Source of the DNA: an uncultured Ruminococcus sp.
Lineage (GTDB): Bacteria > Bacillota > Clostridia > Lachnospirales > Lachnospiraceae
Length of the DNA: 64,000 nt
Assembly: GCA_934359255.1 (NCBI GenBank)
Contig: CAKRLG010000004.1
Span: 1-64,000, forward strand
Direction of reading: 5' to 3'
Below the pieces are notes generated by a model, which saw only the letters and a list, made by a program, of their open reading frames with translations, was not told where the DNA came from and ran no database searches. Numbering within the stretch: position 1 is the first letter of the stretch; each line of letters begins with the position of its first letter. The translations under genes were made by a program, and so were the position numbers. Below are positions 1 to 64,000 of this stretch, piece by piece.

Positions 1-102
1 ATTCCCTCTCACGATGGACACCCTTGCCTTCGGCTATATCCTTCCCACTACCGGGTGGATTCGGGACTTTAACCCGCTAGAAACGTGCGCCGCTAGGCGC
101 AC
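1..102 (-). mobile_element. Group II intron 5' end (probably class C), cut by window edge
   Basis: Read on the minus strand, the sequence opens with GTGCGCC at 102, the usual GUGYG start of a group II intron. It forms a 7-bp hairpin (85-102), passes through AAAGTCCCG (62-70) and then GCCGAAGGCAAGGGTGTCC (16-34), which I recognise from domain I of bacterial group II introns. The 5' end lies just after the U-run of the terminator at 109-151, the insertion preference known for class C introns. The reverse transcriptase would lie to the left of the window. No coding sequence is visible here. Confidence 0.72.
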
Positions 103-108
103 AAGTAA

Positions 109-151
109 AAAATAAGATCGCTCATCAGAAAAGATGGGCGATCTTATTTGT
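109..151 (-). terminator. Terminator of the acyltransferase gene
   Basis: An AATAAGATCGC / GCGATCTTATT stem with a TCATC/GATGG extension is followed on the minus strand by a run of six T. It overlaps the stop codon of the gene at 125-1117 and abuts the intron 5' end. Confidence 0.8.
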
Positions 152-1117
152 AAATAATACAAAAGGTTTTCTTGATAAAAACCATACCAGGAAGAAGCAG
201 AATATCAGCAGATACAGACACTCCAGATTGCTCTCAACCGAAGTCAGAATAGAAGAACCGTATCTGAGGCAGCTGTAGACAAAACCGTGGAAGATATAGA
301 TTGCCATGGTTCGCTCACCCAGATAGGAGTAGGATTTCTTTTCGGTCGGAAGTACCAGCATGAACAGATAGATCAGAAGAAAAGAGATCAGATAACAGCC
401 GATGCGGACAAGTACACCTTCGACAGAACTCATATCCATATCTTCGTAGGAGTATCGTCCATAGAAAATTTTCTGATCCAGCCGGTGATGATAATTGTCG
501 GTAAATAAAAAAACGGCAAAACCTCCCAGGATGGTCAGTGCACCAAGATATCCCTTCCGATTTTGAAAACGGGCGAGGGAAGAAGAATCAAATTTTTTCC
601 CGGCAAGAAAGAACGGAAAGAAAAACAGAATACGCGGAATGGAAAGAAAATTTCCAAAATCCGTGAATCCAATAAGAATTCCGGCAATGACTGAAAAAAA
701 CATGCAACCGGGGAGTTTCTCGATCAGAGGAGAAAACAGTCTCCAGGCAAACAGTGCCATCAGATACCAGAGGGAAAACTTCGGTCTTGTAAAATAAAAG
801 CCGGTCTCTTTGTCCAGGATAAAGGTGTATAAAAGATAATATAGAATCTCGTACACGAAATAGGGAATGACAAGTCCGCAGAGCATTTTTTTTAAGGATG
901 GGATCCGTTTGGAAAAATATCCGGAGATAAAGATAAAAGCGGGCATGTGGAACGCCACGATTCCCCATTTTAATTCGTAGAGGAACGGATTCTGATCGTT
1001 GCTCGGTTCAATAAAGTGACCGATGACGACCAAAAGAATCAATAATACTTTATAATTGTCAAACAAATATTCACGCTGATGTTCCGGTACAACAGGTGTT
1101 TTTACAGTAGTGTCCAT
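125..1117 (-). CDS. Membrane acyltransferase (acyltransferase 3 / fucose 4-O-acetylase-like)
   Basis: A 330-residue polytopic membrane protein with about ten hydrophobic segments. Known members move acetyl or other acyl groups onto extracytoplasmic sugars or polysaccharides. Family marks are visible near the N-terminus: FDNYK (19-23), the conserved histidine of VVIGHF (H34), and FHMPAFIFISGYFS (56-69). No partner glycan locus is present in the window, so the substrate is unknown. It is monocistronic: a terminator lies at its 3' end and an opposite-strand gene starts upstream. The start at 1117 is preceded on the minus strand by an AAGGATT-type ribosome site. Confidence 0.85.
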   Translation of the reverse strand: MDTTVKTPVVPEHQREYLFDNYKVLLILLVVIGHFIEPSNDQNPFLYELKWGIVAFHMPAFIFISGYFSKRIPSLKKMLCGLVIPYFVYEILYYLLYTFILDKETGFYFTRPKFSLWYLMALFAWRLFSPLIEKLPGCMFFSVIAGILIGFTDFGNFLSIPRILFFFPFFLAGKKFDSSSLARFQNRKGYLGALTILGGFAVFLFTDNYHHRLDQKIFYGRYSYEDMDMSSVEGVLVRIGCYLISFLLIYLFMLVLPTEKKSYSYLGERTMAIYIFHGFVYSCLRYGSSILTSVESNLECLYLLIFCFFLVWFLSRKPFVLFTNKIAHLF

Positions 1118-1333
1118 GAGGAATCCTTTCTATATAAAAGTGCAATGATTACAAATCAGTAACCATACGTATTCTAAGAGTCATGGAGAAAAAATGCAAG
1201 GAACAATATGGAGAAAATCGATGGAGAAAAGCAAAATCTGTTGTTAAAAATGACAGTATTTTTTAATGAATTTGACAGAAAGAAAAAGATATCACAAAAT
1301 AGAAAAAGACAGTAGCAGAAAGGAGCAGAAAAA

Positions 1334-2035
1334 ATGGAACAACAGAAGAAGAAAAAGCGGGCTGTTGCCTTTGGACTGGTAGCAATTGTATTGATTTTCT
1401 GGAATCTGATGCAAAATACAGCGGATCAGCAAAAAATAAAAGTAGCATGTGTAGGGGATGAACTGACTTTTGGAACTAATGTGGAAGAGAGAGAAGATAA
1501 TTGTTACCCGGTACAGTTACAGAAATACATGGAACATGCAGAGAAAAAATACCGGATCGGAAATTTTGGTGTGGAAGGAGCTACGGTTCAGAAAAAGAGC
1601 AAAAAGCCGTATACAAAGGAAGAACGATATGAGAGCAGTACGGAATATAAAGCCGATCTTGTCGTTATGATGCTTGGAACAAACGATACTACGGATGAAA
1701 ACTGGACAGATATTGATGCGTTCCAGAAAGATTATCAATCCCTGGTCAAAGACTACCAGGATTTAAAGAGTAATCCGGAAATCTGGCTGGTCACACCGCC
1801 GATGATACAGTCTGATGGAAGCACAGAGAGGGAAGAGAGAGCAAAAAGGGTGGAAGAAATCAAAAATGCGATCGAAACCATTGGTGAAAAGAAAAAACTG
1901 TCGGTTCTGGATCTTTACAGTTACAGTCAGGAACATCCGGAATGGTATCAGGAAGACGGTGTTCGTCTGAACAAGGACGGAGCACTGGCAGTAGCGAATA
2001 TGGTAGGCGACTGTATTGTAAATAAGACGAAGTAG
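1334..2035 (+). CDS. SGNH/GDSL-fold protein lacking the catalytic Ser and His
   Basis: 233 residues with an N-terminal membrane anchor (about 10-26), then an extracytoplasmic SGNH-hydrolase fold. Block I normally reads GDSLT, but here it is GDELT (E43 in place of the nucleophile Ser). Block III is intact (MLGTNDT). Block V normally reads DxxH but here is DGVR (D208, R211 in place of His). The protein therefore keeps the fold signature but should lack hydrolase activity; it may bind glycans or acyl groups. It stands alone between the divergent acyltransferase gene and cotJABC. Start ATG 1334 follows AAAGGAG. Confidence 0.8.
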   Translation: MEQQKKKKRAVAFGLVAIVLIFWNLMQNTADQQKIKVACVGDELTFGTNVEEREDNCYPVQLQKYMEHAEKKYRIGNFGVEGATVQKKSKKPYTKEERYESSTEYKADLVVMMLGTNDTTDENWTDIDAFQKDYQSLVKDYQDLKSNPEIWLVTPPMIQSDGSTEREERAKRVEEIKNAIETIGEKKKLSVLDLYSYSQEHPEWYQEDGVRLNKDGALAVANMVGDCIVNKTK

Positions 2036-2111
2036 AACAGGACGGAAACACGAAAATTTGAACGCATTCATATGATAAAGAGAAACAAAACTCAGAAGTA
2101 AGGAGAAGAGA

Positions 2112-2423
2112 ATGGATTCTTATCGTATGAATTGCCGGAATGTTTCCGGTAATTGCAGAAACCGGACCTGTGGTAATTTGACAGGAAACAGAGAATCGAT
2201 GATTCCTATGGATTCCACCAGTAAAACCTGCACAAATCCATGTGATCGTATGCAGGAAACATCCATACAAGAACATTTGCAGAAGCTTCCGCTGGCAATG
2301 GCGTATGTACCAATGCAGAAATTCGGAAAGGTATATGAACCTGCCCGTGGATTTCAGCTTGGAACGATTTTTCCGGAACTTTGTAAACCATTTTGTGGAA
2401 AAGGAGGCGGATGCAGGCGATGA
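2112..2423 (+). CDS. cotJA: Spore coat protein CotJA
   Basis: 103 residues. The C-terminal part (about 58-97) carries the CotJA signature: LPLAMAYVPMQ, then KVYEPARGF and GTIFPELCKPF. The N-terminal half is polar and cysteine-rich and looks variable. CotJA is a small coat component made in the mother cell. It opens a three-gene cluster with cotJB and cotJC, with a 4-nt overlap into cotJB. A CATATGAT box at about 2069-2076 resembles a SigE -10 but is unproven. ATG 2112 follows AAGGAGA. Confidence 0.9.
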   Translation: MDSYRMNCRNVSGNCRNRTCGNLTGNRESMIPMDSTSKTCTNPCDRMQETSIQEHLQKLPLAMAYVPMQKFGKVYEPARGFQLGTIFPELCKPFCGKGGGCRR

Positions 2424-2722
2424 TGGGACGAAACAACTGTACCTGCCAGGGAGAACGAAGTAAAGCACAGCTGATGGAAACCATCGGGCAGTCGGCATTT
2501 GCAGCCTATGATACGCTGCTTTATATGGACACTCACCCACAGGATCAGGAGGCCATGGCATACTACCATAAACAGGCAGGGATACGCCGGGAAGCGATGG
2601 AAGAATATGCCAGACGTTTCGGACCGTTGACAATGGATCTGATCGATGAGACCGACTGTCATTCATGGGAATGGATGATGCAGCCATGGCCATGGGAAAG
2701 ATCCGGGAAAGGCAGGTGTTAG
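2420..2722 (+). CDS. cotJB: Spore coat protein CotJB
   Basis: About 100 residues. The CotJB signature is clear: AFAAYDTLLYMDTHPQD, then YYHKQAG and a C-terminal W-rich segment ending in WPWE. The start is uncertain. ATG 2411 lies only 3 nt from the GGAGG (2403-2407), ATG 2420 overlaps the cotJA stop in an ATGA arrangement, and ATG 2423 follows. I prefer 2420. The gene is followed 3 nt later by cotJC. Confidence 0.88.
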   Translation: MMGRNNCTCQGERSKAQLMETIGQSAFAAYDTLLYMDTHPQDQEAMAYYHKQAGIRREAMEEYARRFGPLTMDLIDETDCHSWEWMMQPWPWERSGKGRC

Positions 2723-2725
2723 TGT

Positions 2726-3370
2726 ATGTGGATATATGAAAAACGATTGCAATATCCGGTAAATATCACGAAAACGGATGCACGGATTGCGAAGATTATT
2801 GCATCACAATACGGTGGCCCGGACGGCGAGATCGGTGCCTCGATGCGCTACCTCTCCCAGCGTTTTACCGCTCCGAACCGTGTCTGCATGGCGGTTCTTA
2901 CCGACGTAGCGACAGAAGAACTCGGACATCTCGAAATGGTATCCACGATCGTCCACCAACTGACTGCCAACCTCACTGTGGAAGAGATTGAAAACCAGGG
3001 ATTTGCGGATTATTATGTGGATCATGCTGTAGGAATCTGGCCACAGTCGGCGGGAGGGATTCCGTTTAACTCCTGCGAGTTCCAGTCTAAGGGGGATCCA
3101 GTCACGGATATGTTTGAGAGCATGGCTGCGGAACAGAAAGCACGGAGTACCTATGATAATATCCTGCGGGTTGTGCGGGATATTCCGGAGATTGCAGATC
3201 CGATCCGGTTTTTGCGGGCGAGAGAAGTGGTACACTTCCAGAGGTTCGGTGAAGCCCTCCAGTCTCTCCAGGATCAGCTGAACAGTAAAAACTTCTATCA
3301 GATGAATCCGAGCTTTGACACCGGGCTGACACGGGAACCCTGCGATTGTCAGGGAGAATGTGTACAGTAA
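2726..3370 (+). CDS. cotJC: Spore coat protein CotJC, manganese-catalase family
   Basis: 214 residues of the dimanganese catalase-like fold. The Glu and His metal ligands are visible in the motifs TEELGHLE (about residues 57-64), EQKARSTYD and REVVHFQRFGEAL. The family forms part of the spore coat and may detoxify peroxide there. Last gene of the cotJABC cluster, with spacing that suggests one transcript. Probably expressed in the mother cell. A hairpin at 3489-3526 may end the transcript. Confidence 0.93.
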   Translation: MWIYEKRLQYPVNITKTDARIAKIIASQYGGPDGEIGASMRYLSQRFTAPNRVCMAVLTDVATEELGHLEMVSTIVHQLTANLTVEEIENQGFADYYVDHAVGIWPQSAGGIPFNSCEFQSKGDPVTDMFESMAAEQKARSTYDNILRVVRDIPEIADPIRFLRAREVVHFQRFGEALQSLQDQLNSKNFYQMNPSFDTGLTREPCDCQGECVQ

Positions 3371-3485
3371 AAACGTAGAAAATTAAAATAATATTTCATG
3401 AAAAACAGACAGAAATGATAAATATAAAAAAAATATAAAATTTTTATTGACAGGATAGAAACTAAGGTGTAAGATACAGCCATAC

Positions 3486-3653
3486 AAAGCAAAGGCGCTA
3501 TGGAAAAACATCCGTAGTGCCTTTTGTCGTATCTAAGGAAATCGCACACTCTGTTTTCTTATGATACGACAGGGCTTGAAAAAAGCGAAACAACGGCGTT
3601 TTGCAGCTTCTTATATTATATATAGAAGCAAAGCGTCGTTGTTTCGCTTTTTT
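3486..3653 (+). promoter_or_regulatory. Hairpin-rich leader / attenuator upstream of amt
   Basis: Three consecutive hairpins lie between cotJC and amt. The first (about 3489-3526) pairs AAAGGCGCTATGG with CCGTAGTGCCTTT. The second (3526-3570) pairs GTCGTATC with GATACGAC and extends inward. The third (about 3577-3653) has a stem of some 35 bp with AAAAAAGCG at its base and ends in a T-run, so it reads as a strong terminator only 12 nt before the amt ribosome site. A terminator placed this way implies readthrough control by nitrogen status. Nitrogen genes in Clostridia are often controlled by ANTAR antiterminators, but I do not see two clear AnnGnn hexaloops. Confidence 0.6.
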
Positions 3654-3681
3654 CATTACAAAGAAAGAGGAGGACAAGAGT

Positions 3682-5430
3682 ATGACAGAAGAAATTATGG
3701 AAGTTCTGAACGGTCAGGTATTTGGAGTATGGTTTCTGATCGGCGCCGCACTGGTATTCTGGATGCAGGCTGGATTCGCAATGGTAGAGGCAGGTTTCAC
3801 CAGAGCGAAAAACACGGGTAACATTATCATGAAAAACCTGATGGATTTTTGTATTGGTACATGTACCTTTATCCTGATAGGTTTTAGCCTGTTACTGGGA
3901 GAAGATATGGTAGGGTTGATCGGAAAGCCGGGATTTGATATTTTTACAAGTTATGCAGATTTTGACTGGTCTAACTTCGTATTTAACCTGGTATTCTGTG
4001 CAACAACAGCAACTATTGTTTCCGGAGCTATGGCTGAGAGAACAAAATTCTTATCCTATTGTATTTACTCCGGTGTGATCTCCGCACTGATCTATCCAAT
4101 CGAAGCACACTGGATCTGGGGCGGCGGCTGGCTTGCCCAGATGGGATTTCACGATTTTGCAGGATCCTGTGCGATTCATATGGTAGGTGGTATCTCCGCA
4201 CTGATCGGTGCCAAGATTCTTGGACCGCGTATCGGAAAATTCACGAAAGATAAATCCGGAAAAATCACAAAAGTCAATGCATTTCCTGGACATAACCTGG
4301 CAATTGGTGCACTTGGTGTATTTATCCTGTGGCTTGGCTGGTATGGATTTAACGGTGCAGCAGCAACATCTGTGGAACAGCTTGGTTCTATTTTTGTAAC
4401 AACAACTATCGCTCCGGCGATCGCAACTGTAACTTGTATGATCTTTACATGGGTTCGTTACGGAAAACCAGATGTATCCATGTGCCTGAACGCATCTCTG
4501 GCAGGTCTGGTAGCTATTACAGCTCCTTGTGATGTTACAGATGCTCTTGGAGCAATCATTATCGGTATCGTAGCGGGTCTGCTGGTAGTATTCGGTGTAT
4601 GGTTTTTGGACTATGTATTACGTGTAGATGACCCGGTTGGTGCAGTAGCAGTTCATTGCTTAAATGGTATCTGGGGAACTATTTCCGTTGGTCTGTTCGC
4701 AACCACATCCGCACCTGGAAATGATGAGCTGGTTGGTCTGTTCTACGGTGGTGGTTTTACCCTTCTTGGAAAACAGCTGATCGGTTTTGCAGCAGTGGCA
4801 GCATGGACCGTAGTAACAATCACTATCACCTTCCTTGTTATCCGTGCCGCTGTAGGTTTGAGAGTTACCGAGGAAGAAGAAATCGTTGGTCTGGATGCCA
4901 TGGAACATGGTCTTGCATCCGCTTACTCAGGATTCAGCATCATGGACGTATCCAACACCATGCTGATGGATGTCAATGAAAATACAAACCTTGGTACTGA
5001 CGATTACAAAGCAGCATCCGATACTCAGAAGAATGCAGCTGTCAAAGTAGTAAAAGCTCCGGAAACAACAGATACCGGTATGTATAAAGTTGTTATTATC
5101 TCAAAACTGTCCAGATATGACAAACTGAGAAAAGCAATGAATGACCTTGGTGTTACCGGTATGACCGTTACACAGGTTATGGGTTGTGGCGTTCAGAAAG
5201 GCGCCGGCGAGAAATACCGAGGTGTAGAGATTGATGCAACCCTGCTTCCGAAAGTAAAGGTAGAAGTAGTAGTCAGCAGCATCCCGGTGGATCAGGTCAT
5301 CGAAGCAGCAAAGAAAGTGCTGTATACCGGCCATATCGGAGATGGAAAAATCTTTGTATACAATGTTGACAGAGTTGTAAAAGTCCGTACGGGTGAAGAA
5401 GATACAGAGGCTCTGCAGGACGTAGAATAA
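3682..5430 (+). CDS. amt: Ammonium transporter fused to a C-terminal PII signalling domain
   Basis: 582 residues. The first ~400 are a standard Amt/Rh channel with eleven membrane segments (FWMQAGFAMVEAGF near the start; GGWLAQMGFHDFAGS and FGVWFLDY later). A linker of about 65 residues follows. Residues 467-582 form a complete GlnB/GlnK-type PII domain, with a T-loop containing Tyr512 (EKYRGVE) and the B-loop TGHIGDGKIFV. PII proteins normally bind Amt as separate trimers to block transport, so here the plug is tethered to the channel. ATG 3682 follows AGAGGAGG, and the hairpin leader lies directly upstream. No glnB or glnA is adjacent. Confidence 0.93.
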   Translation: MTEEIMEVLNGQVFGVWFLIGAALVFWMQAGFAMVEAGFTRAKNTGNIIMKNLMDFCIGTCTFILIGFSLLLGEDMVGLIGKPGFDIFTSYADFDWSNFVFNLVFCATTATIVSGAMAERTKFLSYCIYSGVISALIYPIEAHWIWGGGWLAQMGFHDFAGSCAIHMVGGISALIGAKILGPRIGKFTKDKSGKITKVNAFPGHNLAIGALGVFILWLGWYGFNGAAATSVEQLGSIFVTTTIAPAIATVTCMIFTWVRYGKPDVSMCLNASLAGLVAITAPCDVTDALGAIIIGIVAGLLVVFGVWFLDYVLRVDDPVGAVAVHCLNGIWGTISVGLFATTSAPGNDELVGLFYGGGFTLLGKQLIGFAAVAAWTVVTITITFLVIRAAVGLRVTEEEEIVGLDAMEHGLASAYSGFSIMDVSNTMLMDVNENTNLGTDDYKAASDTQKNAAVKVVKAPETTDTGMYKVVIISKLSRYDKLRKAMNDLGVTGMTVTQVMGCGVQKGAGEKYRGVEIDATLLPKVKVEVVVSSIPVDQVIEAAKKVLYTGHIGDGKIFVYNVDRVVKVRTGEEDTEALQDVE

Positions 5431-5462
5431 AAAAGTAAACATTCTCCTTAGGTAAAACGGAA

Positions 5463-5512
5463 CCTCCGGACATCTCAGAAACATAAAAAAAGAGATGTCT
5501 GGGGGTTTTTTT
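5463..5512 (+). terminator. Terminator after amt
   Basis: The stem GGACATCTC/GAGATGTCT is extended by wobble pairs and followed by seven T. Confidence 0.85.
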
Positions 5513-5649
5513 CTCTTTTTAATAGTGTTATACTTAACAAAGATATCCGGCTGAAACCTCCGGCAGGATACCGGAGCGTGGAAGATGTATATAGGAAAAT
5601 CATTTTCAGACACGCTCAAGGGGAGCATGGAAAGAAATGAGGGTATTAC

Positions 5650-6840
5650 ATGGAACAAAAAGAGAAAAAAAGAAGAAAAAAGAAAAGCAGCCGGGGAGCA
5701 TATTACGATTATAATCTTCTTGCGATTGTAATTCTGCTGATCTGCTTCGGGCTGATTATGTTATACAGTACCAGTGCGTACGAAGCACAGATGAAATTTC
5801 ATGGAGACGATATGTATTATTTCCGCAGGCAGGCACTGATCAGTGTGGGAGCGATCGCTGTTGCCATCTTTATATCAAAGTGGGATTATCATCTGATGAT
5901 TCCATTCGCAGGAGCTTTGTACTTAATATCAGTTGTACTGATGGCGATGGTGCGGTTTACTCCATTTGGAGTGGAAGCCTATGGTTCCAGACGATGGTTA
6001 AAGCTGGGTATTCAGTTTCAGCCGGCAGAGATAGCCAAGATAGCAATTATTATATATATGCCCATACTTGTTATCAAGATGGGAAAACAGGTAAAGCAAT
6101 TGCGGGCAGTAATCTGGCTGCTGATCTTTGGTATGATTCAGGCTGGTGCGGCTTTTGTTTTTACGGATAATCTGAGTACCGGTATGATTATCGGAGGAAT
6201 CGCTGTCGTTATGATTTTTATTGCACATCCGAAAACAAAGCCATTTGTGGTACTGGCTCTCGGCACCAGCGTGGTGGCAGGAAGTGTCATTGCTTACATG
6301 GGAATGACGATGACTACCAGTGATAACTTTCGTATCCGAAGAATCTTATCCTGGCTGCATCCGGAAGCTAATATGTCATCCGGAGGCTACCAGGTGCTAC
6401 AGGGACTGTATGCAATCGGAAGCGGTGGCTTTTTCGGAAAAGGACTTGGCAACAGTGCACAGAAGCTGGGAACGATTCCGGAGGCGCAGAATGATATGAT
6501 CTTTTCGATTGTATGTGAGGAACTGGGAGTTTTCGGTGCGGCATTATTGCTGCTGATGTTTGGCTATCTGTTATATCGGCTGTTTTTTATCGCACAGAAT
6601 GCGCCGGATCTTTATGGAACACTGGTTGTGACAGGAATCTTTGTACATATTGCATTGCAGGTAATCCTGAACCTTTGCGTAGTATTGAACCTGATGCCTA
6701 CAACCGGTATTACGCTTCCGTTTGTCAGTTACGGAGGTACGTCGATACTGTTTTTGATGGCGGAGATGGGAATCGCCCTGAGTGTGTCGGGAAGGATCCA
6801 GACGACGGGAGAAGATATCACGGAGGCAGAAACAGCGTAA
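5650..6840 (+). CDS. SEDS-family peptidoglycan glycosyltransferase (FtsW/RodA/SpoVE)
   Basis: 396 residues with a basic N-terminus (KEKKRRKKK) and ten membrane segments. SEDS proteins polymerise lipid II together with a class B penicillin-binding protein. Diagnostic stretches include the STSAYEA region after the first membrane helix, the long loop GYQVLQGLYAIGSGG followed by GKGLGNS and PEAQNDMIFSIVCEELG, and the C-terminal LPFVSYGGTS. Which paralogue it is (division, elongation or sporulation) cannot be decided, since no PBP gene is adjacent. It stands alone between two terminator/promoter regions. Confidence 0.88.
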   Translation: MEQKEKKRRKKKSSRGAYYDYNLLAIVILLICFGLIMLYSTSAYEAQMKFHGDDMYYFRRQALISVGAIAVAIFISKWDYHLMIPFAGALYLISVVLMAMVRFTPFGVEAYGSRRWLKLGIQFQPAEIAKIAIIIYMPILVIKMGKQVKQLRAVIWLLIFGMIQAGAAFVFTDNLSTGMIIGGIAVVMIFIAHPKTKPFVVLALGTSVVAGSVIAYMGMTMTTSDNFRIRRILSWLHPEANMSSGGYQVLQGLYAIGSGGFFGKGLGNSAQKLGTIPEAQNDMIFSIVCEELGVFGAALLLLMFGYLLYRLFFIAQNAPDLYGTLVVTGIFVHIALQVILNLCVVLNLMPTTGITLPFVSYGGTSILFLMAEMGIALSVSGRIQTTGEDITEAETA

Positions 6841-6881
6841 TAGTTTTATTATAAAGTTTTTTGCATATTTTCCCGAATGGG

Positions 6882-6910
6882 TTGACAAATGATTTTATAA
6901 TCGATATACT
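6882..6910 (+). promoter_or_regulatory. SigA-type promoter of acpP
   Basis: TTGACA (6882-6887), a 17-nt spacer, then TATACT (6905-6910), about 55 nt before the acpP start. Confidence 0.8.
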
Positions 6911-6964
6911 TTCGTTAAACAAAGGCGTAAAGTCGAAAATGCTTTATGAAGGAGATAAGAAAAT

Positions 6965-7198
6965 ATGCTTGAAAAAATGAGAGAGATTATTGCAGAGCAG
7001 TTGAACTGTGATGGTGAGACAATCGGTCTTGACACCTCATTTAAAGATGATCTGGGAGCAGATTCACTGGATTTATTTGAACTGGTTATGGCTCTGGAAG
7101 AAGAATACGGACTGGAGATTCCGGCAGAGGAATTGTCAGATGTGGAAACCGTCGGAGACATAATTGAATACTTAAAAAACAAAGGTGTGGAGGATTAG
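6965..7198 (+). CDS. acpP: Acyl carrier protein
   Basis: 77 residues, the normal ACP length, acidic and helical. Ser34 in GADSLD is the site for the 4'-phosphopantetheine arm. It carries acyl chains in fatty acid and phospholipid synthesis. It is transcribed alone from the promoter at 6882-6910, with a terminator overlapping its 3' end, and is not linked to fab genes. The Sfp-type transferase at 10705 could modify it or another carrier. ATG 6965 follows AAGGAGATAAG. Confidence 0.95.
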   Translation: MLEKMREIIAEQLNCDGETIGLDTSFKDDLGADSLDLFELVMALEEEYGLEIPAEELSDVETVGDIIEYLKNKGVED

Positions 7199-7210
7199 TT
7201 CCACACCTTT
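7181..7210 (+). terminator. Terminator after acpP
   Basis: AAAGGTGTGG pairs with CCACACCTTT. The stop codon lies in the loop, and the T-run is short. Confidence 0.75.
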
Positions 7211-7294
7211 TACCTTGAATAGGATAAGGATCGTGAGTGTGCAAAACACGCAGCAATCCGGAACATTTACATTAAAAAACAGGAGCGAAATATT

Positions 7295-8743
7295 ATGAGC
7301 ACAGTAAAAACAAGATTTGCACCAAGCCCTACCGGAAGAATGCACGTAGGAAACTTAAGAACGGCATTATATGCATATCTGATCGCAAAACATGAAGGTG
7401 GAAAGTTCATGCTGCGTATCGAAGATACCGACCAGGAACGTTTTATGGAAGGCGCACTTGATATTATCTACCGTACTCTGGCAAAGACGGGTCTGGTACA
7501 TGATGAAGGTCCGGACAAAGATGGGGGTGTAGGCCCTTATGTACAGAGTGAGAGACAGGCACAGGGTCTGTACATGAAATATGCAAAAAAACTGATTGAG
7601 CAGGGAGACGCTTACTATTGTTTCTGTGATAAAGAACGTCTGGAAAGCCTGAAGACAGAAGTAGCAGGAAAAGAGATCACCGTGTATGACAAACACTGCC
7701 TGCACCTGTCCAAAGAAGAAATCGAGGCAAATCTGGCAGCAGGAAAACCATATGTTGTCCGTATCAACATGCCAACCGAAGGAACCACAACTTTCCATGA
7801 TGAGTTGTACGGAGATATTACAGTAGAAAATAATGAACTGGATGATATGATCCTGATCAAATCCGATGGATATCCGACTTACAACTTTGCAAATGTTATC
7901 GATGATCATCTGATGGGAATTACACATGTAGTAAGAGGAAACGAATATCTGTCCTCTGCACCGAAGTACAACCGTCTGTATGAAGCATTCGGATGGGAGA
8001 TTCCGAAATACATCCACTGCCCGCTGATCACAAACGAAGATCATCAGAAACTGTCCAAACGCTGCGGCCATTCTTCTTATGAAGATCTGCTGGATCAGGG
8101 CTTCCTGACCGAAGCCATCGTAAACTTCGTGGCACTTCTGGGATGGAGTCCTTCTTCCGACAACGAGATTTTCTCTCTGGAAGAACTGGTAAAAGAATTC
8201 GATTACCACAGAATCAGCAAATCTCCGGCAGTCTTTGACATGGTAAAACTTCGCTGGATGAACGGCGAATACATGAAGAAGATGGACGATGAAAAGTTCT
8301 ATGAGATGGCACTGCCGTATCTGAAAGAAGTGATCACAAGAGATCTGGACTTCCACAAGATCGCTGCTATGGTAAAAACAAGAATCGAAGTATTTCCGGA
8401 TATCAAAGATCATGTGGATTTCTTTGAAAAAGTACCGGAATATGAGACATCCATGTATGTGCATAAAAAGATGAAAACCAACGAAGAAACTTCTCTGCAG
8501 GTACTTAAGGAAGTACAGCCCTTACTGGAGGCACAGGAAGATTTCAGCAACGATGCACTGTTTGCAATGCTTTCCGCTTACGCAAAAGAGCATGGTTACA
8601 AAGTTGGTTATGTGATGTGGCCGATCCGCACCGCTCTTTCCGGAAAACAGATGACACCGGCAGGTGCCACAGAGATTCTGGAAGTACTCGGAAAAGAAGA
8701 GAGTCTTGTAAGAATCCAGGCGGCTATTGAAAAACTGAAGTAA
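7295..8743 (+). CDS. gltX: Glutamyl-tRNA synthetase
   Basis: 482 residues, a typical length. It charges tRNA-Glu (and often tRNA-Gln in Clostridia, for later transamidation). The class I signature appears as HVGN (17-20) in [12 protein letters not shown], and the KMSKS-type loop as KLSKR. A zinc-binding pattern like that of proteobacterial GluRS is visible (CFC, then CLH about 25 residues later). Genes on both sides are unrelated in function. ATG 7295 follows CAGGAGCG. Confidence 0.96.
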
Positions 8744-8852
8744 TTATGCAGTAAGTAGTATCCCGCGAGGTGTTTTGACATGGTTTTGCCAAAATCCCTC
8801 ACAGTTACAAGCTGACAAAAGTAGTAGAATAATTCCCATATGGAGGGAAAGA

Positions 8853-10715
8853 ATGGAGTTTAACAGGGAACAGCAGCAGGCAATGGAACACAAAGATGGT
8901 CCGATGCTTGTACTTGCCGGACCGGGATCCGGCAAAACGGAAGTTATTATCCGCCGTACCCGTAAACTGATTCAGGATTATCAGGTCGCTCCTTCATCTA
9001 TCCTGGTGGTCACCTTTACCAAGGCGGCTGCAGGACAGATGAGGGAGCGATTTTTACACCTGTGCGGAGTGGAAAAAAGTCAGGTGACTTTTGGTACATT
9101 CCATGGAATCTTTTACGGCATTCTCCGGCAGGCCTACGGTATCACATCGGCAAATATCGCCGGTGAAGAAATAAAATATCAGATTTTACGACAGATTTTG
9201 CAGAATTCTTCCCTGCAGACGGAAGATGAAAATGATCTGCTGGAATCGCTGGCAAGAGAAATCAGCACGGTAAAAAACGGACGGATTCCGTTGAGCCACT
9301 ATTATTCGGCAAGCTGTCCGGATGAGCAATTTCGGAAAATCTATGAGACATATGAAAAACGGCTGCACGGGAAACGACTGCTGGATTTTGATGATCTGCT
9401 GGTGTACTGCTATCAATTATTTCAGAAACATCCGGATATTTTGCAGGCATGGCAGAAAAAGTTCCGGTATATTCTGATTGATGAGTTTCAGGATGTCAAC
9501 CAGTTGCAATATGATATTGTCCGGCTTCTTGCACTTCCGGAGAATAATCTGTTTCTGGTAGGTGACGATGACCAGTCGATCTATCGGTTCCGTGGAGCCA
9601 GACCGGAGATCATGCTGCAGATTCCGAAGGATTTTCCACAATTGAAGCAGGTGATCCTGAAACAGAATTATCGCTGTACCGGAGAAATAGTAGAAAAATC
9701 CCAGAATGTGATCCGTTGGAATGATGCGAGATATGAAAAACAGTTGTTTACGGAAAATGATAAGGGAAAACCGGTCGAGATACGGACATTTGAAAATGAG
9801 AGCGAGGAAACGACCTGGTTGTTAAAGCAGATTCAGAAGGATCTGGCGGAAGGGTGTCTGCACAAAGAGATTGCGATTCTATTCCGTACCAATCATAATT
9901 GCAGAATGACAGTGGAACGGCTGATGGAGTACAACATTCCGTTTACCATGAGGGATGTCCTGCCAAATCTGTATGAACACTGGCTGGCAAAAAATATGGT
10001 TGCTTATATGCGTCTGGCCATGGGCGGTCGGGAGAGAAAAGATTTTCTTGCTGTCATGAACCGTCCAAACCGCTATCTTTCCAGAGAAGCATTTTATGAA
10101 AAAGAAGTGCCATTTGAGATTCTGTATCAGTTTTACGAGGGAAAAGAATGGATGTGTGACCGGATTGAGAAGTTCGAGCATGATCTGAAGATGATGAAAA
10201 ATATGGCACCGTTTGCAGCTATCAATTATATCAGGTATGGGATCGGCTATGACGAGTTTCTGAAAGAATATGCACAGTACCGGAAGATCAAAGTGGAAGA
10301 ACTGTATGATCTTCTGCGGGAGATCCAGGAGAGCGCAAAAGGGTATAAAACATTTCAGGAATGGTTTGATTCCATGGATGCGTACAAAGAGAAACTCAAA
10401 GAACAGTCGGAGAAAGTGCGCCAGCAGGAGGGAATCGTTGTATCGACCCTGCACAGTGCCAAGGGACTGGAATTTGAGCGGGTGTATATTCTGGATGTCA
10501 ACGAGGGCTGTATGCCATATCAGAAAGCAGTCCTGGATCCGGAGATCGAAGAAGAACGCCGGATGTTCTATGTCGGCATGACGAGAGCGAAAAAAGAACT
10601 GCATCTGTATGCGGTGGAAGAAAGGTTCGGAAAGAAGATGGAACCTTCCCGTTTTCTGGTGGAACTGGAAGAAGCACCGAAGCGTGGCAGTGGAGAACAG
10701 AAAAATGGAAAATAA
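8853..10715 (+). CDS. UvrD/PcrA-like superfamily 1 DNA helicase
   Basis: 620 residues. Helicase motifs run in order: Q-motif NREQQQA, Walker A AGPGSGKT (22-29, K28), DEFQDVN, VGDDDQSIYRFRGA, QNYRCTGEI, STLHSAKGLEFERVY and VGMTRAKKEL. It is about 100 residues shorter than PcrA and lacks the C-terminal region that binds RNA polymerase in PcrA, so it may be a distinct UvrD-like paralogue. ATG 8853 follows TGGAGGG; an in-frame upstream extension to 8775 has no ribosome site. Its end overlaps the next gene by 11 nt, which implies co-translation. Confidence 0.92.
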   Translation: MEFNREQQQAMEHKDGPMLVLAGPGSGKTEVIIRRTRKLIQDYQVAPSSILVVTFTKAAAGQMRERFLHLCGVEKSQVTFGTFHGIFYGILRQAYGITSANIAGEEIKYQILRQILQNSSLQTEDENDLLESLAREISTVKNGRIPLSHYYSASCPDEQFRKIYETYEKRLHGKRLLDFDDLLVYCYQLFQKHPDILQAWQKKFRYILIDEFQDVNQLQYDIVRLLALPENNLFLVGDDDQSIYRFRGARPEIMLQIPKDFPQLKQVILKQNYRCTGEIVEKSQNVIRWNDARYEKQLFTENDKGKPVEIRTFENESEETTWLLKQIQKDLAEGCLHKEIAILFRTNHNCRMTVERLMEYNIPFTMRDVLPNLYEHWLAKNMVAYMRLAMGGRERKDFLAVMNRPNRYLSREAFYEKEVPFEILYQFYEGKEWMCDRIEKFEHDLKMMKNMAPFAAINYIRYGIGYDEFLKEYAQYRKIKVEELYDLLREIQESAKGYKTFQEWFDSMDAYKEKLKEQSEKVRQQEGIVVSTLHSAKGLEFERVYILDVNEGCMPYQKAVLDPEIEEERRMFYVGMTRAKKELHLYAVEERFGKKMEPSRFLVELEEAPKRGSGEQKNGK

Positions 10716-11277
10716 TGCAAACACAGCACATATTTTATGGAAGTCCCCGGATCAGCAGACAGAAGTCTGGATGAAGCAGGTCAGTGGAAAAACACCGGAA
10801 GAAAAGAAAGAACAGTCCCGGGCAGGATATCGTCTGTTAGCAGAAATGGTAAAAACGGGGTATGGGTATGATCTGGAGAAAGAGACCGATCCGGTAATGC
10901 GAACAGAAACGGGAAAGCCATACCTGCGTCTGCATCCGGAACTTTTTTTCAATATCAGCCATTCGGGAGAATGGATCGCCTGTGTGCTGGGAAATGTCCC
11001 GGTGGGGATCGATATCCAGTATCACAGAGAAATAAAACTGGAACAGACGGCAAGAAAAATCTGTACCCCGGATGAGTGGAAAATTTTTATGCAGGCAGGT
11101 ACGGAGAAAGGAAAAAAAGATTTTCTGTTTCAGATCTGGACAAAAAAAGAAAGTTATCTGAAATATACCGGGGAAGGGATCTGCAGGAAATTGTGTGAGA
11201 TTTCTTATGATGGATGCAGGTTTTACCGGTTGGTGATGCCGGAAGGGTATTCGGGGATGGTATGCGTGGAGAACTGA
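10705..11277 (+). CDS. 4'-phosphopantetheinyl transferase, Sfp type
   Basis: 190 residues. It moves phosphopantetheine from CoA to a serine of a carrier protein. The family motifs are present: a VGIDIQ stretch with the metal-binding acid, and WTKKESYLKYTGEG near the C-terminus. Sfp types are broad and serve ACPs of fatty acid, polyketide or peptide synthesis; no synthase is nearby. The start overlaps the helicase stop by 11 nt, with GGAG about 10 nt upstream. It may supply the role of AcpS, but I cannot tell whether acpS exists elsewhere. Confidence 0.9.
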   Translation: MENNANTAHILWKSPDQQTEVWMKQVSGKTPEEKKEQSRAGYRLLAEMVKTGYGYDLEKETDPVMRTETGKPYLRLHPELFFNISHSGEWIACVLGNVPVGIDIQYHREIKLEQTARKICTPDEWKIFMQAGTEKGKKDFLFQIWTKKESYLKYTGEGICRKLCEISYDGCRFYRLVMPEGYSGMVCVEN

Positions 11278-11379
11278 ATACCCGAGGAAGAAAGTACGCA
11301 AGATAACAAAATATTTTATCCGGGCAACGGGTTCTATTTACAGTCTGTCCACATATAGTAAATGTAAGAGGTGATGCAC

Positions 11380-12348
11380 ATGAAACGGGAGGAAGTGAGC
11401 CGTCTGTTTCCGGAGCGTATCCGAAAAATCTTACAGCAGGCGTACTGGAATCCACAGGGGTTACAGGAAATTCGTCTTCGGGCCGGAAAACCGTTGATTT
11501 TATGGCAGGACGGACAGGAGTATTTTGTGGCAGAACAGGGATTTCTGACGAGACACCGGGAACAGGCATGTATCGTATCACAGGAAGAGATCCGAAGAAC
11601 CATGGAGACAGTAGGGACATATTCCCTCTATGCTTATGAAGAGGAATTAAAACAGGGATTTCTGACGATACAGGGCGGGCATCGGGTTGGTGTGGCGGGA
11701 AAAGCAATCATGGAGGAGCAGAAGGTAAAAGGACTTTCCCAGATTTCCTGCATCAATATCCGGTTTGCGCACCAGATCACCGGTTGTGCGGATATGGTGA
11801 TTCCGTATGTGACGGAAGATGGAAAACTGTGTCATACGCTCATTATTTCTCCGCCGGGCTGTGGAAAAACTACATTGCTTCGGGATCTGGTACGACAGAT
11901 TTCCGATGGCTGGGAGACCTTTCCGGGCAATACAGTAGGAGTGGTGGATGAACGGTCAGAGATTGGTGGCAGTTATCAGGGAATTCCGCAAAACGATGTG
12001 GGAATCCGTACCGATGTGCTGGACTGTTGCAGCAAGGCGGAAGGGATGGTCATGCTGCTTCGTTCAATGGCTCCGCAGGTTATTGCCGTGGATGAGATCG
12101 GCAATTACGAAGATATCCGTGCCATCGAGATGACGCTAAACAGCGGGTGCAAGCTTCTGGCAACGGTTCACGGAAGTTCAATCGATGAGATCCGGAAAAA
12201 ACCGCTGCTGGAACGACTGATGAAAGAACATGTTTTTGAGCGCTATATTATCCTGCAAAAAGAAACTGTAGGGAAGATCGGAAAAGTCCGGGAAATCTAT
12301 GATGAACGGGGAACCTGCCTGTACCAGAGGCAGAGATCGGTGTGTTAA
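11380..12348 (+). CDS. spoIIIAA: Stage III sporulation protein AA, ATPase
   Basis: 322 residues. It is a secretion-type ATPase of the SpoIIIA-SpoIIQ feeding channel between mother cell and forespore. Walker A SPPGCGKTTLL (about residues 161-171), Walker B AVDEIG and the arginine-rich N-terminal domain EIRLRAGKPL are visible. A CATATAGT box at about 11352-11359 resembles a SigE -10. ATG 11380 has AGAGG 8 nt upstream; earlier in-frame starts at 11371 and 11374 lie inside that site. It overlaps spoIIIAB by 7 nt. Confidence 0.96.
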   Translation: MKREEVSRLFPERIRKILQQAYWNPQGLQEIRLRAGKPLILWQDGQEYFVAEQGFLTRHREQACIVSQEEIRRTMETVGTYSLYAYEEELKQGFLTIQGGHRVGVAGKAIMEEQKVKGLSQISCINIRFAHQITGCADMVIPYVTEDGKLCHTLIISPPGCGKTTLLRDLVRQISDGWETFPGNTVGVVDERSEIGGSYQGIPQNDVGIRTDVLDCCSKAEGMVMLLRSMAPQVIAVDEIGNYEDIRAIEMTLNSGCKLLATVHGSSIDEIRKKPLLERLMKEHVFERYIILQKETVGKIGKVREIYDERGTCLYQRQRSVC

Positions 12349-12860
12349 AGGTCAGCGGTGCTCTGCTGGTGTTTTTCGCCGGTTGGGGCATGGGAAACTG
12401 GAGGAGCAGACAGTATCAGCAGCGGATCAAAGACTTGCAGATATTACAGCTGATCATCAGCTGCCTGATCGGTGAAATTTCCTATGCAAGAAATACACTG
12501 CCGGAAGCATTTTTCAGGATTAGTGAGAAAGTGACGTCCCCCTTTCGGGAATATCTGCAATCTGTTGCGGAGCGGCTGAAAGAACAGACCGGCGAAGCCT
12601 TTGTACGGATCCTGAAAGAACAGGAGCAGACGGTACGGGAAAAAAACAGTCTCCGGGAAGAAGACTGGGACCTGTTTTTACAGACCCTGGGGCATCTTGG
12701 ATATCTGGATGCAAAGATGCAGATACAGCTTCTTGAGAGCGGACGGGCAGAACTTGCAATGTGGGAAGAAAAACTGCAGCATCAGCTACCGGAGCAGAAA
12801 AGAGTGTGGCAAAGCCTCGGAATCCTGGGGGGAGCCTTTCTGGTGGTGATCCTTATCTGA
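12342..12860 (+). CDS. spoIIIAB: Stage III sporulation protein AB
   Basis: 172 residues with membrane segments at both ends. The C-terminal hydrophobic stretch LGILGGAFLVVILI and the central ISCLIGEISYARNTLPEAF are family signatures. The structure resembles type II secretion protein GspF. It uses a GTG start overlapping the end of spoIIIAA. Confidence 0.95.
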   Translation: MLKVSGALLVFFAGWGMGNWRSRQYQQRIKDLQILQLIISCLIGEISYARNTLPEAFFRISEKVTSPFREYLQSVAERLKEQTGEAFVRILKEQEQTVREKNSLREEDWDLFLQTLGHLGYLDAKMQIQLLESGRAELAMWEEKLQHQLPEQKRVWQSLGILGGAFLVVILI

Positions 12861-12874
12861 GACGGGAGGCGGTT

Positions 12875-13069
12875 GTGGAAGTCGGAATTATATTTAAAAT
12901 CGGTGCAGTGGGGATTCTGGTATCCGTCTTAAGTCTTGTGTTAAAGCACAGCGGAAGGGAAGATCAGGCATTTTTAACCAGTCTTGCCGGACTTTTGCTG
13001 GTATTGTTTTGGGTACTCCCCTATATTTATGATCTTTTTGAAACCGTAAAAAAATTATTTGCCCTGTAG
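12875..13069 (+). CDS. spoIIIAC: Stage III sporulation protein AC
   Basis: 64 residues, the normal SpoIIIAC length, with two membrane helices (VGILVSVLSLVL; LAGLLLVLFWVLPYIYDLF). GTG 12875 has GGGAGG (12864-12869) 5 nt upstream. Longer readings into spoIIIAB are not supported. Confidence 0.95.
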   Translation: MEVGIIFKIGAVGILVSVLSLVLKHSGREDQAFLTSLAGLLLVLFWVLPYIYDLFETVKKLFAL

Positions 13070-13111
13070 AAAGACTCCGAGAGTACATTATACAAGCGGG
13101 GAGGATGAGAT

Positions 13112-13498
13112 ATGGAAATTATCCGGATCGGCGCGGCGGGTATTGCCTGTGTACTGGCTGCGATCTTTATGAAAACGGCCAAGCCGGAGTACTCGGTATA
13201 TCTGACGATGGCTACAGGACTTTTTATTCTGGCATTTGCGGTGGGAAAGTTCAGTTATCTGTATGAATCCCTGAAAAAAATACAACAATATGTACCTGTA
13301 GATACTACATATATGAATATCCTTATGAAAATGATCGGTATCACCTATATCGGTCAGTTCTCGGCAGGAATCTGTAAGGATGCAGGCTATTCCGCAGTGG
13401 CAGGACAGATCGAGATCTACGAACGACTGGCAGTGCTGGCAATCAGTATGCCGATTCTTACTGCACTGCTGGAGACGATCCATGGGTTTCTGGGATAA
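13112..13498 (+). CDS. spoIIIAD: Stage III sporulation protein AD
   Basis: 128 residues, an AC-like membrane protein with three or four helices. Typical segments are IRIGAAGIACVLAAIFMKTAKPEYSV broken after the first helix, and AGICKDAGYSAVAGQIE. It overlaps spoIIIAE by 17 nt. Start ATG 13112 follows GGGGAGG. Confidence 0.95.
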   Translation: MEIIRIGAAGIACVLAAIFMKTAKPEYSVYLTMATGLFILAFAVGKFSYLYESLKKIQQYVPVDTTYMNILMKMIGITYIGQFSAGICKDAGYSAVAGQIEIYERLAVLAISMPILTALLETIHGFLG

Positions 13499-14645
13499 GA
13501 AAAAGAGTGGGAAAATACTGAAAATGACAGTCTTCAGTCTGTTCCTGCTCTTTTTTTGTACTCGGATCTGTGTGTATGCTGAAGAAAACCAGGACTTTTC
13601 ACGGGAGGAAGAAATACTGGGAGAACTGGATCTGAAAGATGTGGAGATGGCGGTGGATCAGCTCCTGGAAGAAAAACAGAGCATGGGCGGGATGATCCGA
13701 GACATCCTGACAAGTGGGCAGGCATTTTCCGCTGAGCAATGGAAAGCAGTGTTCCAACAGGGCGTGTGGGATGCTATGGGAATCCAGAAAGAAACCTGCG
13801 TGCATATTCTGGTGCTGGTGCTTCTGTCTGCGGTGTTCTGTCATTTGTCCGGGGTCTTTCAGAATAATCAGATAGGAGATATTTCTTTTTATATGATCTA
13901 TCTGTTGCTGTTTTTACTGCTTTTGCAGGCATTTGATCAGATGGCCGGTCAGATGGAAAGACTGCTTGAGGGTGTGGCAGTATTTATGAAAGCGTTGCTT
14001 CCGGCGTATTATATTGCGCTGACCGGGGCATGCGGCGTGGCAACAGCGACAGCATTTTATCAGATGATACTGATCCTGATTTTTCTCACAGAGAAGATCC
14101 TGTTACTTTTTATTCTTCCGGCGATCCGGATGTATCTGGTGCTGGAACTGATCAATTTCCTCACAAAAGAAGAATTTTTATCAAAAATGACGGAACTTTT
14201 AAAGAACGGAATCCTCTGGGCACTGAAATCCATGGTAGGTGTGATCGTGGGAATACAGCTGATTCAGCGCATGATCTCACCGGCGGTTGATACTTTGAAG
14301 CGATCATTGATCGGCAGGACAGCAGGTGCGCTTCCCGGAGTGGGAAATCTGTTTTCCGGGATCACGGAAGTAGTACTCGGATCGGCAGTGCTGATCAAAA
14401 ACGGTCTTGGTGCAGCTGCGATCGTGATCCTTCTGTTGGCGGGTGCAGCGCCTCTTTGCCGGATGGGAATCAGCGCACTTGTCTATCAGTTTCTGGCTGC
14501 TCTTGTGCAGCCGGTGACGGACAAGCGGATGGTAGGGTGTATCCACACGATGGGAGAGAGTCTTGGACTGCTGGTGAGGATGCTGCTGACCATGGAGATT
14601 CTGTTTTTGCTGACCATAGCGATTCTGGCAGGTTCTCTGCAATAA
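13482..14645 (+). CDS. spoIIIAE: Stage III sporulation protein AE
   Basis: 387 residues. It has a cleavable signal or anchor (residues 12-33), an extracytoplasmic linker and about seven membrane helices with permease character. It is a core membrane part of the feeding tube. ATG 13482 lies inside the end of spoIIIAD and has GGAG 7 nt upstream; an alternative Met 14 codons later also precedes the signal segment. Confidence 0.95.
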   Translation: MGFWDKKKSGKILKMTVFSLFLLFFCTRICVYAEENQDFSREEEILGELDLKDVEMAVDQLLEEKQSMGGMIRDILTSGQAFSAEQWKAVFQQGVWDAMGIQKETCVHILVLVLLSAVFCHLSGVFQNNQIGDISFYMIYLLLFLLLLQAFDQMAGQMERLLEGVAVFMKALLPAYYIALTGACGVATATAFYQMILILIFLTEKILLLFILPAIRMYLVLELINFLTKEEFLSKMTELLKNGILWALKSMVGVIVGIQLIQRMISPAVDTLKRSLIGRTAGALPGVGNLFSGITEVVLGSAVLIKNGLGAAAIVILLLAGAAPLCRMGISALVYQFLAALVQPVTDKRMVGCIHTMGESLGLLVRMLLTMEILFLLTIAILAGSLQ

Positions 14646-14681
14646 AAAGGGAATTACAAAAAGACGGGGGGAGGAAAAACA

Positions 14682-15203
14682 TTGGAATGGTTTGCCCAGT
14701 GGGTGCGCAATCTTGCGTTTTATTTTATTTTCCTTTCAGTACTGATGAATGTGATCCCGCAGGGAGAAGAACGAAAATATATCCGCTTTTTTATGGGACT
14801 TTTGCTGATATTGGTATTGATCAGACCGTTACTGACCGTCGGAAAACTGGAACAGATACTCTCCTGGGAGACACTTTCGGAAGGAATCCGGCAGGAATAT
14901 GAGGACTTTTCAATGGAAAAAAAATACCTGGAACAGGAAGGAAAGGATTATGTACAGAAAAACTGCCAGAAAGAGATGGAAAGACAGATAAAAGCACTGA
15001 TGGAGCAGCTGTCTTACGAGAGTACAGAAGTAAGGGTGGATTTTTTTGACGGGGAGGAACTGGATGTGAAAGAGATCCGTTGTGTGATCCGGCGCGAGGA
15101 CGGGAATTCGCCCGAGGAAGGTGAGGCTGACCGGGTAAAAAGAAAACTTGCACAAGTCTATAATCTTCCGGAAGGGAATATAAATATAAAGATACAGGAG
15201 TAG
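14682..15203 (+). CDS. spoIIIAF: Stage III sporulation protein AF
   Basis: 173 residues: two N-terminal membrane helices (LAFYFIFLSVLMNVI; FFMGLLLILVLIRPLL) and a soluble domain resembling a ring-building motif. TTG 14682 is the likely start, 8 nt after GGGGGGAGG. Confidence 0.94.
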   Translation: MEWFAQWVRNLAFYFIFLSVLMNVIPQGEERKYIRFFMGLLLILVLIRPLLTVGKLEQILSWETLSEGIRQEYEDFSMEKKYLEQEGKDYVQKNCQKEMERQIKALMEQLSYESTEVRVDFFDGEELDVKEIRCVIRREDGNSPEEGEADRVKRKLAQVYNLPEGNINIKIQE

Positions 15204-15206
15204 ACT

Positions 15207-15770
15207 ATGAAGGAGAGAGTGTTTGCAGCTGTCAGGGAGATGAAACGGGAGCAGTGGCTGATCTGCGGGCTGGCAGGTCTTTTACTTCTTGTGATTGCCG
15301 CTCCTGTAAAACAAAAGGAGCAAAAAAAGACACAGGAGGAGATAAAGGTACAGTCGCAGGAACAGACCGACGATCAGATCCGGCAGTCTTATGAAAAACA
15401 GCTGGAGGGTGTGCTGTCGCAGGTAGAAGGTGTGGGTGCTGTGCAGGTGGCGGTGGCGATGGAATCCACCGGGAAGAAACAGGTGGAAAAAGACAGTCCG
15501 GAGGATACCAGTACTTCCAGTGAAAAAGGAGATTCCGGGACGCAGCGGAGCAGTCAGACGGTAACCACGGGGGAAACTACAGTATACGAGGATACCGGAG
15601 ACGGGGGACAGACACCCTATATATCCTCAAGTACCTATCCGGAGATCCGCGGCGTGATCGTCGTGGCACAGGGAGGTGGCAACCCGGTGATCGTACAACA
15701 GATCCAGGAGGCAGTGATGGCGTTGTTTCACGTCGAAGCCCACGAAATCAAAGTGTTAAAAATGAAATGA
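15207..15770 (+). CDS. spoIIIAG: Stage III sporulation protein AG
   Basis: 187 residues. One membrane helix (about 20-34), then a lysine/glutamine-rich linker and a ring-building domain split by a Ser/Thr-rich insertion, with the terminal EIRGVIVVAQGG...VIVQQIQEAV pattern of SpoIIIAG. The family forms a large ring in the intermembrane space. It starts 3 nt after spoIIIAF. Confidence 0.95.
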   Translation: MKERVFAAVREMKREQWLICGLAGLLLLVIAAPVKQKEQKKTQEEIKVQSQEQTDDQIRQSYEKQLEGVLSQVEGVGAVQVAVAMESTGKKQVEKDSPEDTSTSSEKGDSGTQRSSQTVTTGETTVYEDTGDGGQTPYISSSTYPEIRGVIVVAQGGGNPVIVQQIQEAVMALFHVEAHEIKVLKMK

Positions 15771-15803
15771 GACCCGTCAAAATGAATAAAAAGGAGAGCA
15801 GCA

Positions 15804-16511
15804 GTGAAAAAAATATTTAAAAAGAATCAGATCATTATCACGGCTTTGGCAGTCATGATTGCTGCAGCAGGCTATATCAGCTATTCCGATGCACAATTAA
15901 AAGAAAAAAAAGATAAGACTGCAAAGACCGAGACCGCCAGTGAGACGGAAACTTCGGTCAACATGGATCAGGTTCTGCAGGATATGGAAAATCTGGATCT
16001 TGATGTTACAGATGAGACTGATGCGGCGACTGCCGGCGACGGCACGGATGCCGCGGCTTCCGGCGAAGATGCGGCCGCCTCAGAATCACAGACCCAGGAG
16101 ACACCGGGAGAGGCTGTCCTGACAGGTGCTTCTACATATATGGCACAGGCGCGCATCGAACGGGAACAGATCCGTTCCCAAAATAAGGAATCATTGTTAT
16201 CGATCATCAACAACGAAGCCCTTTCTGAGACAGAAAAAGAAAGTGCGATCGCCAGTATGGTAAATATGACGGACCTTGTGGAGAAAGAAGCTGCGGCAGA
16301 ACTGCTCCTCGAAGCGAAAGGATTCCCTGATGTGGTTGTGAATCTGACCGGAGAGACAGCGGATATTGTAGTACCGGATACCCAGGTGGACGATGCAAGC
16401 AGAGCGCAGATCGAGGATATCGTAAAACGGAAAACCGGTATCGGGGCAGAAAATATCGTGATCACGCCGATGAGCAGCCAGACAGAGAATGCAACACAGA
16501 AAAATCAGTAA
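15804..16511 (+). CDS. spoIIIAH: Stage III sporulation protein AH
   Basis: 235 residues. An N-terminal membrane helix (about 9-25, QIIITALAVMIAAAGYIS) is followed by an Asp/Ala-rich linker and a YscJ/FliF-like ring domain ending in GIGAENIVITPMSS. It pairs with SpoIIQ from the forespore side; spoIIQ is not in the window. GTG start 15804 follows AAGGAGAG. Last gene of the spoIIIA cluster. Confidence 0.95.
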   Translation: MKKIFKKNQIIITALAVMIAAAGYISYSDAQLKEKKDKTAKTETASETETSVNMDQVLQDMENLDLDVTDETDAATAGDGTDAAASGEDAAASESQTQETPGEAVLTGASTYMAQARIEREQIRSQNKESLLSIINNEALSETEKESAIASMVNMTDLVEKEAAAELLLEAKGFPDVVVNLTGETADIVVPDTQVDDASRAQIEDIVKRKTGIGAENIVITPMSSQTENATQKNQ

Positions 16512-16583
16512 AAGGATTTGCTTGTAAATCAAAAAAAAGGGTGCTACGATGGATACAGAATAAAAAAATGGTGATGTCTACAA

Positions 16584-17894
16584 ATGAATGAACAACAACA
16601 TCTGGAAGAAGTGATCGGACGTTTTTTGCAGAACATGCAGGAAAACGAAAAAATATCAAAAGAGGATGCAGCCTATCTGAAACGCAGGATCCGCCCGGCT
16701 ATGGAGTATCTGATCAGGCAGGAAAATATCGCCGGGATGAAAAAACTGGCAGACAGAGGATGGTTTGGAGAGCAGGAGCTGAACGGATTTCTGATAAAAG
16801 CGGGAGAACTGGAAAAATGGGATGTCTTCCGCGTATTGCTGGCCTGGAAGAACCATATTTCGGTAGAAGAAAAATCCCCGAATACAGAGACGAAACAGGA
16901 TCTGATTGCCGCTCTGATGAAACACTGCAAAAATGAGTTATGCTGGCGGTACCCGGAGCTTGGCAGGGCACTGCTGGAGCTTCGGGTGCAGCCGGATGAA
17001 CAGGTAACCGCTATGGAGACAGACGGGGAGAGTCTGTATGTGAATCCGGAGTATCTGATTCAACTTTTCGGAGAGAATCCGGAGAAGATATATGAGAAAT
17101 ATCTCCGGTTGATCCGTCAGTGCCTCGAAATGCCGGAAAGTTTCGGAGAGAAGACAGCGAAACAGAAAGCAATCTGCAAAAAATGGAAGGAGATTGCAGA
17201 AGAACTTGCGATTACCTACGGCGCAGGCGGAAAACGAAGAGGCGAGAACCATGGTGGGCAGAGTGAGGAGCTTTCCGAGATTGAGAAGGGAAAATATGAC
17301 TACCGACGGTTTTTACGCCGATTTACTGTTACAAGAGAGGAGATGAAACTGGATCAGGATGCCTTTGACCCGGTTGCTTATTATTATGGGATGGAACGGT
17401 ATGGAAATCTTCCCATGATAGAGCCTCTCGAAACCCGGGAGGGGAACCGGCTGGAGGAACTGGTAATTGCCATAGACACCTCCGGTTCCTGTAAAAAAGA
17501 AATTGTAGCCCGTTTCCTTGGAGAGACCAGAAGGATTCTGGAAGAAAAGGAAAATTTTTTCGAGAACTGGAAAGTATGCCTGATCCAGTGTGACAGTTTT
17601 ATTCAGGAAAAAGTGATGATACATTCCGCAAAAGAATGGGAAGCGTACCGGGAGCAGATGGTGATTCACGGAAGAGGAGGAACTGATTTTCGCCCGGTGT
17701 TCGAAGAAGTGGAAGGGATGCGGGAGAAAAGAGAATTCAGCAACCTGAAAGCACTGATTTATTTTACCGACGGTGACGGGATCTACCCGGAGAAAAAACC
17801 GGATTATGAGACGGCATTTGTGTTTGTGAAGAAAAGTGAGAAGATGGACCGGGTACCGGGATGGGCAAAAAAACTGCTGGTGACAGAAAATTAA
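16584..17894 (+). CDS. VWA-domain protein (DUF2201-like), partner of the MoxR ATPase
   Basis: 436 residues. The N-terminal ~230 are helical and unrecognised. The C-terminal part is a von Willebrand A domain with an intact metal site: DTSGS (D298), the GGTDF loop and YFTDGDG. It is followed 21 nt later by a MoxR-type AAA ATPase, the usual two-gene chaperone arrangement in which the ATPase remodels a target held by the VWA protein. It lacks the zinc-peptidase motif found in some DUF2201 relatives, as far as I can read. Target unknown. Start ATG 16584 has a weak ribosome site. Confidence 0.8.
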   Translation: MNEQQHLEEVIGRFLQNMQENEKISKEDAAYLKRRIRPAMEYLIRQENIAGMKKLADRGWFGEQELNGFLIKAGELEKWDVFRVLLAWKNHISVEEKSPNTETKQDLIAALMKHCKNELCWRYPELGRALLELRVQPDEQVTAMETDGESLYVNPEYLIQLFGENPEKIYEKYLRLIRQCLEMPESFGEKTAKQKAICKKWKEIAEELAITYGAGGKRRGENHGGQSEELSEIEKGKYDYRRFLRRFTVTREEMKLDQDAFDPVAYYYGMERYGNLPMIEPLETREGNRLEELVIAIDTSGSCKKEIVARFLGETRRILEEKENFFENWKVCLIQCDSFIQEKVMIHSAKEWEAYREQMVIHGRGGTDFRPVFEEVEGMREKREFSNLKALIYFTDGDGIYPEKKPDYETAFVFVKKSEKMDRVPGWAKKLLVTEN

Positions 17895-17915
17895 CACAGG
17901 GGAAAGAGAAAACAG

Positions 17916-19430
17916 ATGAATATCAAAGAAGCAAAAGAAACGATAACACATACGCTCCAGGCGTATTTTCAGAAAGATGAAAACGGGTATCCGCTGGTTC
18001 CGTTGCGTCAGCAAAGGCCGATTCTGCTGATCGGACCTCCGGGAATCGGAAAGACAGCCATCATGGAGCAGATTGCGGAAGAATGTGGGGCAGGGCTGGT
18101 AGCATATACGATGACTCATCATACGAGACAGAGCGCCATGGGACTTCCGAAGATCGTGGAGAGGACTTTTGGTGATGCACAAGTCAGCGTGACGGAATAT
18201 ACGATGAGTGAGATTATCGCTTCTATCTATACCTGTATGGAGAAAACCGGGAAAAAGAGAGGAATTTTATTTCTGGATGAGATCAACTGTGTATCAGAGA
18301 CTCTTGCTCCGGTGATGTTGCAGCTTCTTCAGGATAAAATGTTCGGAAACCAGAAGATTCCATCAGACTGGCTGATCGTAGCGGCAGGCAATCCGCCGGA
18401 GTATAACAAATCCGTCCGGGAATTTGACATTGCAACGCTGGACCGTGTTCGAAAGGTCGTGCTGGAGCCGGATCTGGATGTCTGGATGGAATATGCATTG
18501 TTCCATCAGGTACACGGCAGTATTCGATCATATCTGGAAGCACACAGAGATCGCTTCTACCGGATCTGTCAGGAGGACGGGAAAAAACAGTTTGTGACAG
18601 CGCGGGGATGGGAAGATCTGTCTGCGGTGCTGAAAAGCTATGAAAAAATGGAATTTCCGATAGAAAAAATGCTGGTGGAGCAGTATCTGCAGGAAGAAAA
18701 GACGGCGGCAGAATTTTTTTCATATTATCAGATTTATCAGAAATACGGACAGGATTACCGGATCGGACAGGTTCTGGACGGAAGCCTTTCGGATACAGAA
18801 CGGGAGACGATTACCCGGATGGCAAAAGAAGGAACACCGCAGGAGCGCAGCATGGTACTGGCGTTTCTGCTGGCTGTGCTGGATCAGAATATCGAACAGT
18901 ATTTCAGGGAAAGGCAGATACAGAAAGCGTTGGTAGAAAGCCGCAGACAGCTTAATGTTTTTTGGAAAAATAATACCGGAAAGCCATTGGAAGACTGGAT
19001 CGAGAGCAGAGAAAAAAGTTTGCAGATCCGTATAGAACGGGAACTGATCCGGAGAGAAGAGAGGCAGATTGAAGAAACGGTGCTGAAGATCCTGTGGAAG
19101 ATCGATCAGGAGACAAAAGCGGATCATGAGAGTGGACAGGAAGTGCTGAATCGACGGCTGGAACAGATCTGCGAGGAAGAAACAAAGCAGTGTGATGAAC
19201 AGCAGGAAAGCATCTCACAGAATCTGGAACGGGGATTTGCATTTCTGGAAGAAAGTTATGGTCCGGGAGCAGAGATGGCGTTATTTGCAGCGAATCTTAC
19301 AAGGAATGACCGGATCCGGAAGTTTCTCGGAAGCTATGGCTGCCCTTCCTATACCAGATATGAACAGCAGCTGCTTGGCGGAGAAGAACTGCTGAAAAAC
19401 AGATGCCGGGATATAGCAGAAAATTATTAG
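17916..19430 (+). CDS. MoxR-type AAA ATPase
   Basis: 504 residues. Walker A IGPPGIGKT (about 39-47), Walker B FLDEINC, sensor 1 AAGNPPEY and an arginine finger region TLDRVRKV define the AAA domain in the first ~200 residues. The rest is helical with long charged stretches (about 340-440, coiled-coil-like). It probably acts on or with the VWA protein upstream. The pair follows spoIIIAH but has its own ribosome sites, and no sporulation role can be inferred. Confidence 0.85.
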   Translation: MNIKEAKETITHTLQAYFQKDENGYPLVPLRQQRPILLIGPPGIGKTAIMEQIAEECGAGLVAYTMTHHTRQSAMGLPKIVERTFGDAQVSVTEYTMSEIIASIYTCMEKTGKKRGILFLDEINCVSETLAPVMLQLLQDKMFGNQKIPSDWLIVAAGNPPEYNKSVREFDIATLDRVRKVVLEPDLDVWMEYALFHQVHGSIRSYLEAHRDRFYRICQEDGKKQFVTARGWEDLSAVLKSYEKMEFPIEKMLVEQYLQEEKTAAEFFSYYQIYQKYGQDYRIGQVLDGSLSDTERETITRMAKEGTPQERSMVLAFLLAVLDQNIEQYFRERQIQKALVESRRQLNVFWKNNTGKPLEDWIESREKSLQIRIERELIRREERQIEETVLKILWKIDQETKADHESGQEVLNRRLEQICEEETKQCDEQQESISQNLERGFAFLEESYGPGAEMALFAANLTRNDRIRKFLGSYGCPSYTRYEQQLLGGEELLKNRCRDIAENY

Positions 19431-19471
19431 AGCAGATAACTTGAGAAACTCGCGGAGATTATTTCTCATAG

Positions 19472-19534
19472 TTTACGCGAGCAACGAGCCAAAGTCCGTG
19501 CTTGCACGAGACCTTGGCGACTGCCGCGTTAACG
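19472..19534 (+). repeat. Structured dispersed repeat, copy 1
   Basis: About 62 nt that match 40323-40381 at roughly 80%. It folds as GCCAA-GTC-CGTGC / GCACG-GAC-TTGGC, with the outer ACGCG/CGCGT pairing. The other copy has GTCAA/TTGAC at the same place, a compensatory change. It lies 42 nt after the MoxR gene. Confidence 0.65.
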
Positions 19535-19589
19535 GGTAAAATAAAGCATAAAAAGTAGCGTATTATAATGTTTGAAAATTCAGAAAAGA

Positions 19590-19724
19590 TATGTTACTAT
19601 AAAAATATATATAGAATAATTTCAGTAACATAATATGCATAAGAACAGAAAATATCCGTCCATGCTTATTTTTTTTGAAAAATACTTCTAAAAAAGCAAC
19701 TAAATACTTCTGAAATATACTTCT
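19590..19724 (+). promoter_or_regulatory. AT-rich region with inverted and direct repeats upstream of the XRE gene
   Basis: The stretch 19431-19790 has no gene. It holds a 9-bp inverted repeat TATGTTACT/AGTAACATA (19590-19598 and 19624-19632) and three direct copies of ATACTTCT (19682-19689, 19704-19711, 19717-19724). These could be operators for the XRE regulator downstream or for an unseen partner. Confidence 0.4.
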
Positions 19725-19790
19725 AATAAAGTTTCCCAATTACAGGTAAAATAATATCAATATGTAATGACGGAAAAGAGGTGTATTTGC

Positions 19791-20108
19791 TTGCAGCTAG
19801 AGGAGTATATAGCTGACAATATGATAGAATTATGTGAAAAGCGTGGAATCAGCAAATACCGGCTGGCGCAGATGACAGGAATTGCCCAGTCTTCACTGGG
19901 AAGAATCATGGCAAAAGAAAGTCTGCCATCTTTGCCTACGCTTGAAAAAATCTGTAAAGCTCTGGACGTAACCTTGTCTCAGTTTTTTTGTGAAGGAGAT
20001 CCGGATGATCTGACACGGCCGCAAAGCGAAGTCCTTGAGATATGGAATAATCTGAGTGTGCAGGAACAGGAAGTAGTACTTGCGATGCTCCGTGGTCTGC
20101 AAAAGTGA
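19791..20108 (+). CDS. XRE-family helix-turn-helix regulator
   Basis: About 105 residues. The HTH_3 domain occupies the first ~60: KYRLAQMTGIAQSSLGRIMA then LPTLEKICKALDVTLSQFF. The C-terminal tail ends in LSVQEQEVVLAMLRGL, common in small clostridial XRE proteins. TTG 19791 has AAAGAGG 9 nt upstream; an ATG at 19767 adds eight residues but has no ribosome site. Target unknown. Confidence 0.8.
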   Translation: MQLEEYIADNMIELCEKRGISKYRLAQMTGIAQSSLGRIMAKESLPSLPTLEKICKALDVTLSQFFCEGDPDDLTRPQSEVLEIWNNLSVQEQEVVLAMLRGLQK

Positions 20109-20109
20109 T

Positions 20110-20152
20110 AGAAACAGTTCGAATGTATATAAGGTGGACTGTTTCTTTTTTT
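20110..20152 (+). terminator. Terminator after the XRE gene
   Basis: AGAAACAGT pairs with ACTGTTTCT, followed by at least seven T. Confidence 0.85.
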
Positions 20153-20227
20153 ATTATATTTTATCCGAAAGAAGCTGATAGAGACAGATTTTAGAGATCG
20201 GGAAATGAGATTACGGGGGAAATTCTT

Positions 20228-21877
20228 ATGGAGACATCAAAAAAGAAGATCAATATTCTGGAACATATAATAGCTGCGGTTGCAGGTGCATATTATAACA
20301 TCAATCTGACTAAGAATCTGGTTCCGGGAGAGATGTATCAGGTAGTGGATGGAAAAGAATATAACGTCAATGAAATGACCGGTCTGCCGACCGATGCAAA
20401 ATTCAGTGAAGTAATTGCCTACTGGGGAAAACAGCTGTCTGAAAAGGATAAAGATGCTTATTTTGCGTTTTTTGATATTTCGTCGCTTCTGAAACATTAC
20501 GAAAAAGGGGAGAACCATGTAACACACACATACTGGACACAAACGATCCGGCAAAGCCCGATGCTGGCAGAACATCATATTGTGATGTATGAGGACGAGG
20601 AAAACGGAGATATCCTGGCGATTTCTTATATACGGGATATAACAGAAGAATTTCATGAGAATGAATTAAAGATCGAAGCAGAAAACCTGAACAAAAGACT
20701 GAGAAAGGAAAAGGAACATGCCGTATCTGCCAATGAGACCAAGGGACGTTTCCTGTCATCGATTTCTCATGATATCCGTACGCCGTTAAATGGTATTCAG
20801 GGGATGCTACGGATTGCGGATGCTTTTCCGGATAATATGAAAAAGCAGAAAGAGTGCCGAGATAAGATATGGATCGCGTCCAATTATCTGGTATCGCTGG
20901 TGAATAATGTGTTAAATATGAACCGGCTGGAAAATTCTACGATTGAACTTTCGGAGAAACCATTTAATCTGATCGATCTTCTGATGGAGATTACCGCGAT
21001 GACGAACATCCAGATCGATGCACAGGGTTTGCACTCGGTTGTGGACTGGAAACCTGGATATATCAGTCATCGCTATCTGATCGGAAGTGAAGAAGGGATC
21101 TCAAGGATCCTGCTGAATCTGAACAGCAATGCGATCAAATATAACAAAAAGGGCGGAACCGTTTACTGTCGTTGTAAAGAACTGAGATGCGACGGTGAGA
21201 CTGCATGGTTTGAATTTGTCACCGAAGATACCGGCATTGGAATGGACGAGGAATTCCTGCGTCATGCATTTGAACCATATACGCAGGAACAGCATATTTC
21301 TTTGAACAGTATTAACGGTGTGGGACTGGGACTTACCATCGTCAAGAAAACAGTGGCGCTGATGGGCGGTACGATTCAAGTAGAAAGTAAAATCAACGAA
21401 GGAACCCGTTATACGATCGTTCTTCCGTTTAAGGTGGATCATCATCCGAAAATCGATGCTGATCCGATGGAGCATCTGTCATTGAAAGGAAAGAAAGCAC
21501 TTCTGGCAGAGGACAATAATCTGAATATGGAAATTGCAAGATTTCAGCTGGAGCAGGAAGAGATAGAAGTATTTACCGCATCCAACGGAAAGGAAGCAGT
21601 GGAAATGTTTGAGGCATCACAGCCCGGATTCTACGATATTATCCTGATGGACATTATGATGCCGGTGATGGATGGTCTGGAGGCAACGCGTCGTATCCGA
21701 AGCATGAACCGCGGGGATGCTATGACGATTCCTATCGTTGCCATGAGTGCAAATGCTTTTCAGGAGGATGTTGAGAAAAGTCTTGCCGCAGGCCTGAACG
21801 CACATCTGACAAAACCGCTGGATGGGAAAAAGGTGATGGAGACGATGAAAAAATATCTGGGGAATAAGATGAGGTAG
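20228..21877 (+). CDS. Cytosolic hybrid histidine kinase with receiver domain
   Basis: 549 residues without a signal peptide or membrane segment. Order: an N-terminal PAS-like sensor (about 35-150), HisKA with H181 in SISHDIRTPLNG, HATPase (N-box NSNAIKYN, EDTGIGMDE, GVGLGLTIVKK), and a C-terminal receiver with phospho-acceptor D475 in ILMDIMMPVMDG. It lacks its own output domain, so it must pass phosphate to another protein. The gene after it encodes a GNAT enzyme, 14 nt away. Similar hybrids are abundant in Lachnospiraceae, one more being at 43471. Confidence 0.9.
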   Translation: METSKKKINILEHIIAAVAGAYYNINLTKNLVPGEMYQVVDGKEYNVNEMTGLPTDAKFSEVIAYWGKQLSEKDKDAYFAFFDISSLLKHYEKGENHVTHTYWTQTIRQSPMLAEHHIVMYEDEENGDILAISYIRDITEEFHENELKIEAENLNKRLRKEKEHAVSANETKGRFLSSISHDIRTPLNGIQGMLRIADAFPDNMKKQKECRDKIWIASNYLVSLVNNVLNMNRLENSTIELSEKPFNLIDLLMEITAMTNIQIDAQGLHSVVDWKPGYISHRYLIGSEEGISRILLNLNSNAIKYNKKGGTVYCRCKELRCDGETAWFEFVTEDTGIGMDEEFLRHAFEPYTQEQHISLNSINGVGLGLTIVKKTVALMGGTIQVESKINEGTRYTIVLPFKVDHHPKIDADPMEHLSLKGKKALLAEDNNLNMEIARFQLEQEEIEVFTASNGKEAVEMFEASQPGFYDIILMDIMMPVMDGLEATRRIRSMNRGDAMTIPIVAMSANAFQEDVEKSLAAGLNAHLTKPLDGKKVMETMKKYLGNKMR

Positions 21878-21891
21878 GAAAGGATAAGCAG

Positions 21892-22344
21892 ATGCCAATC
21901 AGAAAAGCGAAAGAGAAAGATTTATCAAGAGTAGCAGAAATATTTATCTGCAATAACAGAATCAACTATTTTCCAATATTCGAAGATGAGAGCTACTCCT
22001 TCGGTGAGTTACAGGTTGTTTCCTTTATAGACAATTATCTGAAAAGGGATGAGGTCTTCAATAATCTGTATGTGTACGATGACGGACTGCTCCGCGGCTT
22101 TATTCAGATGAACGGAACAGAGATCTGTAAGCTATATGTGGATCCGTGGTTTCAGGGACGAAAAATCGGTCATGAACTGATAACATTTGCGGTGGAACAG
22201 TTTGGTGCAGATCATCTGTGGGCACTTGAGAAAAATGCTCGGGCACTTGCGTTTTACCGGCGTCACGGCTTTGCGCCGACAGGGAAGAGAGAATTCGAAG
22301 AAGGGACAACGGAGTATATTGTAGAACTCAGAAAGAGAAAATAG
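21892..22344 (+). CDS. GNAT-family N-acetyltransferase
   Basis: 150 residues. The acetyl-CoA-binding motif A reads ICKLYVDPWFQGRKIGHELI (around 83-102), followed by LWALEKNARALAFYRRHGF, typical of GNAT enzymes. Substrate unknown. It sits 14 nt after the hybrid kinase gene and is probably co-transcribed. Confidence 0.88.
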   Translation: MPIRKAKEKDLSRVAEIFICNNRINYFPIFEDESYSFGELQVVSFIDNYLKRDEVFNNLYVYDDGLLRGFIQMNGTEICKLYVDPWFQGRKIGHELITFAVEQFGADHLWALEKNARALAFYRRHGFAPTGKREFEEGTTEYIVELRKRK

Positions 22345-22393
22345 ATGGTGGGTCGCAAAGAAATAAAAGTCTGAATGGATAGAAAAAAGCCCG

Positions 22394-22517
22394 TTGGGTA
22401 ATATTACATTATATGAAGTTTTTCCGGGAATTGAGCTGGTCTACAATGATATGCATATGGAATACTGCAACAAGCAGCAGAAACCGGCAGCGAATGTGAT
22501 GGAGATCAATTACTGCA
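22394..22517 (+). pseudogene. AraC-family regulator, N-terminal fragment
   Basis: About 40 residues (ITLYEVFPGIELVYND, then NVMEINYCK) match the start of the cupin-like domain of clostridial AraC regulators. The match stops abruptly at about 22515, where ABC-transporter sequence begins in another frame. No DNA-binding domain remains. Confidence 0.7.
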
Positions 22518-22857
22518 AAGTTTGTGGTGCGGGATCTGTTACAGGCGCTTGCACAGGGAGATATCCATCTGGCATCCCACAGCAGTACCTATGCATGGTG
22601 GGCGGCAGGATTTGCGGTGCTGAGTATTCTGCTGTATTTTCTGGTTCTTTGCTGTTCACATCTGGCAGCTTTCCGGACAGCGACCAATATGAAAAAGACA
22701 GCCATGCATCACCGTCCTGGTAATCGCCCACCGCATGCGAAACGTAGAAAACGCCGACCAGATCATCGTCCTCGATGGTGGCGTCGTCGCAGAAAAAGGA
22801 ACCCATGCCGAACTGATGCAAAAGAACGGAAAATACGCCCGCCTTGTGAAATTATAG
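22515..22857 (+). pseudogene. ABC exporter fragments: part of membrane domain joined to ATPase C-terminus
   Basis: Two pieces in different frames. 22515-22708 encodes a membrane-domain start (RDLLQALAQGD, then FAVLSILLYFLVLCCSH and FRTATNMKKTAMHH). From 22711 a second piece encodes the end of an ABC ATPase (TVLVIAHRMRNVENADQIIV, then GTHAELMQKNGKYARLVKL and a stop). Some 400-500 residues in between are missing, including the Walker motifs. This is a deletion scar with the AraC fragment. Confidence 0.8.
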
Positions 22858-22979
22858 ACGGAGTCGGCACAGTGGAAACTGTAACGAAATAACTTTTACC
22901 GGTTTCGTTTTTAACTACATGACAACTACATATAATAATGTTATAATGTGGGTGGAAAAGAGAAATGAGGTGAAAGCAT

Positions 22980-23249
22980 ATGATGTATCCATATATGACA
23001 TTGGCAGATGAAACGGAGATTGTTCATTCTCAGATCATTGAAAAAGATGGGATGAAAAAAATCATAGTGAATTTTGAACGTCCGACAGAAAATGGATTTG
23101 ATTCTGCAAGATGCGAGCTACCTGATTATAAATGGACGGAAAGAACGGGATATTCTGCTGAGGAAATAGGAATGTTCGAGGAACTTTTACACAGTAATGC
23201 ACATTTGTTGTACAAATACGCTGCGAATGGGGGAATACAGATTGCCTAA
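22980..23249 (+). CDS. Small conserved protein of unknown function, paired with DUF4160
   Basis: 89 residues, acidic, no membrane segment. Recognisable stretch MMYPYMTLADETEI, then ELPDYKW and SNAHLLYKYA. I do not recognise a named domain. Its end overlaps the DUF4160 gene by 23 nt. Such pairs of small cytosolic proteins are common in Clostridia and are sometimes taken for toxin-antitoxin modules, but nothing here proves that. It has a clear AATGAGGTGAAAG ribosome site. Confidence 0.65.
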   Translation: MMYPYMTLADETEIVHSQIIEKDGMKKIIVNFERPTENGFDSARCELPDYKWTERTGYSAEEIGMFEELLHSNAHLLYKYAANGGIQIA

Positions 23250-23520
23250 ATTGTTTATGGTAAGTGGGTATACCGTTTATTTCTGGTCGAATGAAAACGG
23301 TGAACCAATTCATGTCCATGTGGCAAAGGGTAAACCAACTCCTAATGCTACGAAAATCTGGCTTACAAAGTCAGGAGGATGCATTTTGGCGAGCAATGGA
23401 AGTAAGATTTCAAACAAAGAATTAAATGAATTGATGGAATTTATATCCGCTCAGTTTTTCCTTATTTGTGCAAAATGGAAACAGGCATTTGTAACAGACG
23501 AGATAAAATTTTATTGTTAA
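23227..23520 (+). CDS. DUF4160 domain protein
   Basis: About 97 residues. The diagnostic stretch is YTVYFWSNENGEPIHVHVAKG, ending the conserved HVHV, then KIWL and ELNELMEFI. Function unknown; DUF4160 genes usually sit next to DUF2442 or another small partner, as here. Start ATG 23227 lies within the previous gene; a later TTG at 23242 is possible. Confidence 0.8.
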   Translation: MGEYRLPKLFMVSGYTVYFWSNENGEPIHVHVAKGKPTPNATKIWLTKSGGCILASNGSKISNKELNELMEFISAQFFLICAKWKQAFVTDEIKFYC

Positions 23521-23525
23521 AGGAT

Positions 23526-23575
23526 ACAGCGATAGTGTACAGAGAAAACATATCTGTGCACGGTCGCTGTTTTTG
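23526..23575 (+). terminator. Terminator after the DUF4160 gene
   Basis: ACAGCGA/TCGCTGT with an inner GTGTACAGA/TCTGTGCAC stem, followed by five T in all. Confidence 0.8.
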
Positions 23576-23623
23576 TGTTATGATAAAAAATACATGAAAG
23601 ATAAGCGAACAGAGGAGAAAAGC

Positions 23624-24310
23624 ATGATTACGACAATTTTATGGGATGTAGATGCCACACTGCTGGATTTTCTTGCGGCGGAGAAGGCGGCGATCAAGAA
23701 ATTGTTTCAGGAGTTTGATCTGGGAGAGTGTACGGATGAGATGATCGGGCGGTATTCGAAGATCAACAGGTCGTACTGGGAACGGCTGGAATGCGGAGAA
23801 CTCACCAAATCGGAAGTGCTGGTCGGAAGATTCCGGGAATTTTTTGAGACGGAAGGACTTTGCAGTGATGTGGCGGAAGCGTTCAATGAGCGGTACCAGC
23901 TGTGTCTGGGAGATACCATTGTGTTTCGGGATGACAGTTATGAAATCGTGAAGTCCCTGCGTGGAAAAGTGAAACAATATGTGGTTTCAAACGGAACGGT
24001 GGTTGCTCAGGAGAAAAAACTGCGGCTTTCCGGCCTAGGAGAACTGATGGACGGCATCTTTTTGTCTGAGGCGGTAGGCGTGGAAAAACCAAACGTGGAG
24101 TTTTTCGACCGAATGTTTGAAACCATCGGTTCTGTAGAAAAAGACCAGGTACTGATCGTGGGAGATTCTCTCACCAGCGACATCCGCGGCGGCAACAACG
24201 CCGGGATCCAGACCTGCTGGTACAACCCGAGTCATAAAGAACGGTATGCGGATGTAAAGATTGATCATGAGATTGTGGATCTGCACGAAGTATATGAACT
24301 TCTGTCATGA
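23624..24310 (+). CDS. YjjG-type HAD phosphatase (nucleotidase-like)
   Basis: 228 residues. Motif I DVDATLLDF, motif II VVSNGT, and motif IV GDSLTSDIRGGNNAGI define a HAD hydrolase of the YjjG subgroup, which dephosphorylates pyrimidine nucleoside monophosphates, including damaged ones. ATG 23624 follows AGAGGAG; an upstream extension to 23573 is not supported. It stands alone after a terminator. Confidence 0.88.
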   Translation: MITTILWDVDATLLDFLAAEKAAIKKLFQEFDLGECTDEMIGRYSKINRSYWERLECGELTKSEVLVGRFREFFETEGLCSDVAEAFNERYQLCLGDTIVFRDDSYEIVKSLRGKVKQYVVSNGTVVAQEKKLRLSGLGELMDGIFLSEAVGVEKPNVEFFDRMFETIGSVEKDQVLIVGDSLTSDIRGGNNAGIQTCWYNPSHKERYADVKIDHEIVDLHEVYELLS

Positions 24311-24402
24311 AAAATGAATGAAAACGAAGACTGGAAAACTTGTTAAAAAAAATGATTCATGATAAGATAAACAGTAACAAAGCAGGAAAGCAGGTGTGTC
24401 AG

Positions 24403-25977
24403 ATGGGAGTATATCTGAATCCGGGGAATGATAAATTTTATAAAGCAATCAATTCCGAAATCTATGTAGATAAAACAGGATTAATACAGTATACAAACCG
24501 TGTATTTAATACGATGCAGCAGAATGTCTGCGTGAGCAGACCCAGACGTTTTGGAAAATCGATGACAGCAAATATGCTTGCAGCTTATTACAGCAGAGGA
24601 TGCCAGTCAGAAAAATTATTTGAAGAATTTAAAATTGCAAAAGATCCATCTTTCAGACAGCATCTGAATCGCTATAATGTTTTCTTTATGAATATGCAGG
24701 AGTTTTTAAGCAGAAGTAAAACCGTGGAAAAAATGATCCTTCGGATCAGTCAGCTTCTGATGCGGGATCTGAAACAGGAATACCCGGATATTGCATATTT
24801 TGATGAAACGGATCTTGCGGAAAGTATGCAGGATGTATATCAGCATACCGGGTGTCCATTTGTGATTATCATTGATGAATGGGATTGTATTTTCCGGGAA
24901 TATAAAGAGGATAAAAAGGCACAGGAACAGTATCTTGATTTCTTACGTGATTTTCTGAAAGACAAATCATACATTCATCTTGCGTATATGACAGGAATTC
25001 TTCCGGTGAAAAAATATGGAACGCATTCGGCGTTGAATATGTTCGATGAATTTTCCATGATTTATGCCGGACCGCTTGCAGAGTATGTAGGATTTACAGA
25101 ATCAGAAGTGAAGATCTTATGTGACCGTTATCACATGGATATGGAGGAAATCCGGGAATGGTATGATGGGTATCATTTTGAAAACTGTGAGTCTGTCTAC
25201 AATCCACGGTCGGTGGTAAACGCGATGCTGTTTGGCGCGATTCGAAATTACTGGAATATGACAGAATCATTCGAAGCCTTGCAGACATATATAGATATGA
25301 ATTTTGACGGTCTGAAAGACGATGTGCTCAGTATGCTGGCAGGAGAACACATACCGGTAAATACAGGAAACTTTACCAATGATATGACAACATTCCGTGA
25401 CGAAAATGATGTACTGACTTTACTGATTCATCTGGGATATCTCTCCTGTGATTCAAAAGAACAAAGTGTCTGTATTCCCAATAATGAGATTCAGAGCGAG
25501 TATGTCAATGCGGTTTCGGTATCCGATTGGGGCGAAGTGTCTAAAGCTTTGAAACATTCAGCGGATCTTTTACATGCTATATGGAAAGAAAATGAACAGG
25601 CGGTTGCAGAAGGAATGGAACGCGCACATTTTGAGACATCGCATCTGCAATATAATGATGAAAATGCATTGAGTTATACGATTTCGCTGGCTTTGTATGC
25701 TGCGAAAAATTATTATACGATATACCGGGAATTTCCAACAGGAAAAGGTTTTGCAGATATGATATTTCTTCCAAGAAAAAAATTTCAGGAAAAACCGGCA
25801 CTTGTAGTGGGACTGAAATGGGATAAAAGTGTTACGGGAGCGATTCGGCAGATAAAAGAAAAACAGTATTGTCGAAGCCTGGAAGAATATACGGGCAATA
25901 TTTTACTGGTTGGGATTAATTATTCCAAAAAAGACAAGAAACATCAGTGTGTGATTGAAAAAATGATAAAAAATTAA
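24403..25977 (+). CDS. AAA-ATPase-like / PD-(D/E)XK protein with an altered nuclease site
   Basis: About 524 residues. The N-terminal AAA-ATPase-like domain (PF09820 type) shows the family start YVDKTGLI, Walker A SRPRRFGKS and Walker B VIIIDEWD. The C-terminal PD-(D/E)XK part keeps Asp452 (GFADMIF), but the usual ELK motif reads GLKW, with Gly470 in place of the catalytic Glu (codon 25810-25812). The nuclease is probably inactive. The family is very common and multi-copy in gut Clostridia and Bacteroides; its role is unknown. ATG 24403 follows CAGGTG; starts at 24340 and 24355 have no site. Confidence 0.85.
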   Translation: MGVYLNPGNDKFYKAINSEIYVDKTGLIQYTNRVFNTMQQNVCVSRPRRFGKSMTANMLAAYYSRGCQSEKLFEEFKIAKDPSFRQHLNRYNVFFMNMQEFLSRSKTVEKMILRISQLLMRDLKQEYPDIAYFDETDLAESMQDVYQHTGCPFVIIIDEWDCIFREYKEDKKAQEQYLDFLRDFLKDKSYIHLAYMTGILPVKKYGTHSALNMFDEFSMIYAGPLAEYVGFTESEVKILCDRYHMDMEEIREWYDGYHFENCESVYNPRSVVNAMLFGAIRNYWNMTESFEALQTYIDMNFDGLKDDVLSMLAGEHIPVNTGNFTNDMTTFRDENDVLTLLIHLGYLSCDSKEQSVCIPNNEIQSEYVNAVSVSDWGEVSKALKHSADLLHAIWKENEQAVAEGMERAHFETSHLQYNDENALSYTISLALYAAKNYYTIYREFPTGKGFADMIFLPRKKFQEKPALVVGLKWDKSVTGAIRQIKEKQYCRSLEEYTGNILLVGINYSKKDKKHQCVIEKMIKN

Positions 25978-25980
25978 AAA

Positions 25981-26037
25981 AACAGCGATATGATACAGAA
26001 TGAATTGAAGACTTCTGTGTATGATATCGCTGTTTTT
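25981..26037. terminator. Bidirectional terminator
   Basis: AACAGCGATAT pairs with ATATCGCTGTT, with inner GATACAGA/TCTGTGTAT pairing and T-runs on both strands. It closes the AAA gene and the minus-strand remnant at 26039-26171. Confidence 0.85.
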
Positions 26038-26038
26038 G

Positions 26039-26171
26039 CGTTAATACTCTGGTGGAACTGTTCAGCAGCTTCACAGAAAAACACCTTCCGGCATGCCTGC
26101 AGTCCCTTTTCCAGATTCTCTTCCTGCGTTTTTCCCGGAAGAAGCTGTAAAAATGCAATGTTTACGTCCAT
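26039..26171 (-). pseudogene. Carbon-nitrogen hydrolase (nitrilase) remnant
   Basis: The minus-strand start ATG 26171 has a good AAGGGGA site. The first ~29 residues (VNIAFLQLLPG, EENLEKGLQACRK) match the start of nitrilase-superfamily proteins. After that the similarity ends and a stop follows in about 36 codons. The core E-K-C catalytic residues are absent. A deletion derivative; it may still be translated. Confidence 0.65.
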
Positions 26172-26321
26172 AAAAATCCCCTTTATACAAACAAAATATA
26201 CAATAAATTACCTGTTCTTATTATAACAGATTAGGTATAAAATGTCAGGCATATTTTTAGATAGAAAACAGAATCACCCGAAATTTTCAGTGTTTTATAA
26301 AGAAAAGTGTAAATATATGTA

Positions 26322-26350
26322 TTGACCGGGCGTGAAAGAATCCGTATGAT
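26322..26350 (+). promoter_or_regulatory. SigA-type promoter of the acetyltransferase gene
   Basis: TTGACC, a 17-nt spacer, then TATGAT, about 54 nt before the start codon. Confidence 0.65.
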
Positions 26351-26403
26351 AGAAATATCAGGGATGGGATGTGGAAACTATAAAAATGAAAAGAGGAAAA
26401 AGT

Positions 26404-27045
26404 ATGAACAATATTGAAAGAAGAGATGCAGGACTTCCTTACATATCAGATGATAAAATTTTTGAACAACAGAAACCGGCGCGAAGACTGACACAGGAGT
26501 TAAATACAGCAGATCGTTCGGATTTTGATAAGATCGGAGCGATTGTAAAAGAGCTGTTGGGAAAATCGGATGGCGCTTTTATCAATCCGCCATTCTACTG
26601 CGATTATGGCTTTAACATCGAAGTTGGCAAAAACTTCTTCGCAAATTATAACTGCACGATTCTGGATGTGGGTAAAGTTACCATCGGTGATAACTGTCAG
26701 ATGGCTCCGAATGTGGCAATTTATACCGCAGGTCACCCGGTACATCCGGACTCCAGAAACAGTGCATATGAATATGGCATTCCGGTTTCTATCGGAGATA
26801 ACTGCTGGATCGGTGGTAACAGCGTGATCTGTCCGGGTGTAAAGATCGGTAACAATGTCATTATCGGAGCCGGAAGTGTTGTAACAAAGGATATCCCGGA
26901 CTGGGCGATCGCAGCCGGTAATCCGTGCAAAGTGATCCGCATGATCACAGATGAAGACAGAAAATATTATTATAAGAACAATGAGTTCGATGAAGAAGCG
27001 TGGAATGATCTGGCAGCCAGAGGATTTGCCGGTCCAGAAAAATAA
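26404..27045 (+). CDS. Sugar O-acetyltransferase, maltose/galactoside type
   Basis: 213 residues. An N-terminal Mac domain (about 3-55) precedes left-handed beta-helix hexapeptide repeats, with CDYGFNIEVG, APNVAIYTAGHP (the catalytic His) and VIIGAGSVVTKDIPDWAIAAG. It moves acetyl from acetyl-CoA to mono- or disaccharides. ATG 26404 has GAGG 9 nt upstream. Monocistronic, with a terminator after it. Confidence 0.9.
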   Translation: MNNIERRDAGLPYISDDKIFEQQKPARRLTQELNTADRSDFDKIGAIVKELLGKSDGAFINPPFYCDYGFNIEVGKNFFANYNCTILDVGKVTIGDNCQMAPNVAIYTAGHPVHPDSRNSAYEYGIPVSIGDNCWIGGNSVICPGVKIGNNVIIGAGSVVTKDIPDWAIAAGNPCKVIRMITDEDRKYYYKNNEFDEEAWNDLAARGFAGPEK

Positions 27046-27056
27046 AAACCAGGACG

Positions 27057-27098
27057 GAAGCATCGGTTCGGTTGCATAACAGAGCCGGTGCTTCTTTT
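27057..27098 (+). terminator. Terminator after the acetyltransferase gene
   Basis: GAAGCATCGG pairs with CCGGTGCTTC, followed by TTTT. Confidence 0.8.
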
Positions 27099-27136
27099 GC
27101 TATATATAAAATTTATGAAAAGAGGAAAAGGAATAG

Positions 27137-28474
27137 TTGGAAAAGAACAAAGAAATAAAAAATGAAATCATCCGCCTGGCGCTTCCGATTGCTTTTCAGC
27201 AGTTTATGCTCGCACTGGTGGGAGCCAGTGATGCGGTGATGCTGGGACGGCTGCAGCAGGATGCGATGTCGGCGGTATCGCTGGCAACACAGGTTACGTT
27301 TGTCCTCAATCTGTTTCTGGCAGCTGTGGTGATCGGTGAAAACCTGTATGTGGCACAGTATTATGGGAAAAAAGATTATTCCATGATATCGGAAACCTTT
27401 CGGCTGGCACTGATCCTGACAGGCATCATAACAATTGTTTTTACAGTATGTGCACTGGCATTTCCGGAAAAAATCATGTATCTGTTTACCAATGATCCGG
27501 AACTGATCCGGATGGGAAGCGACTATCTGCGAATAGCAGGAATTGCCTATCTGTTTCTCGGCGTGTCGCAGGTCAGCATGACACTGATGAAAAACTGCGG
27601 TGCGGTCGGGATGAGCACATTTCTGAGTATGGTGGCTGTAATTCTGAATATTATATTGAATGCTATTTTCATCTTTGGACTTTGCGGAAGTCCACGTATG
27701 GGAATTCAGGGAGCTGCGCTTGCAACCGTGATTGCGACAGTGATCCAGGCGGCATGGAGTTTTGGATATGTAGTGCTCAGGAGAAAACAGGTGCGGTTTT
27801 TAAGGGTGCGTGTCAACAGGGAACTGTGGAAAGGATTCCGTGAAAAAACTGCTCCGGTTTTATTTAACGAACTGGCATGGGGCGGTGGATTTACCATGTA
27901 TTCCGTGATCCTGGGACATATGGGAAGTGATGCGGTGGCGGCAAACGGCATCGCCAATATTTCCAAAAATCTGATCATCTGCTTTTGCATGGGACTTGGA
28001 AGTGCGGGAAGCATTGTTGTGGGGAATCTTCTGGGAGCCAACCGCCTGGAAGAAGCAAAAGAAGCAGGAAAAATGGCTACCATTTTCTCTATTGTCAGCG
28101 GGATCATCTCAGGAGTGATTCTGATCGTATTATCTCCGCTGATCGTCCGTGCAACCGGACTGACCCCGCAGGCGCAGGGCTATCTGCAGAAAATGCTACT
28201 GATCTGTTCCTATTATCTGGCAGGAAAATCTGTCAACTGTATGACGATCGGAGGGATCTTTACTGCCGGTGGAGATACGAAGTTTGGTATGATCTGTGAC
28301 ACCGTGACCCTCTGGTGCGTGACGGTTCCACTGGGTGCTCTGTGCGCATTTGTCTTTAAGCTTCCGGTGATGGTAGTGTATTTTGTACTGAATCTGGACG
28401 AAATCATCAAATTACCGGCAGTGTTTATCCATTACAGGAAGTATAAATGGGTGAAGAATATCACCGTGGAATAA
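27137..28474 (+). CDS. MATE-family efflux transporter
   Basis: 445 residues with twelve membrane segments in two related halves. Residues 12-40 (RLALPIAFQQFM, VGASDAVMLG) and the second-half GLGSAGSIVVGNLLGANRLEEAK are MATE signatures. It exports drugs or metabolites using a Na+ or H+ gradient; substrate unknown. TTG 27137 is the likely start, after AAAGGAA. Confidence 0.9.
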   Translation: MEKNKEIKNEIIRLALPIAFQQFMLALVGASDAVMLGRLQQDAMSAVSLATQVTFVLNLFLAAVVIGENLYVAQYYGKKDYSMISETFRLALILTGIITIVFTVCALAFPEKIMYLFTNDPELIRMGSDYLRIAGIAYLFLGVSQVSMTLMKNCGAVGMSTFLSMVAVILNIILNAIFIFGLCGSPRMGIQGAALATVIATVIQAAWSFGYVVLRRKQVRFLRVRVNRELWKGFREKTAPVLFNELAWGGGFTMYSVILGHMGSDAVAANGIANISKNLIICFCMGLGSAGSIVVGNLLGANRLEEAKEAGKMATIFSIVSGIISGVILIVLSPLIVRATGLTPQAQGYLQKMLLICSYYLAGKSVNCMTIGGIFTAGGDTKFGMICDTVTLWCVTVPLGALCAFVFKLPVMVVYFVLNLDEIIKLPAVFIHYRKYKWVKNITVE

Positions 28475-28525
28475 AAAGAAAGAGAATCATGATAGAATAC
28501 GAATAAGATACGAGGAAAATATATA

Positions 28526-29764
28526 ATGGAAACAAATACATTATTAAAACAAATCAGACAGGAACATGCCTCAGCCTTTACCCACAGCGGAAAGTTTCAT
28601 GCAGACGATGTGTTTTCGGCAGCTTTGCTGTTATATCTGAACCCGGAGATCAGAATCACAAGGGGAAATAAAGTACCGGAAGACTTCGAGGGGGTTGTTT
28701 TTGATATCGGAAGAGGGCAGTACGATCATCACCAGAAAGACAGTCGGATCCGGGAAAATGGAGTTCCCTATGCGGCATTCGGACTTTTGTGGGAAGCGGT
28801 TGGAGCGGAGATTCTGGGCGGGGAGCTGGCGCAGAAATTTGATGAAGCGTTTGTACAGCCACTGGACAACAACGACAATACCGGGGAGAAGAATGAACTG
28901 GCGGCCCTGATCGGAAACTTCAATCCGACCTGGGATGCCGGTGGAAGTAACGATGAAGCATTTTTCCAGGCAGTCAGTGTGGCAGGGATGATCCTGGAAA
29001 ATAAATTTGAACGGTATCTGGGAAATGAGCGGGCGGACAGACGGGTGGAAGAGATTCTCGAAGCGCATGAGAGAGCTTTGCAGTCTGGAGAAAAGTCGGA
29101 AGCTGAGGCGAAGATCCTGATTTTACCGGAGTTTGTACCGTGCCAGAAAAGACTGTCCGAGACGGAGATCGCTTTTGTTATCTTTCCGTCAAACCGGGGC
29201 GGATACTGTGTACAGCCGCAGAAGAAAGAATATTCACTGAATTACAAATGCAGTTTTCCATCCGAATGGCTGGGTCTGGAGAATGAAGAATTACAGAAAG
29301 AAACAGGGCTGGTAAGTGCCGGATTCTGTCATAAAGGCGGTTTTCTGCTGACCACAGGGACGCTGGAAGATGCGGTGAAAGCATGTGAGATCAGTCTTGC
29401 AGAGTACAGGGAAGAGCCGGTACTTGTGAATTTGGGTGGGGATGAAACCGTGGACGAGTTGCTGGGACAGTTGCCGAATCTGCAGGCGGCGCGGCTGGTG
29501 CGCATGGATTTCCCGGAAATTCCGGAACTGGAACTTCAGGGAATCTACGGAGAAGTTGTGATGGAAAAACAGGAATGGAAGGCAGCAGTGAAAGCCCAGG
29601 TAAAGCAGATCCTGAAATATAAACCGGAGGCGGTTTATGTGGCAGATCATATGTTTGCAGGATATCCGGTTGTGCATGCGCTGAGAAAAAAACATATTCC
29701 GGTATTGACGATGGTGGAAAAGGATGGGAAGAAACTGTTGGTGAGAATTCCATCCGGATCATAA
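28526..29764 (+). CDS. MYG1-family (UPF0160) protein with C-terminal extension
   Basis: 412 residues. The first ~290 match the MYG1/DHH-like family: THSGKFHADDVFSAALL, FDIGRGQYDHHQ (DHH-type metal site), PLDNNDN, and a later SAGFCHKGGF. Eukaryotic MYG1 is an RNA exonuclease; the bacterial role is unknown. Residues ~300-412 are an extra domain (LVNLGGDETVDELL; EAVYVADHMFAGYPVVHALR) that I do not recognise. It stands alone. Start ATG 28526 follows GAGGAAAAT. Confidence 0.82.
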   Translation: METNTLLKQIRQEHASAFTHSGKFHADDVFSAALLLYLNPEIRITRGNKVPEDFEGVVFDIGRGQYDHHQKDSRIRENGVPYAAFGLLWEAVGAEILGGELAQKFDEAFVQPLDNNDNTGEKNELAALIGNFNPTWDAGGSNDEAFFQAVSVAGMILENKFERYLGNERADRRVEEILEAHERALQSGEKSEAEAKILILPEFVPCQKRLSETEIAFVIFPSNRGGYCVQPQKKEYSLNYKCSFPSEWLGLENEELQKETGLVSAGFCHKGGFLLTTGTLEDAVKACEISLAEYREEPVLVNLGGDETVDELLGQLPNLQAARLVRMDFPEIPELELQGIYGEVVMEKQEWKAAVKAQVKQILKYKPEAVYVADHMFAGYPVVHALRKKHIPVLTMVEKDGKKLLVRIPSGS

Positions 29765-29861
29765 AATATATAAAAGATGTTGGAATCCTGGTTTTGGAAA
29801 TCCTCGTGCAGGCAGTCCTGCATCAGATTCCGAAAATTTTGACCATGGTATTACATAAAAT

Positions 29862-29911
29862 AAAAAGCCAGATGCTGAGAGAAAACAAACATTTTCAGCA
29901 TTTGGCTTTTT
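29862..29911. terminator. Bidirectional terminator
   Basis: AAAAAGCCAGATGCTGA pairs with TCAGCATTTGGCTTTTT. It serves the minus-strand membrane gene and perhaps the MYG1 gene. Confidence 0.85.
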
Positions 29912-29954
29912 ATGATATCAGGAAGAACAAACCATTTTTCTCCGTCCCCACCGG

Positions 29955-30257
29955 CTATGCAGCTTTTTGGGTTCCGAGGGGTAATGGTGCATTTATAGAG
30001 GATTCTTTGTGAGGTGAAGTTTTTTGATACAGATAGAAGATACCTCCAAAGAATCCGAAAATCAGACCTGTGTAACCCGCAGAACAAAAGAGGACAACTG
30101 TTTTGGTAGAAAGGGAAATGGTGCTGATCAGGCAGACAACAGAACCGGCAAGCAGTCCGATCAGTGTCCATCCCGCCAGCAGTGCTGCGAGAAACATTGC
30201 TGAAACATGTGAGCTTTTTACATGATGGTTCATAAAATTCCATACGGTTTTATACAT
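29955..30257 (-). CDS. Small membrane protein of unknown function
   Basis: 100 residues with two hydrophobic segments (about 19-44 and 52-75, glycine-rich FCSAGYTGLIFGFFGG). No family recognised. The minus-strand start has GAGGG 6 nt upstream, and a terminator lies 44 nt past its stop, so it looks like a real single gene. Confidence 0.6.
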   Translation of the reverse strand: MYKTVWNFMNHHVKSSHVSAMFLAALLAGWTLIGLLAGSVVCLISTISLSTKTVVLFCSAGYTGLIFGFFGGIFYLYQKTSPHKESSINAPLPLGTQKAA

Positions 30258-30521
30258 AACGATCCCTCATTTCTGTGTTTGATCTTATTCATATTGTTTT
30301 CTTTTACTGTCATGATTATAAAAAAACTGTGTAAAATACGCATGCGCAGTAATGAAAAATTTATGTAAAATAAGAAAAGACACAGGCGATCCTGCAAACA
30401 GACAAGACCACGATATAGGTAAAAGACATAGAATCTGCAACTTGTTAGGCAGGTAAAAATATGCTATGCTTAAAAAAATAATTTCAGATACTTCGTGTAG
30501 AATAAGGAGGTAGTATGGAAT

Positions 30522-30812
30522 ATGAAATATAATTTACCGGATCGAATATTGAGGGAACTTTCTTCTTTCGCACAAAAGTATTCTATCACAAAAATCATAT
30601 TGTTTGGTTCTCGTGCACGAGGCACCAATACAGAAAGAAGCGACATAGATATCGCTGTATACGGTGGGAATTTTGAACAATTTTACTGGGATGTTAAGGA
30701 AAAAACACATTCGCTCCTGATGTTTGACATCGTACAGGCAGATGCGGTAATTTCAGATGAATTGAAACAGGAAATAGAAAGGGATGGTGTTATAATTTAT
30801 GAAAAAGCTTGA
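30522..30812 (+). CDS. mntA: MNT-type minimal nucleotidyltransferase (antitoxin)
   Basis: 96 residues. The nucleotidyltransferase motif GSRARG...SDIDIAV (about residues 27-44) and a third acidic strand MFDIVQAD are present. MntA enzymes AMPylate or block the HEPN toxin partner. The end overlaps the HEPN gene by 14 nt. A good AAGGAGG lies upstream. 30258-30521 holds no gene. Confidence 0.88.
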   Translation: MKYNLPDRILRELSSFAQKYSITKIILFGSRARGTNTERSDIDIAVYGGNFEQFYWDVKEKTHSLLMFDIVQADAVISDELKQEIERDGVIIYEKA

Positions 30813-31209
30813 TAACTTTACCAATTGTCTGTCCATATTGGCCAATGCTGATTTTAAATTTGCAGAAACGAATGATATCTATCGAACAGGTATTATAGGA
30901 CAGTTTAATCTTACCTTTGAACTTGCATGGAAAGCGTTGCAGGACATTATGAGAATGCACAGTGTGGAGGGCGCTTCTACAGGATCTCCCCGTGAAATCC
31001 TGCAGCTTGGCTATAAAGTTGGATTTATTAACGATGCAGAAGTATGGTTGCTTATGTTAAAAAAGCGTAATACATCTGTTCATATTTATAATGAAGATGA
31101 AGTGGATGAAATGATCATGCTGATACGTGACAGCTTTATTCCGGCTTTCAAGGTTCTTAACGAGACATTATTGGAGAAACTGAACGAAGCGGAAAGTGAC
31201 TGGAGGTAG
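30799..31209 (+). CDS. hepT: HEPN-family toxin (HI0074-type substrate-binding partner)
   Basis: 136 residues, all helical. The RNase-type motif R-x4-H is seen as RNTSVH followed by IYNEDE, with the LTFELAWKALQDIM segment typical of the HI0074/HepT family. It forms a toxin-antitoxin pair with the upstream MNT gene. Confidence 0.88.
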   Translation: MKKLDNFTNCLSILANADFKFAETNDIYRTGIIGQFNLTFELAWKALQDIMRMHSVEGASTGSPREILQLGYKVGFINDAEVWLLMLKKRNTSVHIYNEDEVDEMIMLIRDSFIPAFKVLNETLLEKLNEAESDWR

Positions 31210-31278
31210 GACAGGGCCGGGGCATGATCCGGTTCTCTGTGATAAAATAATAAGAACAGATACAGAGGATGATTCAAA

Positions 31279-31791
31279 ATGGAGTTTTCAGAAGTAATCA
31301 AGAACAGATATTCCTGTAAGAAATTCAGCAACAAAGAAGTAGGAAAAGAGAAGCTGGATAAGATTCTGGAGGCAGGACGTGTTGCTCCAACAGCAAAAAA
31401 TCTGCAGGAACAGCATATTTATGTCGTGCAGTCAGAAAAAGGACTGGAGGCCATTGATAAAGTAACACCTTGTCGTTATCAGGCACCGGTTGTTTTGGTG
31501 GTAGCGTATAATAAGAATCATGTATTTACCTATCCTGGCGGAAAAAGAGATTCTGGAATCGAGGATGCCAGTATTGTAGCAACTCATATGATGCTGGCTG
31601 CCTATAATGAAGGTGTGGACAGCTGCTGGATCAATTTTTTTGATCCGGACGAACTGGGACAGGCGCTGAATCTTCCGGAAGAGGAAGAAATTCTGATGCT
31701 ACTGGATCTCGGAATCGGAGCAGAAGGAACCGGCGCACTTCCAAATCATAACAGCAGAAAAGATTTAGCAGAAACCATAACTTATATGTAG
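31279..31791 (+). CDS. Nitroreductase-family flavoprotein
   Basis: 170 residues. The start FSEVIKNRYSCKKFSNKEV, LEAGRVAPTAKNLQE and a C-terminal LLDLGIGAEG define an FMN-dependent nitroreductase. Substrate unknown. Alone, with a GAGGATG-type site. Confidence 0.88.
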   Translation: MEFSEVIKNRYSCKKFSNKEVGKEKLDKILEAGRVAPTAKNLQEQHIYVVQSEKGLEAIDKVTPCRYQAPVVLVVAYNKNHVFTYPGGKRDSGIEDASIVATHMMLAAYNEGVDSCWINFFDPDELGQALNLPEEEEILMLLDLGIGAEGTGALPNHNSRKDLAETITYM

Positions 31792-31919
31792 AAAACTGTT
31801 ATAAAAAGAGATTCCTTTCCAGATATCAAAAGATAGCCGGAGGGAGATTTGCTTTATGAGAATATAAAGCCGGAAGAAGTATGAAAAGCGAAAAATACTG
31901 AATGAGCGAGTTTCGCCTC

Positions 31920-31977
31920 TTGACATATATAGATAGTCGATATATTATATAGATAACCGATATATCGACTATCTATA
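31920..31977 (+). promoter_or_regulatory. padR promoter overlapped by a perfect palindromic operator
   Basis: TTGACA (31920-31925), 17-nt spacer, TATTAT (31943-31948). A perfect 18-bp inverted repeat (31928-31945 and 31960-31977, arms TATAGATAGTCGATATAT) covers the spacer and -10, the usual place for a repressor site. Confidence 0.75.
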
Positions 31978-31997
31978 AAAAAAAGGGGTGTATTTTT

Positions 31998-32327
31998 TTG
32001 AAAATTGAAAAATCTCTGGTTTCCGGAAGTATGGCGATGCTGATTCTGAGTCTTCTGGAAGAAAAGGACCGGTATGGGTATGAAATGATTGAGGCTTTGC
32101 GGGAAAAGTCGCAGAATGTGTTTGAACTGAAAGCGGGTACGCTATATCCATTGCTGCATGGACTGGAAGAGAAAAATCTTGTGTCTTCCTATGAACAGGA
32201 AGTGATGGGAAAGGTGCGGAAATACTACGGGCTGACAGCCGCGGGGAGAAAGCGACTGCAGGAGAAGAAAGAGGAGTGGAAGGTATACACGAAGGCGGTC
32301 ACGGACGTGCTGGCGATGGAGGGGTAG
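31998..32327 (+). CDS. PadR-family transcriptional regulator
   Basis: 109 residues. The PadR winged helix is clear: MLILSLLEEKDRYGYEMIE, then AGTLYPLLHGLEEKNLV and RKYYGLTAAGRKRL. It likely represses its own operon through the palindrome upstream. TTG start 31998 follows AAAGGGGTG. The next gene starts 2 nt after its stop. Confidence 0.9.
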   Translation: MKIEKSLVSGSMAMLILSLLEEKDRYGYEMIEALREKSQNVFELKAGTLYPLLHGLEEKNLVSSYEQEVMGKVRKYYGLTAAGRKRLQEKKEEWKVYTKAVTDVLAMEG

Positions 32328-32329
32328 AG

Positions 32330-33664
32330 ATGAAAAAAGAAGAATATTTACAGCTTGTGACCGATCAGATCCGTTGTAAAAAAGCACGTCCGGATGTGAA
32401 GACAGAACTGGAAAATCATATTTTGGATCAGATGGAAAGCTACAGAAACGAGGGGATGGAAGAGCAGGAGGCAATGGAACAGGCGATTTTAGAGATGGGT
32501 GACCCGATAGAAGTGGGAGTGGAACTCGACCGGATCCATCGACCGAAGATGTCCTGGGGAATTCTGTTGTTGGTAGGAATTCTGGGCGGAATGAGTGTCC
32601 TTTTACAGTTCACCTTGTGGAGGGGCGGTAATGCGATGGCACAGCCAGAACGACAGCTCATGTTTCATATCGCAGGTTTTCTTGTGATGCTTGGGGTGTA
32701 TTTTTTGGATTACAGTATTCTTGGAAAATATGCGAGACGGATCGGTATCCTGTTTTGCACAGTTATGATACTGGTGGTCTCGTTGGGGCATCTGGCGAAT
32801 ACAGGTGGTACTTTTATCATGCTCGGATGTCTGGCAATTTCTGTTCCGCTTGTGATGTATTTGTACGTTCCGGTTTTCGGAGCGATTCTGTATTCGTATC
32901 GAAATGCAGGATATGAGGTGTTGTGGAAGAGTGCTTTGTGGCTGACGATTCCGGTATGGGTGGATCTGAGATGTTCACTGGTACATGCGTTTTGTCTGCT
33001 GCTCATCTGTCTGCTTATGTTTTCTATTGCCGTCTGGAAACAGTGGTATCAGATTGCACGGAAAGAAGTATTGATCAGTATGTGGGTGTGTCTGTGGATC
33101 CTGATTGTTGGCGGAGTTACAGTTGCTGCAGGAGGATGGGTGCAGCCGTACATGATAGAAAGAATCCGGGCATTTTTACAGAGATCCAATAGCTATACGC
33201 AGGATATGATGCAGAATATTTTTGAGCAGAGCCGATGGATCGGGAAAAGTGCATCCGGGATGGAATTTCTGGAAAACAGCCTGCCGGGATTTAACAGCGA
33301 ACTGATCCTGACCAGTGTGATGGCGTGCTTTGGTATCCTTCCGGGGATCCTGACGGTTCTGCTCTACCTGGTGATGATCTGGAAAATCTTTGGCGTCTCG
33401 AAAAAACAGCAAAATCAGCTGGGAACCATGATCGGGTACGGATGCGGACTGGTATTTGCAAGCCAGGTTGCCTACAGTGTTTTCACCTATCTGCGCGTTC
33501 TGCGGATTTCCTCTGTGATCCTTCCGTTTTTATCTGTCACCGGTGGAGGAACAATGGTGGCGTATCTTTTGATGGGAATGGTACTGAGTATTTATCGGTA
33601 TAAAAATATTCCGCTGCATCCGGAAAAGAGCCGATTGCCGAGGATTCGGATTATAATTGAATGA
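32330..33664 (+). CDS. Membrane protein: N-terminal HAAS domain fused to a SEDS-like (FtsW/RodA) domain
   Basis: 444 residues. The first ~75 are a soluble HAAS/permease-prefix domain (YLQLVTDQIRCKKARPDV, then AMEQAILEMGDPIEVG), the type that usually accompanies PadR regulators. About ten membrane helices follow. The C-terminal half has SEDS features (SELILTSVMACFGILPG, then ILPFLSVTGGGTMVAYLLMG), but the conserved catalytic loop seen in FtsW at 5650 is diverged. It may be a glycan polymerase relative controlled by PadR. ATG 32330 follows GGAGGGG. Confidence 0.8.
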   Translation: MKKEEYLQLVTDQIRCKKARPDVKTELENHILDQMESYRNEGMEEQEAMEQAILEMGDPIEVGVELDRIHRPKMSWGILLLVGILGGMSVLLQFTLWRGGNAMAQPERQLMFHIAGFLVMLGVYFLDYSILGKYARRIGILFCTVMILVVSLGHLANTGGTFIMLGCLAISVPLVMYLYVPVFGAILYSYRNAGYEVLWKSALWLTIPVWVDLRCSLVHAFCLLLICLLMFSIAVWKQWYQIARKEVLISMWVCLWILIVGGVTVAAGGWVQPYMIERIRAFLQRSNSYTQDMMQNIFEQSRWIGKSASGMEFLENSLPGFNSELILTSVMACFGILPGILTVLLYLVMIWKIFGVSKKQQNQLGTMIGYGCGLVFASQVAYSVFTYLRVLRISSVILPFLSVTGGGTMVAYLLMGMVLSIYRYKNIPLHPEKSRLPRIRIIIE

Positions 33665-33698
33665 AAAATCTTCAGTAAAAATGTGTTGCAGTAACGAT

Positions 33699-34000
33699 TT
33701 ACGATCTGTTATTGCAACACATGATTTCCTGAATGGACGGTTTCCGGTTCAGTGTCTCATAATACGCAAACAGCGCAATACAGTCATACGTTCCACCGGC
33801 ACTGTTATGCGTGTCTTTTGCACCGCCAAGATAAGGAAGTATCTTTAAGTATTCCACATATTTCTGCTGGATTTTTTCCCGGAGTTCTTCAACTTCATGT
33901 TCCGGAAATTGCTTTTCAGACGATTCTGAATCACTTTTTTTACTGCCTCGGAATAGCAGACATGTTTTTTACGGTCAAAAATAAGTTCCTTTTCTTTCAT
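33699..34000 (-). pseudogene. Frameshifted L-2-amino-thiazoline-4-carboxylate hydrolase-like gene
   Basis: On the minus strand the first 22 codons (KEKELIFDRKKHVCYSEA) stop making sense at an A-run. In the next frame the sequence continues as KYVEYLKILPYLGGAKDTHN then AGGTYDCIALFAYYE, which resembles the ATC-hydrolase-like family. It then ends early at 33699. It follows the Nudix gene by 15 nt with an AGG site, so they were once an operon. Family assignment is tentative. Confidence 0.5.
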
Positions 34001-34015
34001 AAGAATACCTGCATT

Positions 34016-34564
34016 TTACCTGTACAGATAGCATCGTACAACTTCGAGTCCCGGGACAGGGGCACAAAACTGCGTGTTACGGTTTCGACAGTTCTGGTAT
34101 GTTTCTTCCAGATCAAACCACCGCACCGATTCCACCTCCTCTTTTTGCAGGACGAGTGTCTCGATATCGACAGGCTGCTGATAGACATAGACAAAGGCAA
34201 TTTCGTTGTCCCGGAAGATTTTTCCGTGAAATTCTTCTGCAAAATTACCGTGGATGCATCCGGCGAATGCAAGATCTTCCGGTTTTGCATGAATTCCCAG
34301 CTCTTCTGCAAGCTCCCGCAGGCCGGATGCGAGTGGTTCATCGCCTGCCTGAATATGACCGGCGGAAGAAGTATCGTATTTTCCGGGAAAAGAATCTTTG
34401 TTCATTGCGCGTTTTTGCATCAGAACCTGCAAATGCTCGTTTTCCCTGCGAACGATCCAGATATGAACTGTTCGATGACGGATTCCTTCTGTGTGTGCGA
34501 GCGTGCGGGAAATGATTTTGCCGGTTGGCTGTCCCTGTTCATCTACAATATCCAGATATTCCAT
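34016..34564 (-). CDS. Nudix hydrolase (IDI/YfcD-like)
   Basis: 182 residues. The Nudix box appears as GHIQAGD...RELAEELGI, with Asp in place of the first Glu, a common variant in the isopentenyl-diphosphate-isomerase-like group. N-terminal YLDIVDEQGQPTG, RTVHIWI and KRAMNKDSFPGKYD support that group. Substrate unknown. It is the first gene of a minus-strand pair, the second being broken. Confidence 0.9.
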   Translation of the reverse strand: MEYLDIVDEQGQPTGKIISRTLAHTEGIRHRTVHIWIVRRENEHLQVLMQKRAMNKDSFPGKYDTSSAGHIQAGDEPLASGLRELAEELGIHAKPEDLAFAGCIHGNFAEEFHGKIFRDNEIAFVYVYQQPVDIETLVLQKEEVESVRWFDLEETYQNCRNRNTQFCAPVPGLEVVRCYLYR

Positions 34565-34590
34565 ATGTGTCCTCCTGTGTAGTAAAATGT

Positions 34591-34746
34591 GCTCTCGGAA
34601 TTTTTCTGCACTTACTTTTGTGGCTGATTTTCCGACAGTCGCACCCGAATTTCATCGATGTACGCACCGCGTGCGCCTCAGAAATTTGGGCACAACTGAC
34701 AAAAAATCATCACACAAAAGCAAGCACGGAAAAATTCCGAGAGTAC
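34591..34746. repeat. Large foldback (inverted-repeat) element
   Basis: The ends CTCTCGGAATTTTT (34593-) and AAAAATTCCGAGAG (-34743) are complementary. Pairing continues inward with mostly transition differences (GAATTTC/GAAATTT, CAGTCGCAC against GCACAACTG) to a GCAC/GTGC centre. The whole ~156 nt folds back on itself between the Nudix and LysR genes. It looks like a MITE or structured RNA. Confidence 0.6.
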
Positions 34747-34822
34747 CTTAAGTATAATTTTATATTTATAACACGACGAATGAAAACAGAAGTGTCTGCT
34801 GCTTATGCTATACATGAATATA

Positions 34823-35704
34823 TCAGAAGCAGGATTTCAATATCTCCGCAAATTCTTCGATATAATATCCCGAGTTGTCTTTTTTCCAGAACGCACAGTA
34901 CGTTTTGCGAACCGGAGCACCTTTGCGGACAAGCGGGATCCTGCTGACAGCTGTATCAAACCAGACCTGTTCGCCGATGATATCCACGGGGAGGTAGCCT
35001 TTGCCGGTGATGATTTTCAGGCGGGCTTCCTGAACGGTATCGGCGAAAAGAAATTCTCCTTTTAAACCGATGATGGATTCATAATATTCCTGTTCTTCTT
35101 TCTGACCGGCAGGATTGATGATCAGGATACAGGGGATATTTTCCAGGTCAGAGGCTTCCAGAGTTTCCATCCGGCTCAGAGGATTTTTGGAAGAAAGTTC
35201 AATATAAAGTCTGCACTCGGCAAGAATCTCATTGTTGTATGCATCCGAAAATGCCCGTCGCTGATCATTTAATGCCAGATCAATAGATTCGTTTTCCAAG
35301 CCGTGATACAGTTCTTCGTGGCTGCCTACAGTGATCTGGACATTGACCGATGGGTATTTTTCAGAAAACATAGCAATGGCAGAAGTCAATTCATCTCCAT
35401 GATACCCTTTGTAATATCCTATGTTCAGTGTGAAATGATCCTGACCGGAAATCTTTTTTGTCTCATGAACCAGCTGTCGGATATCCGAAGAAATCACCAG
35501 ACTTTTCCGATAAAAATGTTCCCCGGCAGGTGTCAGAGAAAAAGTCCGGTTGTGGCGCTCCAGAAGTTTCACCCCCAGTTCTTCTTCCAGTTTCCGGATC
35601 TGCTGGGAAATCGCGGACTGTGACACATGACACTGTTCTGCCGCCAGATAAAAGTTTCCCTGTTCGATCACCGCCTGTAAATATTCCATCTGTCGCAAAA
35701 ACAT
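34823..35704 (-). CDS. LysR-family transcriptional regulator
   Basis: 293 residues. The N-terminal winged helix (YLQAVIEQGNFYLAAEQCHV, then SQSAISQQIRKLEEELGVKL) precedes a periplasmic-binding-like effector domain. It is divergent from the aldo/keto reductase gene at 35873 and probably controls it. ATG 35704 follows GAGGGGG; the in-frame TTG at 35719 lies inside that ribosome site. Confidence 0.9.
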   Translation of the reverse strand: MFLRQMEYLQAVIEQGNFYLAAEQCHVSQSAISQQIRKLEEELGVKLLERHNRTFSLTPAGEHFYRKSLVISSDIRQLVHETKKISGQDHFTLNIGYYKGYHGDELTSAIAMFSEKYPSVNVQITVGSHEELYHGLENESIDLALNDQRRAFSDAYNNEILAECRLYIELSSKNPLSRMETLEASDLENIPCILIINPAGQKEEQEYYESIIGLKGEFLFADTVQEARLKIITGKGYLPVDIIGEQVWFDTAVSRIPLVRKGAPVRKTYCAFWKKDNSGYYIEEFAEILKSCF

Positions 35705-35872
35705 AAGATTCCCCCTCAACTAAGATAAGAACAGTATATATTGATTACTTAAACTTATCAATAGCTGAAGTATAAAGAATTGATTTTTATTCCGGAATTC
35801 TATAAGATGAGGGTAAAAAACACGGGAAGTCATCTTGACTTAAAGAGAACTTACAGAAGGGAGCAAAAACAT

Positions 35873-37000
35873 ATGTATTTTGATGAGGTAAAGAAAAATT
35901 TTGGTTTTGGCTGTATGAGACTTCCGATGACAGCGGATGGTTCTGCTGTAGATACGGAAGAAACCTGTAAGATGGTAGATACGTTTCTGGAGCAGGGATT
36001 CAATTATTTTGATACGGCTCACGGATACCTGGGCGGAAAAAGTGAGCTGGCTTTGAAAGACTGTCTGACCAGCAGACACAAAAGAGAGGAATATATCCTG
36101 ACTGATAAACTGACGATATCTTTTTTCAAAAAACAGGAAGATATCCGCCCGTTCTTCGAGAGTCAGCTGGAAGCATGCGGCGTAGAGTACTTTGATTTTT
36201 ATCTGATGCATGCACAGTCCAAAGAGATTTTTGCACATTTTAAAAAATGTCATGCGTATGAGACGGCACTGGAACTGAAAAAAGAAGGAAAGATCCGTCA
36301 CTTCGGTATTTCTTTCCATGACAGAGCAGAAGTCCTGGAAGAGATTCTGAAAGAATATCCGCAGATCGAAGTTGTACAGATTCAGTTCAACTATCTGGAC
36401 TATGAAGATCCGGCTGTACAGAGTAAAAAATGTTACGAAGTCTGTCGCAAGTACAACAAACCGGTCATCGTGATGGAACCGGTCAAAGGTGGAAATCTGG
36501 TAAATCTTCCGGAAGATGCGAAGAAAGTTCTGGATGATCTGAACGGGGGCAGCGCAGCAAGTTATGCGATCCGTTTTGCGGCAAGTTTTGATGGTATGAT
36601 GATGGTTCTGTCCGGTATGAGCAATCTGGAACAGATGAACGATAACCTGAGTTATATGAAAGAGTTTAAACCTCTGGATGATACTGAACGGAAGGCTGTA
36701 AAAACTGTTGCAGATATCTTCCATTCCAAACACATGATTCCATGTACCGCCTGTCGTTACTGTATCGATGGATGTCCGAAGAAAATTTCTATTCCGGATC
36801 TGTTTGCCTGCCTGAATGCAAAAACTGTATTCCATGACTGGAACGCAGATTATTACTATAATAACGTATATACCGTACGAAACGGAAAAGCAAGTGAATG
36901 TGTGAAATGTGGAAAATGCGAGAAAGTCTGCCCGCAGCATCTGAAGATCAGAGAACTGCTGGAAGATGTGACAAAAGAGTTTGAGAAAACAGCAGAATAA
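35873..37000 (+). CDS. Aldo/keto reductase with C-terminal [4Fe-4S] ferredoxin domain
   Basis: 375 residues. The TIM-barrel part shows FGFGCMRLPM, the catalytic DTAHGY tyrosine and a KIRHFGISFH strand. The C-terminus has two cluster motifs, CTACRYCIDGCP and CVKCGKCEKVCP, each CxxCxxCxxxC. This subgroup is common in anaerobes; substrate unknown. It is divergent from a LysR gene. ATG 35873 follows AGAAGGGAG; the longer reading to 35780 is unsupported. Confidence 0.92.
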   Translation: MYFDEVKKNFGFGCMRLPMTADGSAVDTEETCKMVDTFLEQGFNYFDTAHGYLGGKSELALKDCLTSRHKREEYILTDKLTISFFKKQEDIRPFFESQLEACGVEYFDFYLMHAQSKEIFAHFKKCHAYETALELKKEGKIRHFGISFHDRAEVLEEILKEYPQIEVVQIQFNYLDYEDPAVQSKKCYEVCRKYNKPVIVMEPVKGGNLVNLPEDAKKVLDDLNGGSAASYAIRFAASFDGMMMVLSGMSNLEQMNDNLSYMKEFKPLDDTERKAVKTVADIFHSKHMIPCTACRYCIDGCPKKISIPDLFACLNAKTVFHDWNADYYYNNVYTVRNGKASECVKCGKCEKVCPQHLKIRELLEDVTKEFEKTAE

Positions 37001-37018
37001 AAAGTGTTTGTAAGAAGA

Positions 37019-37057
37019 CGCGGGGAGTATTTTCGTGAAGAGATGCTTCCTGCGTTT
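37019..37057 (+). terminator. Possible terminator after the aldo/keto reductase
   Basis: CGCGGGGAGTA pairs with wobble to TGCTTCCTGCG, followed by TTTT. Confidence 0.5.
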
Positions 37058-37230
37058 TCTGGATTTTTCAGACACGCTCTAGAACATGCAAGGCAGAAAG
37101 CTGAGTCAGAAAACCGTACAGGTCGGCTCTTGCATCCTGTACAAAAAGCAGGTATACTCGTAAGTAACTGTGGCTGTGACCGGTGGGTAACAGCCGATGA
37201 CAGAATATGAAAATGACTGGAGAAGGTAGT

Positions 37231-38463
37231 ATGAACGAGAACAAATTAAGAGAATATGCGAAACTGATCGTAAAGATCGGAGCCAATGTACAAAAAGGAC
37301 AGCGCGTCCGTCTGCAGGCAGGTGTAGATCAGATTCCGCTGGTAAAGATGGTGACGGAAGAGTGTTACAAAGCAGGTGCAAGTTATGTGGAGATGTTCTG
37401 GGAGTGCGGAGAAATCAACAAACTGCATTATCAGTATGCGACAGTGGATGTACTCGGTGAAGTACCGGTATGGGAAGAGGAACGTGCAAAACAGATGACC
37501 GTGGATCTGCCGGTTCGTATCTTTATTGATTCTTCTGACCCGGATGAACTGGCAGGAATTTCCCCGGATCTGATCTCTGCCGTCAGCCAGATGCGCCAGA
37601 AGGTGATGAAAAAATATCGTGATCAGATCGATGGCAAACATCAGTGGCTGATCGTGGCAGCAGCTTCTGGAAAATGGGCGAAAAAAGTATTTCCGGATGA
37701 TACAGAAGATGTGGCTCTGGAGAAACTGTGGGATGCAATCTTTGAATGCGTATACCTGAAAGACGGTGAGGATGCGGAAAAGATCTGGCAGGCGCATAAT
37801 GAGCGGATGACACAGAAAGCCAACTGGTTAAACGAGCAGAACTTTAAGACACTGCATTATACCAGCAGTAACGGTACGGATTTTCGTGTGGATCTGATTC
37901 CGGGAGCAAAATGGGGCAGTGCAGGAGATATCAATCATCTGAATCATGCTTTCTTTGTTCCGAACATGCCGACGGAGGAAGTTTTCACAAGCCCGATGAA
38001 GGGAAAATGTGAAGGACGTCTGGTTTCTACCAAACCGTTAAGCCGTTCCGGACAGGTGATCAATCATTTTACGGTTGATTTTAAAGACGGAAGAGTGGTA
38101 GACTGCCACGCTGAGCAGGGGGAAGAAGTCCTGAAGAAAATGTTTGCGATGGATGAGGGTGCTTCCATGCTTGGTGAAGTGGCACTGGTTCCGAAGGAGT
38201 CTCCGATCAATCAGTCCGGTCTGATGTTCTATAATACTTTGTTTGATGAAAATGCTTGCTGTCATGTGGCTGCGGGACGTGGATTTTCTGAGGTTATTGA
38301 AGGGTTCATGGATATGACGGATGAGGAGATTTATGCAAAGGGAATTAATGATTCCATGATCCATATGGATTTTATGGTTGGATCGGATGATCTGCATATT
38401 GTGGGAATCCGGGAAGATGGTAGTGAAGTGGATATTTTTGTGGATGGGACCTGGGCTGAGTAG
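37231..38463 (+). CDS. M29-family aminopeptidase
   Basis: 410 residues. Family features are LREYAKLIVKIGANVQKGQ at the start, EVFTSPMKGKCEG, and FKDGRV with NQSGLMFYNTLFDENACCH supplying the metal ligands. M29 enzymes remove N-terminal residues from peptides using two metals. ATG 37231 follows TGGAGAAGG. No partner genes. A structured repeat begins 38 nt after its stop. Confidence 0.93.
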   Translation: MNENKLREYAKLIVKIGANVQKGQRVRLQAGVDQIPLVKMVTEECYKAGASYVEMFWECGEINKLHYQYATVDVLGEVPVWEEERAKQMTVDLPVRIFIDSSDPDELAGISPDLISAVSQMRQKVMKKYRDQIDGKHQWLIVAAASGKWAKKVFPDDTEDVALEKLWDAIFECVYLKDGEDAEKIWQAHNERMTQKANWLNEQNFKTLHYTSSNGTDFRVDLIPGAKWGSAGDINHLNHAFFVPNMPTEEVFTSPMKGKCEGRLVSTKPLSRSGQVINHFTVDFKDGRVVDCHAEQGEEVLKKMFAMDEGASMLGEVALVPKESPINQSGLMFYNTLFDENACCHVAAGRGFSEVIEGFMDMTDEEIYAKGINDSMIHMDFMVGSDDLHIVGIREDGSEVDIFVDGTWAE

Positions 38464-38499
38464 GCTGGGGGAACATGCCATATAGAAAAGGTGTTTAAG

Positions 38500-38693
38500 A
38501 CGGACGCCCGAAAACAGACCGCGCTGTCTGCGGCAACGTGGGCAGGGCAACTTTAAGCTAGCCGCTAACTTCGGCTATAGTTCACGAGGGTCGGCTGACC
38601 CTCGCGAAAGCCTGCGTAAGCGTCGGATCTTAAAGCTTGCCCTAAACGCCCACACAGTGTTGCCGCAGACAGCGCGGTCTGTTTTCAGGCTGG
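38500..38693 (+). repeat. Structured element with variable 30-nt inverted arms, copy A
   Basis: Layout: border ACGGACGC (38500-38507), 30-nt arm (38508-38537), 121-nt core (38538-38658), 30-nt arm complementary to the first in 29 of 30 positions (38659-38688, the exception being G-U), border GCTGG (38689-38693). The core closes with GTGGGC/GCCCAC, AGGGCAA/TTGCCCT and CTTTAAG/CTTAAAG. Inside are three short hairpins, including GAGGGTC/GACCCTC (38586-38603). The core matches copy B (63600-63720, opposite strand) at 117 of 121 positions; the arms do not match. Confidence 0.85.
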
Positions 38694-38765
38694 ATGCTGG
38701 CTGAGAATTTGAAAGATGAACGAGAGGATTTTGAACTTGGGACACGCCCAATATGAGAAAGTAGC

Positions 38766-38837
38766 GATTTACGTAGTAAATCAGAAAATTTCGAATATTG
38801 AGAGGATTGCGGGAGCAGCTAAGCTGCGGAGCAATCC
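38766..38837 (+). repeat. Hairpin cluster in the gap after element A
   Basis: No gene is visible in 38464-39027. Besides element A it holds a perfect GATTTAC/GTAAATC hairpin (38766-38782) and GGATTGC/GCAATCC with inner GCAGC/GCTGC (38804-38837). It may be another dispersed structured repeat; only one copy is in the window. Confidence 0.4.
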
Positions 38838-38914
38838 ATAGTATCAAAGGAATGTCAAAAGATCTTTTGATCCAAACATCATATTATATAAATGGAACAT
38901 AGTATTATATAGAT

Positions 38915-38951
38915 AAAACCGAGGGAGAAGAGGAATCTCAGCCTCGGTTTT
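38915..38951. terminator. Bidirectional terminator
   Basis: AAAACCGAGG pairs with CCTCGGTTTT, with an inner GAGA/TCTC. It can serve the glycerate kinase gene on the minus strand. Confidence 0.75.
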
Positions 38952-39027
38952 GCTGTATTGTATATTCATAATTGATCCGGTGGATTAAGTCAATTATGGA
39001 CATGGCTGGAATGTACAAGAGTGATAT

Positions 39028-40173
39028 TTAGTGTACCCGTACTGCCTGGATCAGGCGGAAGACCTGTTCGGTGGTGGTGAGCAGGTTTTGACGGGTGGTT
39101 TCGGGGATCATGGCTTCTTCCAGGGTGGTTATGGTCTGGAGGATGGGGAAGAAGGCGTCGATGCCGTGCTGGTTGCAGAGGCTGGCTTCCGGGGTGGTGC
39201 AGCCGGAGAAGGCAAGGACGGTTTTGTTGTATTTTTTGGCGATGGCGGCGACGCCGATGGGGGCTTTTCCCATGATGGTCTGGCCATCGAGGCGGCCTTC
39301 ACCGGTGATAACGATATCAGCATCTTTGATGTAGGATTCCAGTCGGGTTTCTTCCAGGATGATCTGGATGCCGGACTGGAGGATGGCATTTGTGTAAGAA
39401 AGAAAGGCGAAGCCAAGTCCTCCGGCGGCTCCGGTGCCTGGGTGGTCAGGGTCGGCATTCGGGTATTTTTCACGGGTGATGTTGGCATAGGTAGCAAGCC
39501 ATTGATCCATCTGGCAGATCATGTCCGGAGTGGCTCCTTTTTGCGGTCCGAAGATGGCGCTGCAGCCCTGGGGTCCGCAGAGTGGGTTGGTCACATCACA
39601 GGCAATTTTAAAGTGACATTCTTTCAATTCCGGTATGACATGTACATCTTCGATGGTCTCGATCAGGGACAGGCCTACAGCACCGAAGGGAACCGGCTGA
39701 CCGTTTTTGTCAAGAAATTCATATCCGAGAGCCTGAAGCATGCCAATGCCGCCGTCGTTTGTAGCGCTTCCACCGATTCCGACGATAAAGTTTCGGCAGT
39801 CGTTGGTGATGGCATCACGGATCAGTTCGCCCACGCCGTAAGTCGTTGTATGGAGTGGATTGCGGTCTGGTTCGTCTACCAGAGTGATTCCCGCAGCGGC
39901 GGACATTTCAATAATGGCGGTCTTTGAATCATCAAGGATTCCATAAGCTGCCTCTACAGGTGTACCCAGCGGACCGGTGACGGTCACTGTACGGATCCGG
40001 CCGTTCATGCCGAGGGTGAGAGCTTCCACCGTACCTTCTCCGCCGTCAGCCAGAGGGCGGACAAACACCTCTGCATCCGGGAAAACACGGTGGATCCCTT
40101 CACGGATGGCAGTTCCGGCGTTCAGAGAACTGATGCTTCCTTTAAATGAATCGATGGCGATTACTACTTTCAT
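39028..40173 (-). CDS. Glycerate kinase (GarK/GlxK family)
   Basis: 381 residues. Family marks: MKVVIAIDSFKGSISS at the start, PLADGGEGTVEAL, GVGELIRDAI, GGSATNDGGIGMLQALG and a late ITGEGRLDGQT. It phosphorylates D-glycerate, giving 2- or 3-phosphoglycerate depending on type. ATG 40173 follows AAAGGAGG on the minus strand. Immediately upstream is a remnant of a HAD phosphatase, so an ancestral two-gene unit is likely. Confidence 0.93.
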   Translation of the reverse strand: MKVVIAIDSFKGSISSLNAGTAIREGIHRVFPDAEVFVRPLADGGEGTVEALTLGMNGRIRTVTVTGPLGTPVEAAYGILDDSKTAIIEMSAAAGITLVDEPDRNPLHTTTYGVGELIRDAITNDCRNFIVGIGGSATNDGGIGMLQALGYEFLDKNGQPVPFGAVGLSLIETIEDVHVIPELKECHFKIACDVTNPLCGPQGCSAIFGPQKGATPDMICQMDQWLATYANITREKYPNADPDHPGTGAAGGLGFAFLSYTNAILQSGIQIILEETRLESYIKDADIVITGEGRLDGQTIMGKAPIGVAAIAKKYNKTVLAFSGCTTPEASLCNQHGIDAFFPILQTITTLEEAMIPETTRQNLLTTTEQVFRLIQAVRVH

Positions 40174-40189
40174 AACTGATAATCCTCCT

Positions 40190-40273
40190 TTAATGCATGG
40201 CGATTCCGTCCTCATTATTTGCGAATGTGACGATATCTGCCACTTCTTTTACCGCATCTTCTGTATTTTCCAT
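40190..40273 (-). pseudogene. Cof-type HAD phosphatase, C-terminal remnant
   Basis: A 27-codon reading frame (ENTEDAVKEVADIVTFANNE then DGIAMH) matches the C-terminal tail of Cof-type HAD phosphatases, where a VT..N.EDG pattern is typical. The catalytic domain is missing. It lies 16 nt before the glycerate kinase gene on the same strand. Confidence 0.55.
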
Positions 40274-40322
40274 TACGTTCTTTGACTTTTAGTATACCAG
40301 AAGAAAGAACCAATATTTTTTA

Positions 40323-40381
40323 TTTACACGAGCGACGAGTCAAAGTCCTCGCTGGCACAAGACTTGACAACTACCGCGATA
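40323..40381 (+). repeat. Structured dispersed repeat, copy 2
   Basis: Matches 19472-19534 at roughly 80%. The stem TCAAAGTC/GACTTGA replaces CCAA-GTC/GAC-TTGG of copy 1 with compensating changes. It lies directly after the stop of the minus-strand amidohydrolase gene. Confidence 0.65.
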
Positions 40382-40388
40382 ATAAAAA

Positions 40389-41669
40389 TCATAGAAATTT
40401 ATCAAGCTCCGCCTCTACCTGTTTTCTCTTTTTTACGTTCGGGTGTTCGATCATTGTACCTCTGGCCATGACCATCTCCAGATGGCGCAGTGCACGAAGA
40501 TCCTCCAGCGGATTTTGGGCAGTGACGATCATATCGGCGGATTTTCCTTTCTGAATCGATCCGGTGATAGTTCCGATACCGGCGAGTTCTGCGCTTCGCA
40601 AGGTGGCGGTATAGAGGGCAAAGGCATTGGAAACACCCACATATTTATGGAAATAATACAGCTCCCGCCAGAAATCATACTGTGTGATCCAGGGGCAGCC
40701 GACATCGTTGCCGAGGACAACCGGGATATCGTTGGCGATAGCAGCTTTAGAACAGTCGATGATTCCTTTGAAAACAATCTTTCCGTTGTACTGTTCCACT
40801 TCCGTAGCGTTTGTAATAGAACGGTCAAAGAGAGCATAAGGAAGTGCAGGAGAAATTGTGGTACATAAAAAAGCCCCCCGTTCTTTAAAAAGCTGTATCA
40901 TGGCATCATCCATTTTAGCACCGTGTTCAATCGAATCGACACCATTTTCCAGAGCAACGCGGACGCCTTCCGGGGATTCTACATGGGCGGCGACGAGATA
41001 GCCGTCCTGATGCGCTTTTTCACAGACGGCACGAACCATTTCCGGCGGCATCTTCAGTTCGCCGGGAACACCTTTTTCTTTTGCATCCAGAACACCGCCG
41101 GTGATCATAAGTTTGATCAGATCCACCTTTTCTTTTTCAGAACGTTCCAATGCTCTCAGTGCGTCCGGAATATCAGCGGCAGCGATGGCAACGGAACCTG
41201 CCATATGACCGCCGGGAACAGAGATTCCCTGATTGGAAGCGAGAATCCGGGGACCGATTTTTTTTCCGGATGCAATCTCATCGCGCAGGCGAGTATCAAA
41301 ATCTCCGAGTCCGCTAACGGTTCGAATGGTCGTAACACCGCCAAGTAATTCGTCTTTTGCAAATCCGGCTACCATTTTATAAGCTACCGCACGGGTGAGT
41401 GACGATCCCATAATGGTTTTTACAAGTTTTTCGTTATCTCGTTGTTTTTTCTGCGGTTTCCCGCTTCCGGCAAGATGTACATGCATATTGATCAGCCCGG
41501 GAAGAAGATAATGACCGTGCAGATCGATTACTCTGTAATTCGAAAGATCTGTCGTGTCCGGCACAAGATCGACAATCTTTCCGTCTTTTACCAGGACAGA
41601 AAGACCTTTTTGCGGCTGCATCTGTCTCGTACCGTCCAGAATGATTCCATTTGTCAATGCATAATTCAT
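40389..41669 (-). CDS. Metal-dependent amidohydrolase (imidazolonepropionase-like)
   Basis: 426 residues. Family marks are LLPGLINMHVHLAG (the HxH metal site), GVTTIRTV, AAHVESPEGVRVALENGVDS followed by IEHG, and a late GTITGSIQKGKSADMIV. Such enzymes hydrolyse cyclic amides or dipeptides. Substrate unknown. ATG 41669 follows GGAGGGG on the minus strand. Monocistronic. Confidence 0.9.
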   Translation of the reverse strand: MNYALTNGIILDGTRQMQPQKGLSVLVKDGKIVDLVPDTTDLSNYRVIDLHGHYLLPGLINMHVHLAGSGKPQKKQRDNEKLVKTIMGSSLTRAVAYKMVAGFAKDELLGGVTTIRTVSGLGDFDTRLRDEIASGKKIGPRILASNQGISVPGGHMAGSVAIAAADIPDALRALERSEKEKVDLIKLMITGGVLDAKEKGVPGELKMPPEMVRAVCEKAHQDGYLVAAHVESPEGVRVALENGVDSIEHGAKMDDAMIQLFKERGAFLCTTISPALPYALFDRSITNATEVEQYNGKIVFKGIIDCSKAAIANDIPVVLGNDVGCPWITQYDFWRELYYFHKYVGVSNAFALYTATLRSAELAGIGTITGSIQKGKSADMIVTAQNPLEDLRALRHLEMVMARGTMIEHPNVKKRKQVEAELDKFL

Positions 41670-41820
41670 AAAACCCCTCCGATCCTTGAAAATATTAAGG
41701 TAACTATACACCCGATTGGGCGGTGACGCAACAGACAATGGACTTCGACTGTCGGAAGAATGCTGGGAGAATCTATTATTTTTATAAAAAGATTATTTTA
41801 ACGAAAAAACGGAGAATTAC

Positions 41821-41850
41821 TTGACATCAAGTACACTTGAGATGTTATTA
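41821..41850 (+). promoter_or_regulatory. Promoter of the DUF362 gene with a palindromic spacer
   Basis: TTGACA (41821-41826), an 18-nt spacer, TTATTA (41845-41850). The spacer contains CAAGTACACTTG, a palindrome apart from its centre, which could be an operator. Confidence 0.55.
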
Positions 41851-41886
41851 TTTATGAATAAGAACTTATACAGGAGGAAATGAACT

Positions 41887-43011
41887 ATGGAGAAATCTAC
41901 TGTTTATTTTACAGACTTTCGGTGTCCGGTAGGAACCAGCCAGCTGACCAAACTGAAAAAGCTCTGTGTCGCAGCAGGTATCAAAAATATCGATATGGAT
42001 GGAAAGTTTGTAGCAATCAAGATGCATTTTGGAGAACTGGGAAACCTGGCCTTTCTTCGCCCGAACTATGCGAAAGCTATTGCTGATCTGTGTAAAGAAC
42101 AGGGAGGAATGCCGTTTCTGACAGACTGCAATACTCTGTATCCGGGAAGCAGAAAGAACGCACTGGAGCATCTGGACTGTGCAAATCTCAATGGATTCAA
42201 CACGATTACAACCGGATGTCAGATTATTATCGGTGACGGACTGCGTGGAACAGATGAAGTGGAAGTTCCTGTTGTGAATGGAGAGTACTGTAAGACTGCA
42301 TTGATCGGACATGCGATCATGGATGCAGATATCTTCATCAGTCTGAGTCATTTTAAAGGACATGAAGCGACCGGATTCGGCGGAGCTATCAAAAACATTG
42401 GTATGGGCTGTGGAAGCCGTGCAGGAAAGATGCAGCAGCATGCAAGCGGAAAACCGGCGATCAATGAGGAAGTCTGTCGTGGCTGCCACCGCTGCGCAAA
42501 GGAATGCGGCAGTGATGCGATTACATATGTCAACAAAAAAGCAGTGATTGATTACGATAAGTGCAAAGGCTGCGGACGATGCATCGGAGCCTGCAGTTTT
42601 GACGCGGTATATAATCCAAACAGCAGTGCCAACGAACTTCTTGACCGTAAAATGGCTGAGTATGCACAGGCTGTCTGTCATGGCCGTCCGCATTTTCATA
42701 TTGCACTGGTACAGGATATCAGCCCGAACTGTGACTGCCATGGAGAAAACGATGCGCCGATTCTTCCGGATATCGGAATGTTCGCAAGTTTCGACCCGGT
42801 AGCACTGGATCAGGCCTGTGCAGATGCCTGTCTGAAAGCGACACCGATTGCAAACAGCCAGCTGGGAGAACATCTGGCAGAGGAAGGATGGCATTGCCAT
42901 CACGATCATTTCAAAGATTCCAATCCGAATATCGAGTGGAAAGCAACACTGGATCAGGCAGAAAAGATTGGTCTTGGAACAAGAGAATATGAACTGAAGA
43001 TAATCAAATAA
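41887..43011 (+). CDS. DUF362 protein with two [4Fe-4S] clusters
   Basis: 374 residues. The DUF362 domain (KSTVYFTDF, LTDCNTLYPGSRK, DIFISLSHFKGHEATGFGGA) surrounds a ferredoxin insert with two CxxCxxC type motifs: CRGCHRCAKEC and CKGCGRCIGAC. The role is unknown; probably electron transfer. ATG 41887 follows AGGAGGAAATG. A strong terminator follows. Confidence 0.9.
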   Translation: MEKSTVYFTDFRCPVGTSQLTKLKKLCVAAGIKNIDMDGKFVAIKMHFGELGNLAFLRPNYAKAIADLCKEQGGMPFLTDCNTLYPGSRKNALEHLDCANLNGFNTITTGCQIIIGDGLRGTDEVEVPVVNGEYCKTALIGHAIMDADIFISLSHFKGHEATGFGGAIKNIGMGCGSRAGKMQQHASGKPAINEEVCRGCHRCAKECGSDAITYVNKKAVIDYDKCKGCGRCIGACSFDAVYNPNSSANELLDRKMAEYAQAVCHGRPHFHIALVQDISPNCDCHGENDAPILPDIGMFASFDPVALDQACADACLKATPIANSQLGEHLAEEGWHCHHDHFKDSNPNIEWKATLDQAEKIGLGTREYELKIIK

Positions 43012-43050
43012 GTATTGTGGTAACTATTCAGTAGTCATCGTAACTGTGAA

Positions 43051-43104
43051 AATGACGATACTGTACAGAGAAAGCAGACTGTACAGTATCGCCATTTTTC
43101 TTTT
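43051..43104 (+). terminator. Terminator after the DUF362 gene
   Basis: AATGACGATACTGTACAG pairs with CTGTACAGTATCGCCATT (one wobble), followed by TTTCTTTT. Confidence 0.9.
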
Positions 43105-43153
43105 GCCTCCTTTTGACAGGGACAAAAATATCTGTAAAAATAAACGTGTCCCG

Positions 43154-43183
43154 TTGACTGAAAATAATAAAACGATATATAAT
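43154..43183 (+). promoter_or_regulatory. SigA-type promoter of the riboswitch-controlled kinase
   Basis: TTGACT, 18-nt spacer, TATAAT, some 50 nt before the riboswitch. Confidence 0.65.
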
Positions 43184-43231
43184 AACAATATGTGCAGAGA
43201 AAATAAAGATAGAGAAGATTTACAATAGAAA

Positions 43232-43305
43232 GATTCGTCGGCAAATCAGTTGAAAGGCTGAGACGCAAAGCTATAGGGTCTGTAAAATGACAGCCAGTTG
43301 CAACG
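43232..43305 (+). ncRNA. Cyclic di-GMP-I (GEMM-I) riboswitch
   Basis: The consensus is easy to follow: CGGCAAAtc, then GAAA tetraloop stem AGTTGAAAGGCT, GACGCAAAGCTATAGGGTCTG, and ACAGCCAGTTGCA. The tetraloop-receptor layout fits GEMM-I. The base equivalent to G20 is G, which favours cyclic di-GMP over cGAMP. An overlapping terminator follows (43311-43345), so ligand binding probably controls readthrough into the kinase at 43471. Confidence 0.9.
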
Positions 43306-43310
43306 TTTAA

Positions 43311-43345
43311 GAGGCATTGGCTGAACAGGCAGTGCTTTTTCTTTT
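43311..43345 (+). terminator. Riboswitch expression-platform terminator
   Basis: GCATTG pairs with CAGTGC, loop GGCTGAACAGG region, then TTTTTCTTTT. Confidence 0.75.
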
Positions 43346-43470
43346 GGAGAGGTAAGAAACATAATGTCTATATAATAATCCGGCACATCGTTTCATAAAG
43401 AACTGTATCCCGCGTGAATGAGACAGTTCTTTCGAAAACGATGTACCGGTAAGCTGTGGAGAAAAGAACA

Positions 43471-46404
43471 ATGTACAAAACTGGAAAAAAATTAGCCGTA
43501 TTATGTATAGGGATACTCGTGTTTTTGGGAATGTGGATGATACTGCCGGTACATTGCAGGGCCGCTGAAACGGAAAATAATAAAAAACAGACACAAACAG
43601 CGAAACAGGATAATTCCACACAACAGGAAACAGAAAAATCAGACACACAGACAAAAGAGCAGAAGATCATCCGTGTCGGGTCGTTTGAGGATACCTTCGA
43701 TTATGTGGATGCAAACGGCGTGAGAAGGGGATATGGCTACGAGCTCATGCAGGCTCTGGCAGGCTATACCGGATGGAAATTTGAGCATGTGCCATGTGAC
43801 TGGTCCAATTGTTTTGATAAGCTTGAAAATGGTGAGATTGATGTCATAGGTGATATCTCATACACCGATGAACGTGCACAGAAGATGCTTTTTTCAGATG
43901 AACCCATGGGGGAAGAAAAATATATTCTATATGCGGATCTGTCCGATATAGATATAGGGACGTCTGATTTCAAAGCTATGGACGGGAAACGTGTCGGTGT
44001 GCTCATGGATACAGAACCTGAAATCATGCTGACAGAGTGGGAGAATAAGAATGGTATACATACAGAGCATGTAAATGTGTATAATAATGACGATGTCGAA
44101 GAAAAATTAGCGAATCATGAGATTGACTGTTTTGTATCTTTGGAGGAATCCATCTGGTCTGAACAGGGAATATCATTTGTCACAACTATCGGTAAATCAG
44201 GTATATACTTTGCAATAAATAAAGAACGAAACGATATCAAGACAGAGCTGGATTGTGCTATGCGCAAGCTGGATCAGGATAGTCCTTTTTTTAAGGCAGA
44301 CCTGTATAAGAAGTGCTTTACCCTTGATTATAATCAGAGTCTTACAGGCGGAGAAAAGTCCTGGGTGGAAGAACATGGTGACATCCGGATGGGATTTATA
44401 AATAATGATCCGGCGATCTTTTCTCTGGATCAAGGGACTGGAAAGCTTACCGGTATGCTGGCAGAATACATTTCTTATGCCAAAGACTGCCTGGGAAATC
44501 AGATGCTGGAATTTAATATACAGGATTATGATGACTATGAGGAAATGCTTCAGGCTTTACAGGAAAAAGAGATTGACGTGATTTTTTATGCCGGCAGAAA
44601 TCCCGATCTTGCAGAAAAAAAGGGATATGCGCTTACCAATACTGCGTGGACCTATAGTCTGATGGCGGTAACTGACGAGAAAAATTTCGACGAAGATAAG
44701 GTGTATACAGTAGCTGTTCCAAAGGAAAAAGATGCCTTAAAACAGCATATTGCTTTCAGCTATCCACAATGGAAGCTTGTAGATTGTGATTCGCTTGATG
44801 ATGCTGCAGATATGATCAAGAATGAAAAAGCAGACTGTTTCCTTATGGGAGCAAGTCAGGCGATGATATATGATAACCGTCAGAATTTCAAAAGTGTTCC
44901 ACTTACAAAAACAATGGAGGCATGCTTTGCAGTAAGAGGTGGAGAGGCCACTCTTTTGTCGATACTGAATAAAACATTGAAGAGTATGCCGTCTGACATG
45001 CTTACAAGTGCACTTGCTATCTATGACAGTACTGCAGATAAGGTGACCTTCTCTGATTTTGTAAAAGACAATCTGCTTGTAGTCTTTATCACTGTAGTTT
45101 TTGCTGCCGCTGGTATCATTGGCATTATTCTCGTACTTTTAAGAAAGGCAAGAAAAGCAGAGGCTGCCGCAAAGCTTGCGGCAAGTAATACACAAAAGCT
45201 CAATGATAAACTGGAGATCGCTTTGGAAAAAGCAGAGGATGCCAGTCTTGCCAAGACCCGTTTTCTTAACAATATGTCTCATGACATCCGTACGCCTATG
45301 AATGCGATTCTGGGCTACGCACAGCTTATGGAGGATGAACTGAAAGGAAAAGAGTTGCCTGAAACTTCAGAACATTTGGAAAAGCTGCAGCAGTCGGGAA
45401 ATCTTCTGCTGTCAATCATAAATAATGTATTGGATATGGCTCGGATTGAGAGCGGAAGGATGGAAATTGATGAGAACTATGGTCGGATTGAAGATGTCCG
45501 GCAGACCTTATTTGAAATATTTGGTGATGAAGCAAAGAAAAAGAATATTGCACTTCATTATACGATAAATGTAGAGCATGAGCATATACTGACAGATAAT
45601 ACAAAGGTAAACGAAATATTTGTCAACATCCTGAGCAATGCCATAAAATATACTCCGGCCGGTGGTTCTGTTATGATAGATGTAGATGAATTACCCTGCG
45701 ATGAGCCCGGGTATATGATGACGAGAACCAGGGTGCGTGATACAGGAATCGGTATGAGTCAGGATTATCTGGAAAAGATTTTCGAGGCGTTTACACGTGA
45801 ACAGAACACCACAAAGAGTAAAATCGCAGGAACCGGACTGGGAATGTCGATCGTAAAGAAATATATTGATCTGCTTGGTGGGACAATACATGTGGAGAGT
45901 GAGCTTGGAAAGGGTACTACCTTTACGGTAACACTGAAACACAGGATAGCGGATGAAAGCTATTATGTAGAAAAACATGCTGAGACTACCGTAACAGGCA
46001 GTAAGATCCTTGAAGGAAGAAATATCCTTCTGGCAGAGGACAATGACCTGAATGCAGAGATTGCAGCGGCGATACTTGAGCGTGCCGGCTTTCATATAGA
46101 ACGTGTAGAGGATGGCATCCAGTGTGTAAACAGGATAGAGAAGATGCCGGCGGGAACATATGATATGATCCTTATGGATATCCAGATGCCCAAAATGGAC
46201 GGTTATAAAGCAACGCAGGCAATCAGACGCCTGCCGGATAGAGATAAGGCATGTATACCGATCATTGCAATGACGGCAAATGCATTTGAAGAAGATAAGA
46301 GAGAAGCTTTTGCAGCCGGCATGAACGGCCATATAGCAAAGCCGATCCAGGTTGACAAGCTGCTGTCGACATTAGCGGAAGTTATCATGCAACAAGAAAA
46401 GTAG
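43471..46404 (+). CDS. Membrane hybrid histidine kinase with two solute-binding sensor domains (BvgS-like)
   Basis: 977 residues. A signal peptide (about 8-28) precedes two family-3 solute-binding (PBPb) domains (about 70-285 and 300-530), which sense small ligands outside the cell. One membrane helix (about 535-558) is followed by HisKA (H604 in MSHDIRTPMNA), HATPase (NAIKYTPAGG, DTGIGMS, GTGLGMSIVKK) and a receiver (D903 in LMDIQMPKMDG). Expression is gated by the cyclic di-GMP riboswitch upstream. ATG 43471 has GGAG 9 nt before it; an in-frame GTG at 43456 does not. No response regulator is next to it. Confidence 0.93.
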   Translation: MYKTGKKLAVLCIGILVFLGMWMILPVHCRAAETENNKKQTQTAKQDNSTQQETEKSDTQTKEQKIIRVGSFEDTFDYVDANGVRRGYGYELMQALAGYTGWKFEHVPCDWSNCFDKLENGEIDVIGDISYTDERAQKMLFSDEPMGEEKYILYADLSDIDIGTSDFKAMDGKRVGVLMDTEPEIMLTEWENKNGIHTEHVNVYNNDDVEEKLANHEIDCFVSLEESIWSEQGISFVTTIGKSGIYFAINKERNDIKTELDCAMRKLDQDSPFFKADLYKKCFTLDYNQSLTGGEKSWVEEHGDIRMGFINNDPAIFSLDQGTGKLTGMLAEYISYAKDCLGNQMLEFNIQDYDDYEEMLQALQEKEIDVIFYAGRNPDLAEKKGYALTNTAWTYSLMAVTDEKNFDEDKVYTVAVPKEKDALKQHIAFSYPQWKLVDCDSLDDAADMIKNEKADCFLMGASQAMIYDNRQNFKSVPLTKTMEACFAVRGGEATLLSILNKTLKSMPSDMLTSALAIYDSTADKVTFSDFVKDNLLVVFITVVFAAAGIIGIILVLLRKARKAEAAAKLAASNTQKLNDKLEIALEKAEDASLAKTRFLNNMSHDIRTPMNAILGYAQLMEDELKGKELPETSEHLEKLQQSGNLLLSIINNVLDMARIESGRMEIDENYGRIEDVRQTLFEIFGDEAKKKNIALHYTINVEHEHILTDNTKVNEIFVNILSNAIKYTPAGGSVMIDVDELPCDEPGYMMTRTRVRDTGIGMSQDYLEKIFEAFTREQNTTKSKIAGTGLGMSIVKKYIDLLGGTIHVESELGKGTTFTVTLKHRIADESYYVEKHAETTVTGSKILEGRNILLAEDNDLNAEIAAAILERAGFHIERVEDGIQCVNRIEKMPAGTYDMILMDIQMPKMDGYKATQAIRRLPDRDKACIPIIAMTANAFEEDKREAFAAGMNGHIAKPIQVDKLLSTLAEVIMQQEK

Positions 46405-46412
46405 TAAGTGAA

Positions 46413-46496
46413 CAGACAGGTGAGTCTATTGCATTGATAGCTTCGGTAACAGTGATCATCGGATGGGTAATCTTACGAAAAAAGAAAATGGAATAA
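46413..46496 (+). pseudogene. Possible C-terminal sortase-signal remnant
   Basis: A short frame just after the kinase stop reads EQTGE, then a hydrophobic stretch IALIASVTVIIGWVIL and a basic tail RKKK before a stop. This is the layout of a cell-wall sorting signal (xPxTG-like) without the rest of a protein. It has no start of its own. Confidence 0.4.
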
Positions 46497-46508
46497 GGAA
46501 CATTGCGA

Positions 46509-46540
46509 GAACCTCTGTGGATCTTCCACAGGGGTTTTTC
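46509..46540 (+). terminator. Terminator after the hybrid kinase region
   Basis: AACCTCTGTGG pairs with CCACAGGGGTT, followed by TTTTT. Confidence 0.88.
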
Positions 46541-46586
46541 TGAATCGTTCTTTTTTGTTTAAAGCGCCAAAATAGCAATGTTTTAC

Positions 46587-46615
46587 TTGTATACAGTGAA
46601 ATATGAGAGTATACT
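46587..46615 (+). promoter_or_regulatory. Promoter of the second riboswitch transcript
   Basis: TTGTAT, 17-nt spacer, TATACT, about 40 nt before the riboswitch. Confidence 0.55.
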
Positions 46616-46654
46616 AAAATTATTTTTTTTTACAAATTTTGGAAATCAGTAATA

Positions 46655-46727
46655 GAAATAATCGGCAAAACAGACGAAAGTCTGTGACGCAAAGCTACAG
46701 GGCCTGTAAAATGGCAGCCAGTTGCAT
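46655..46727 (+). ncRNA. Second cyclic di-GMP-I (GEMM-I) riboswitch
   Basis: Same plan as the first: CGGCAAAAC, a CAGAC-GAAA-GTCTG stem, GACGCAAAGCTACAGGGCCTG and GGCAGCCAGTTGCA. G is again present at the specificity position. It is followed by a clean terminator hairpin. The gene beyond it is decayed, so this copy may have lost its target. Confidence 0.9.
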
Positions 46728-46738
46728 GAAATAAGATG

Positions 46739-46766
46739 CACTGTCTGTGGGACAGTGTTTTTGTTT
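46739..46766 (+). terminator. Expression-platform terminator of the second riboswitch
   Basis: CACTGTC pairs with GACAGTG, followed by TTTTTGTTTT. Confidence 0.88.
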
Positions 46767-46848
46767 TACAAAAAATTGCTTTCCTGTAAAGTCAAAAACG
46801 ATCCGCAAGGATGCACCAAGGTACATTCTTTGTTCTATTATAGATGCA

Positions 46849-47542
46849 ATGATCCAAATGATCCTGGATGGGCAATGTGGACAATTTAATCCCATCCTTC
46901 TTAAGTGTCTGAAAGAACTGAGCATTCAGTTTTCAAAAATGCTTGATAAGGAAATGAATGAAAATAGCTATTACCATGAAGTACAGAGACTTTCGAATGA
47001 AATACTCAGTGACAGATCTTTACCGAACAAAACCTATTCACAGGGTGTTGTCAAGGTCATGCAGGAAAAGATTGATTTCTTCAAATCCAACAGCGGCATG
47101 AATTCCATTGATTATAATGCAATTTCAGGTCAGTTAACGATACAAAACGGAAAACAGCAGATAGTATGTCAGAGAAATCATCCGAACTTTGATCTGTTGA
47201 AAGAATTCGGAGTAAATGAAGAAGATGTTCAACATATTCAGGTTTTATTACATCAGACATCTGTACAAAATAAAGAAATCTCTGTGCAGATAAAAGTGAC
47301 GGTGGAAGATAACAGTCAGATGTATAAATTGAAATTGCATACATTGTGGTCGCCTTTAAAGAAGAATGGATACATCGGAATCATTGGATATTTTGACACT
47401 GTAAAATAGAGAAATGCAAAGGAAACTCAGAGGAGGACAGAAAAAAGCTCTGGAATGCGGTATGGATGGATTTTTATCCAAACCGATTGTCATAGAGGAA
47501 TTGCTTTCTGCATTACAGAAGAATCTGTACGAATGTTTGTGA
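46849..47542 (+). pseudogene. Decayed two-component signalling gene under a cyclic di-GMP riboswitch
   Basis: The frame 46849-47409 begins inside a domain: MIQMILDGQCGQFNPILLKC is typical of the end of HD/GGDEF-type response-regulator modules. A PAS-like stretch follows (SGQLTIQNGKQQIVCQRNHP to GYIGIIGYFDTVK) and a stop. In another frame, 47444-47542 encodes the end of a receiver domain (KALECGMDGFLSKPIVIEEL, LLSALQKNL, stop). The start, the middle and any catalytic domain are missing. The upstream frame from 46747 begins inside the terminator and is not credible. Confidence 0.7.
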
Positions 47543-47602
47543 CGGGATATCATATCGCAGATAACAGATATAGAAGAGATGAAAGAAAACGGGAATCACC
47601 CC

Positions 47603-47632
47603 TTGACATCCCCAAATCTCATATACTACAAT
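47603..47632 (+). promoter_or_regulatory. SigA-type promoter of prfC
   Basis: TTGACA, 18-nt spacer, TACAAT, about 110 nt upstream of prfC. A TCCGGTT/AACCGGA hairpin lies in the leader (47657-47689). Confidence 0.6.
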
Positions 47633-47740
47633 ATCTACCGTATGAGCAAAAAACCAATCCGGTTTCTACATATATATAAGCAACCGGACTTCAAATAACA
47701 AACCAACAAAAACCAATTCGAAAAATGGAGGAAAACCCCT

Positions 47741-49333
47741 GTGACAGATTACACAAAAGAAATTCAAAAACGGCGAACCTTCGCCATCATATCCCACCCA
47801 GATGCCGGTAAAACCACTCTGACGGAAAAATTCCTTCTCTACGGCGGTGCCATCAATCTCGCCGGAAGCGTAAAAGGAAAAGCAACTGCCCGCCACGCGG
47901 TATCCGACTGGATGGAAATCGAAAAAGAACGAGGAATCTCCGTAACCTCCTCCGTACTCCAGTTCAACTACGATGGTTACTGCATCAACATCCTGGATAC
48001 CCCGGGACATCAGGACTTCTCCGAAGATACTTATCGAACCCTGATGGCAGCCGATTCTGCTGTGATGGTCATCGATGCGTCCAAAGGAGTGGAGGCGCAG
48101 ACCAGAAAACTTTTCAAAGTCTGTGCCATGCGCCACATCCCGATCTTCACCTTCATCAATAAGATGGACCGTGATGCCAACGATACCTTTGAACTTTTAG
48201 ATGATATTGAAAAAGAGCTGGGTATCCCCACCTGCCCGGTCAACTGGCCGATCGGATCCGGAAAAAAATTCCGCGGTGTCTACGACAGAGATACCAGAAA
48301 AGTCCTGACCTTCTCCGATACCATGAAAGGAACCAAAGAAGGCCATATCGAAGAAATTGATGTTGAGGATGCAAAGATCGATGAGGTCATGGATCCGGAT
48401 CAGAAAGAACAGCTGATGGACGAAATCGAACTTTTAGATGGCGCAAGTGCGGAATTTGACATGGAGGCTGTAAGCTGTGGAAAACTTTCCCCGGTATTCT
48501 TCGGATCTGCCCTGACAAACTTCGGTGTGGAAACCTTCCTGCAGCATTTCCTGACCATGACCACTTCACCGCTGCCAAGAACGGCAGACTGTGGCGTGAT
48601 CGATCCGATGACGGAAGATTTTTCTGCATTTGTCTTCAAGATCCAGGCCAATATGAACAAGGCTCACAGAGACCGAATCGCATTCATGCGTATCTGCTCC
48701 GGTAAATTTGATGCCGGAATGGAGGTTTATCATGTACAGGGCGATAAAAAAATGCGACTGTCCCAGCCACAGCAGATGATGGCACAGGATCGTCATATCG
48801 TGGAAGAAGCTTATGCGGGAGATATCATCGGTGTCTTTGACCCGGGTATCTTCTCTATCGGAGATACTGTATGTACACCGGGCAATAAATTTGCCTATGA
48901 AGGAATTCCGACTTTTGCACCGGAACATTTTGCAAGAGTCCGTCTGTTAGACAGCATGAAACGAAAACAGTTCGTCAAAGGTGTCAACCAGATTGCTCAG
49001 GAAGGAGCCATCCAGATCTTCCAGGAATACATGGGAGGAATGGAAGAGATCATCGTCGGAGTTGTGGGTGTTCTGCAGTTCGATGTGTTAAAATACCGCC
49101 TGGAAAATGAATACAACGTAGATATCCGTCTGGAAAATCTGCCATATGAACACATCCGCTGGATCGCAAACAAAGAAGAAATCGATGTGGAAAAACTGAC
49201 CGGAACCTCTGATATGAAGAAGGTAAAAGATATGAAAGGCAATCCTCTGCTCCTGTTTGTAAACTCCTGGAGTGTGGGAATGACACTTGATCGAAACGAA
49301 AATCTGAAACTGGAAGAATTCAGTAAAAACTAA
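47741..49333 (+). CDS. prfC: Peptide chain release factor 3
   Basis: 530 residues, a GTPase that recycles release factors 1 and 2 from the ribosome. G1 SHPDAGKTTLTEK, G3 LDTPGHQDF and G4 NKMDRD are present, together with the RF3 start KRRTFAIISHPDAGK. Length fits RF3. GTG start 47741 follows TGGAGG. The gene is GC-richer in third positions (many C) than its neighbours, which may reflect high expression or a different history. Confidence 0.95.
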   Translation: MTDYTKEIQKRRTFAIISHPDAGKTTLTEKFLLYGGAINLAGSVKGKATARHAVSDWMEIEKERGISVTSSVLQFNYDGYCINILDTPGHQDFSEDTYRTLMAADSAVMVIDASKGVEAQTRKLFKVCAMRHIPIFTFINKMDRDANDTFELLDDIEKELGIPTCPVNWPIGSGKKFRGVYDRDTRKVLTFSDTMKGTKEGHIEEIDVEDAKIDEVMDPDQKEQLMDEIELLDGASAEFDMEAVSCGKLSPVFFGSALTNFGVETFLQHFLTMTTSPLPRTADCGVIDPMTEDFSAFVFKIQANMNKAHRDRIAFMRICSGKFDAGMEVYHVQGDKKMRLSQPQQMMAQDRHIVEEAYAGDIIGVFDPGIFSIGDTVCTPGNKFAYEGIPTFAPEHFARVRLLDSMKRKQFVKGVNQIAQEGAIQIFQEYMGGMEEIIVGVVGVLQFDVLKYRLENEYNVDIRLENLPYEHIRWIANKEEIDVEKLTGTSDMKKVKDMKGNPLLLFVNSWSVGMTLDRNENLKLEEFSKN

Positions 49334-49448
49334 GGCAATCCCCCTTTCATTTTATGCAAATTTTTGATATAATAAATATAAATAATGGTTTCTGGCTGAA
49401 AAATCAGAAAACAGCCGGGGAAACTCTTGAGTATAAGGAGGGTTTGAA

Positions 49449-49841
49449 ATGACAGATAATAAAAAAGATATGCGTGATACGTATACCATATATGACGATC
49501 AGACCATTGGAAAAGTACAGATTGCAGACGAGGTTGTGGCAATTATCGCAGGTCTGGCAGCTACCGAAGTAGAAGGTGTGGCTTCTATGGCAGGAAATAT
49601 TACCAACGAACTGGTTGGGAAACTGGGTATGAAAAACCTGTCCAAAGGTGTGAAAGTAGATGTTCTGGAGAACGTGGTATGCGTGAATCTGAACCTGAAT
49701 CTGGAATATGGATACAGTATTCCGGAAACCTGTAAAAAAGTACAGGAAAAGGTAAAAACAGCCATTGAAAATATGACTGGTCTGGAAGTTTCCGATGTAA
49801 ACATCAGCATTGCCGGTGTGGCACTGGAAGAGGAAAAATAA
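49449..49841 (+). CDS. Asp23/Gls24-family envelope stress protein
   Basis: 130 residues. Typical stretches: VQIADEVVAIIAGLAATEVEG, then VCVNLNLNLEYGYSIPE and GLEVSDVNISIAGV. The family is cytosolic and linked to cell-envelope homeostasis. It opens the conserved clostridial order asp23-nusB-xseA. A TATAAT box lies at 49368-49373. ATG 49449 follows AAGGAGGG. Confidence 0.93.
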   Translation: MTDNKKDMRDTYTIYDDQTIGKVQIADEVVAIIAGLAATEVEGVASMAGNITNELVGKLGMKNLSKGVKVDVLENVVCVNLNLNLEYGYSIPETCKKVQEKVKTAIENMTGLEVSDVNISIAGVALEEEK

Positions 49842-49920
49842 AATAGAACGCAGGACGGAAGGAAAGGGGGTCTGGATGAAGGCTCCCTTTTTTACTACTG
49901 GCGAATATGAGGAGAGAACC

Positions 49921-50331
49921 ATGGGAAGAAGAGAATTAAGAGAAAGCATTTTTCAGCTGCTGTTCATGACAGAATTTAACGACAATCAGGAGATGGCAGA
50001 ACAGAAACAACTGTATCTGGAAACAATCGAAGATATTCAGGAAAAGGATCAGAGTTATATTCAGGAAAAATTTGAAAAAATCCGTGAAAAACTGCCGGAG
50101 ATCGATGCAGCACTGAACGAGGCAAGTAAAGGATGGAAAACCAGCCGCATGGGTAAAGTAGAACTTTCTATCCTGCGTCTGGCAGTCTATGAACTGCGTT
50201 ACGATGACGATGTACCCGGGAAAGTAGCAATCAACGAAGCGGTAGAACTGGCGAAAAAATTCGGCGGCAGCGAAGCTCCGGCATTTATCAACGGTGTACT
50301 CGGAAAACTGGCAAAAGAAGCTGATGAGTAA
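49921..50331 (+). CDS. nusB: Transcription antitermination factor NusB
   Basis: 136 residues. It binds boxA RNA with NusE (S10) for rRNA antitermination. The start GRRELRESIFQLLFMTEF and the C-terminal AINEAVELAKKFGGSEAPAF, FINGVLGKL are diagnostic. ATG 49921 follows GAGGAGAG. An in-frame ATG at 49876 also follows a G-rich site but adds a non-conserved tail. It overlaps xseA by 8 nt. Confidence 0.95.
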   Translation: MGRRELRESIFQLLFMTEFNDNQEMAEQKQLYLETIEDIQEKDQSYIQEKFEKIREKLPEIDAALNEASKGWKTSRMGKVELSILRLAVYELRYDDDVPGKVAINEAVELAKKFGGSEAPAFINGVLGKLAKEADE

Positions 50332-51568
50332 TGTATATTCCGTAGAGCAGGTTAACAGATATATTAAAAATATGTTCACCCAGGACTTTATGCTGAGCCG
50401 GATCTCTGTAGGTGGTGAGGTAAGCAACTGCAAATATCACAGTTCCGGACATATCTATTTTTCCCTGAAGGATGGCAGTGGTTCTCTGGCCTGTGTGATG
50501 TTTGCGGGGCAGAGAAAAGGATTGGCATTCTCCATGAAAAATGGTGACCGGGTGGTTGTTACGGGCAGTGTGGATGTATACGAACGGGACGGAAAATACC
50601 AGATGTATGCAAGAAAAATCACACTGGAAGGTGCCGGGATTCTTTATGAACGGTTTCTTGCATTAAAAGAAGAACTGGAAGAGATGGGAATGTTCGCACC
50701 GGAGTACAAGCAGCCGATCCCTTCATTTATCAAAACACTGGGTGTAGTGACTGCGCCAACCGGTGCAGTTATTCAGGATATCCGAAATGTAACCGCCCGG
50801 AGAAATCCCTATGTGCAGATCATTCTCTACCCGGCGCAGGTGCAGGGAGAGGGTGCGGCAGAGAGTATCGTGGAAGGAATCGAAGCACTGGATCAGCTTG
50901 GCGTGGATGTGATCATTGTCGGCCGTGGCGGAGGATCCATGGAAGATCTGTGGGCATTTAATGAAGAAAGCGTGGCAAGAGCAATTTTTAACTGTTCCAC
51001 GCCGGTCATTTCTGCGGTAGGTCATGAGACAGATGTGACCATCGCCGATTATGTGGCGGATCTTCGAGCACCGACACCGTCGGCGGCAGCGGAACTTGCC
51101 GTGTTCGATTATCTCGGCTGGCAGGAACTGCTTGCGGGCTATGTGCGGAGACTGGAGCTTTCTATGGACAGCAAACTGGAGATGACCAGACAGAAACTGA
51201 CTGAGAAGGCAGCACGTCTGGCGTATCTCAGTCCTGAAAACCAGATCCGGGAGAAACGGATGTATCTGCTGCGGTCGGAAGAGAAACTTACCGAGCGGAT
51301 GGAAAAGAAGCTGCAGATGGAGAAAACAAGACTGTATCTGTATGCGGAACGGTTGCGCGGCGTATCTCCACTCGAAAAACTGCAGCAGGGACTCGGCTAT
51401 ATGGAACATGAGGACGGAACCCGAATCTCTTCGGTAAACCAGGTTACGGTGGGAGAACGGATGAAAACTTATGTGAAAGATGGTGTGATCTGGTCGAATG
51501 TAGAAAAAACAGAGCATTCAGAGGAATGGAATGCCAGTAGAGACAAAGAACCGGATAACTGTGAATAG
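50324..51568 (+). CDS. xseA: Exodeoxyribonuclease VII large subunit
   Basis: 414 residues. An N-terminal OB fold (YSVEQVNRYIKNMF, GGEVSNCKYHSSGHIYFSLK) precedes the catalytic domain (VVTAPTGAVIQDI, VGRGGGSMEDLWAFNEE, SAVGHETDVTIADYVADLRA, APTPSAAAEL) and a C-terminal coiled coil. Together with XseB it degrades single-stranded DNA. ATG 50324 lies in the end of nusB. Confidence 0.95.
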   Translation: MSNVYSVEQVNRYIKNMFTQDFMLSRISVGGEVSNCKYHSSGHIYFSLKDGSGSLACVMFAGQRKGLAFSMKNGDRVVVTGSVDVYERDGKYQMYARKITLEGAGILYERFLALKEELEEMGMFAPEYKQPIPSFIKTLGVVTAPTGAVIQDIRNVTARRNPYVQIILYPAQVQGEGAAESIVEGIEALDQLGVDVIIVGRGGGSMEDLWAFNEESVARAIFNCSTPVISAVGHETDVTIADYVADLRAPTPSAAAELAVFDYLGWQELLAGYVRRLELSMDSKLEMTRQKLTEKAARLAYLSPENQIREKRMYLLRSEEKLTERMEKKLQMEKTRLYLYAERLRGVSPLEKLQQGLGYMEHEDGTRISSVNQVTVGERMKTYVKDGVIWSNVEKTEHSEEWNASRDKEPDNCE

Positions 51569-51610
51569 CTGTCACTGACAGGTATTAGAAATAGAAAAGA
51601 GACAGAGCAT

Positions 51611-51799
51611 ATGCCAAGAAAAACAGTAAGCATGGAAGAGGCGTTTCAGGAACTGGATGCGATCCTGGAACAGCTGGAAGGAAAAGATATTTCACTGGAA
51701 GATTCTTTTGCCTTATATCAGAAAGGTATGGAACTGGTGAAAACGTGTAATAGTAAGATTGACACAGTAGAGAAAAAGATGATAACAATTACAAAATGA
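51611..51799 (+). CDS. xseB: Exodeoxyribonuclease VII small subunit
   Basis: 62 residues, the normal XseB length: MEEAFQELDAILEQLEGKDI, SLEDSFALYQKGMELV. It binds the XseA coiled coil. 42 nt after xseA. Confidence 0.94.
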   Translation: MPRKTVSMEEAFQELDAILEQLEGKDISLEDSFALYQKGMELVKTCNSKIDTVEKKMITITK

Positions 51800-51830
51800 G
51801 AAAAGATATCCCGTAAGGTTGGTGAACAGA

Positions 51831-52718
51831 GTGAACTTTGAAAAAGAATTACAGGAAAAAAAACAGCACTGCGAAAGTATCATCCGAACATATCTTCCAA
51901 AAGAAGAGGGATTTGCCGCACAGCTGGCAGAAGCTATGAATTACAGTATGGAGGCCGGGGGAAAACGACTGCGTCCGATCCTGATGGGAGAGACATATCG
52001 GATGTTTGGAGGAACATCAGTTATCATAGAGCCGTTTCAGGCGGCGATGGAGATGATCCATACTTCTTCTCTGATTCACGATGATCTTCCGGCAATTGAC
52101 AATGATATGTACCGCAGAGGAAAAAAGACGACCCATGCGGTATACGGGGAAGCGCTGGGAATTTTAAGCGGAGATGCATTATTGAATTATGCATATGAGA
52201 CAGCTAGCAGGGCATTTTCCCTGGAGCCGGAGAATCCGGCGATTGGAAAAGCCATGGCGTTACTTACGAGAAAGACCGGTATATATGGGATGCTCGGGGG
52301 ACAGAGTGTGGATGTGACCAACGAAGGAAAACCCATGGAGCGTCAGATGCTGGATTATATATATGAAAACAAAACCTCGGCTCTGATTGAGGCTTCCCTG
52401 ATGGTGGGAGCGATTCTGGCAGGAGCCACAGAGGAAGAGAACACGCAGATGGAACAGATCGGCAGTAAAGTAGGGCTGGCGTTCCAGATCCGGGACGATA
52501 TCCTGGATGTGACAAGCACGGAAGAAGAACTGGGAAAACCGATTCACAGCGATGAAAAGAATCAGAAACAGACCTATGTGACACTTCGCGGACTTGAGGG
52601 TGCGGCGGAGGACGTGGAGAGAATTTCAGAGGAAGCACTGGAACTTCTGGATACATTTCCTCAGAAAAATGAATTTCTCCGGGAATTAATAGGATATCTG
52701 GTGAACAGGAGAAATTAA
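51831..52718 (+). CDS. ispA: Polyprenyl (farnesyl) diphosphate synthase
   Basis: 295 residues. It condenses isopentenyl diphosphate with allylic diphosphates, making farnesyl or geranylgeranyl diphosphate. The first Asp-rich motif is HDDLPAIDND, the second QIRDDILDV, with GGKRLRP near the N-terminus. It forms an isoprenoid unit with dxs. The start is GTG 51831 or GTG 51822; the former fits the family start (NFEKEL). Confidence 0.93.
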   Translation: MNFEKELQEKKQHCESIIRTYLPKEEGFAAQLAEAMNYSMEAGGKRLRPILMGETYRMFGGTSVIIEPFQAAMEMIHTSSLIHDDLPAIDNDMYRRGKKTTHAVYGEALGILSGDALLNYAYETASRAFSLEPENPAIGKAMALLTRKTGIYGMLGGQSVDVTNEGKPMERQMLDYIYENKTSALIEASLMVGAILAGATEEENTQMEQIGSKVGLAFQIRDDILDVTSTEEELGKPIHSDEKNQKQTYVTLRGLEGAAEDVERISEEALELLDTFPQKNEFLRELIGYLVNRRN

Positions 52719-52733
52719 AAAGGATGAATGCGT

Positions 52734-54623
52734 ATGATACTGGAAAAGATCAAAGAGGCGAATGATGTAAAACAATTATCTCTTTCGGAATGTGAGCAGC
52801 TGGCACAGGAAATCCGTGATTTTCTGATCCGGTCGCTCAGTGAGACCGGCGGACACCTTGCATCGAATCTGGGTGTGGTGGAGCTGACCATTGCTTTGCA
52901 CCGATTTTTACATTTTCCGGAAGATAAGCTGGTCTGGGATGTAGGACATCAGGCTTATACACATAAGATTTTGACGGGAAGAAAAGAACAGTTTGCCACC
53001 CTTCGAAAGACGGGTGGCTTAAGTGGATTTCCGAAGAGAAAGGAAAGTGACTGTGATGCATTCGATACCGGACACAGTTCTACTTCAATATCTGCAGGAC
53101 TGGGGCTGGTGCAGGCGAGAGACCTGAAAGGGGAGAATTATCAGGTTGTTTCTGTGATCGGTGACGGAGCACTGACCGGCGGCATGGCGTATGAAGCGTT
53201 GAATAATGCGGCGGAATTAAAGAAGAATTTTATTATTATTCTGAATGATAATGAGATGTCCATTACCCGGAATGTGGGTGGAATGTCCTCCTATCTGGAT
53301 CATATTCGTATGGCGGCACCTTATACTGAGTTGAAAATGGGCGTAACTAACGCTCTGAAAAAGATTCCCAAAGTGGGAGATGGCATGGTGGATGCGCTTC
53401 ATAAGACAAAAAGCAGCATCAAACAGCTGGTGATTCCTGGAATGCTTTTTGAAAATATGGGGCTGACCTATCTTGGCCCGGTGGATGGACACGATATGCG
53501 GCAGCTGGGAAAAGCGTTGCAGGAAGCAAAACGGAAGCAGGGTCCGGTACTGATCCATGTGCTGACAGAAAAAGGCCGTGGATATGAACCGGCGATGCGC
53601 CATCCGGCCAGATTTCATGGGGCGGCACCTTATGAGATCGAGACTGGACTTCCGAAATCGAAAGGAAATCCATCCTATACAGATATTTTTTCCACTGTCA
53701 TGAGAAAATTTGGTGACCGGGAACCGGATGTGGTAGCTGTATCCGCAGCGATGGTACCCGGAACCGGTTTGAAACGGTTTGGAAATATGTTCCCGGAACG
53801 GTTATTCGATGTGGGAATAGCAGAAGAGCATGCGGTGACTTTTGCGGCAGGACTGGCACTTGGTGGTCTTCGCCCGGTGGTGGCCATTTATTCTTCTTTC
53901 CTGCAGCGTGCGATTGATCAGATTCTTCATGATGTGTGTATGCAGAATCTGCCGGTTGTATTTGCCGTGGATCGTGCCGGTCTGGTGGGAAGCGATGGGG
54001 AGACCCATCATGGCTGCTTTGATCTGAGTTATCTGTCCATGATGCCGAATATGACGGTCATGGCACCGAAAAACAAATGGGAACTGTCTGATATGCTGAA
54101 ATTTGCCATCCGTCAGAAGAGCCCGGTTGCTATCCGTTATCCGAGAGGAGAAGCATATACAGGTCTGGAAGATCACCGTGCCCCGATCGAGATGGGAAAA
54201 GCGGAAATTCTGGAAAAAGGAAAAGAAATTGCTATTCTGGCAGTGGGAAATATGGTACGGACAGCCGTACAGGTAACAGAAAATCTTCGAAACTGCGGAT
54301 ATAAACCTACTCTGGTAAATATGCGGTTTGTGAAACCACTGGATATGGATCTGCTGGAGATACTGAGGGAGGATCACAGTCTGATCGTGACGATGGAGGA
54401 AAATGTAAAGTCCGGTGGTTTCGGAGAACAGGTAATGACACATTATGGAAGCAGACTGCACAGCCCGGCAGTTCGGATCGTAGCGATCGAAGACAAATTT
54501 GTTCCCCATGGAAGTGTGGAAGATCTGATGCATCAGCAGCAGATAGACAGTGCATCTGTGACGGAAAGAATTCTTCGATGGAAAGAAGAACAACAGAAAA
54601 GTACTGAGCAATTACCGGAATAG
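52734..54623 (+). CDS. dxs: 1-deoxy-D-xylulose-5-phosphate synthase
   Basis: 629 residues, thiamine-diphosphate enzyme that starts the MEP isoprenoid pathway from pyruvate and glyceraldehyde-3-phosphate. Signatures: SNLGVVELTIALH, DVGHQAYTHKILTGR, GDGALTGGMAYEALNNA, IAEEHAVTFAAGLA and HHGCFDLSYLSMMPNM. Several starts are possible (52724, 52728, 52734); 52734 fits the family. Confidence 0.95.
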   Translation: MILEKIKEANDVKQLSLSECEQLAQEIRDFLIRSLSETGGHLASNLGVVELTIALHRFLHFPEDKLVWDVGHQAYTHKILTGRKEQFATLRKTGGLSGFPKRKESDCDAFDTGHSSTSISAGLGLVQARDLKGENYQVVSVIGDGALTGGMAYEALNNAAELKKNFIIILNDNEMSITRNVGGMSSYLDHIRMAAPYTELKMGVTNALKKIPKVGDGMVDALHKTKSSIKQLVIPGMLFENMGLTYLGPVDGHDMRQLGKALQEAKRKQGPVLIHVLTEKGRGYEPAMRHPARFHGAAPYEIETGLPKSKGNPSYTDIFSTVMRKFGDREPDVVAVSAAMVPGTGLKRFGNMFPERLFDVGIAEEHAVTFAAGLALGGLRPVVAIYSSFLQRAIDQILHDVCMQNLPVVFAVDRAGLVGSDGETHHGCFDLSYLSMMPNMTVMAPKNKWELSDMLKFAIRQKSPVAIRYPRGEAYTGLEDHRAPIEMGKAEILEKGKEIAILAVGNMVRTAVQVTENLRNCGYKPTLVNMRFVKPLDMDLLEILREDHSLIVTMEENVKSGGFGEQVMTHYGSRLHSPAVRIVAIEDKFVPHGSVEDLMHQQQIDSASVTERILRWKEEQQKSTEQLPE

Positions 54624-54656
54624 TTACAATGCAGAAATGAGACAGGAGATACAAGA

Positions 54657-55493
54657 ATGAAAGAACGATTGGATGTACTGGTAGTCAGCCGTGGACTGGC
54701 ACCGTCAAGAGAAAAAGCGAAAGCGATTATTATGGCGGGAAATGTGCTGGTTGACGGACAGAGAGAAGATAAAGCGGGCTCCATGTTTAAAGATACTGTG
54801 GAAATCACAGTAAAAGGTCATACTTTACCTTATGTCAGCAGAGGCGGACTGAAACTGGAGAAAGCGATGACACATTTTGGTGTTACCCTGAAAGACAAGG
54901 TATGTATGGATGTAGGTGCTTCTACCGGAGGATTTACGGACTGTATGCTGCAAAATGGTGCAGTAAAGGTATATTCCATTGATGTGGGGCACGGACAGCT
55001 GGACTGGAAACTGCGTAACGACGAACGTGTTGTCTGCATGGAACGAACGAATATTCGATATGTGGTGCCGGAAGATATTCAGGAATTGTCCCGGTTTACA
55101 TCCATTGACGTATCCTTTATCTCTCTGACGAAAGTATTGCTTCCGGTGAGAAATCTTCTGACAGAAGACGGAGAGGTAGTATGTCTGATCAAACCGCAGT
55201 TCGAAGCCGGAAGAGAAAAGGTGGGAAAAAAGGGAGTAGTAAGAGACCCGGCTGTTCATCGGGAAGTGATCGAGATGGTGACAGCTTATGCCCGGAGCAT
55301 CTCTTTTGCACCGTGCCATCTGGAATTTTCTCCGATCAAAGGACCGGAGGGAAATATCGAGTATCTGCTGCACCTGAAGAAACTTCCGGAAGGAGAACAC
55401 TGCGAAGAAGTACCGTTTAAGATTGATGAAGTAGTGGAGGCAGCACATAAAGAACTGTCCTCAACAACTCCCCATCCGGCACAGAGACGGTAG
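54657..55493 (+). CDS. tlyA: TlyA-family rRNA (cytidine-2'-O)-methyltransferase
   Basis: 278 residues. An N-terminal S4 RNA-binding domain (RLDVLVVSRGLAPSREKAK) precedes an FtsJ-like methyltransferase (DVGASTGGFTDCMLQNGA, IDVSFISLTKVLLP, LIKPQFEAGRE). The family methylates 16S and 23S rRNA; older annotations call it hemolysin. It is standard between dxs and nadK in Clostridia. Confidence 0.94.
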   Translation: MKERLDVLVVSRGLAPSREKAKAIIMAGNVLVDGQREDKAGSMFKDTVEITVKGHTLPYVSRGGLKLEKAMTHFGVTLKDKVCMDVGASTGGFTDCMLQNGAVKVYSIDVGHGQLDWKLRNDERVVCMERTNIRYVVPEDIQELSRFTSIDVSFISLTKVLLPVRNLLTEDGEVVCLIKPQFEAGREKVGKKGVVRDPAVHREVIEMVTAYARSISFAPCHLEFSPIKGPEGNIEYLLHLKKLPEGEHCEEVPFKIDEVVEAAHKELSSTTPHPAQRR

Positions 55494-55531
55494 GAGACAG
55501 AAAAGGAAGCTGAAAACAGGAAGAGAATATC

Positions 55532-56404
55532 ATGGATAAATTTACGATCATAGCAAACGGAGCGGAAAACAGAAGAGGGAAAAATCAGGCGGTTGCCAGG
55601 AAGATTGCGGATTATCTGGAAAACCATCGAAAGGTATGTGCAATTTTACCTGCAGGTGAGAAAAAAGAAGGACAGTCCTATTCCTATACAGATCCGGAGC
55701 GGATTCCCGAGGGGACGGAGTGTATCATCGTGCTTGGGGGAGACGGAACGCTTCTTCAGGCGGCCCGTGATGTGGTTGATCTGGAGATCCCGTTGTTTGG
55801 TATCAATATGGGAACTCTGGGTTATCTGGCAGAGATTGATCAGTATTCCATCTATCCGGCACTGGATCGGCTGATGAGTGACCGTTTTACAATTGAAAAA
55901 AGAATGATGCTGTTTGGTACTCTGATTCATGAAGGACAGACAGTGAACAGTGATATCGCCCTGAATGATATCGTCATCAGCAGAGAAGGCGCGTTGCGTG
56001 TGGTACGATTCAATAATTACGTCAATGATACCTACCTGAATACGTACAAAGCAGATGGTATCATTATTTCCACACCCACCGGATCTACCGGCTACAGTCT
56101 GTCTGCCGGTGGGCCGATCATATCTCCGGCAGCATCCATGATTCTTATGACGCCGCTGGCTCCTCATACCCTGAATACCAGAAGTATTGTATTTTCACCG
56201 GAAGATGTGATCGAGGTAGAACTGGGAGAAGGAAAAGATGGCGGCATCGAAAAAGGAATGGCGTATTTTGACGGGGCAGCCGCGATGCCGATGGTGACAG
56301 GCGACCGGATCAGAATCGAGAAGTCGACGAAAGCCACCCGGATCATCAAAATCAATAATATTAGTTTTCTGGAAACTCTTCGGAAGAAGATGCGAAATAA
56401 TTAG
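55532..56404 (+). CDS. nadK: NAD kinase
   Basis: 290 residues. It makes NADP from NAD and ATP. LGGDGTLLQAARD, GINMGTLGYLAEID, NDIVISREGA and PTGSTGYSLSAGGPI are diagnostic. Start ATG 55532 follows AGGAAGAG. Confidence 0.96.
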   Translation: MDKFTIIANGAENRRGKNQAVARKIADYLENHRKVCAILPAGEKKEGQSYSYTDPERIPEGTECIIVLGGDGTLLQAARDVVDLEIPLFGINMGTLGYLAEIDQYSIYPALDRLMSDRFTIEKRMMLFGTLIHEGQTVNSDIALNDIVISREGALRVVRFNNYVNDTYLNTYKADGIIISTPTGSTGYSLSAGGPIISPAASMILMTPLAPHTLNTRSIVFSPEDVIEVELGEGKDGGIEKGMAYFDGAAAMPMVTGDRIRIEKSTKATRIIKINNISFLETLRKKMRNN

Positions 56405-56416
56405 GAGCGAACAATC

Positions 56417-56866
56417 ATGAAGATAGAAAGACATTCCCAGATCATCCGTCTGATCAGTCAGTATGACATTGAGACCCAGGAAGAGCTGGCAGAGAAATTG
56501 AATGAAAGTGGATTTCAGGTTACTCAGGCTACAGTATCCAGAGATATCCGGGAGCTGAAACTGACGAAAATATCAAAACCGGGCGGAGGTTCCCGTTATG
56601 CGGTGCTGCAGAGCGTGGATCAGGAAATGAGCAGAAAATATACCAATGTGTTGCGTACTTCTTTCCAGTCCATGGATCTGGCACAGAATATTCTGGTGGT
56701 AAAGACCGTATCCGGTATGGCGATGGCTGCGGCAGCTGCACTGGATGAGATGCAGATTCCCGAGATTGTAGGCTGTATCGCAGGAGACAATACACTGATG
56801 TGTGTGGCACGAAGTGTGGATGAAGGTCTGGTACTGATGGAAAAGATTCGGAAAATGATTGTATAG
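56417..56866 (+). CDS. argR: Arginine repressor ArgR/AhrC
   Basis: 149 residues. N-terminal winged helix (ISQYDIETQEELAEKL, then TQATVSRDIRELKLTKI) and C-terminal arginine-binding oligomerisation domain (AAAALDEMQIPEIVGCIAGD, NTLMCVAR). It controls arginine metabolism; its place before recN is conserved in Firmicutes. Confidence 0.95.
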   Translation: MKIERHSQIIRLISQYDIETQEELAEKLNESGFQVTQATVSRDIRELKLTKISKPGGGSRYAVLQSVDQEMSRKYTNVLRTSFQSMDLAQNILVVKTVSGMAMAAAAALDEMQIPEIVGCIAGDNTLMCVARSVDEGLVLMEKIRKMIV

Positions 56867-56957
56867 ACATAATTTTCAGTAACAGGAGGCAGCTGTTCAG
56901 TGGGAAATAACCGGATAGTTACCGAAAACCGATAAAAAGTTAAGAAAAAGGAGTAGA

Positions 56958-58637
56958 ATGCTAACATATTTACATGTAAAAAACCTGGCTCTCATTGATG
57001 AAGCAGAAGTAGAATTCGGGCCGGGATTAAATATTCTTACCGGTGAAACAGGAGCCGGTAAATCCATCCTGATGGGTTCCGTAAACCTTGCGCTGGGACA
57101 GAAAATGTCCAGAGAGATGCTGCGTGATGAAGAAAAGCCTGCGCTGGTGGAACTGATCTTTCAGGTAGACAATCCAAGATGTGTGGAACGGTTAAAAGAG
57201 AAGGAAATCTCTGTGGAAGAAGGGCAGATTATTATATCCAGAAAACTTACCGGGAACCGGAGTATCAGCAGGTTAAACGGTGAAGTATGTACGGCTGCCC
57301 AGATTCGGGAGATATCTTCTCTTCTTTTAGATATACACGGACAGCATGAACATCAGTCTCTGTTATATCAGGATCAGCAGTTAATAATCTTGGATGCCTA
57401 CGGAAAAGAAGAGATCCGGGAGAAAAAACAGGAAGTCCGGGAGCGTTTTCAGATCTGGAGTCAGAAAAAGAAGGAACTGACTTCCTATCAGCTGGATGAG
57501 GAAACCAGAAAAAGGGAGATTTCTTTCCTGGAATTTGAACTTCAGGAGATTGAGGAAGCCGGGCTTCGTCCGGGCGAGGATGAAGAACTGGAAAAACAGT
57601 ATAAAAAAATGTCATCGGGCAGAAATCTTCTGGAAGCCATGGCAGCCGTCAAAGGGTATACGGGAAATGATAACGGTGCACAGGATCTGGTGGGACGGGC
57701 GGTACAGGAGACAAACCGGATGCTGGGAGTGGACGAATCCCTGCAACAGATTGCCAGTCTGTTACAGGATGTGGAAAGTCTGCTGTCAGATGTGAACCGG
57801 GAAGTCAGTGATTATGTGGAAAGCATAACATTTTCTGAAGAAGAATTCTATGAGACGGAGCAGAGACTGAATCTGCTTAACCGCATGAAAGCCAAATACG
57901 GTTCTACGGTAGAAGAGATTCTGGCATGTCAGGAAGAAAAGCAAAAAGAGCTGGACCGACTGTATCATTTTGAACAGTATAAAGAAAAACTGGAAAAGGA
58001 GATGCAGAAAGCGGAGACAGAACTGGCATCTGTCTGTGAAGAACTGTCCGAACTGCGTAAAGTTTATGGAAAACAGCTGGAAGATCGGATCATTCAGGGA
58101 TTGCAGGATCTGAATTTTCTGGATGTGAAATTTGAGATTGATTTTGAAACCACAGAGCATTACACGGTAAACGGAAATGACAAAATCTGTTTTACTATTT
58201 CCACTAATCCGGGAGAACCGCTGCGACCGCTGGCGAAAGTAGTATCCGGCGGTGAGCTTTCCCGTATTATGCTGGCGATCAAGACGATTCTTGCAGATAA
58301 GGATGAGACGGAGACATTGATCTTCGATGAGATTGATACCGGTATCAGCGGAAGAACGGCGCAGAAAGTGTCGGAGAAGATGGCAGTGATCGGAAGAAAT
58401 CATCAGGTGATCTGTATTACCCATCTTCCGCAGATCGCAGCGATGGCAGATGAGCATTTTGAGATCGCGAAAAAGACAGACCACCAGATAACAAGAACAC
58501 AGATCCGTCTGTTGAACGAGGAAGATTCAGCGTTAGAGATTGCAAGGATTCTTGGTGGTGCGCAGATTACGGAACACACGATGGAAAGTGCAAAAGAGAT
58601 GAAAGAACTGGCGCGAAAGAAAAAGAAAGAAATATAA
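56958..58637 (+). CDS. recN: DNA repair protein RecN
   Basis: 559 residues, an SMC-like ATPase of double-strand break repair. Walker A TGETGAGKSILMGSVNLALG, a central coiled coil (about 165-375), the signature motif VSGGELSRIMLAIK and Walker B TLIFDEIDTGISG are all present. ATG 56958 follows AAAGGAGT. Confidence 0.95.
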   Translation: MLTYLHVKNLALIDEAEVEFGPGLNILTGETGAGKSILMGSVNLALGQKMSREMLRDEEKPALVELIFQVDNPRCVERLKEKEISVEEGQIIISRKLTGNRSISRLNGEVCTAAQIREISSLLLDIHGQHEHQSLLYQDQQLIILDAYGKEEIREKKQEVRERFQIWSQKKKELTSYQLDEETRKREISFLEFELQEIEEAGLRPGEDEELEKQYKKMSSGRNLLEAMAAVKGYTGNDNGAQDLVGRAVQETNRMLGVDESLQQIASLLQDVESLLSDVNREVSDYVESITFSEEEFYETEQRLNLLNRMKAKYGSTVEEILACQEEKQKELDRLYHFEQYKEKLEKEMQKAETELASVCEELSELRKVYGKQLEDRIIQGLQDLNFLDVKFEIDFETTEHYTVNGNDKICFTISTNPGEPLRPLAKVVSGGELSRIMLAIKTILADKDETETLIFDEIDTGISGRTAQKVSEKMAVIGRNHQVICITHLPQIAAMADEHFEIAKKTDHQITRTQIRLLNEEDSALEIARILGGAQITEHTMESAKEMKELARKKKKEI

Positions 58638-58670
58638 GAAACAGAAGAAACAAAAGACAGGGGGAATACC

Positions 58671-60722
58671 ATGGAGGGGGCCTTAAAAGATACATCCTAT
58701 GAAAGGCGGATCCGGCGCCTGATGGCAGGTGAAGACGGGGATCAGTATGGTTTCTATATTAATATTACCGACAATATTGTCCGGGAAGTGAAAAATCCGG
58801 AAAAAGCCTGCTGGACGGATGAGACAGGACGTCCGGGTGGTGTGACGTACTGGCTGCAAAAACAGATTTATCCCTATATTCTGGATGATAAAGAAGAAAA
58901 AGAATTCCGCAGAATATTTTTGAGAGAGGAATTATTGCGTATTTTCCAGGCGGGACAGAGGCACATACAGCTTGGATATCGTTTTCGAAAAGGAAAATAC
59001 ATCACCTGTTATACCGTTAATATAGAGATGTTCGAACACCCGGTGGATCACACCGTTGAATGTTGTGCAATCTGGAAAAATGATACGATTCCGTATATTA
59101 ATCGTGCAATGAGTCACATGTTGCTCAGGGATAAATACCGAATGAATGCTGTACTGGATATTCAGGAAAAGACAATATTTGTTCGAAAGCATACGTTTGA
59201 GAACATGGAAATCCCATGTGACAGGCCGTTGGAGTATGAAGAATTCATTCGTGAACTCAGCGAAAAACGTGTACAGGAAAAGAGCAGAGAATGGTTTCGA
59301 ACCTCTGCCAGCCTGAATACTATGGAAAAAAATCTGCAGATGGCAGGGACATATTTTTTTACAGTGTACAATTCTGACCGCAGAGCAGAACGATATACCT
59401 ACCAGTGGCTGGATAAAGAATATCGGGAAGTACTGATCGCAGTGGAAGACCGGACAGTGGAAATGGAAAAAGATCCACTTACCGATTATCTGAACCGTGA
59501 CGGATTTGTCAGAAAGACAGAAAATATTTTAAAAAAGAATGCGGATCGGTATCAATTTGCGATTATTTATTTTAATATCTGCAAATTTTCCGGCCTGAAT
59601 GCTGTCTATGGGTACGAAAACGGTGATAAAATCATTCGCTCTTATATGGACCGGATCCAGAACAGTACGCTCCGTCCACTGGCACTGGGGCGTGTGGCTG
59701 CAGATCGTTTTCATGCACTTGTCGATGTGAAAAATCTGGAACCTGCGGAACTCGGAAAACTTCTGCAGTATCAGATGCAAATCGGGGAAAAACAGGTGAA
59801 AATATACGGACGCTGTGGTATTTACTATATTCCAAAACAATGTAAGCTGGATGTTTCTCAGATGTGCGATCTGGCAAAAATAGCAAAAAATAAAATTTCC
59901 AATCAGTATGTGCAACCATATGCGATCTATCAGGAAGATATGAGGACAGAATACGAACAGAAGAACCGGGCACTTCTGAATCTGGAAAAAGCATTGGAAC
60001 AGGAAGAATTTGTGGTATGTTATCAACCGGTAGTGGAGGGAAAAACAGGACAGATCGTATCGGCAGAAGCACTGGTCCGTTGGAACAGTTCAGATGAAGG
60101 GCCGATGATTCCCTCTGTGTTTGTGCCGGAACTGGAAGACAGTGGTTATATCACAAAATTGGACACCTATATAGACCAGACGGTTCGCAGCTTCCAGGAA
60201 CAACGCTATCGTAAAGGAAAACGTATGATTCCGGTAGCAGTCAATCTTTCCCGTATGGACCTGATGAACAGCCGGTTGATGGAGCGGATCTGTACAGAGC
60301 TTCAGGAAACTAAAGTACCAAAACAATATTTTCGTTATGAAATTATAGAATCTGCATACACAATTATTGACAAACAGGGGGAAGAATTTCTGGAAAGCCT
60401 GAGAAGAGAAGGTGTTCAGATTTTTCTGGATGATTTCGGGACTGGAATTTCAACATTTGAGACTGTACGGGATTACACCTTTGATGCATTGAAAATAGAT
60501 ATGGGATTTGTGAAAAAAATCGGAAAAAATCCAAAGAGCGATGCAATTGTGATATCCATTATCGATATGGCACATCGAATGGGAATGAAGGTTGTTGCAG
60601 AGGGAATTGAAAATAAACAGCAGAGCGATTTCTTATGTACCCACGGCTGTGATTATCTGCAGGGATATTACTATTATAAACCAATGTCTGAGAAAGAATT
60701 CTCAAAGCTGCTGGATAAATAA
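58671..60722 (+). CDS. Cyclic di-GMP phosphodiesterase: degenerate GGDEF plus intact EAL domain
   Basis: 683 residues, cytosolic. An N-terminal PAS-like region (about 1-265) precedes a GGDEF domain whose active-site motif is replaced by VAADRF (about 342-347), so it cannot make cyclic di-GMP. The EAL domain is intact: E466-A467-L468 in AEALVRW, NLSRMDL, EIIES, LDDFGTG, LKIDMGF, and VAEGIE with GCDYLQGYY. It should hydrolyse cyclic di-GMP to pGpG. It is inserted between recN and spoIVB, and two cyclic di-GMP riboswitches lie 12-15 kb upstream. Confidence 0.9.
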   Translation: MEGALKDTSYERRIRRLMAGEDGDQYGFYINITDNIVREVKNPEKACWTDETGRPGGVTYWLQKQIYPYILDDKEEKEFRRIFLREELLRIFQAGQRHIQLGYRFRKGKYITCYTVNIEMFEHPVDHTVECCAIWKNDTIPYINRAMSHMLLRDKYRMNAVLDIQEKTIFVRKHTFENMEIPCDRPLEYEEFIRELSEKRVQEKSREWFRTSASLNTMEKNLQMAGTYFFTVYNSDRRAERYTYQWLDKEYREVLIAVEDRTVEMEKDPLTDYLNRDGFVRKTENILKKNADRYQFAIIYFNICKFSGLNAVYGYENGDKIIRSYMDRIQNSTLRPLALGRVAADRFHALVDVKNLEPAELGKLLQYQMQIGEKQVKIYGRCGIYYIPKQCKLDVSQMCDLAKIAKNKISNQYVQPYAIYQEDMRTEYEQKNRALLNLEKALEQEEFVVCYQPVVEGKTGQIVSAEALVRWNSSDEGPMIPSVFVPELEDSGYITKLDTYIDQTVRSFQEQRYRKGKRMIPVAVNLSRMDLMNSRLMERICTELQETKVPKQYFRYEIIESAYTIIDKQGEEFLESLRREGVQIFLDDFGTGISTFETVRDYTFDALKIDMGFVKKIGKNPKSDAIVISIIDMAHRMGMKVVAEGIENKQQSDFLCTHGCDYLQGYYYYKPMSEKEFSKLLDK

Positions 60723-60809
60723 TGAAAAACAACAAAAAACTGCAAGTGTGAAATAAATGGTTTGTCACATACTAACGAAGAAGATAAAACGAAAGGATGT
60801 GGCGGAAAC

Positions 60810-62009
60810 TTGCAGGAAAAACAGAAAAAATATCGAAAATTTTTGTGGTGCGCTCTGGTGGGGACGCTGCTGGGCCTGTTTATATTAATATATGGAACTT
60901 TGAAAGATCGCATACCGGATGAAATATTTGTATACGCCGATGAAGAGACGGACTGGGAAACATTTTTTAATGAACCATTGATTTCTTACGATGAAACGGT
61001 GGAGGTTTCACAAAATGACAGTTATCAGATCCGCTGCAAATGGCTGGGAGTGCTGCCTCTGAAAACCATTAAGGTTCATACGGTGGAAAGGCAGGAAGTG
61101 CTGGTCAGTGGATCGCCTGTAGGGATCTATATGGAGACGAAGGGTGTTCTTGTGATTGACAGTGGTGAGATTACGGACCGGGAAGGAATCCGCAGGGCAC
61201 CGGCAGAACATATTATCCAGTCGGGAGATTATATCTGTGAGATCGATGGAAAAGTACTTACAGGGAAAAAGCAGCTGATGCAGCTGGTAAGGGAGAATCA
61301 GGGGGAACCGATGGAATTGCAGGTGATCCGCCACCAGGAAACGATAGAACTGGAAATGACACCTGTGGAAACAGCAGACGGTTCCTATAAACTTGGTATC
61401 TGGGTGAGAGATAATATTCAGGGGATCGGAACACTTACGTATGTGGAGCCGGATGGAACATTTGGAGCACTTGGTCATGGGATCAGTGACGCAGACACGG
61501 GAGAAAGGCTGGAGATTTCCGACGGTGATCTTTACCGTGCAGATATTCTTTCCATCCGTAAAGGTACGGCCGGTACACCGGGGGAACTCCGGGGTGTGAT
61601 CAATTACAGGGAAGAAAACCGGATCGGAACGATATGTGGGAATTCCCAGTATGGTATCCGTGGACAGCTGGAACCCGGAAAATATTCAGAATCCATGAAA
61701 AAGATACCGACAGGGCTCAAACAGGAGATTCAGACAGGAAAAGCGGAGATCCGTTGTGATATCGGTGATGGAATCCGGGAATATCAGTGTGAGATTCTTG
61801 AGATCGACAGCAATGCAAGAGATACCAATAAATGTTTTGTCCTGCGAATCACAGATGCGGATCTTCTCTCCCGAACCGGTGGGATTGTTCAGGGAATGAG
61901 CGGTTCCCCGGTACTGCAGAATGGAAAACTGATCGGAGCGGTAACCCATGTGTTTGTCAATGATCCGACAAAAGGATATGGAATTTTTATTGAGAATATG
62001 ATGGAATAG
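60810..62009 (+). CDS. spoIVB: SpoIVB signalling serine protease
   Basis: About 399 residues. A membrane anchor (about 14-30) is followed by a PDZ domain (about 100-195) and an S55 peptidase domain with LGHGISDADTG, and MSGSPVLQNGKLIGAVTHVF (catalytic His and Ser). In sporulation it is secreted from the forespore to trigger SigK activation. The start is unclear: TTG 60810 with a distant AAGGA, or TTG 60762 with no site. spo0A, its usual downstream neighbour, is not here. Confidence 0.9.
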   Translation: MQEKQKKYRKFLWCALVGTLLGLFILIYGTLKDRIPDEIFVYADEETDWETFFNEPLISYDETVEVSQNDSYQIRCKWLGVLPLKTIKVHTVERQEVLVSGSPVGIYMETKGVLVIDSGEITDREGIRRAPAEHIIQSGDYICEIDGKVLTGKKQLMQLVRENQGEPMELQVIRHQETIELEMTPVETADGSYKLGIWVRDNIQGIGTLTYVEPDGTFGALGHGISDADTGERLEISDGDLYRADILSIRKGTAGTPGELRGVINYREENRIGTICGNSQYGIRGQLEPGKYSESMKKIPTGLKQEIQTGKAEIRCDIGDGIREYQCEILEIDSNARDTNKCFVLRITDADLLSRTGGIVQGMSGSPVLQNGKLIGAVTHVFVNDPTKGYGIFIENMME

Positions 62010-62146
62010 TGGAAAACAGAAATATAATATGCAGAAATATATAGAATCATGATATAATGAGTGAAAGAGAGTCAGAGGGAGCAAACGAAGTTTGTTCATC
62101 GGGAGCGGCTTAAAAGTAAAAGAAATCAGGCGGGGGAAACAGGAAA

Positions 62147-63499
62147 ATGGGACAGAAATTATATTTGGAATGTTATTCGGGAATCAGCGGAGATATGACA
62201 GTTGCAGCACTGTCCGGTCTTATGAAAGACCGGACACCGCTGTTTTGTGTGCTGGATCATATGCCGGTGGAAGGATTTTCTTATGAATTAAAACAGGTGA
62301 AAAAGTCAGGGATCGATGCCTGGGATTTCCGGGTAAAACTGGATGCGGAGCATGAAAATCACGATCACGATATGGAGTATCTTCACGGACACAGCCATAC
62401 GCATGACCATGATCATCATCACGACCATGAGCATTACCATGATCACATACATACAGACGACCATCATCATGATCCGGCGCAGATGGAAGTGATACATACA
62501 CAGGAAGATACTGGACATGAGGAGCATCACCATCATCATCACGAACATCGCGGACTGGGAGATATTTTCCCGATCATTGACCGGTGTGATATGACGGATA
62601 CGGCGAAAGAACTGGCAAAAGATATTTTCCTGATTCTGGCAAAAGCGGAGGCGAAGGCACACAATGTACCGGAAGATCAGGTGCATTTTCATGAGGTGGG
62701 AGCCGTGGATTCTATCGTGGATATTGTTGCAGCTGCGGTCTGTATGGACAGTTTGCAGGTGGATGGCGTGATCGTTCCGTTTCTTTGTGAGGGAAGGGGA
62801 ACCGTGCGCTGCCAGCATGGCATCCTTCCGGTTCCGGTTCCGGCAGTTACCAATATTATTCAGGACAGCGGTCTGAAACTCAGGATGACACAGGTGGAAG
62901 GAGAACTGGTAACTCCGACCGGAGCAGCTTTTGCGGCAGCAGTCCGCACAGAAGAAACACTTCCGGAGACATTTCGCATCCTCAATGTGGGAATCGGCGC
63001 CGGAAAACGCAAATATGAGTACCCGGGTATCCTTCGCGCGATGCTGATCGAGACGGAAGAGAAACAGGAAGATAAGATCTGTAAACTGGAAGCCAACATC
63101 GATGACAGTACCGGTGAACAGCTTGGCTATGTTCTCGGCGCACTGATGGAAGCCGGCGCAAGAGATGTCCATTACACCCCTGTATACATGAAGAAAAATC
63201 GTCCGGGGTGGCAGCTGAATGTGATCTGTATGGAAGAAGACAGAGAAAAACTGGAAAATATCATCTTCCGGGAAACTACAACCATCGGGATCCGCAGACA
63301 GAAGATGGACCGAACGGTGCTTCGGAGAAGAAAAAAGACGGTGCTGACGCCTTACGGGGAGGCGGAAGTGAAGATCTGTGAGAAAGATGGTATGAAAAAA
63401 GTTTATCCTGAGTATGAATCGGTGGTACGGCTCTGCAAGGAGAGTGGGGCGGCATTTCAGAAGATTTTCGACAGTGTGAAAAAGACGGTAGAAGAATAA
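62147..63499 (+). CDS. larC: Nickel-pincer cofactor biosynthesis protein LarC (single frame)
   Basis: 450 residues. LarC is a cyclometallase that inserts nickel into the pyridinium bis-thiocarboxylate cofactor of lactate racemase. The start LECYSGISGDMTVAALSGL, VHFHEVGAVDSIVDIV, GELVTPTGAAFAAA and KLEANIDDSTGEQLGYVLG are diagnostic. A histidine-rich region (about 65-135, many HDH and HHH) probably holds nickel. In Lactobacillus plantarum larC is made by a programmed frameshift, but here it is continuous. larA, larB and larE are not in the window. ATG 62147 follows GGGGGAAAC. Confidence 0.93.
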   Translation: MGQKLYLECYSGISGDMTVAALSGLMKDRTPLFCVLDHMPVEGFSYELKQVKKSGIDAWDFRVKLDAEHENHDHDMEYLHGHSHTHDHDHHHDHEHYHDHIHTDDHHHDPAQMEVIHTQEDTGHEEHHHHHHEHRGLGDIFPIIDRCDMTDTAKELAKDIFLILAKAEAKAHNVPEDQVHFHEVGAVDSIVDIVAAAVCMDSLQVDGVIVPFLCEGRGTVRCQHGILPVPVPAVTNIIQDSGLKLRMTQVEGELVTPTGAAFAAAVRTEETLPETFRILNVGIGAGKRKYEYPGILRAMLIETEEKQEDKICKLEANIDDSTGEQLGYVLGALMEAGARDVHYTPVYMKKNRPGWQLNVICMEEDREKLENIIFRETTTIGIRRQKMDRTVLRRRKKTVLTPYGEAEVKICEKDGMKKVYPEYESVVRLCKESGAAFQKIFDSVKKTVEE

Positions 63500-63564
63500 A
63501 AAACAGAGACATTTTGGATAGATGAGTTTCTGAAGATGAAGATTTTACTATAGAGTGCCGAAAC

Positions 63565-63758
63565 CCAGCAAGAGGAAGGCGGAGCCAGGGTGGCACGACA
63601 CTTTGTGGGCGGTTAGGGCAAGCTTTAAGATCCGACGCTTACGTAGGCTTTCGCGAGGGTCAGCTGACCCTCGTGAACTATAGCCGAAGTTAGCGGCTAG
63701 CTTAAAGTTGCCCTGCCCACGTCGTGCCACCCTGGCTCCGCCTTCCTCTTGCGTCCGT
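63565..63758 (-). repeat. Structured element with variable 30-nt inverted arms, copy B
   Basis: Inverted copy of the element at 38500-38693. On the minus strand: border ACGGACGC (63758-63751), 30-nt arm (63750-63721), core (63720-63600), complementary arm (63599-63570, 30 of 30 paired), border GCTGG (63569-63565). The total from GGACGC to GCTGG is 192 nt in both copies. The four core differences include one in a hairpin loop and one turning a G-U pair into A-U. The arms share only about 11 of 30 positions with copy A. 63500-63564 shows no other feature. Confidence 0.85.
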
Positions 63759-63776
63759 ATACAGACAAACTAAAAA

Positions 63777-63812
63777 AGAAGCCAACCTTAAAAAAATAAA
63801 AGGTCGACTTCT
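63777..63812 (-). terminator. Terminator of the DtxR/MntR-type gene
   Basis: On the minus strand AGAAGTCGACCTT pairs, with wobbles, to AAGGTTGGCTTCT, followed by TTTTTT. Confidence 0.8.
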
Positions 63813-63832
63813 AAATTTCGATTTCTCAACAC

Positions 63833-64000
63833 TTACGACAGCACACCCACATGCTTCTTAATAGCCTCGAAACTCTCCTTACTGATCACGTGCTCCATCT
63901 TACATGCATCTTCTGTTGCGATCTCTTCCGGTACCCCCAGATGCATCAGCCAGGTAGAGAGCAGTTCGTGCCGCTCATAAATCATGTCTGCAATCTCTTT
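63833..64000 (-). CDS. DtxR/MntR-family metal-dependent regulator, C-terminal part (cut by window edge)
   Basis: The last 55 residues are visible. They read ERHELLSTWLMHLGVPEEIA, then EDACKMEHVISKESFEAIKK, which is the dimerisation/metal-binding domain of DtxR-type iron or manganese regulators (conserved Glu, Asp, Cys, Glu and His ligands). The DNA-binding domain lies beyond the window. The short length after the second motif (no SH3 domain) fits the MntR type. It is convergent with larC across element B. Confidence 0.85.
   Translation of the reverse strand, partial: KEIADMIYERHELLSTWLMHLGVPEEIATEDACKMEHVISKESFEAIKKHVGVLS

Follow-up and report, generated by a model that had tools for sequence, protein, structure and literature searches.

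The described systems closest in behaviour to the hairpin element analyzed here appear, judging from its sequence, to be the REP/BIME and MITE repeats, although no named family seems to fit it. REP/BIME repeats (GTAG/CGTC, RAYT-linked) are dispersed extragenic hairpins with a palindrome of 20-40 bp and frequent inverted pairs. According to PMC3733652, they are placed mostly between convergent or unidirectional genes, near the upstream gene's 3' end, and CGTC REPs are reported without a RAYT-type gene. A further point of comparison is template-switch (quasipalindrome) mutation, in which one side of a stem is rewritten from the other with multi-base compensatory changes. Template switching is reported both to create and to repair stems (PMC8794818; see also PMC8604942, PMC7202029), and its study as a mutational process has drawn on rRNA genes, yeast genes and reporters.

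The window, by which we mean the whole stretch of 64,000 nucleotides analyzed, carries two copies of the element (Table 1). As in REP/BIME repeats, the hairpins are dispersed and extragenic, and inverted pairs of copies are frequent, with core starts about 230-510 bp apart. Their placement is also REP-like, near gene ends and rarely between divergent genes: among 90 elements with genes called on both sides, the neighbouring genes were convergent in 42 cases, co-directional in 45 and divergent in 3, as counted with a simple ORF caller and with orthologs unmerged. Unlike the REP palindrome, however, the element spans 192 nt with 73 (copy 1) and 74 (copy 2) base pairs, and it has long sequence-free arms and conserved internal loops. 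Its ends lack the GTAG tag, and GGACGC, read as GCGTCC on the opposite strand, puts CGTC at one foot of the hairpin. In contrast to RAYT-linked REPs, no RAYT gene was found beside the copies, and a link to Y1/RAYT transposases was not supported: the covariance model of the element tip finds a copy at only one of the 30 Y1 loci searched, which are part of the listed Y1 matches, and at a distance of about 1.3 kb. The element is like MITEs in being small, non-coding, multi-copy and present or absent between sister species, and inverted ends surround seven spans in one genome (G578). In the window type no conserved terminal inverted repeat was seen, the inverted parts of the element being its variable parts, and neither a parent element near the copies (within 1.5 kb, or in the G578 spans) nor a clear target duplication was found. 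In contrast to published template switching, the process here appears to act family-wide, shaping the arms of a repeat. Integron attC sites are recombination sites that are recognized in folded single-stranded form, whose stem sequence is free and whose core site motif is GTTRRRY; this motif is absent from both strands of both window copies and, unlike in attC, the conserved part of the element is internal rather than at the ends.

Results

Structure of the window copies and extent of the family

The preliminary description had reported two 192-nt copies with shared GGACGC and GCTGG borders, cores identical at 117 of 121 positions, and arms complementary at 29/30 and 30/30 positions within the copies but alike at only 11/30 between them. 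Re-reading of both loci confirmed the copies, their borders and their coordinates, and a recount gave four core differences in 121 and the same figures for the arms. With flanks included, the predicted folds reach -123.2 kcal/mol (z -12.3) for copy 1 and -133.6 kcal/mol (z -14.6) for copy 2, each copy forming one long hairpin whose energy is matched by none of 200 shuffles. Reading inwards, the border GGACGC gives way to the private stem and then to the inner arm end GCAAC/GTTGC; next come a lower stem, whose 3' bulges are conserved, and the tip, in which conserved internal loops are spaced by sequence-variable stems. Across the window, the tip model matches at the two copies only, each with an additional weak match on the opposite strand.

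Table 1. Window coordinates of the two hairpin copies, their parts and the gene preceding copy 1.
Feature	Position	Strand	Remarks
Hairpin element copy 1, GGACGC to GCTGG	38502..38693	+	192 nt; orthologs L031, L083
Copy 1 GGACGC border	38502-38507	+	
Copy 1 private 5' arm	38508..38537	+	30 nt
Copy 1 shared core	38538..38658	+	121 nt, 117/121 identical to copy 2
Copy 1 tip module	38542..38635	+	tip model 104.6 bits; conserved internal loops CTA/GGAT, TAA/TAA, TNC/TNC
Copy 1 private 3' arm	38659..38688	+	29/30 complementary to 5' arm
Copy 1 GCTGG border	38689-38693	+	
Hairpin element copy 2	63565..63756	-	192 nt; same-site copy L042 in G001
Copy 2 GGACGC border	63756-63751	-	
Copy 2 private 5' arm	63721..63750	-	30 nt
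Copy 2 shared core	63600..63720	-	121 nt
Copy 2 tip module	63623..63716	-	tip model 106.9 bits
Copy 2 private 3' arm	63570..63599	-	30/30 complementary to 5' arm
Copy 2 GCTGG border	63569-63565	-	
M29 metallopeptidase gene, upstream of copy 1	37207..38463	+	stop codon 38 nt before element, co-oriented

The search of related Lachnospiraceae proposed in the preliminary description places the window copies in a dispersed hairpin family of about 190 nt in the Lachnospiraceae, with dozens of copies both in Oliverpabstia intestinalis (G001) and in a congener (G002). The first relative came from a pattern scan of species genomes that returned two matches, one of them true (L002, O. intestinalis); the other, in Testudinibacter (L001), was rejected, there being no hairpin around its 18-nt match. 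An iterated profile over the fetched loci yielded 105 non-redundant matches (44 in G001, 35 in G002, 24 in G005 and 2 in the window), a figure that includes shortened and degenerate copies and for which weak profile matches were only partly fetched; in two other members of that genus-level group, G003 and G004, the profile found no match at E <= 0.001. With the tip covariance model at E <= 0.01, 21 of 299 sampled Lachnospiraceae genomes matched, G001 and G002 among them, and 17 of these 21 were judged to carry such hairpins from the folds and pairings of the matches listed, the same check of listed matches giving no confirmation for G113, G119, G228 and G281. An order-level sample of 392 genomes yielded matches in 5 at E <= 1e-5, of which three had been found in the earlier scans, and searches of phage and plasmid collections for the element and of viral contigs with two exact patterns returned no match. 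The preliminary description knew of no named family with this design; likewise, no such Lachnospiraceae repeat is described in the open-licence literature searched, and no Rfam family covers the window elements at its gathering score. Within the family, the border also occurs as GGACGA and GGACGG, and at the two G302 loci listed the apical stem, too, is long and is not the same in both. At one locus (L004, 642-1310), an element with the GGACGA border is present in three tandem copies that form a direct array with identical flanks.

Arm privacy and drift at orthologous sites

Arms were surveyed in 81 elements from the window, G001 and G002, of which 52, with type-A borders, were measurable; the other 29 were dropped for other borders, lost tips, contig ends or unmatched anchors. 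The condition that the preliminary description had named as refuting, other copies with unpaired or variable-length arms, was checked on these elements: the 5' arm is 28-33 nt long in 43 of the 52, and 12 of the 52 have arms free of mismatches. That complementarity is kept while sequence is free, as had been claimed from two copies, holds more widely: averaged over 38 orthogroups, arm identity was 0.51 (maximum 0.84), compared with 0.47 for shuffled arms, and the median core identity across the same orthogroups was 0.83. Arm identity was uncorrelated with core identity (r 0.08), and the 41 pairs with core identity of at least 0.93 had a mean arm identity of 0.54. Arms were also private among 14 copies in G031 filtered for at least 11 perfect pairs (mean identity 0.46, maximum 0.65). 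The privacy is general but has exceptions, since three copies in G578 are nearly identical in their arms and the arms in G005 are much alike. Arm subfamilies exist as well, such as copy 1 and L045 with an arm identity of 0.84, so that some arms are related by descent.

About two dozen sites are common to G001 and G002. In the 13 measurable pairs the same arms are kept, with an arm identity of 93.3% versus 92.9% for the flanks, and the same arms are found at orthologous copies across three genomes. The same-site copy of window copy 2 in G001 (L042) has identical arms except for one base and has its tip deleted; for copy 1, the upstream gene had no DNA-level match in G003-G005. Arms thus belong to the site, and they drift roughly at the pace of their surroundings yet in a co-ordinated manner. 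Among 402 orthologous arm columns there were 12 matched double changes (7 transversions and 5 transitions), 1 imperfect double change and 19 single changes, when about 0.4 matched doubles would be expected for independent arms. Because one locus with two elements (L005/L059) supplies 9 of the 12, the independent double-change events are few.

Pairing of arms and tips without wobble

In an RNA stem G-U is a tolerated half-way state and A-C is not, and a plain count of GU versus AC mismatches tells RNA-level from DNA-level pairing. The distinct arm defects pooled over the 52 elements comprise 19 GU, 18 AC and 18 transversion mismatches together with 42 indel columns, the latter partly a product of how the arms were cut, and are therefore without wobble bias; 31 elements from other genomes gave 6 GU, 8 AC and 16 transversion mismatches. 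The alignment of 40 tips contains 916 Watson-Crick cells, 4 GU, 11 AC and 27 other cells, counted with one loop column excluded and with the other cells probably being in part misaligned apical variants. As a control, a small set of 13 c-di-GMP-I riboswitches from G001, G002, G005, G031 and the window gave 159 Watson-Crick, 29 GU, 2 AC and 5 other cells. The GU share is thus 0.4% in tips versus 15% in riboswitches, and the difference from the riboswitches is significant for both arms and tips (Fisher test, P = 1.3e-4 and P = 6e-6, respectively). Covariation in the tip is nevertheless strong, with changes on both sides in 21 of 25 tip pairs, and the near-absence of wobble despite this covariation points to pairing of arms and tips being held at the DNA level. 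A G-U step likewise fails to explain 7 of the 12 matched double changes in the arms, because these are transversions. Covariation is often taken as proof of a functional RNA; here, in the virtual absence of wobble, it is better explained at the DNA level.

Rewriting of one side and exchange of cores

Copying of a strand into an arm, one of the options raised in the preliminary description, is apparent as foldback within existing elements, as opposed to a rule of insertion, at two pairs of orthologous copies (L015/L085 and L011/L073). In L085 (G002) the normal 3' side of the core is gone and is replaced by the complement of the element's own 5' side, with foldback from CGGCTA onto TAGCCG (a 6-nt match) and two arm mismatches left; its G001 counterpart, L015, is full-length and lies on the other strand. 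In L073 (G002) the 3' side of the tip has been overwritten by 20 nt exactly complementary to its 5' side, and the ortholog L011 retains the family loops. As far as can be read from the sequences, the changes in L085 and L073 both fit intrastrand template switching.

The cores follow a different course. In L024 (G001), the left flank and one half of the element are those of L082, and the right half is that of L074; in G002, L082 and L074 lie 5.3 kb from each other. The arms of L024 are unmatched, and the element is best read as the product of recombination through the cores. In 5 of the 13 G001-G002 pairs, both cores are nearer to a paralog than to each other. Copy 1 of the window is the clearest case of a core swap with arms retained: its flanks and arms match L031 and L083, whereas its profile-defined core is 99% identical to L043 (G002) and only 75-76% identical to those orthologs.

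Genomic placement, gain and loss

The upstream gene is co-oriented with the element in 44 of 65 groups and not co-oriented in the remaining 21, and in 35 of the 44 co-oriented groups the distance from its stop codon to the element is 11-54 nt. The preliminary description had also suggested a comparison with empty sites, and such sites were found: five G001 sites were sought in G002, of which four were alignable (L006, L009, L007 and L016), and all four were without the element. At L016, unrelated DNA takes the place of the element in G002. At L009 and L007 the difference between the genomes also spans more than 100 nt of the 3' flank, so that the borders of the window-type mobile unit are not fixed. 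L006 is the one of the four sites at which presence and absence could be polarised by an outgroup, and the element is absent there from G004 as well, which favours insertion; G003 and G005 carry other genes at this site. At L006 and L007 the 5' break comes after a T run. The fifth site sought, L010, has another repeat as its right (3') flank (query 590-716), which is about 100-130 bp long and is matched more than 30 times in G002.

In G578, three copies have their arms and part of their flanks in common, and inverted ends AAATTGCGGTTTGTCGG flank seven spans of 79-1040 bp; the two such spans that were folded (884 and 942 bp) contain two cores each, in opposite orientation. Inspection of the seven spans by eye for a target-site duplication revealed none of fixed length, AATT being indistinguishable from the ends. 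A 6.5-kb span between two ends in the same genome was rejected as an autonomous element, as it seems, by eye, to hold host genes.

Proteins encoded within 1.5 kb of the elements were compared at 81 independent places, and no transposase-like cluster was seen by eye. Twelve protein clusters recur at 3 or more of the 81 places and comprise, by eye, ORFs over the element itself, an ABC transporter, a response regulator, trp genes and others. A recurrent neighbour protein was rejected as a candidate, since many of the 15 largest of 65 clusters represent the same site twice or orthologs. Different hairpin types occupy similar flanks in G005 (L062, L096) and in G001 and G002 (L004, L092), which suggests persistent sites or hot spots in these distant congeners. 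L015/L085 and L115 lie near trp-like genes (G001, G002 and G065), and these elements possibly share another common site.

Discussion

Read most economically, the family consists of REP/MITE-like DNA hairpin repeats that are likely to be mobile. More specifically, we consider it reasonably probable, though well short of certain, that the element is a non-autonomous mobile DNA hairpin whose arms are kept paired through foldback template switching during replication and whose core is homogenised by recombination between copies. The element DNA would fold into a hairpin or cruciform inside the cell, and a putative protein would read the conserved borders and internal loops, so that any pairing stem sequence would suffice; the mobility enzyme, the hairpin in the cell and the recognition of loops are all postulated. 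Foldback of the nascent strand would copy a mutation in one arm into the other, and the stem would therefore drift yet remain paired, its sequence being free because pairing matters rather than sequence and because foldback copying preserves pairing. Cores would go on exchanging between copies, while arms would remain private because those of different copies are too divergent to recombine. The arms would accordingly be old lineages of each site, neither freshly made nor target-encoding. Against this scheme, wobble-free pairing would equally result if there were nothing but strong selection for a DNA hairpin, and the conserved asymmetric bulges of the core need a keeper, be it selection or exchange, against foldback rewriting.

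A broader proposal, which we put forward tentatively and regard as doubtful, is that of a class of mobile elements read by shape, in which a putative machine would recognize the loop pattern of the folded strand, the stems would be rewritten by their own foldback and heredity would be structural. If true, every copy of such an element would receive a perfectly paired stem with a private sequence of its own. For RNA and palindromes alike, it is an open question of evolution how long stems can remain paired under sequence drift. With dozens of naturally replicated copies to a genome and orthologous ones in sister species, the family allows arm rewriting, core exchange and insertion to be compared, and it would be a natural test of the self-rewriting of palindromes if one arm is copied from the other at the DNA level.

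Another possibility is that the element is a MITE or REP of the ordinary kind, with arms kept paired, without template switching, by selection alone for a DNA cruciform that its transposase requires. Such selection would account for the wobble-free, DNA-level pairing in arms and tips, and it agrees with the dispersal of the family, the inverted ends in G578 and a position near gene ends like that given for REPs in PMC3733652. We nonetheless consider it unlikely as the sole cause, because the arms change at the flank rate, a pace that should be lower under strong purifying selection on pairing, and because L073 and L085 differ over whole stretches, seemingly in one step.

The preliminary description had offered a structured RNA as one of its two options, and a 3'-UTR element or small RNA whose long, sequence-free stem is selected for RNA pairing would indeed explain the conserved internal loops and the heavy covariation of the tip. 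The arms of copy 1 contain four terminator-like patterns, compared with 0.5 expected, and these patterns, together with the prevailing co-orientation of the upstream gene and the short distance from its stop codon, would suit an RNA role too. The option is weakened, and to our judgement quite improbable, given the practical absence of G-U pairs: GU is no commoner than AC in the arms, the GU share of the tips is a small fraction of that in riboswitches, and transversions make up most of the matched double changes. In addition, no promoter-like site was found in 38300-39100, and Rfam has no match over the element.

The other option, that insertion copies adjoining host DNA into inverted arms, must be set against a few suggestive traces of such copying. 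Pairing continued past the borders scores higher within elements than in cross-pairs (16.3 versus 13.1, with 8 of 38 at rank p <= 0.05), and at L006 new DNA on the 3' side of the element mirrors the host bases AAGAGTTT, which the empty site also contains. Four tests compared each of 52 arms with the 200-nt flanks of its own element; nine arms attained a rank p <= 0.02, each in a single test, and inspection by eye found the likeness convincing in just two groups (L017/L076 and L059:1235), as echoes of the arm in the 5' flank. Arm-flank likeness is therefore not general; moreover, arms are conserved at orthologous sites and related copies in G578 carry their arms along, all of which makes this mode of insertion highly improbable. 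Finally, two chance palindromes flanking a common repeat, a reading for which nothing speaks beyond the two window copies taken alone, can be given practically no credence, being refuted by the finding of paired arms in dozens of copies from several genomes.

Neighbouring features of the window

A Clostridiales-1 RNA (RF01699) matches at 38692-38846, beginning on the final bases of copy 1, and the first 50 nt of the flank carrying it are similar in L031 and L083. A tie between the element and this RNA was rejected, as 20 other element loci are without such a match. The one further Rfam match around copy 1 at E <= 10 is mir-5928, at 16.5 bits and far under its cut-off. Two c-di-GMP-I riboswitches (RF01051) lie at 43230-43305 and 46654-46729. 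Another long inverted repeat, with 37-nt arms that are 84% complementary and a 90-nt spacer, is located at 34586-34749; it is not matched by the tip model, directly follows a stop codon and faces a convergent LysR-type gene. A further inverted repeat, at 3577-3655, has 39-nt arms separated by 1 nt and 82% complementary.
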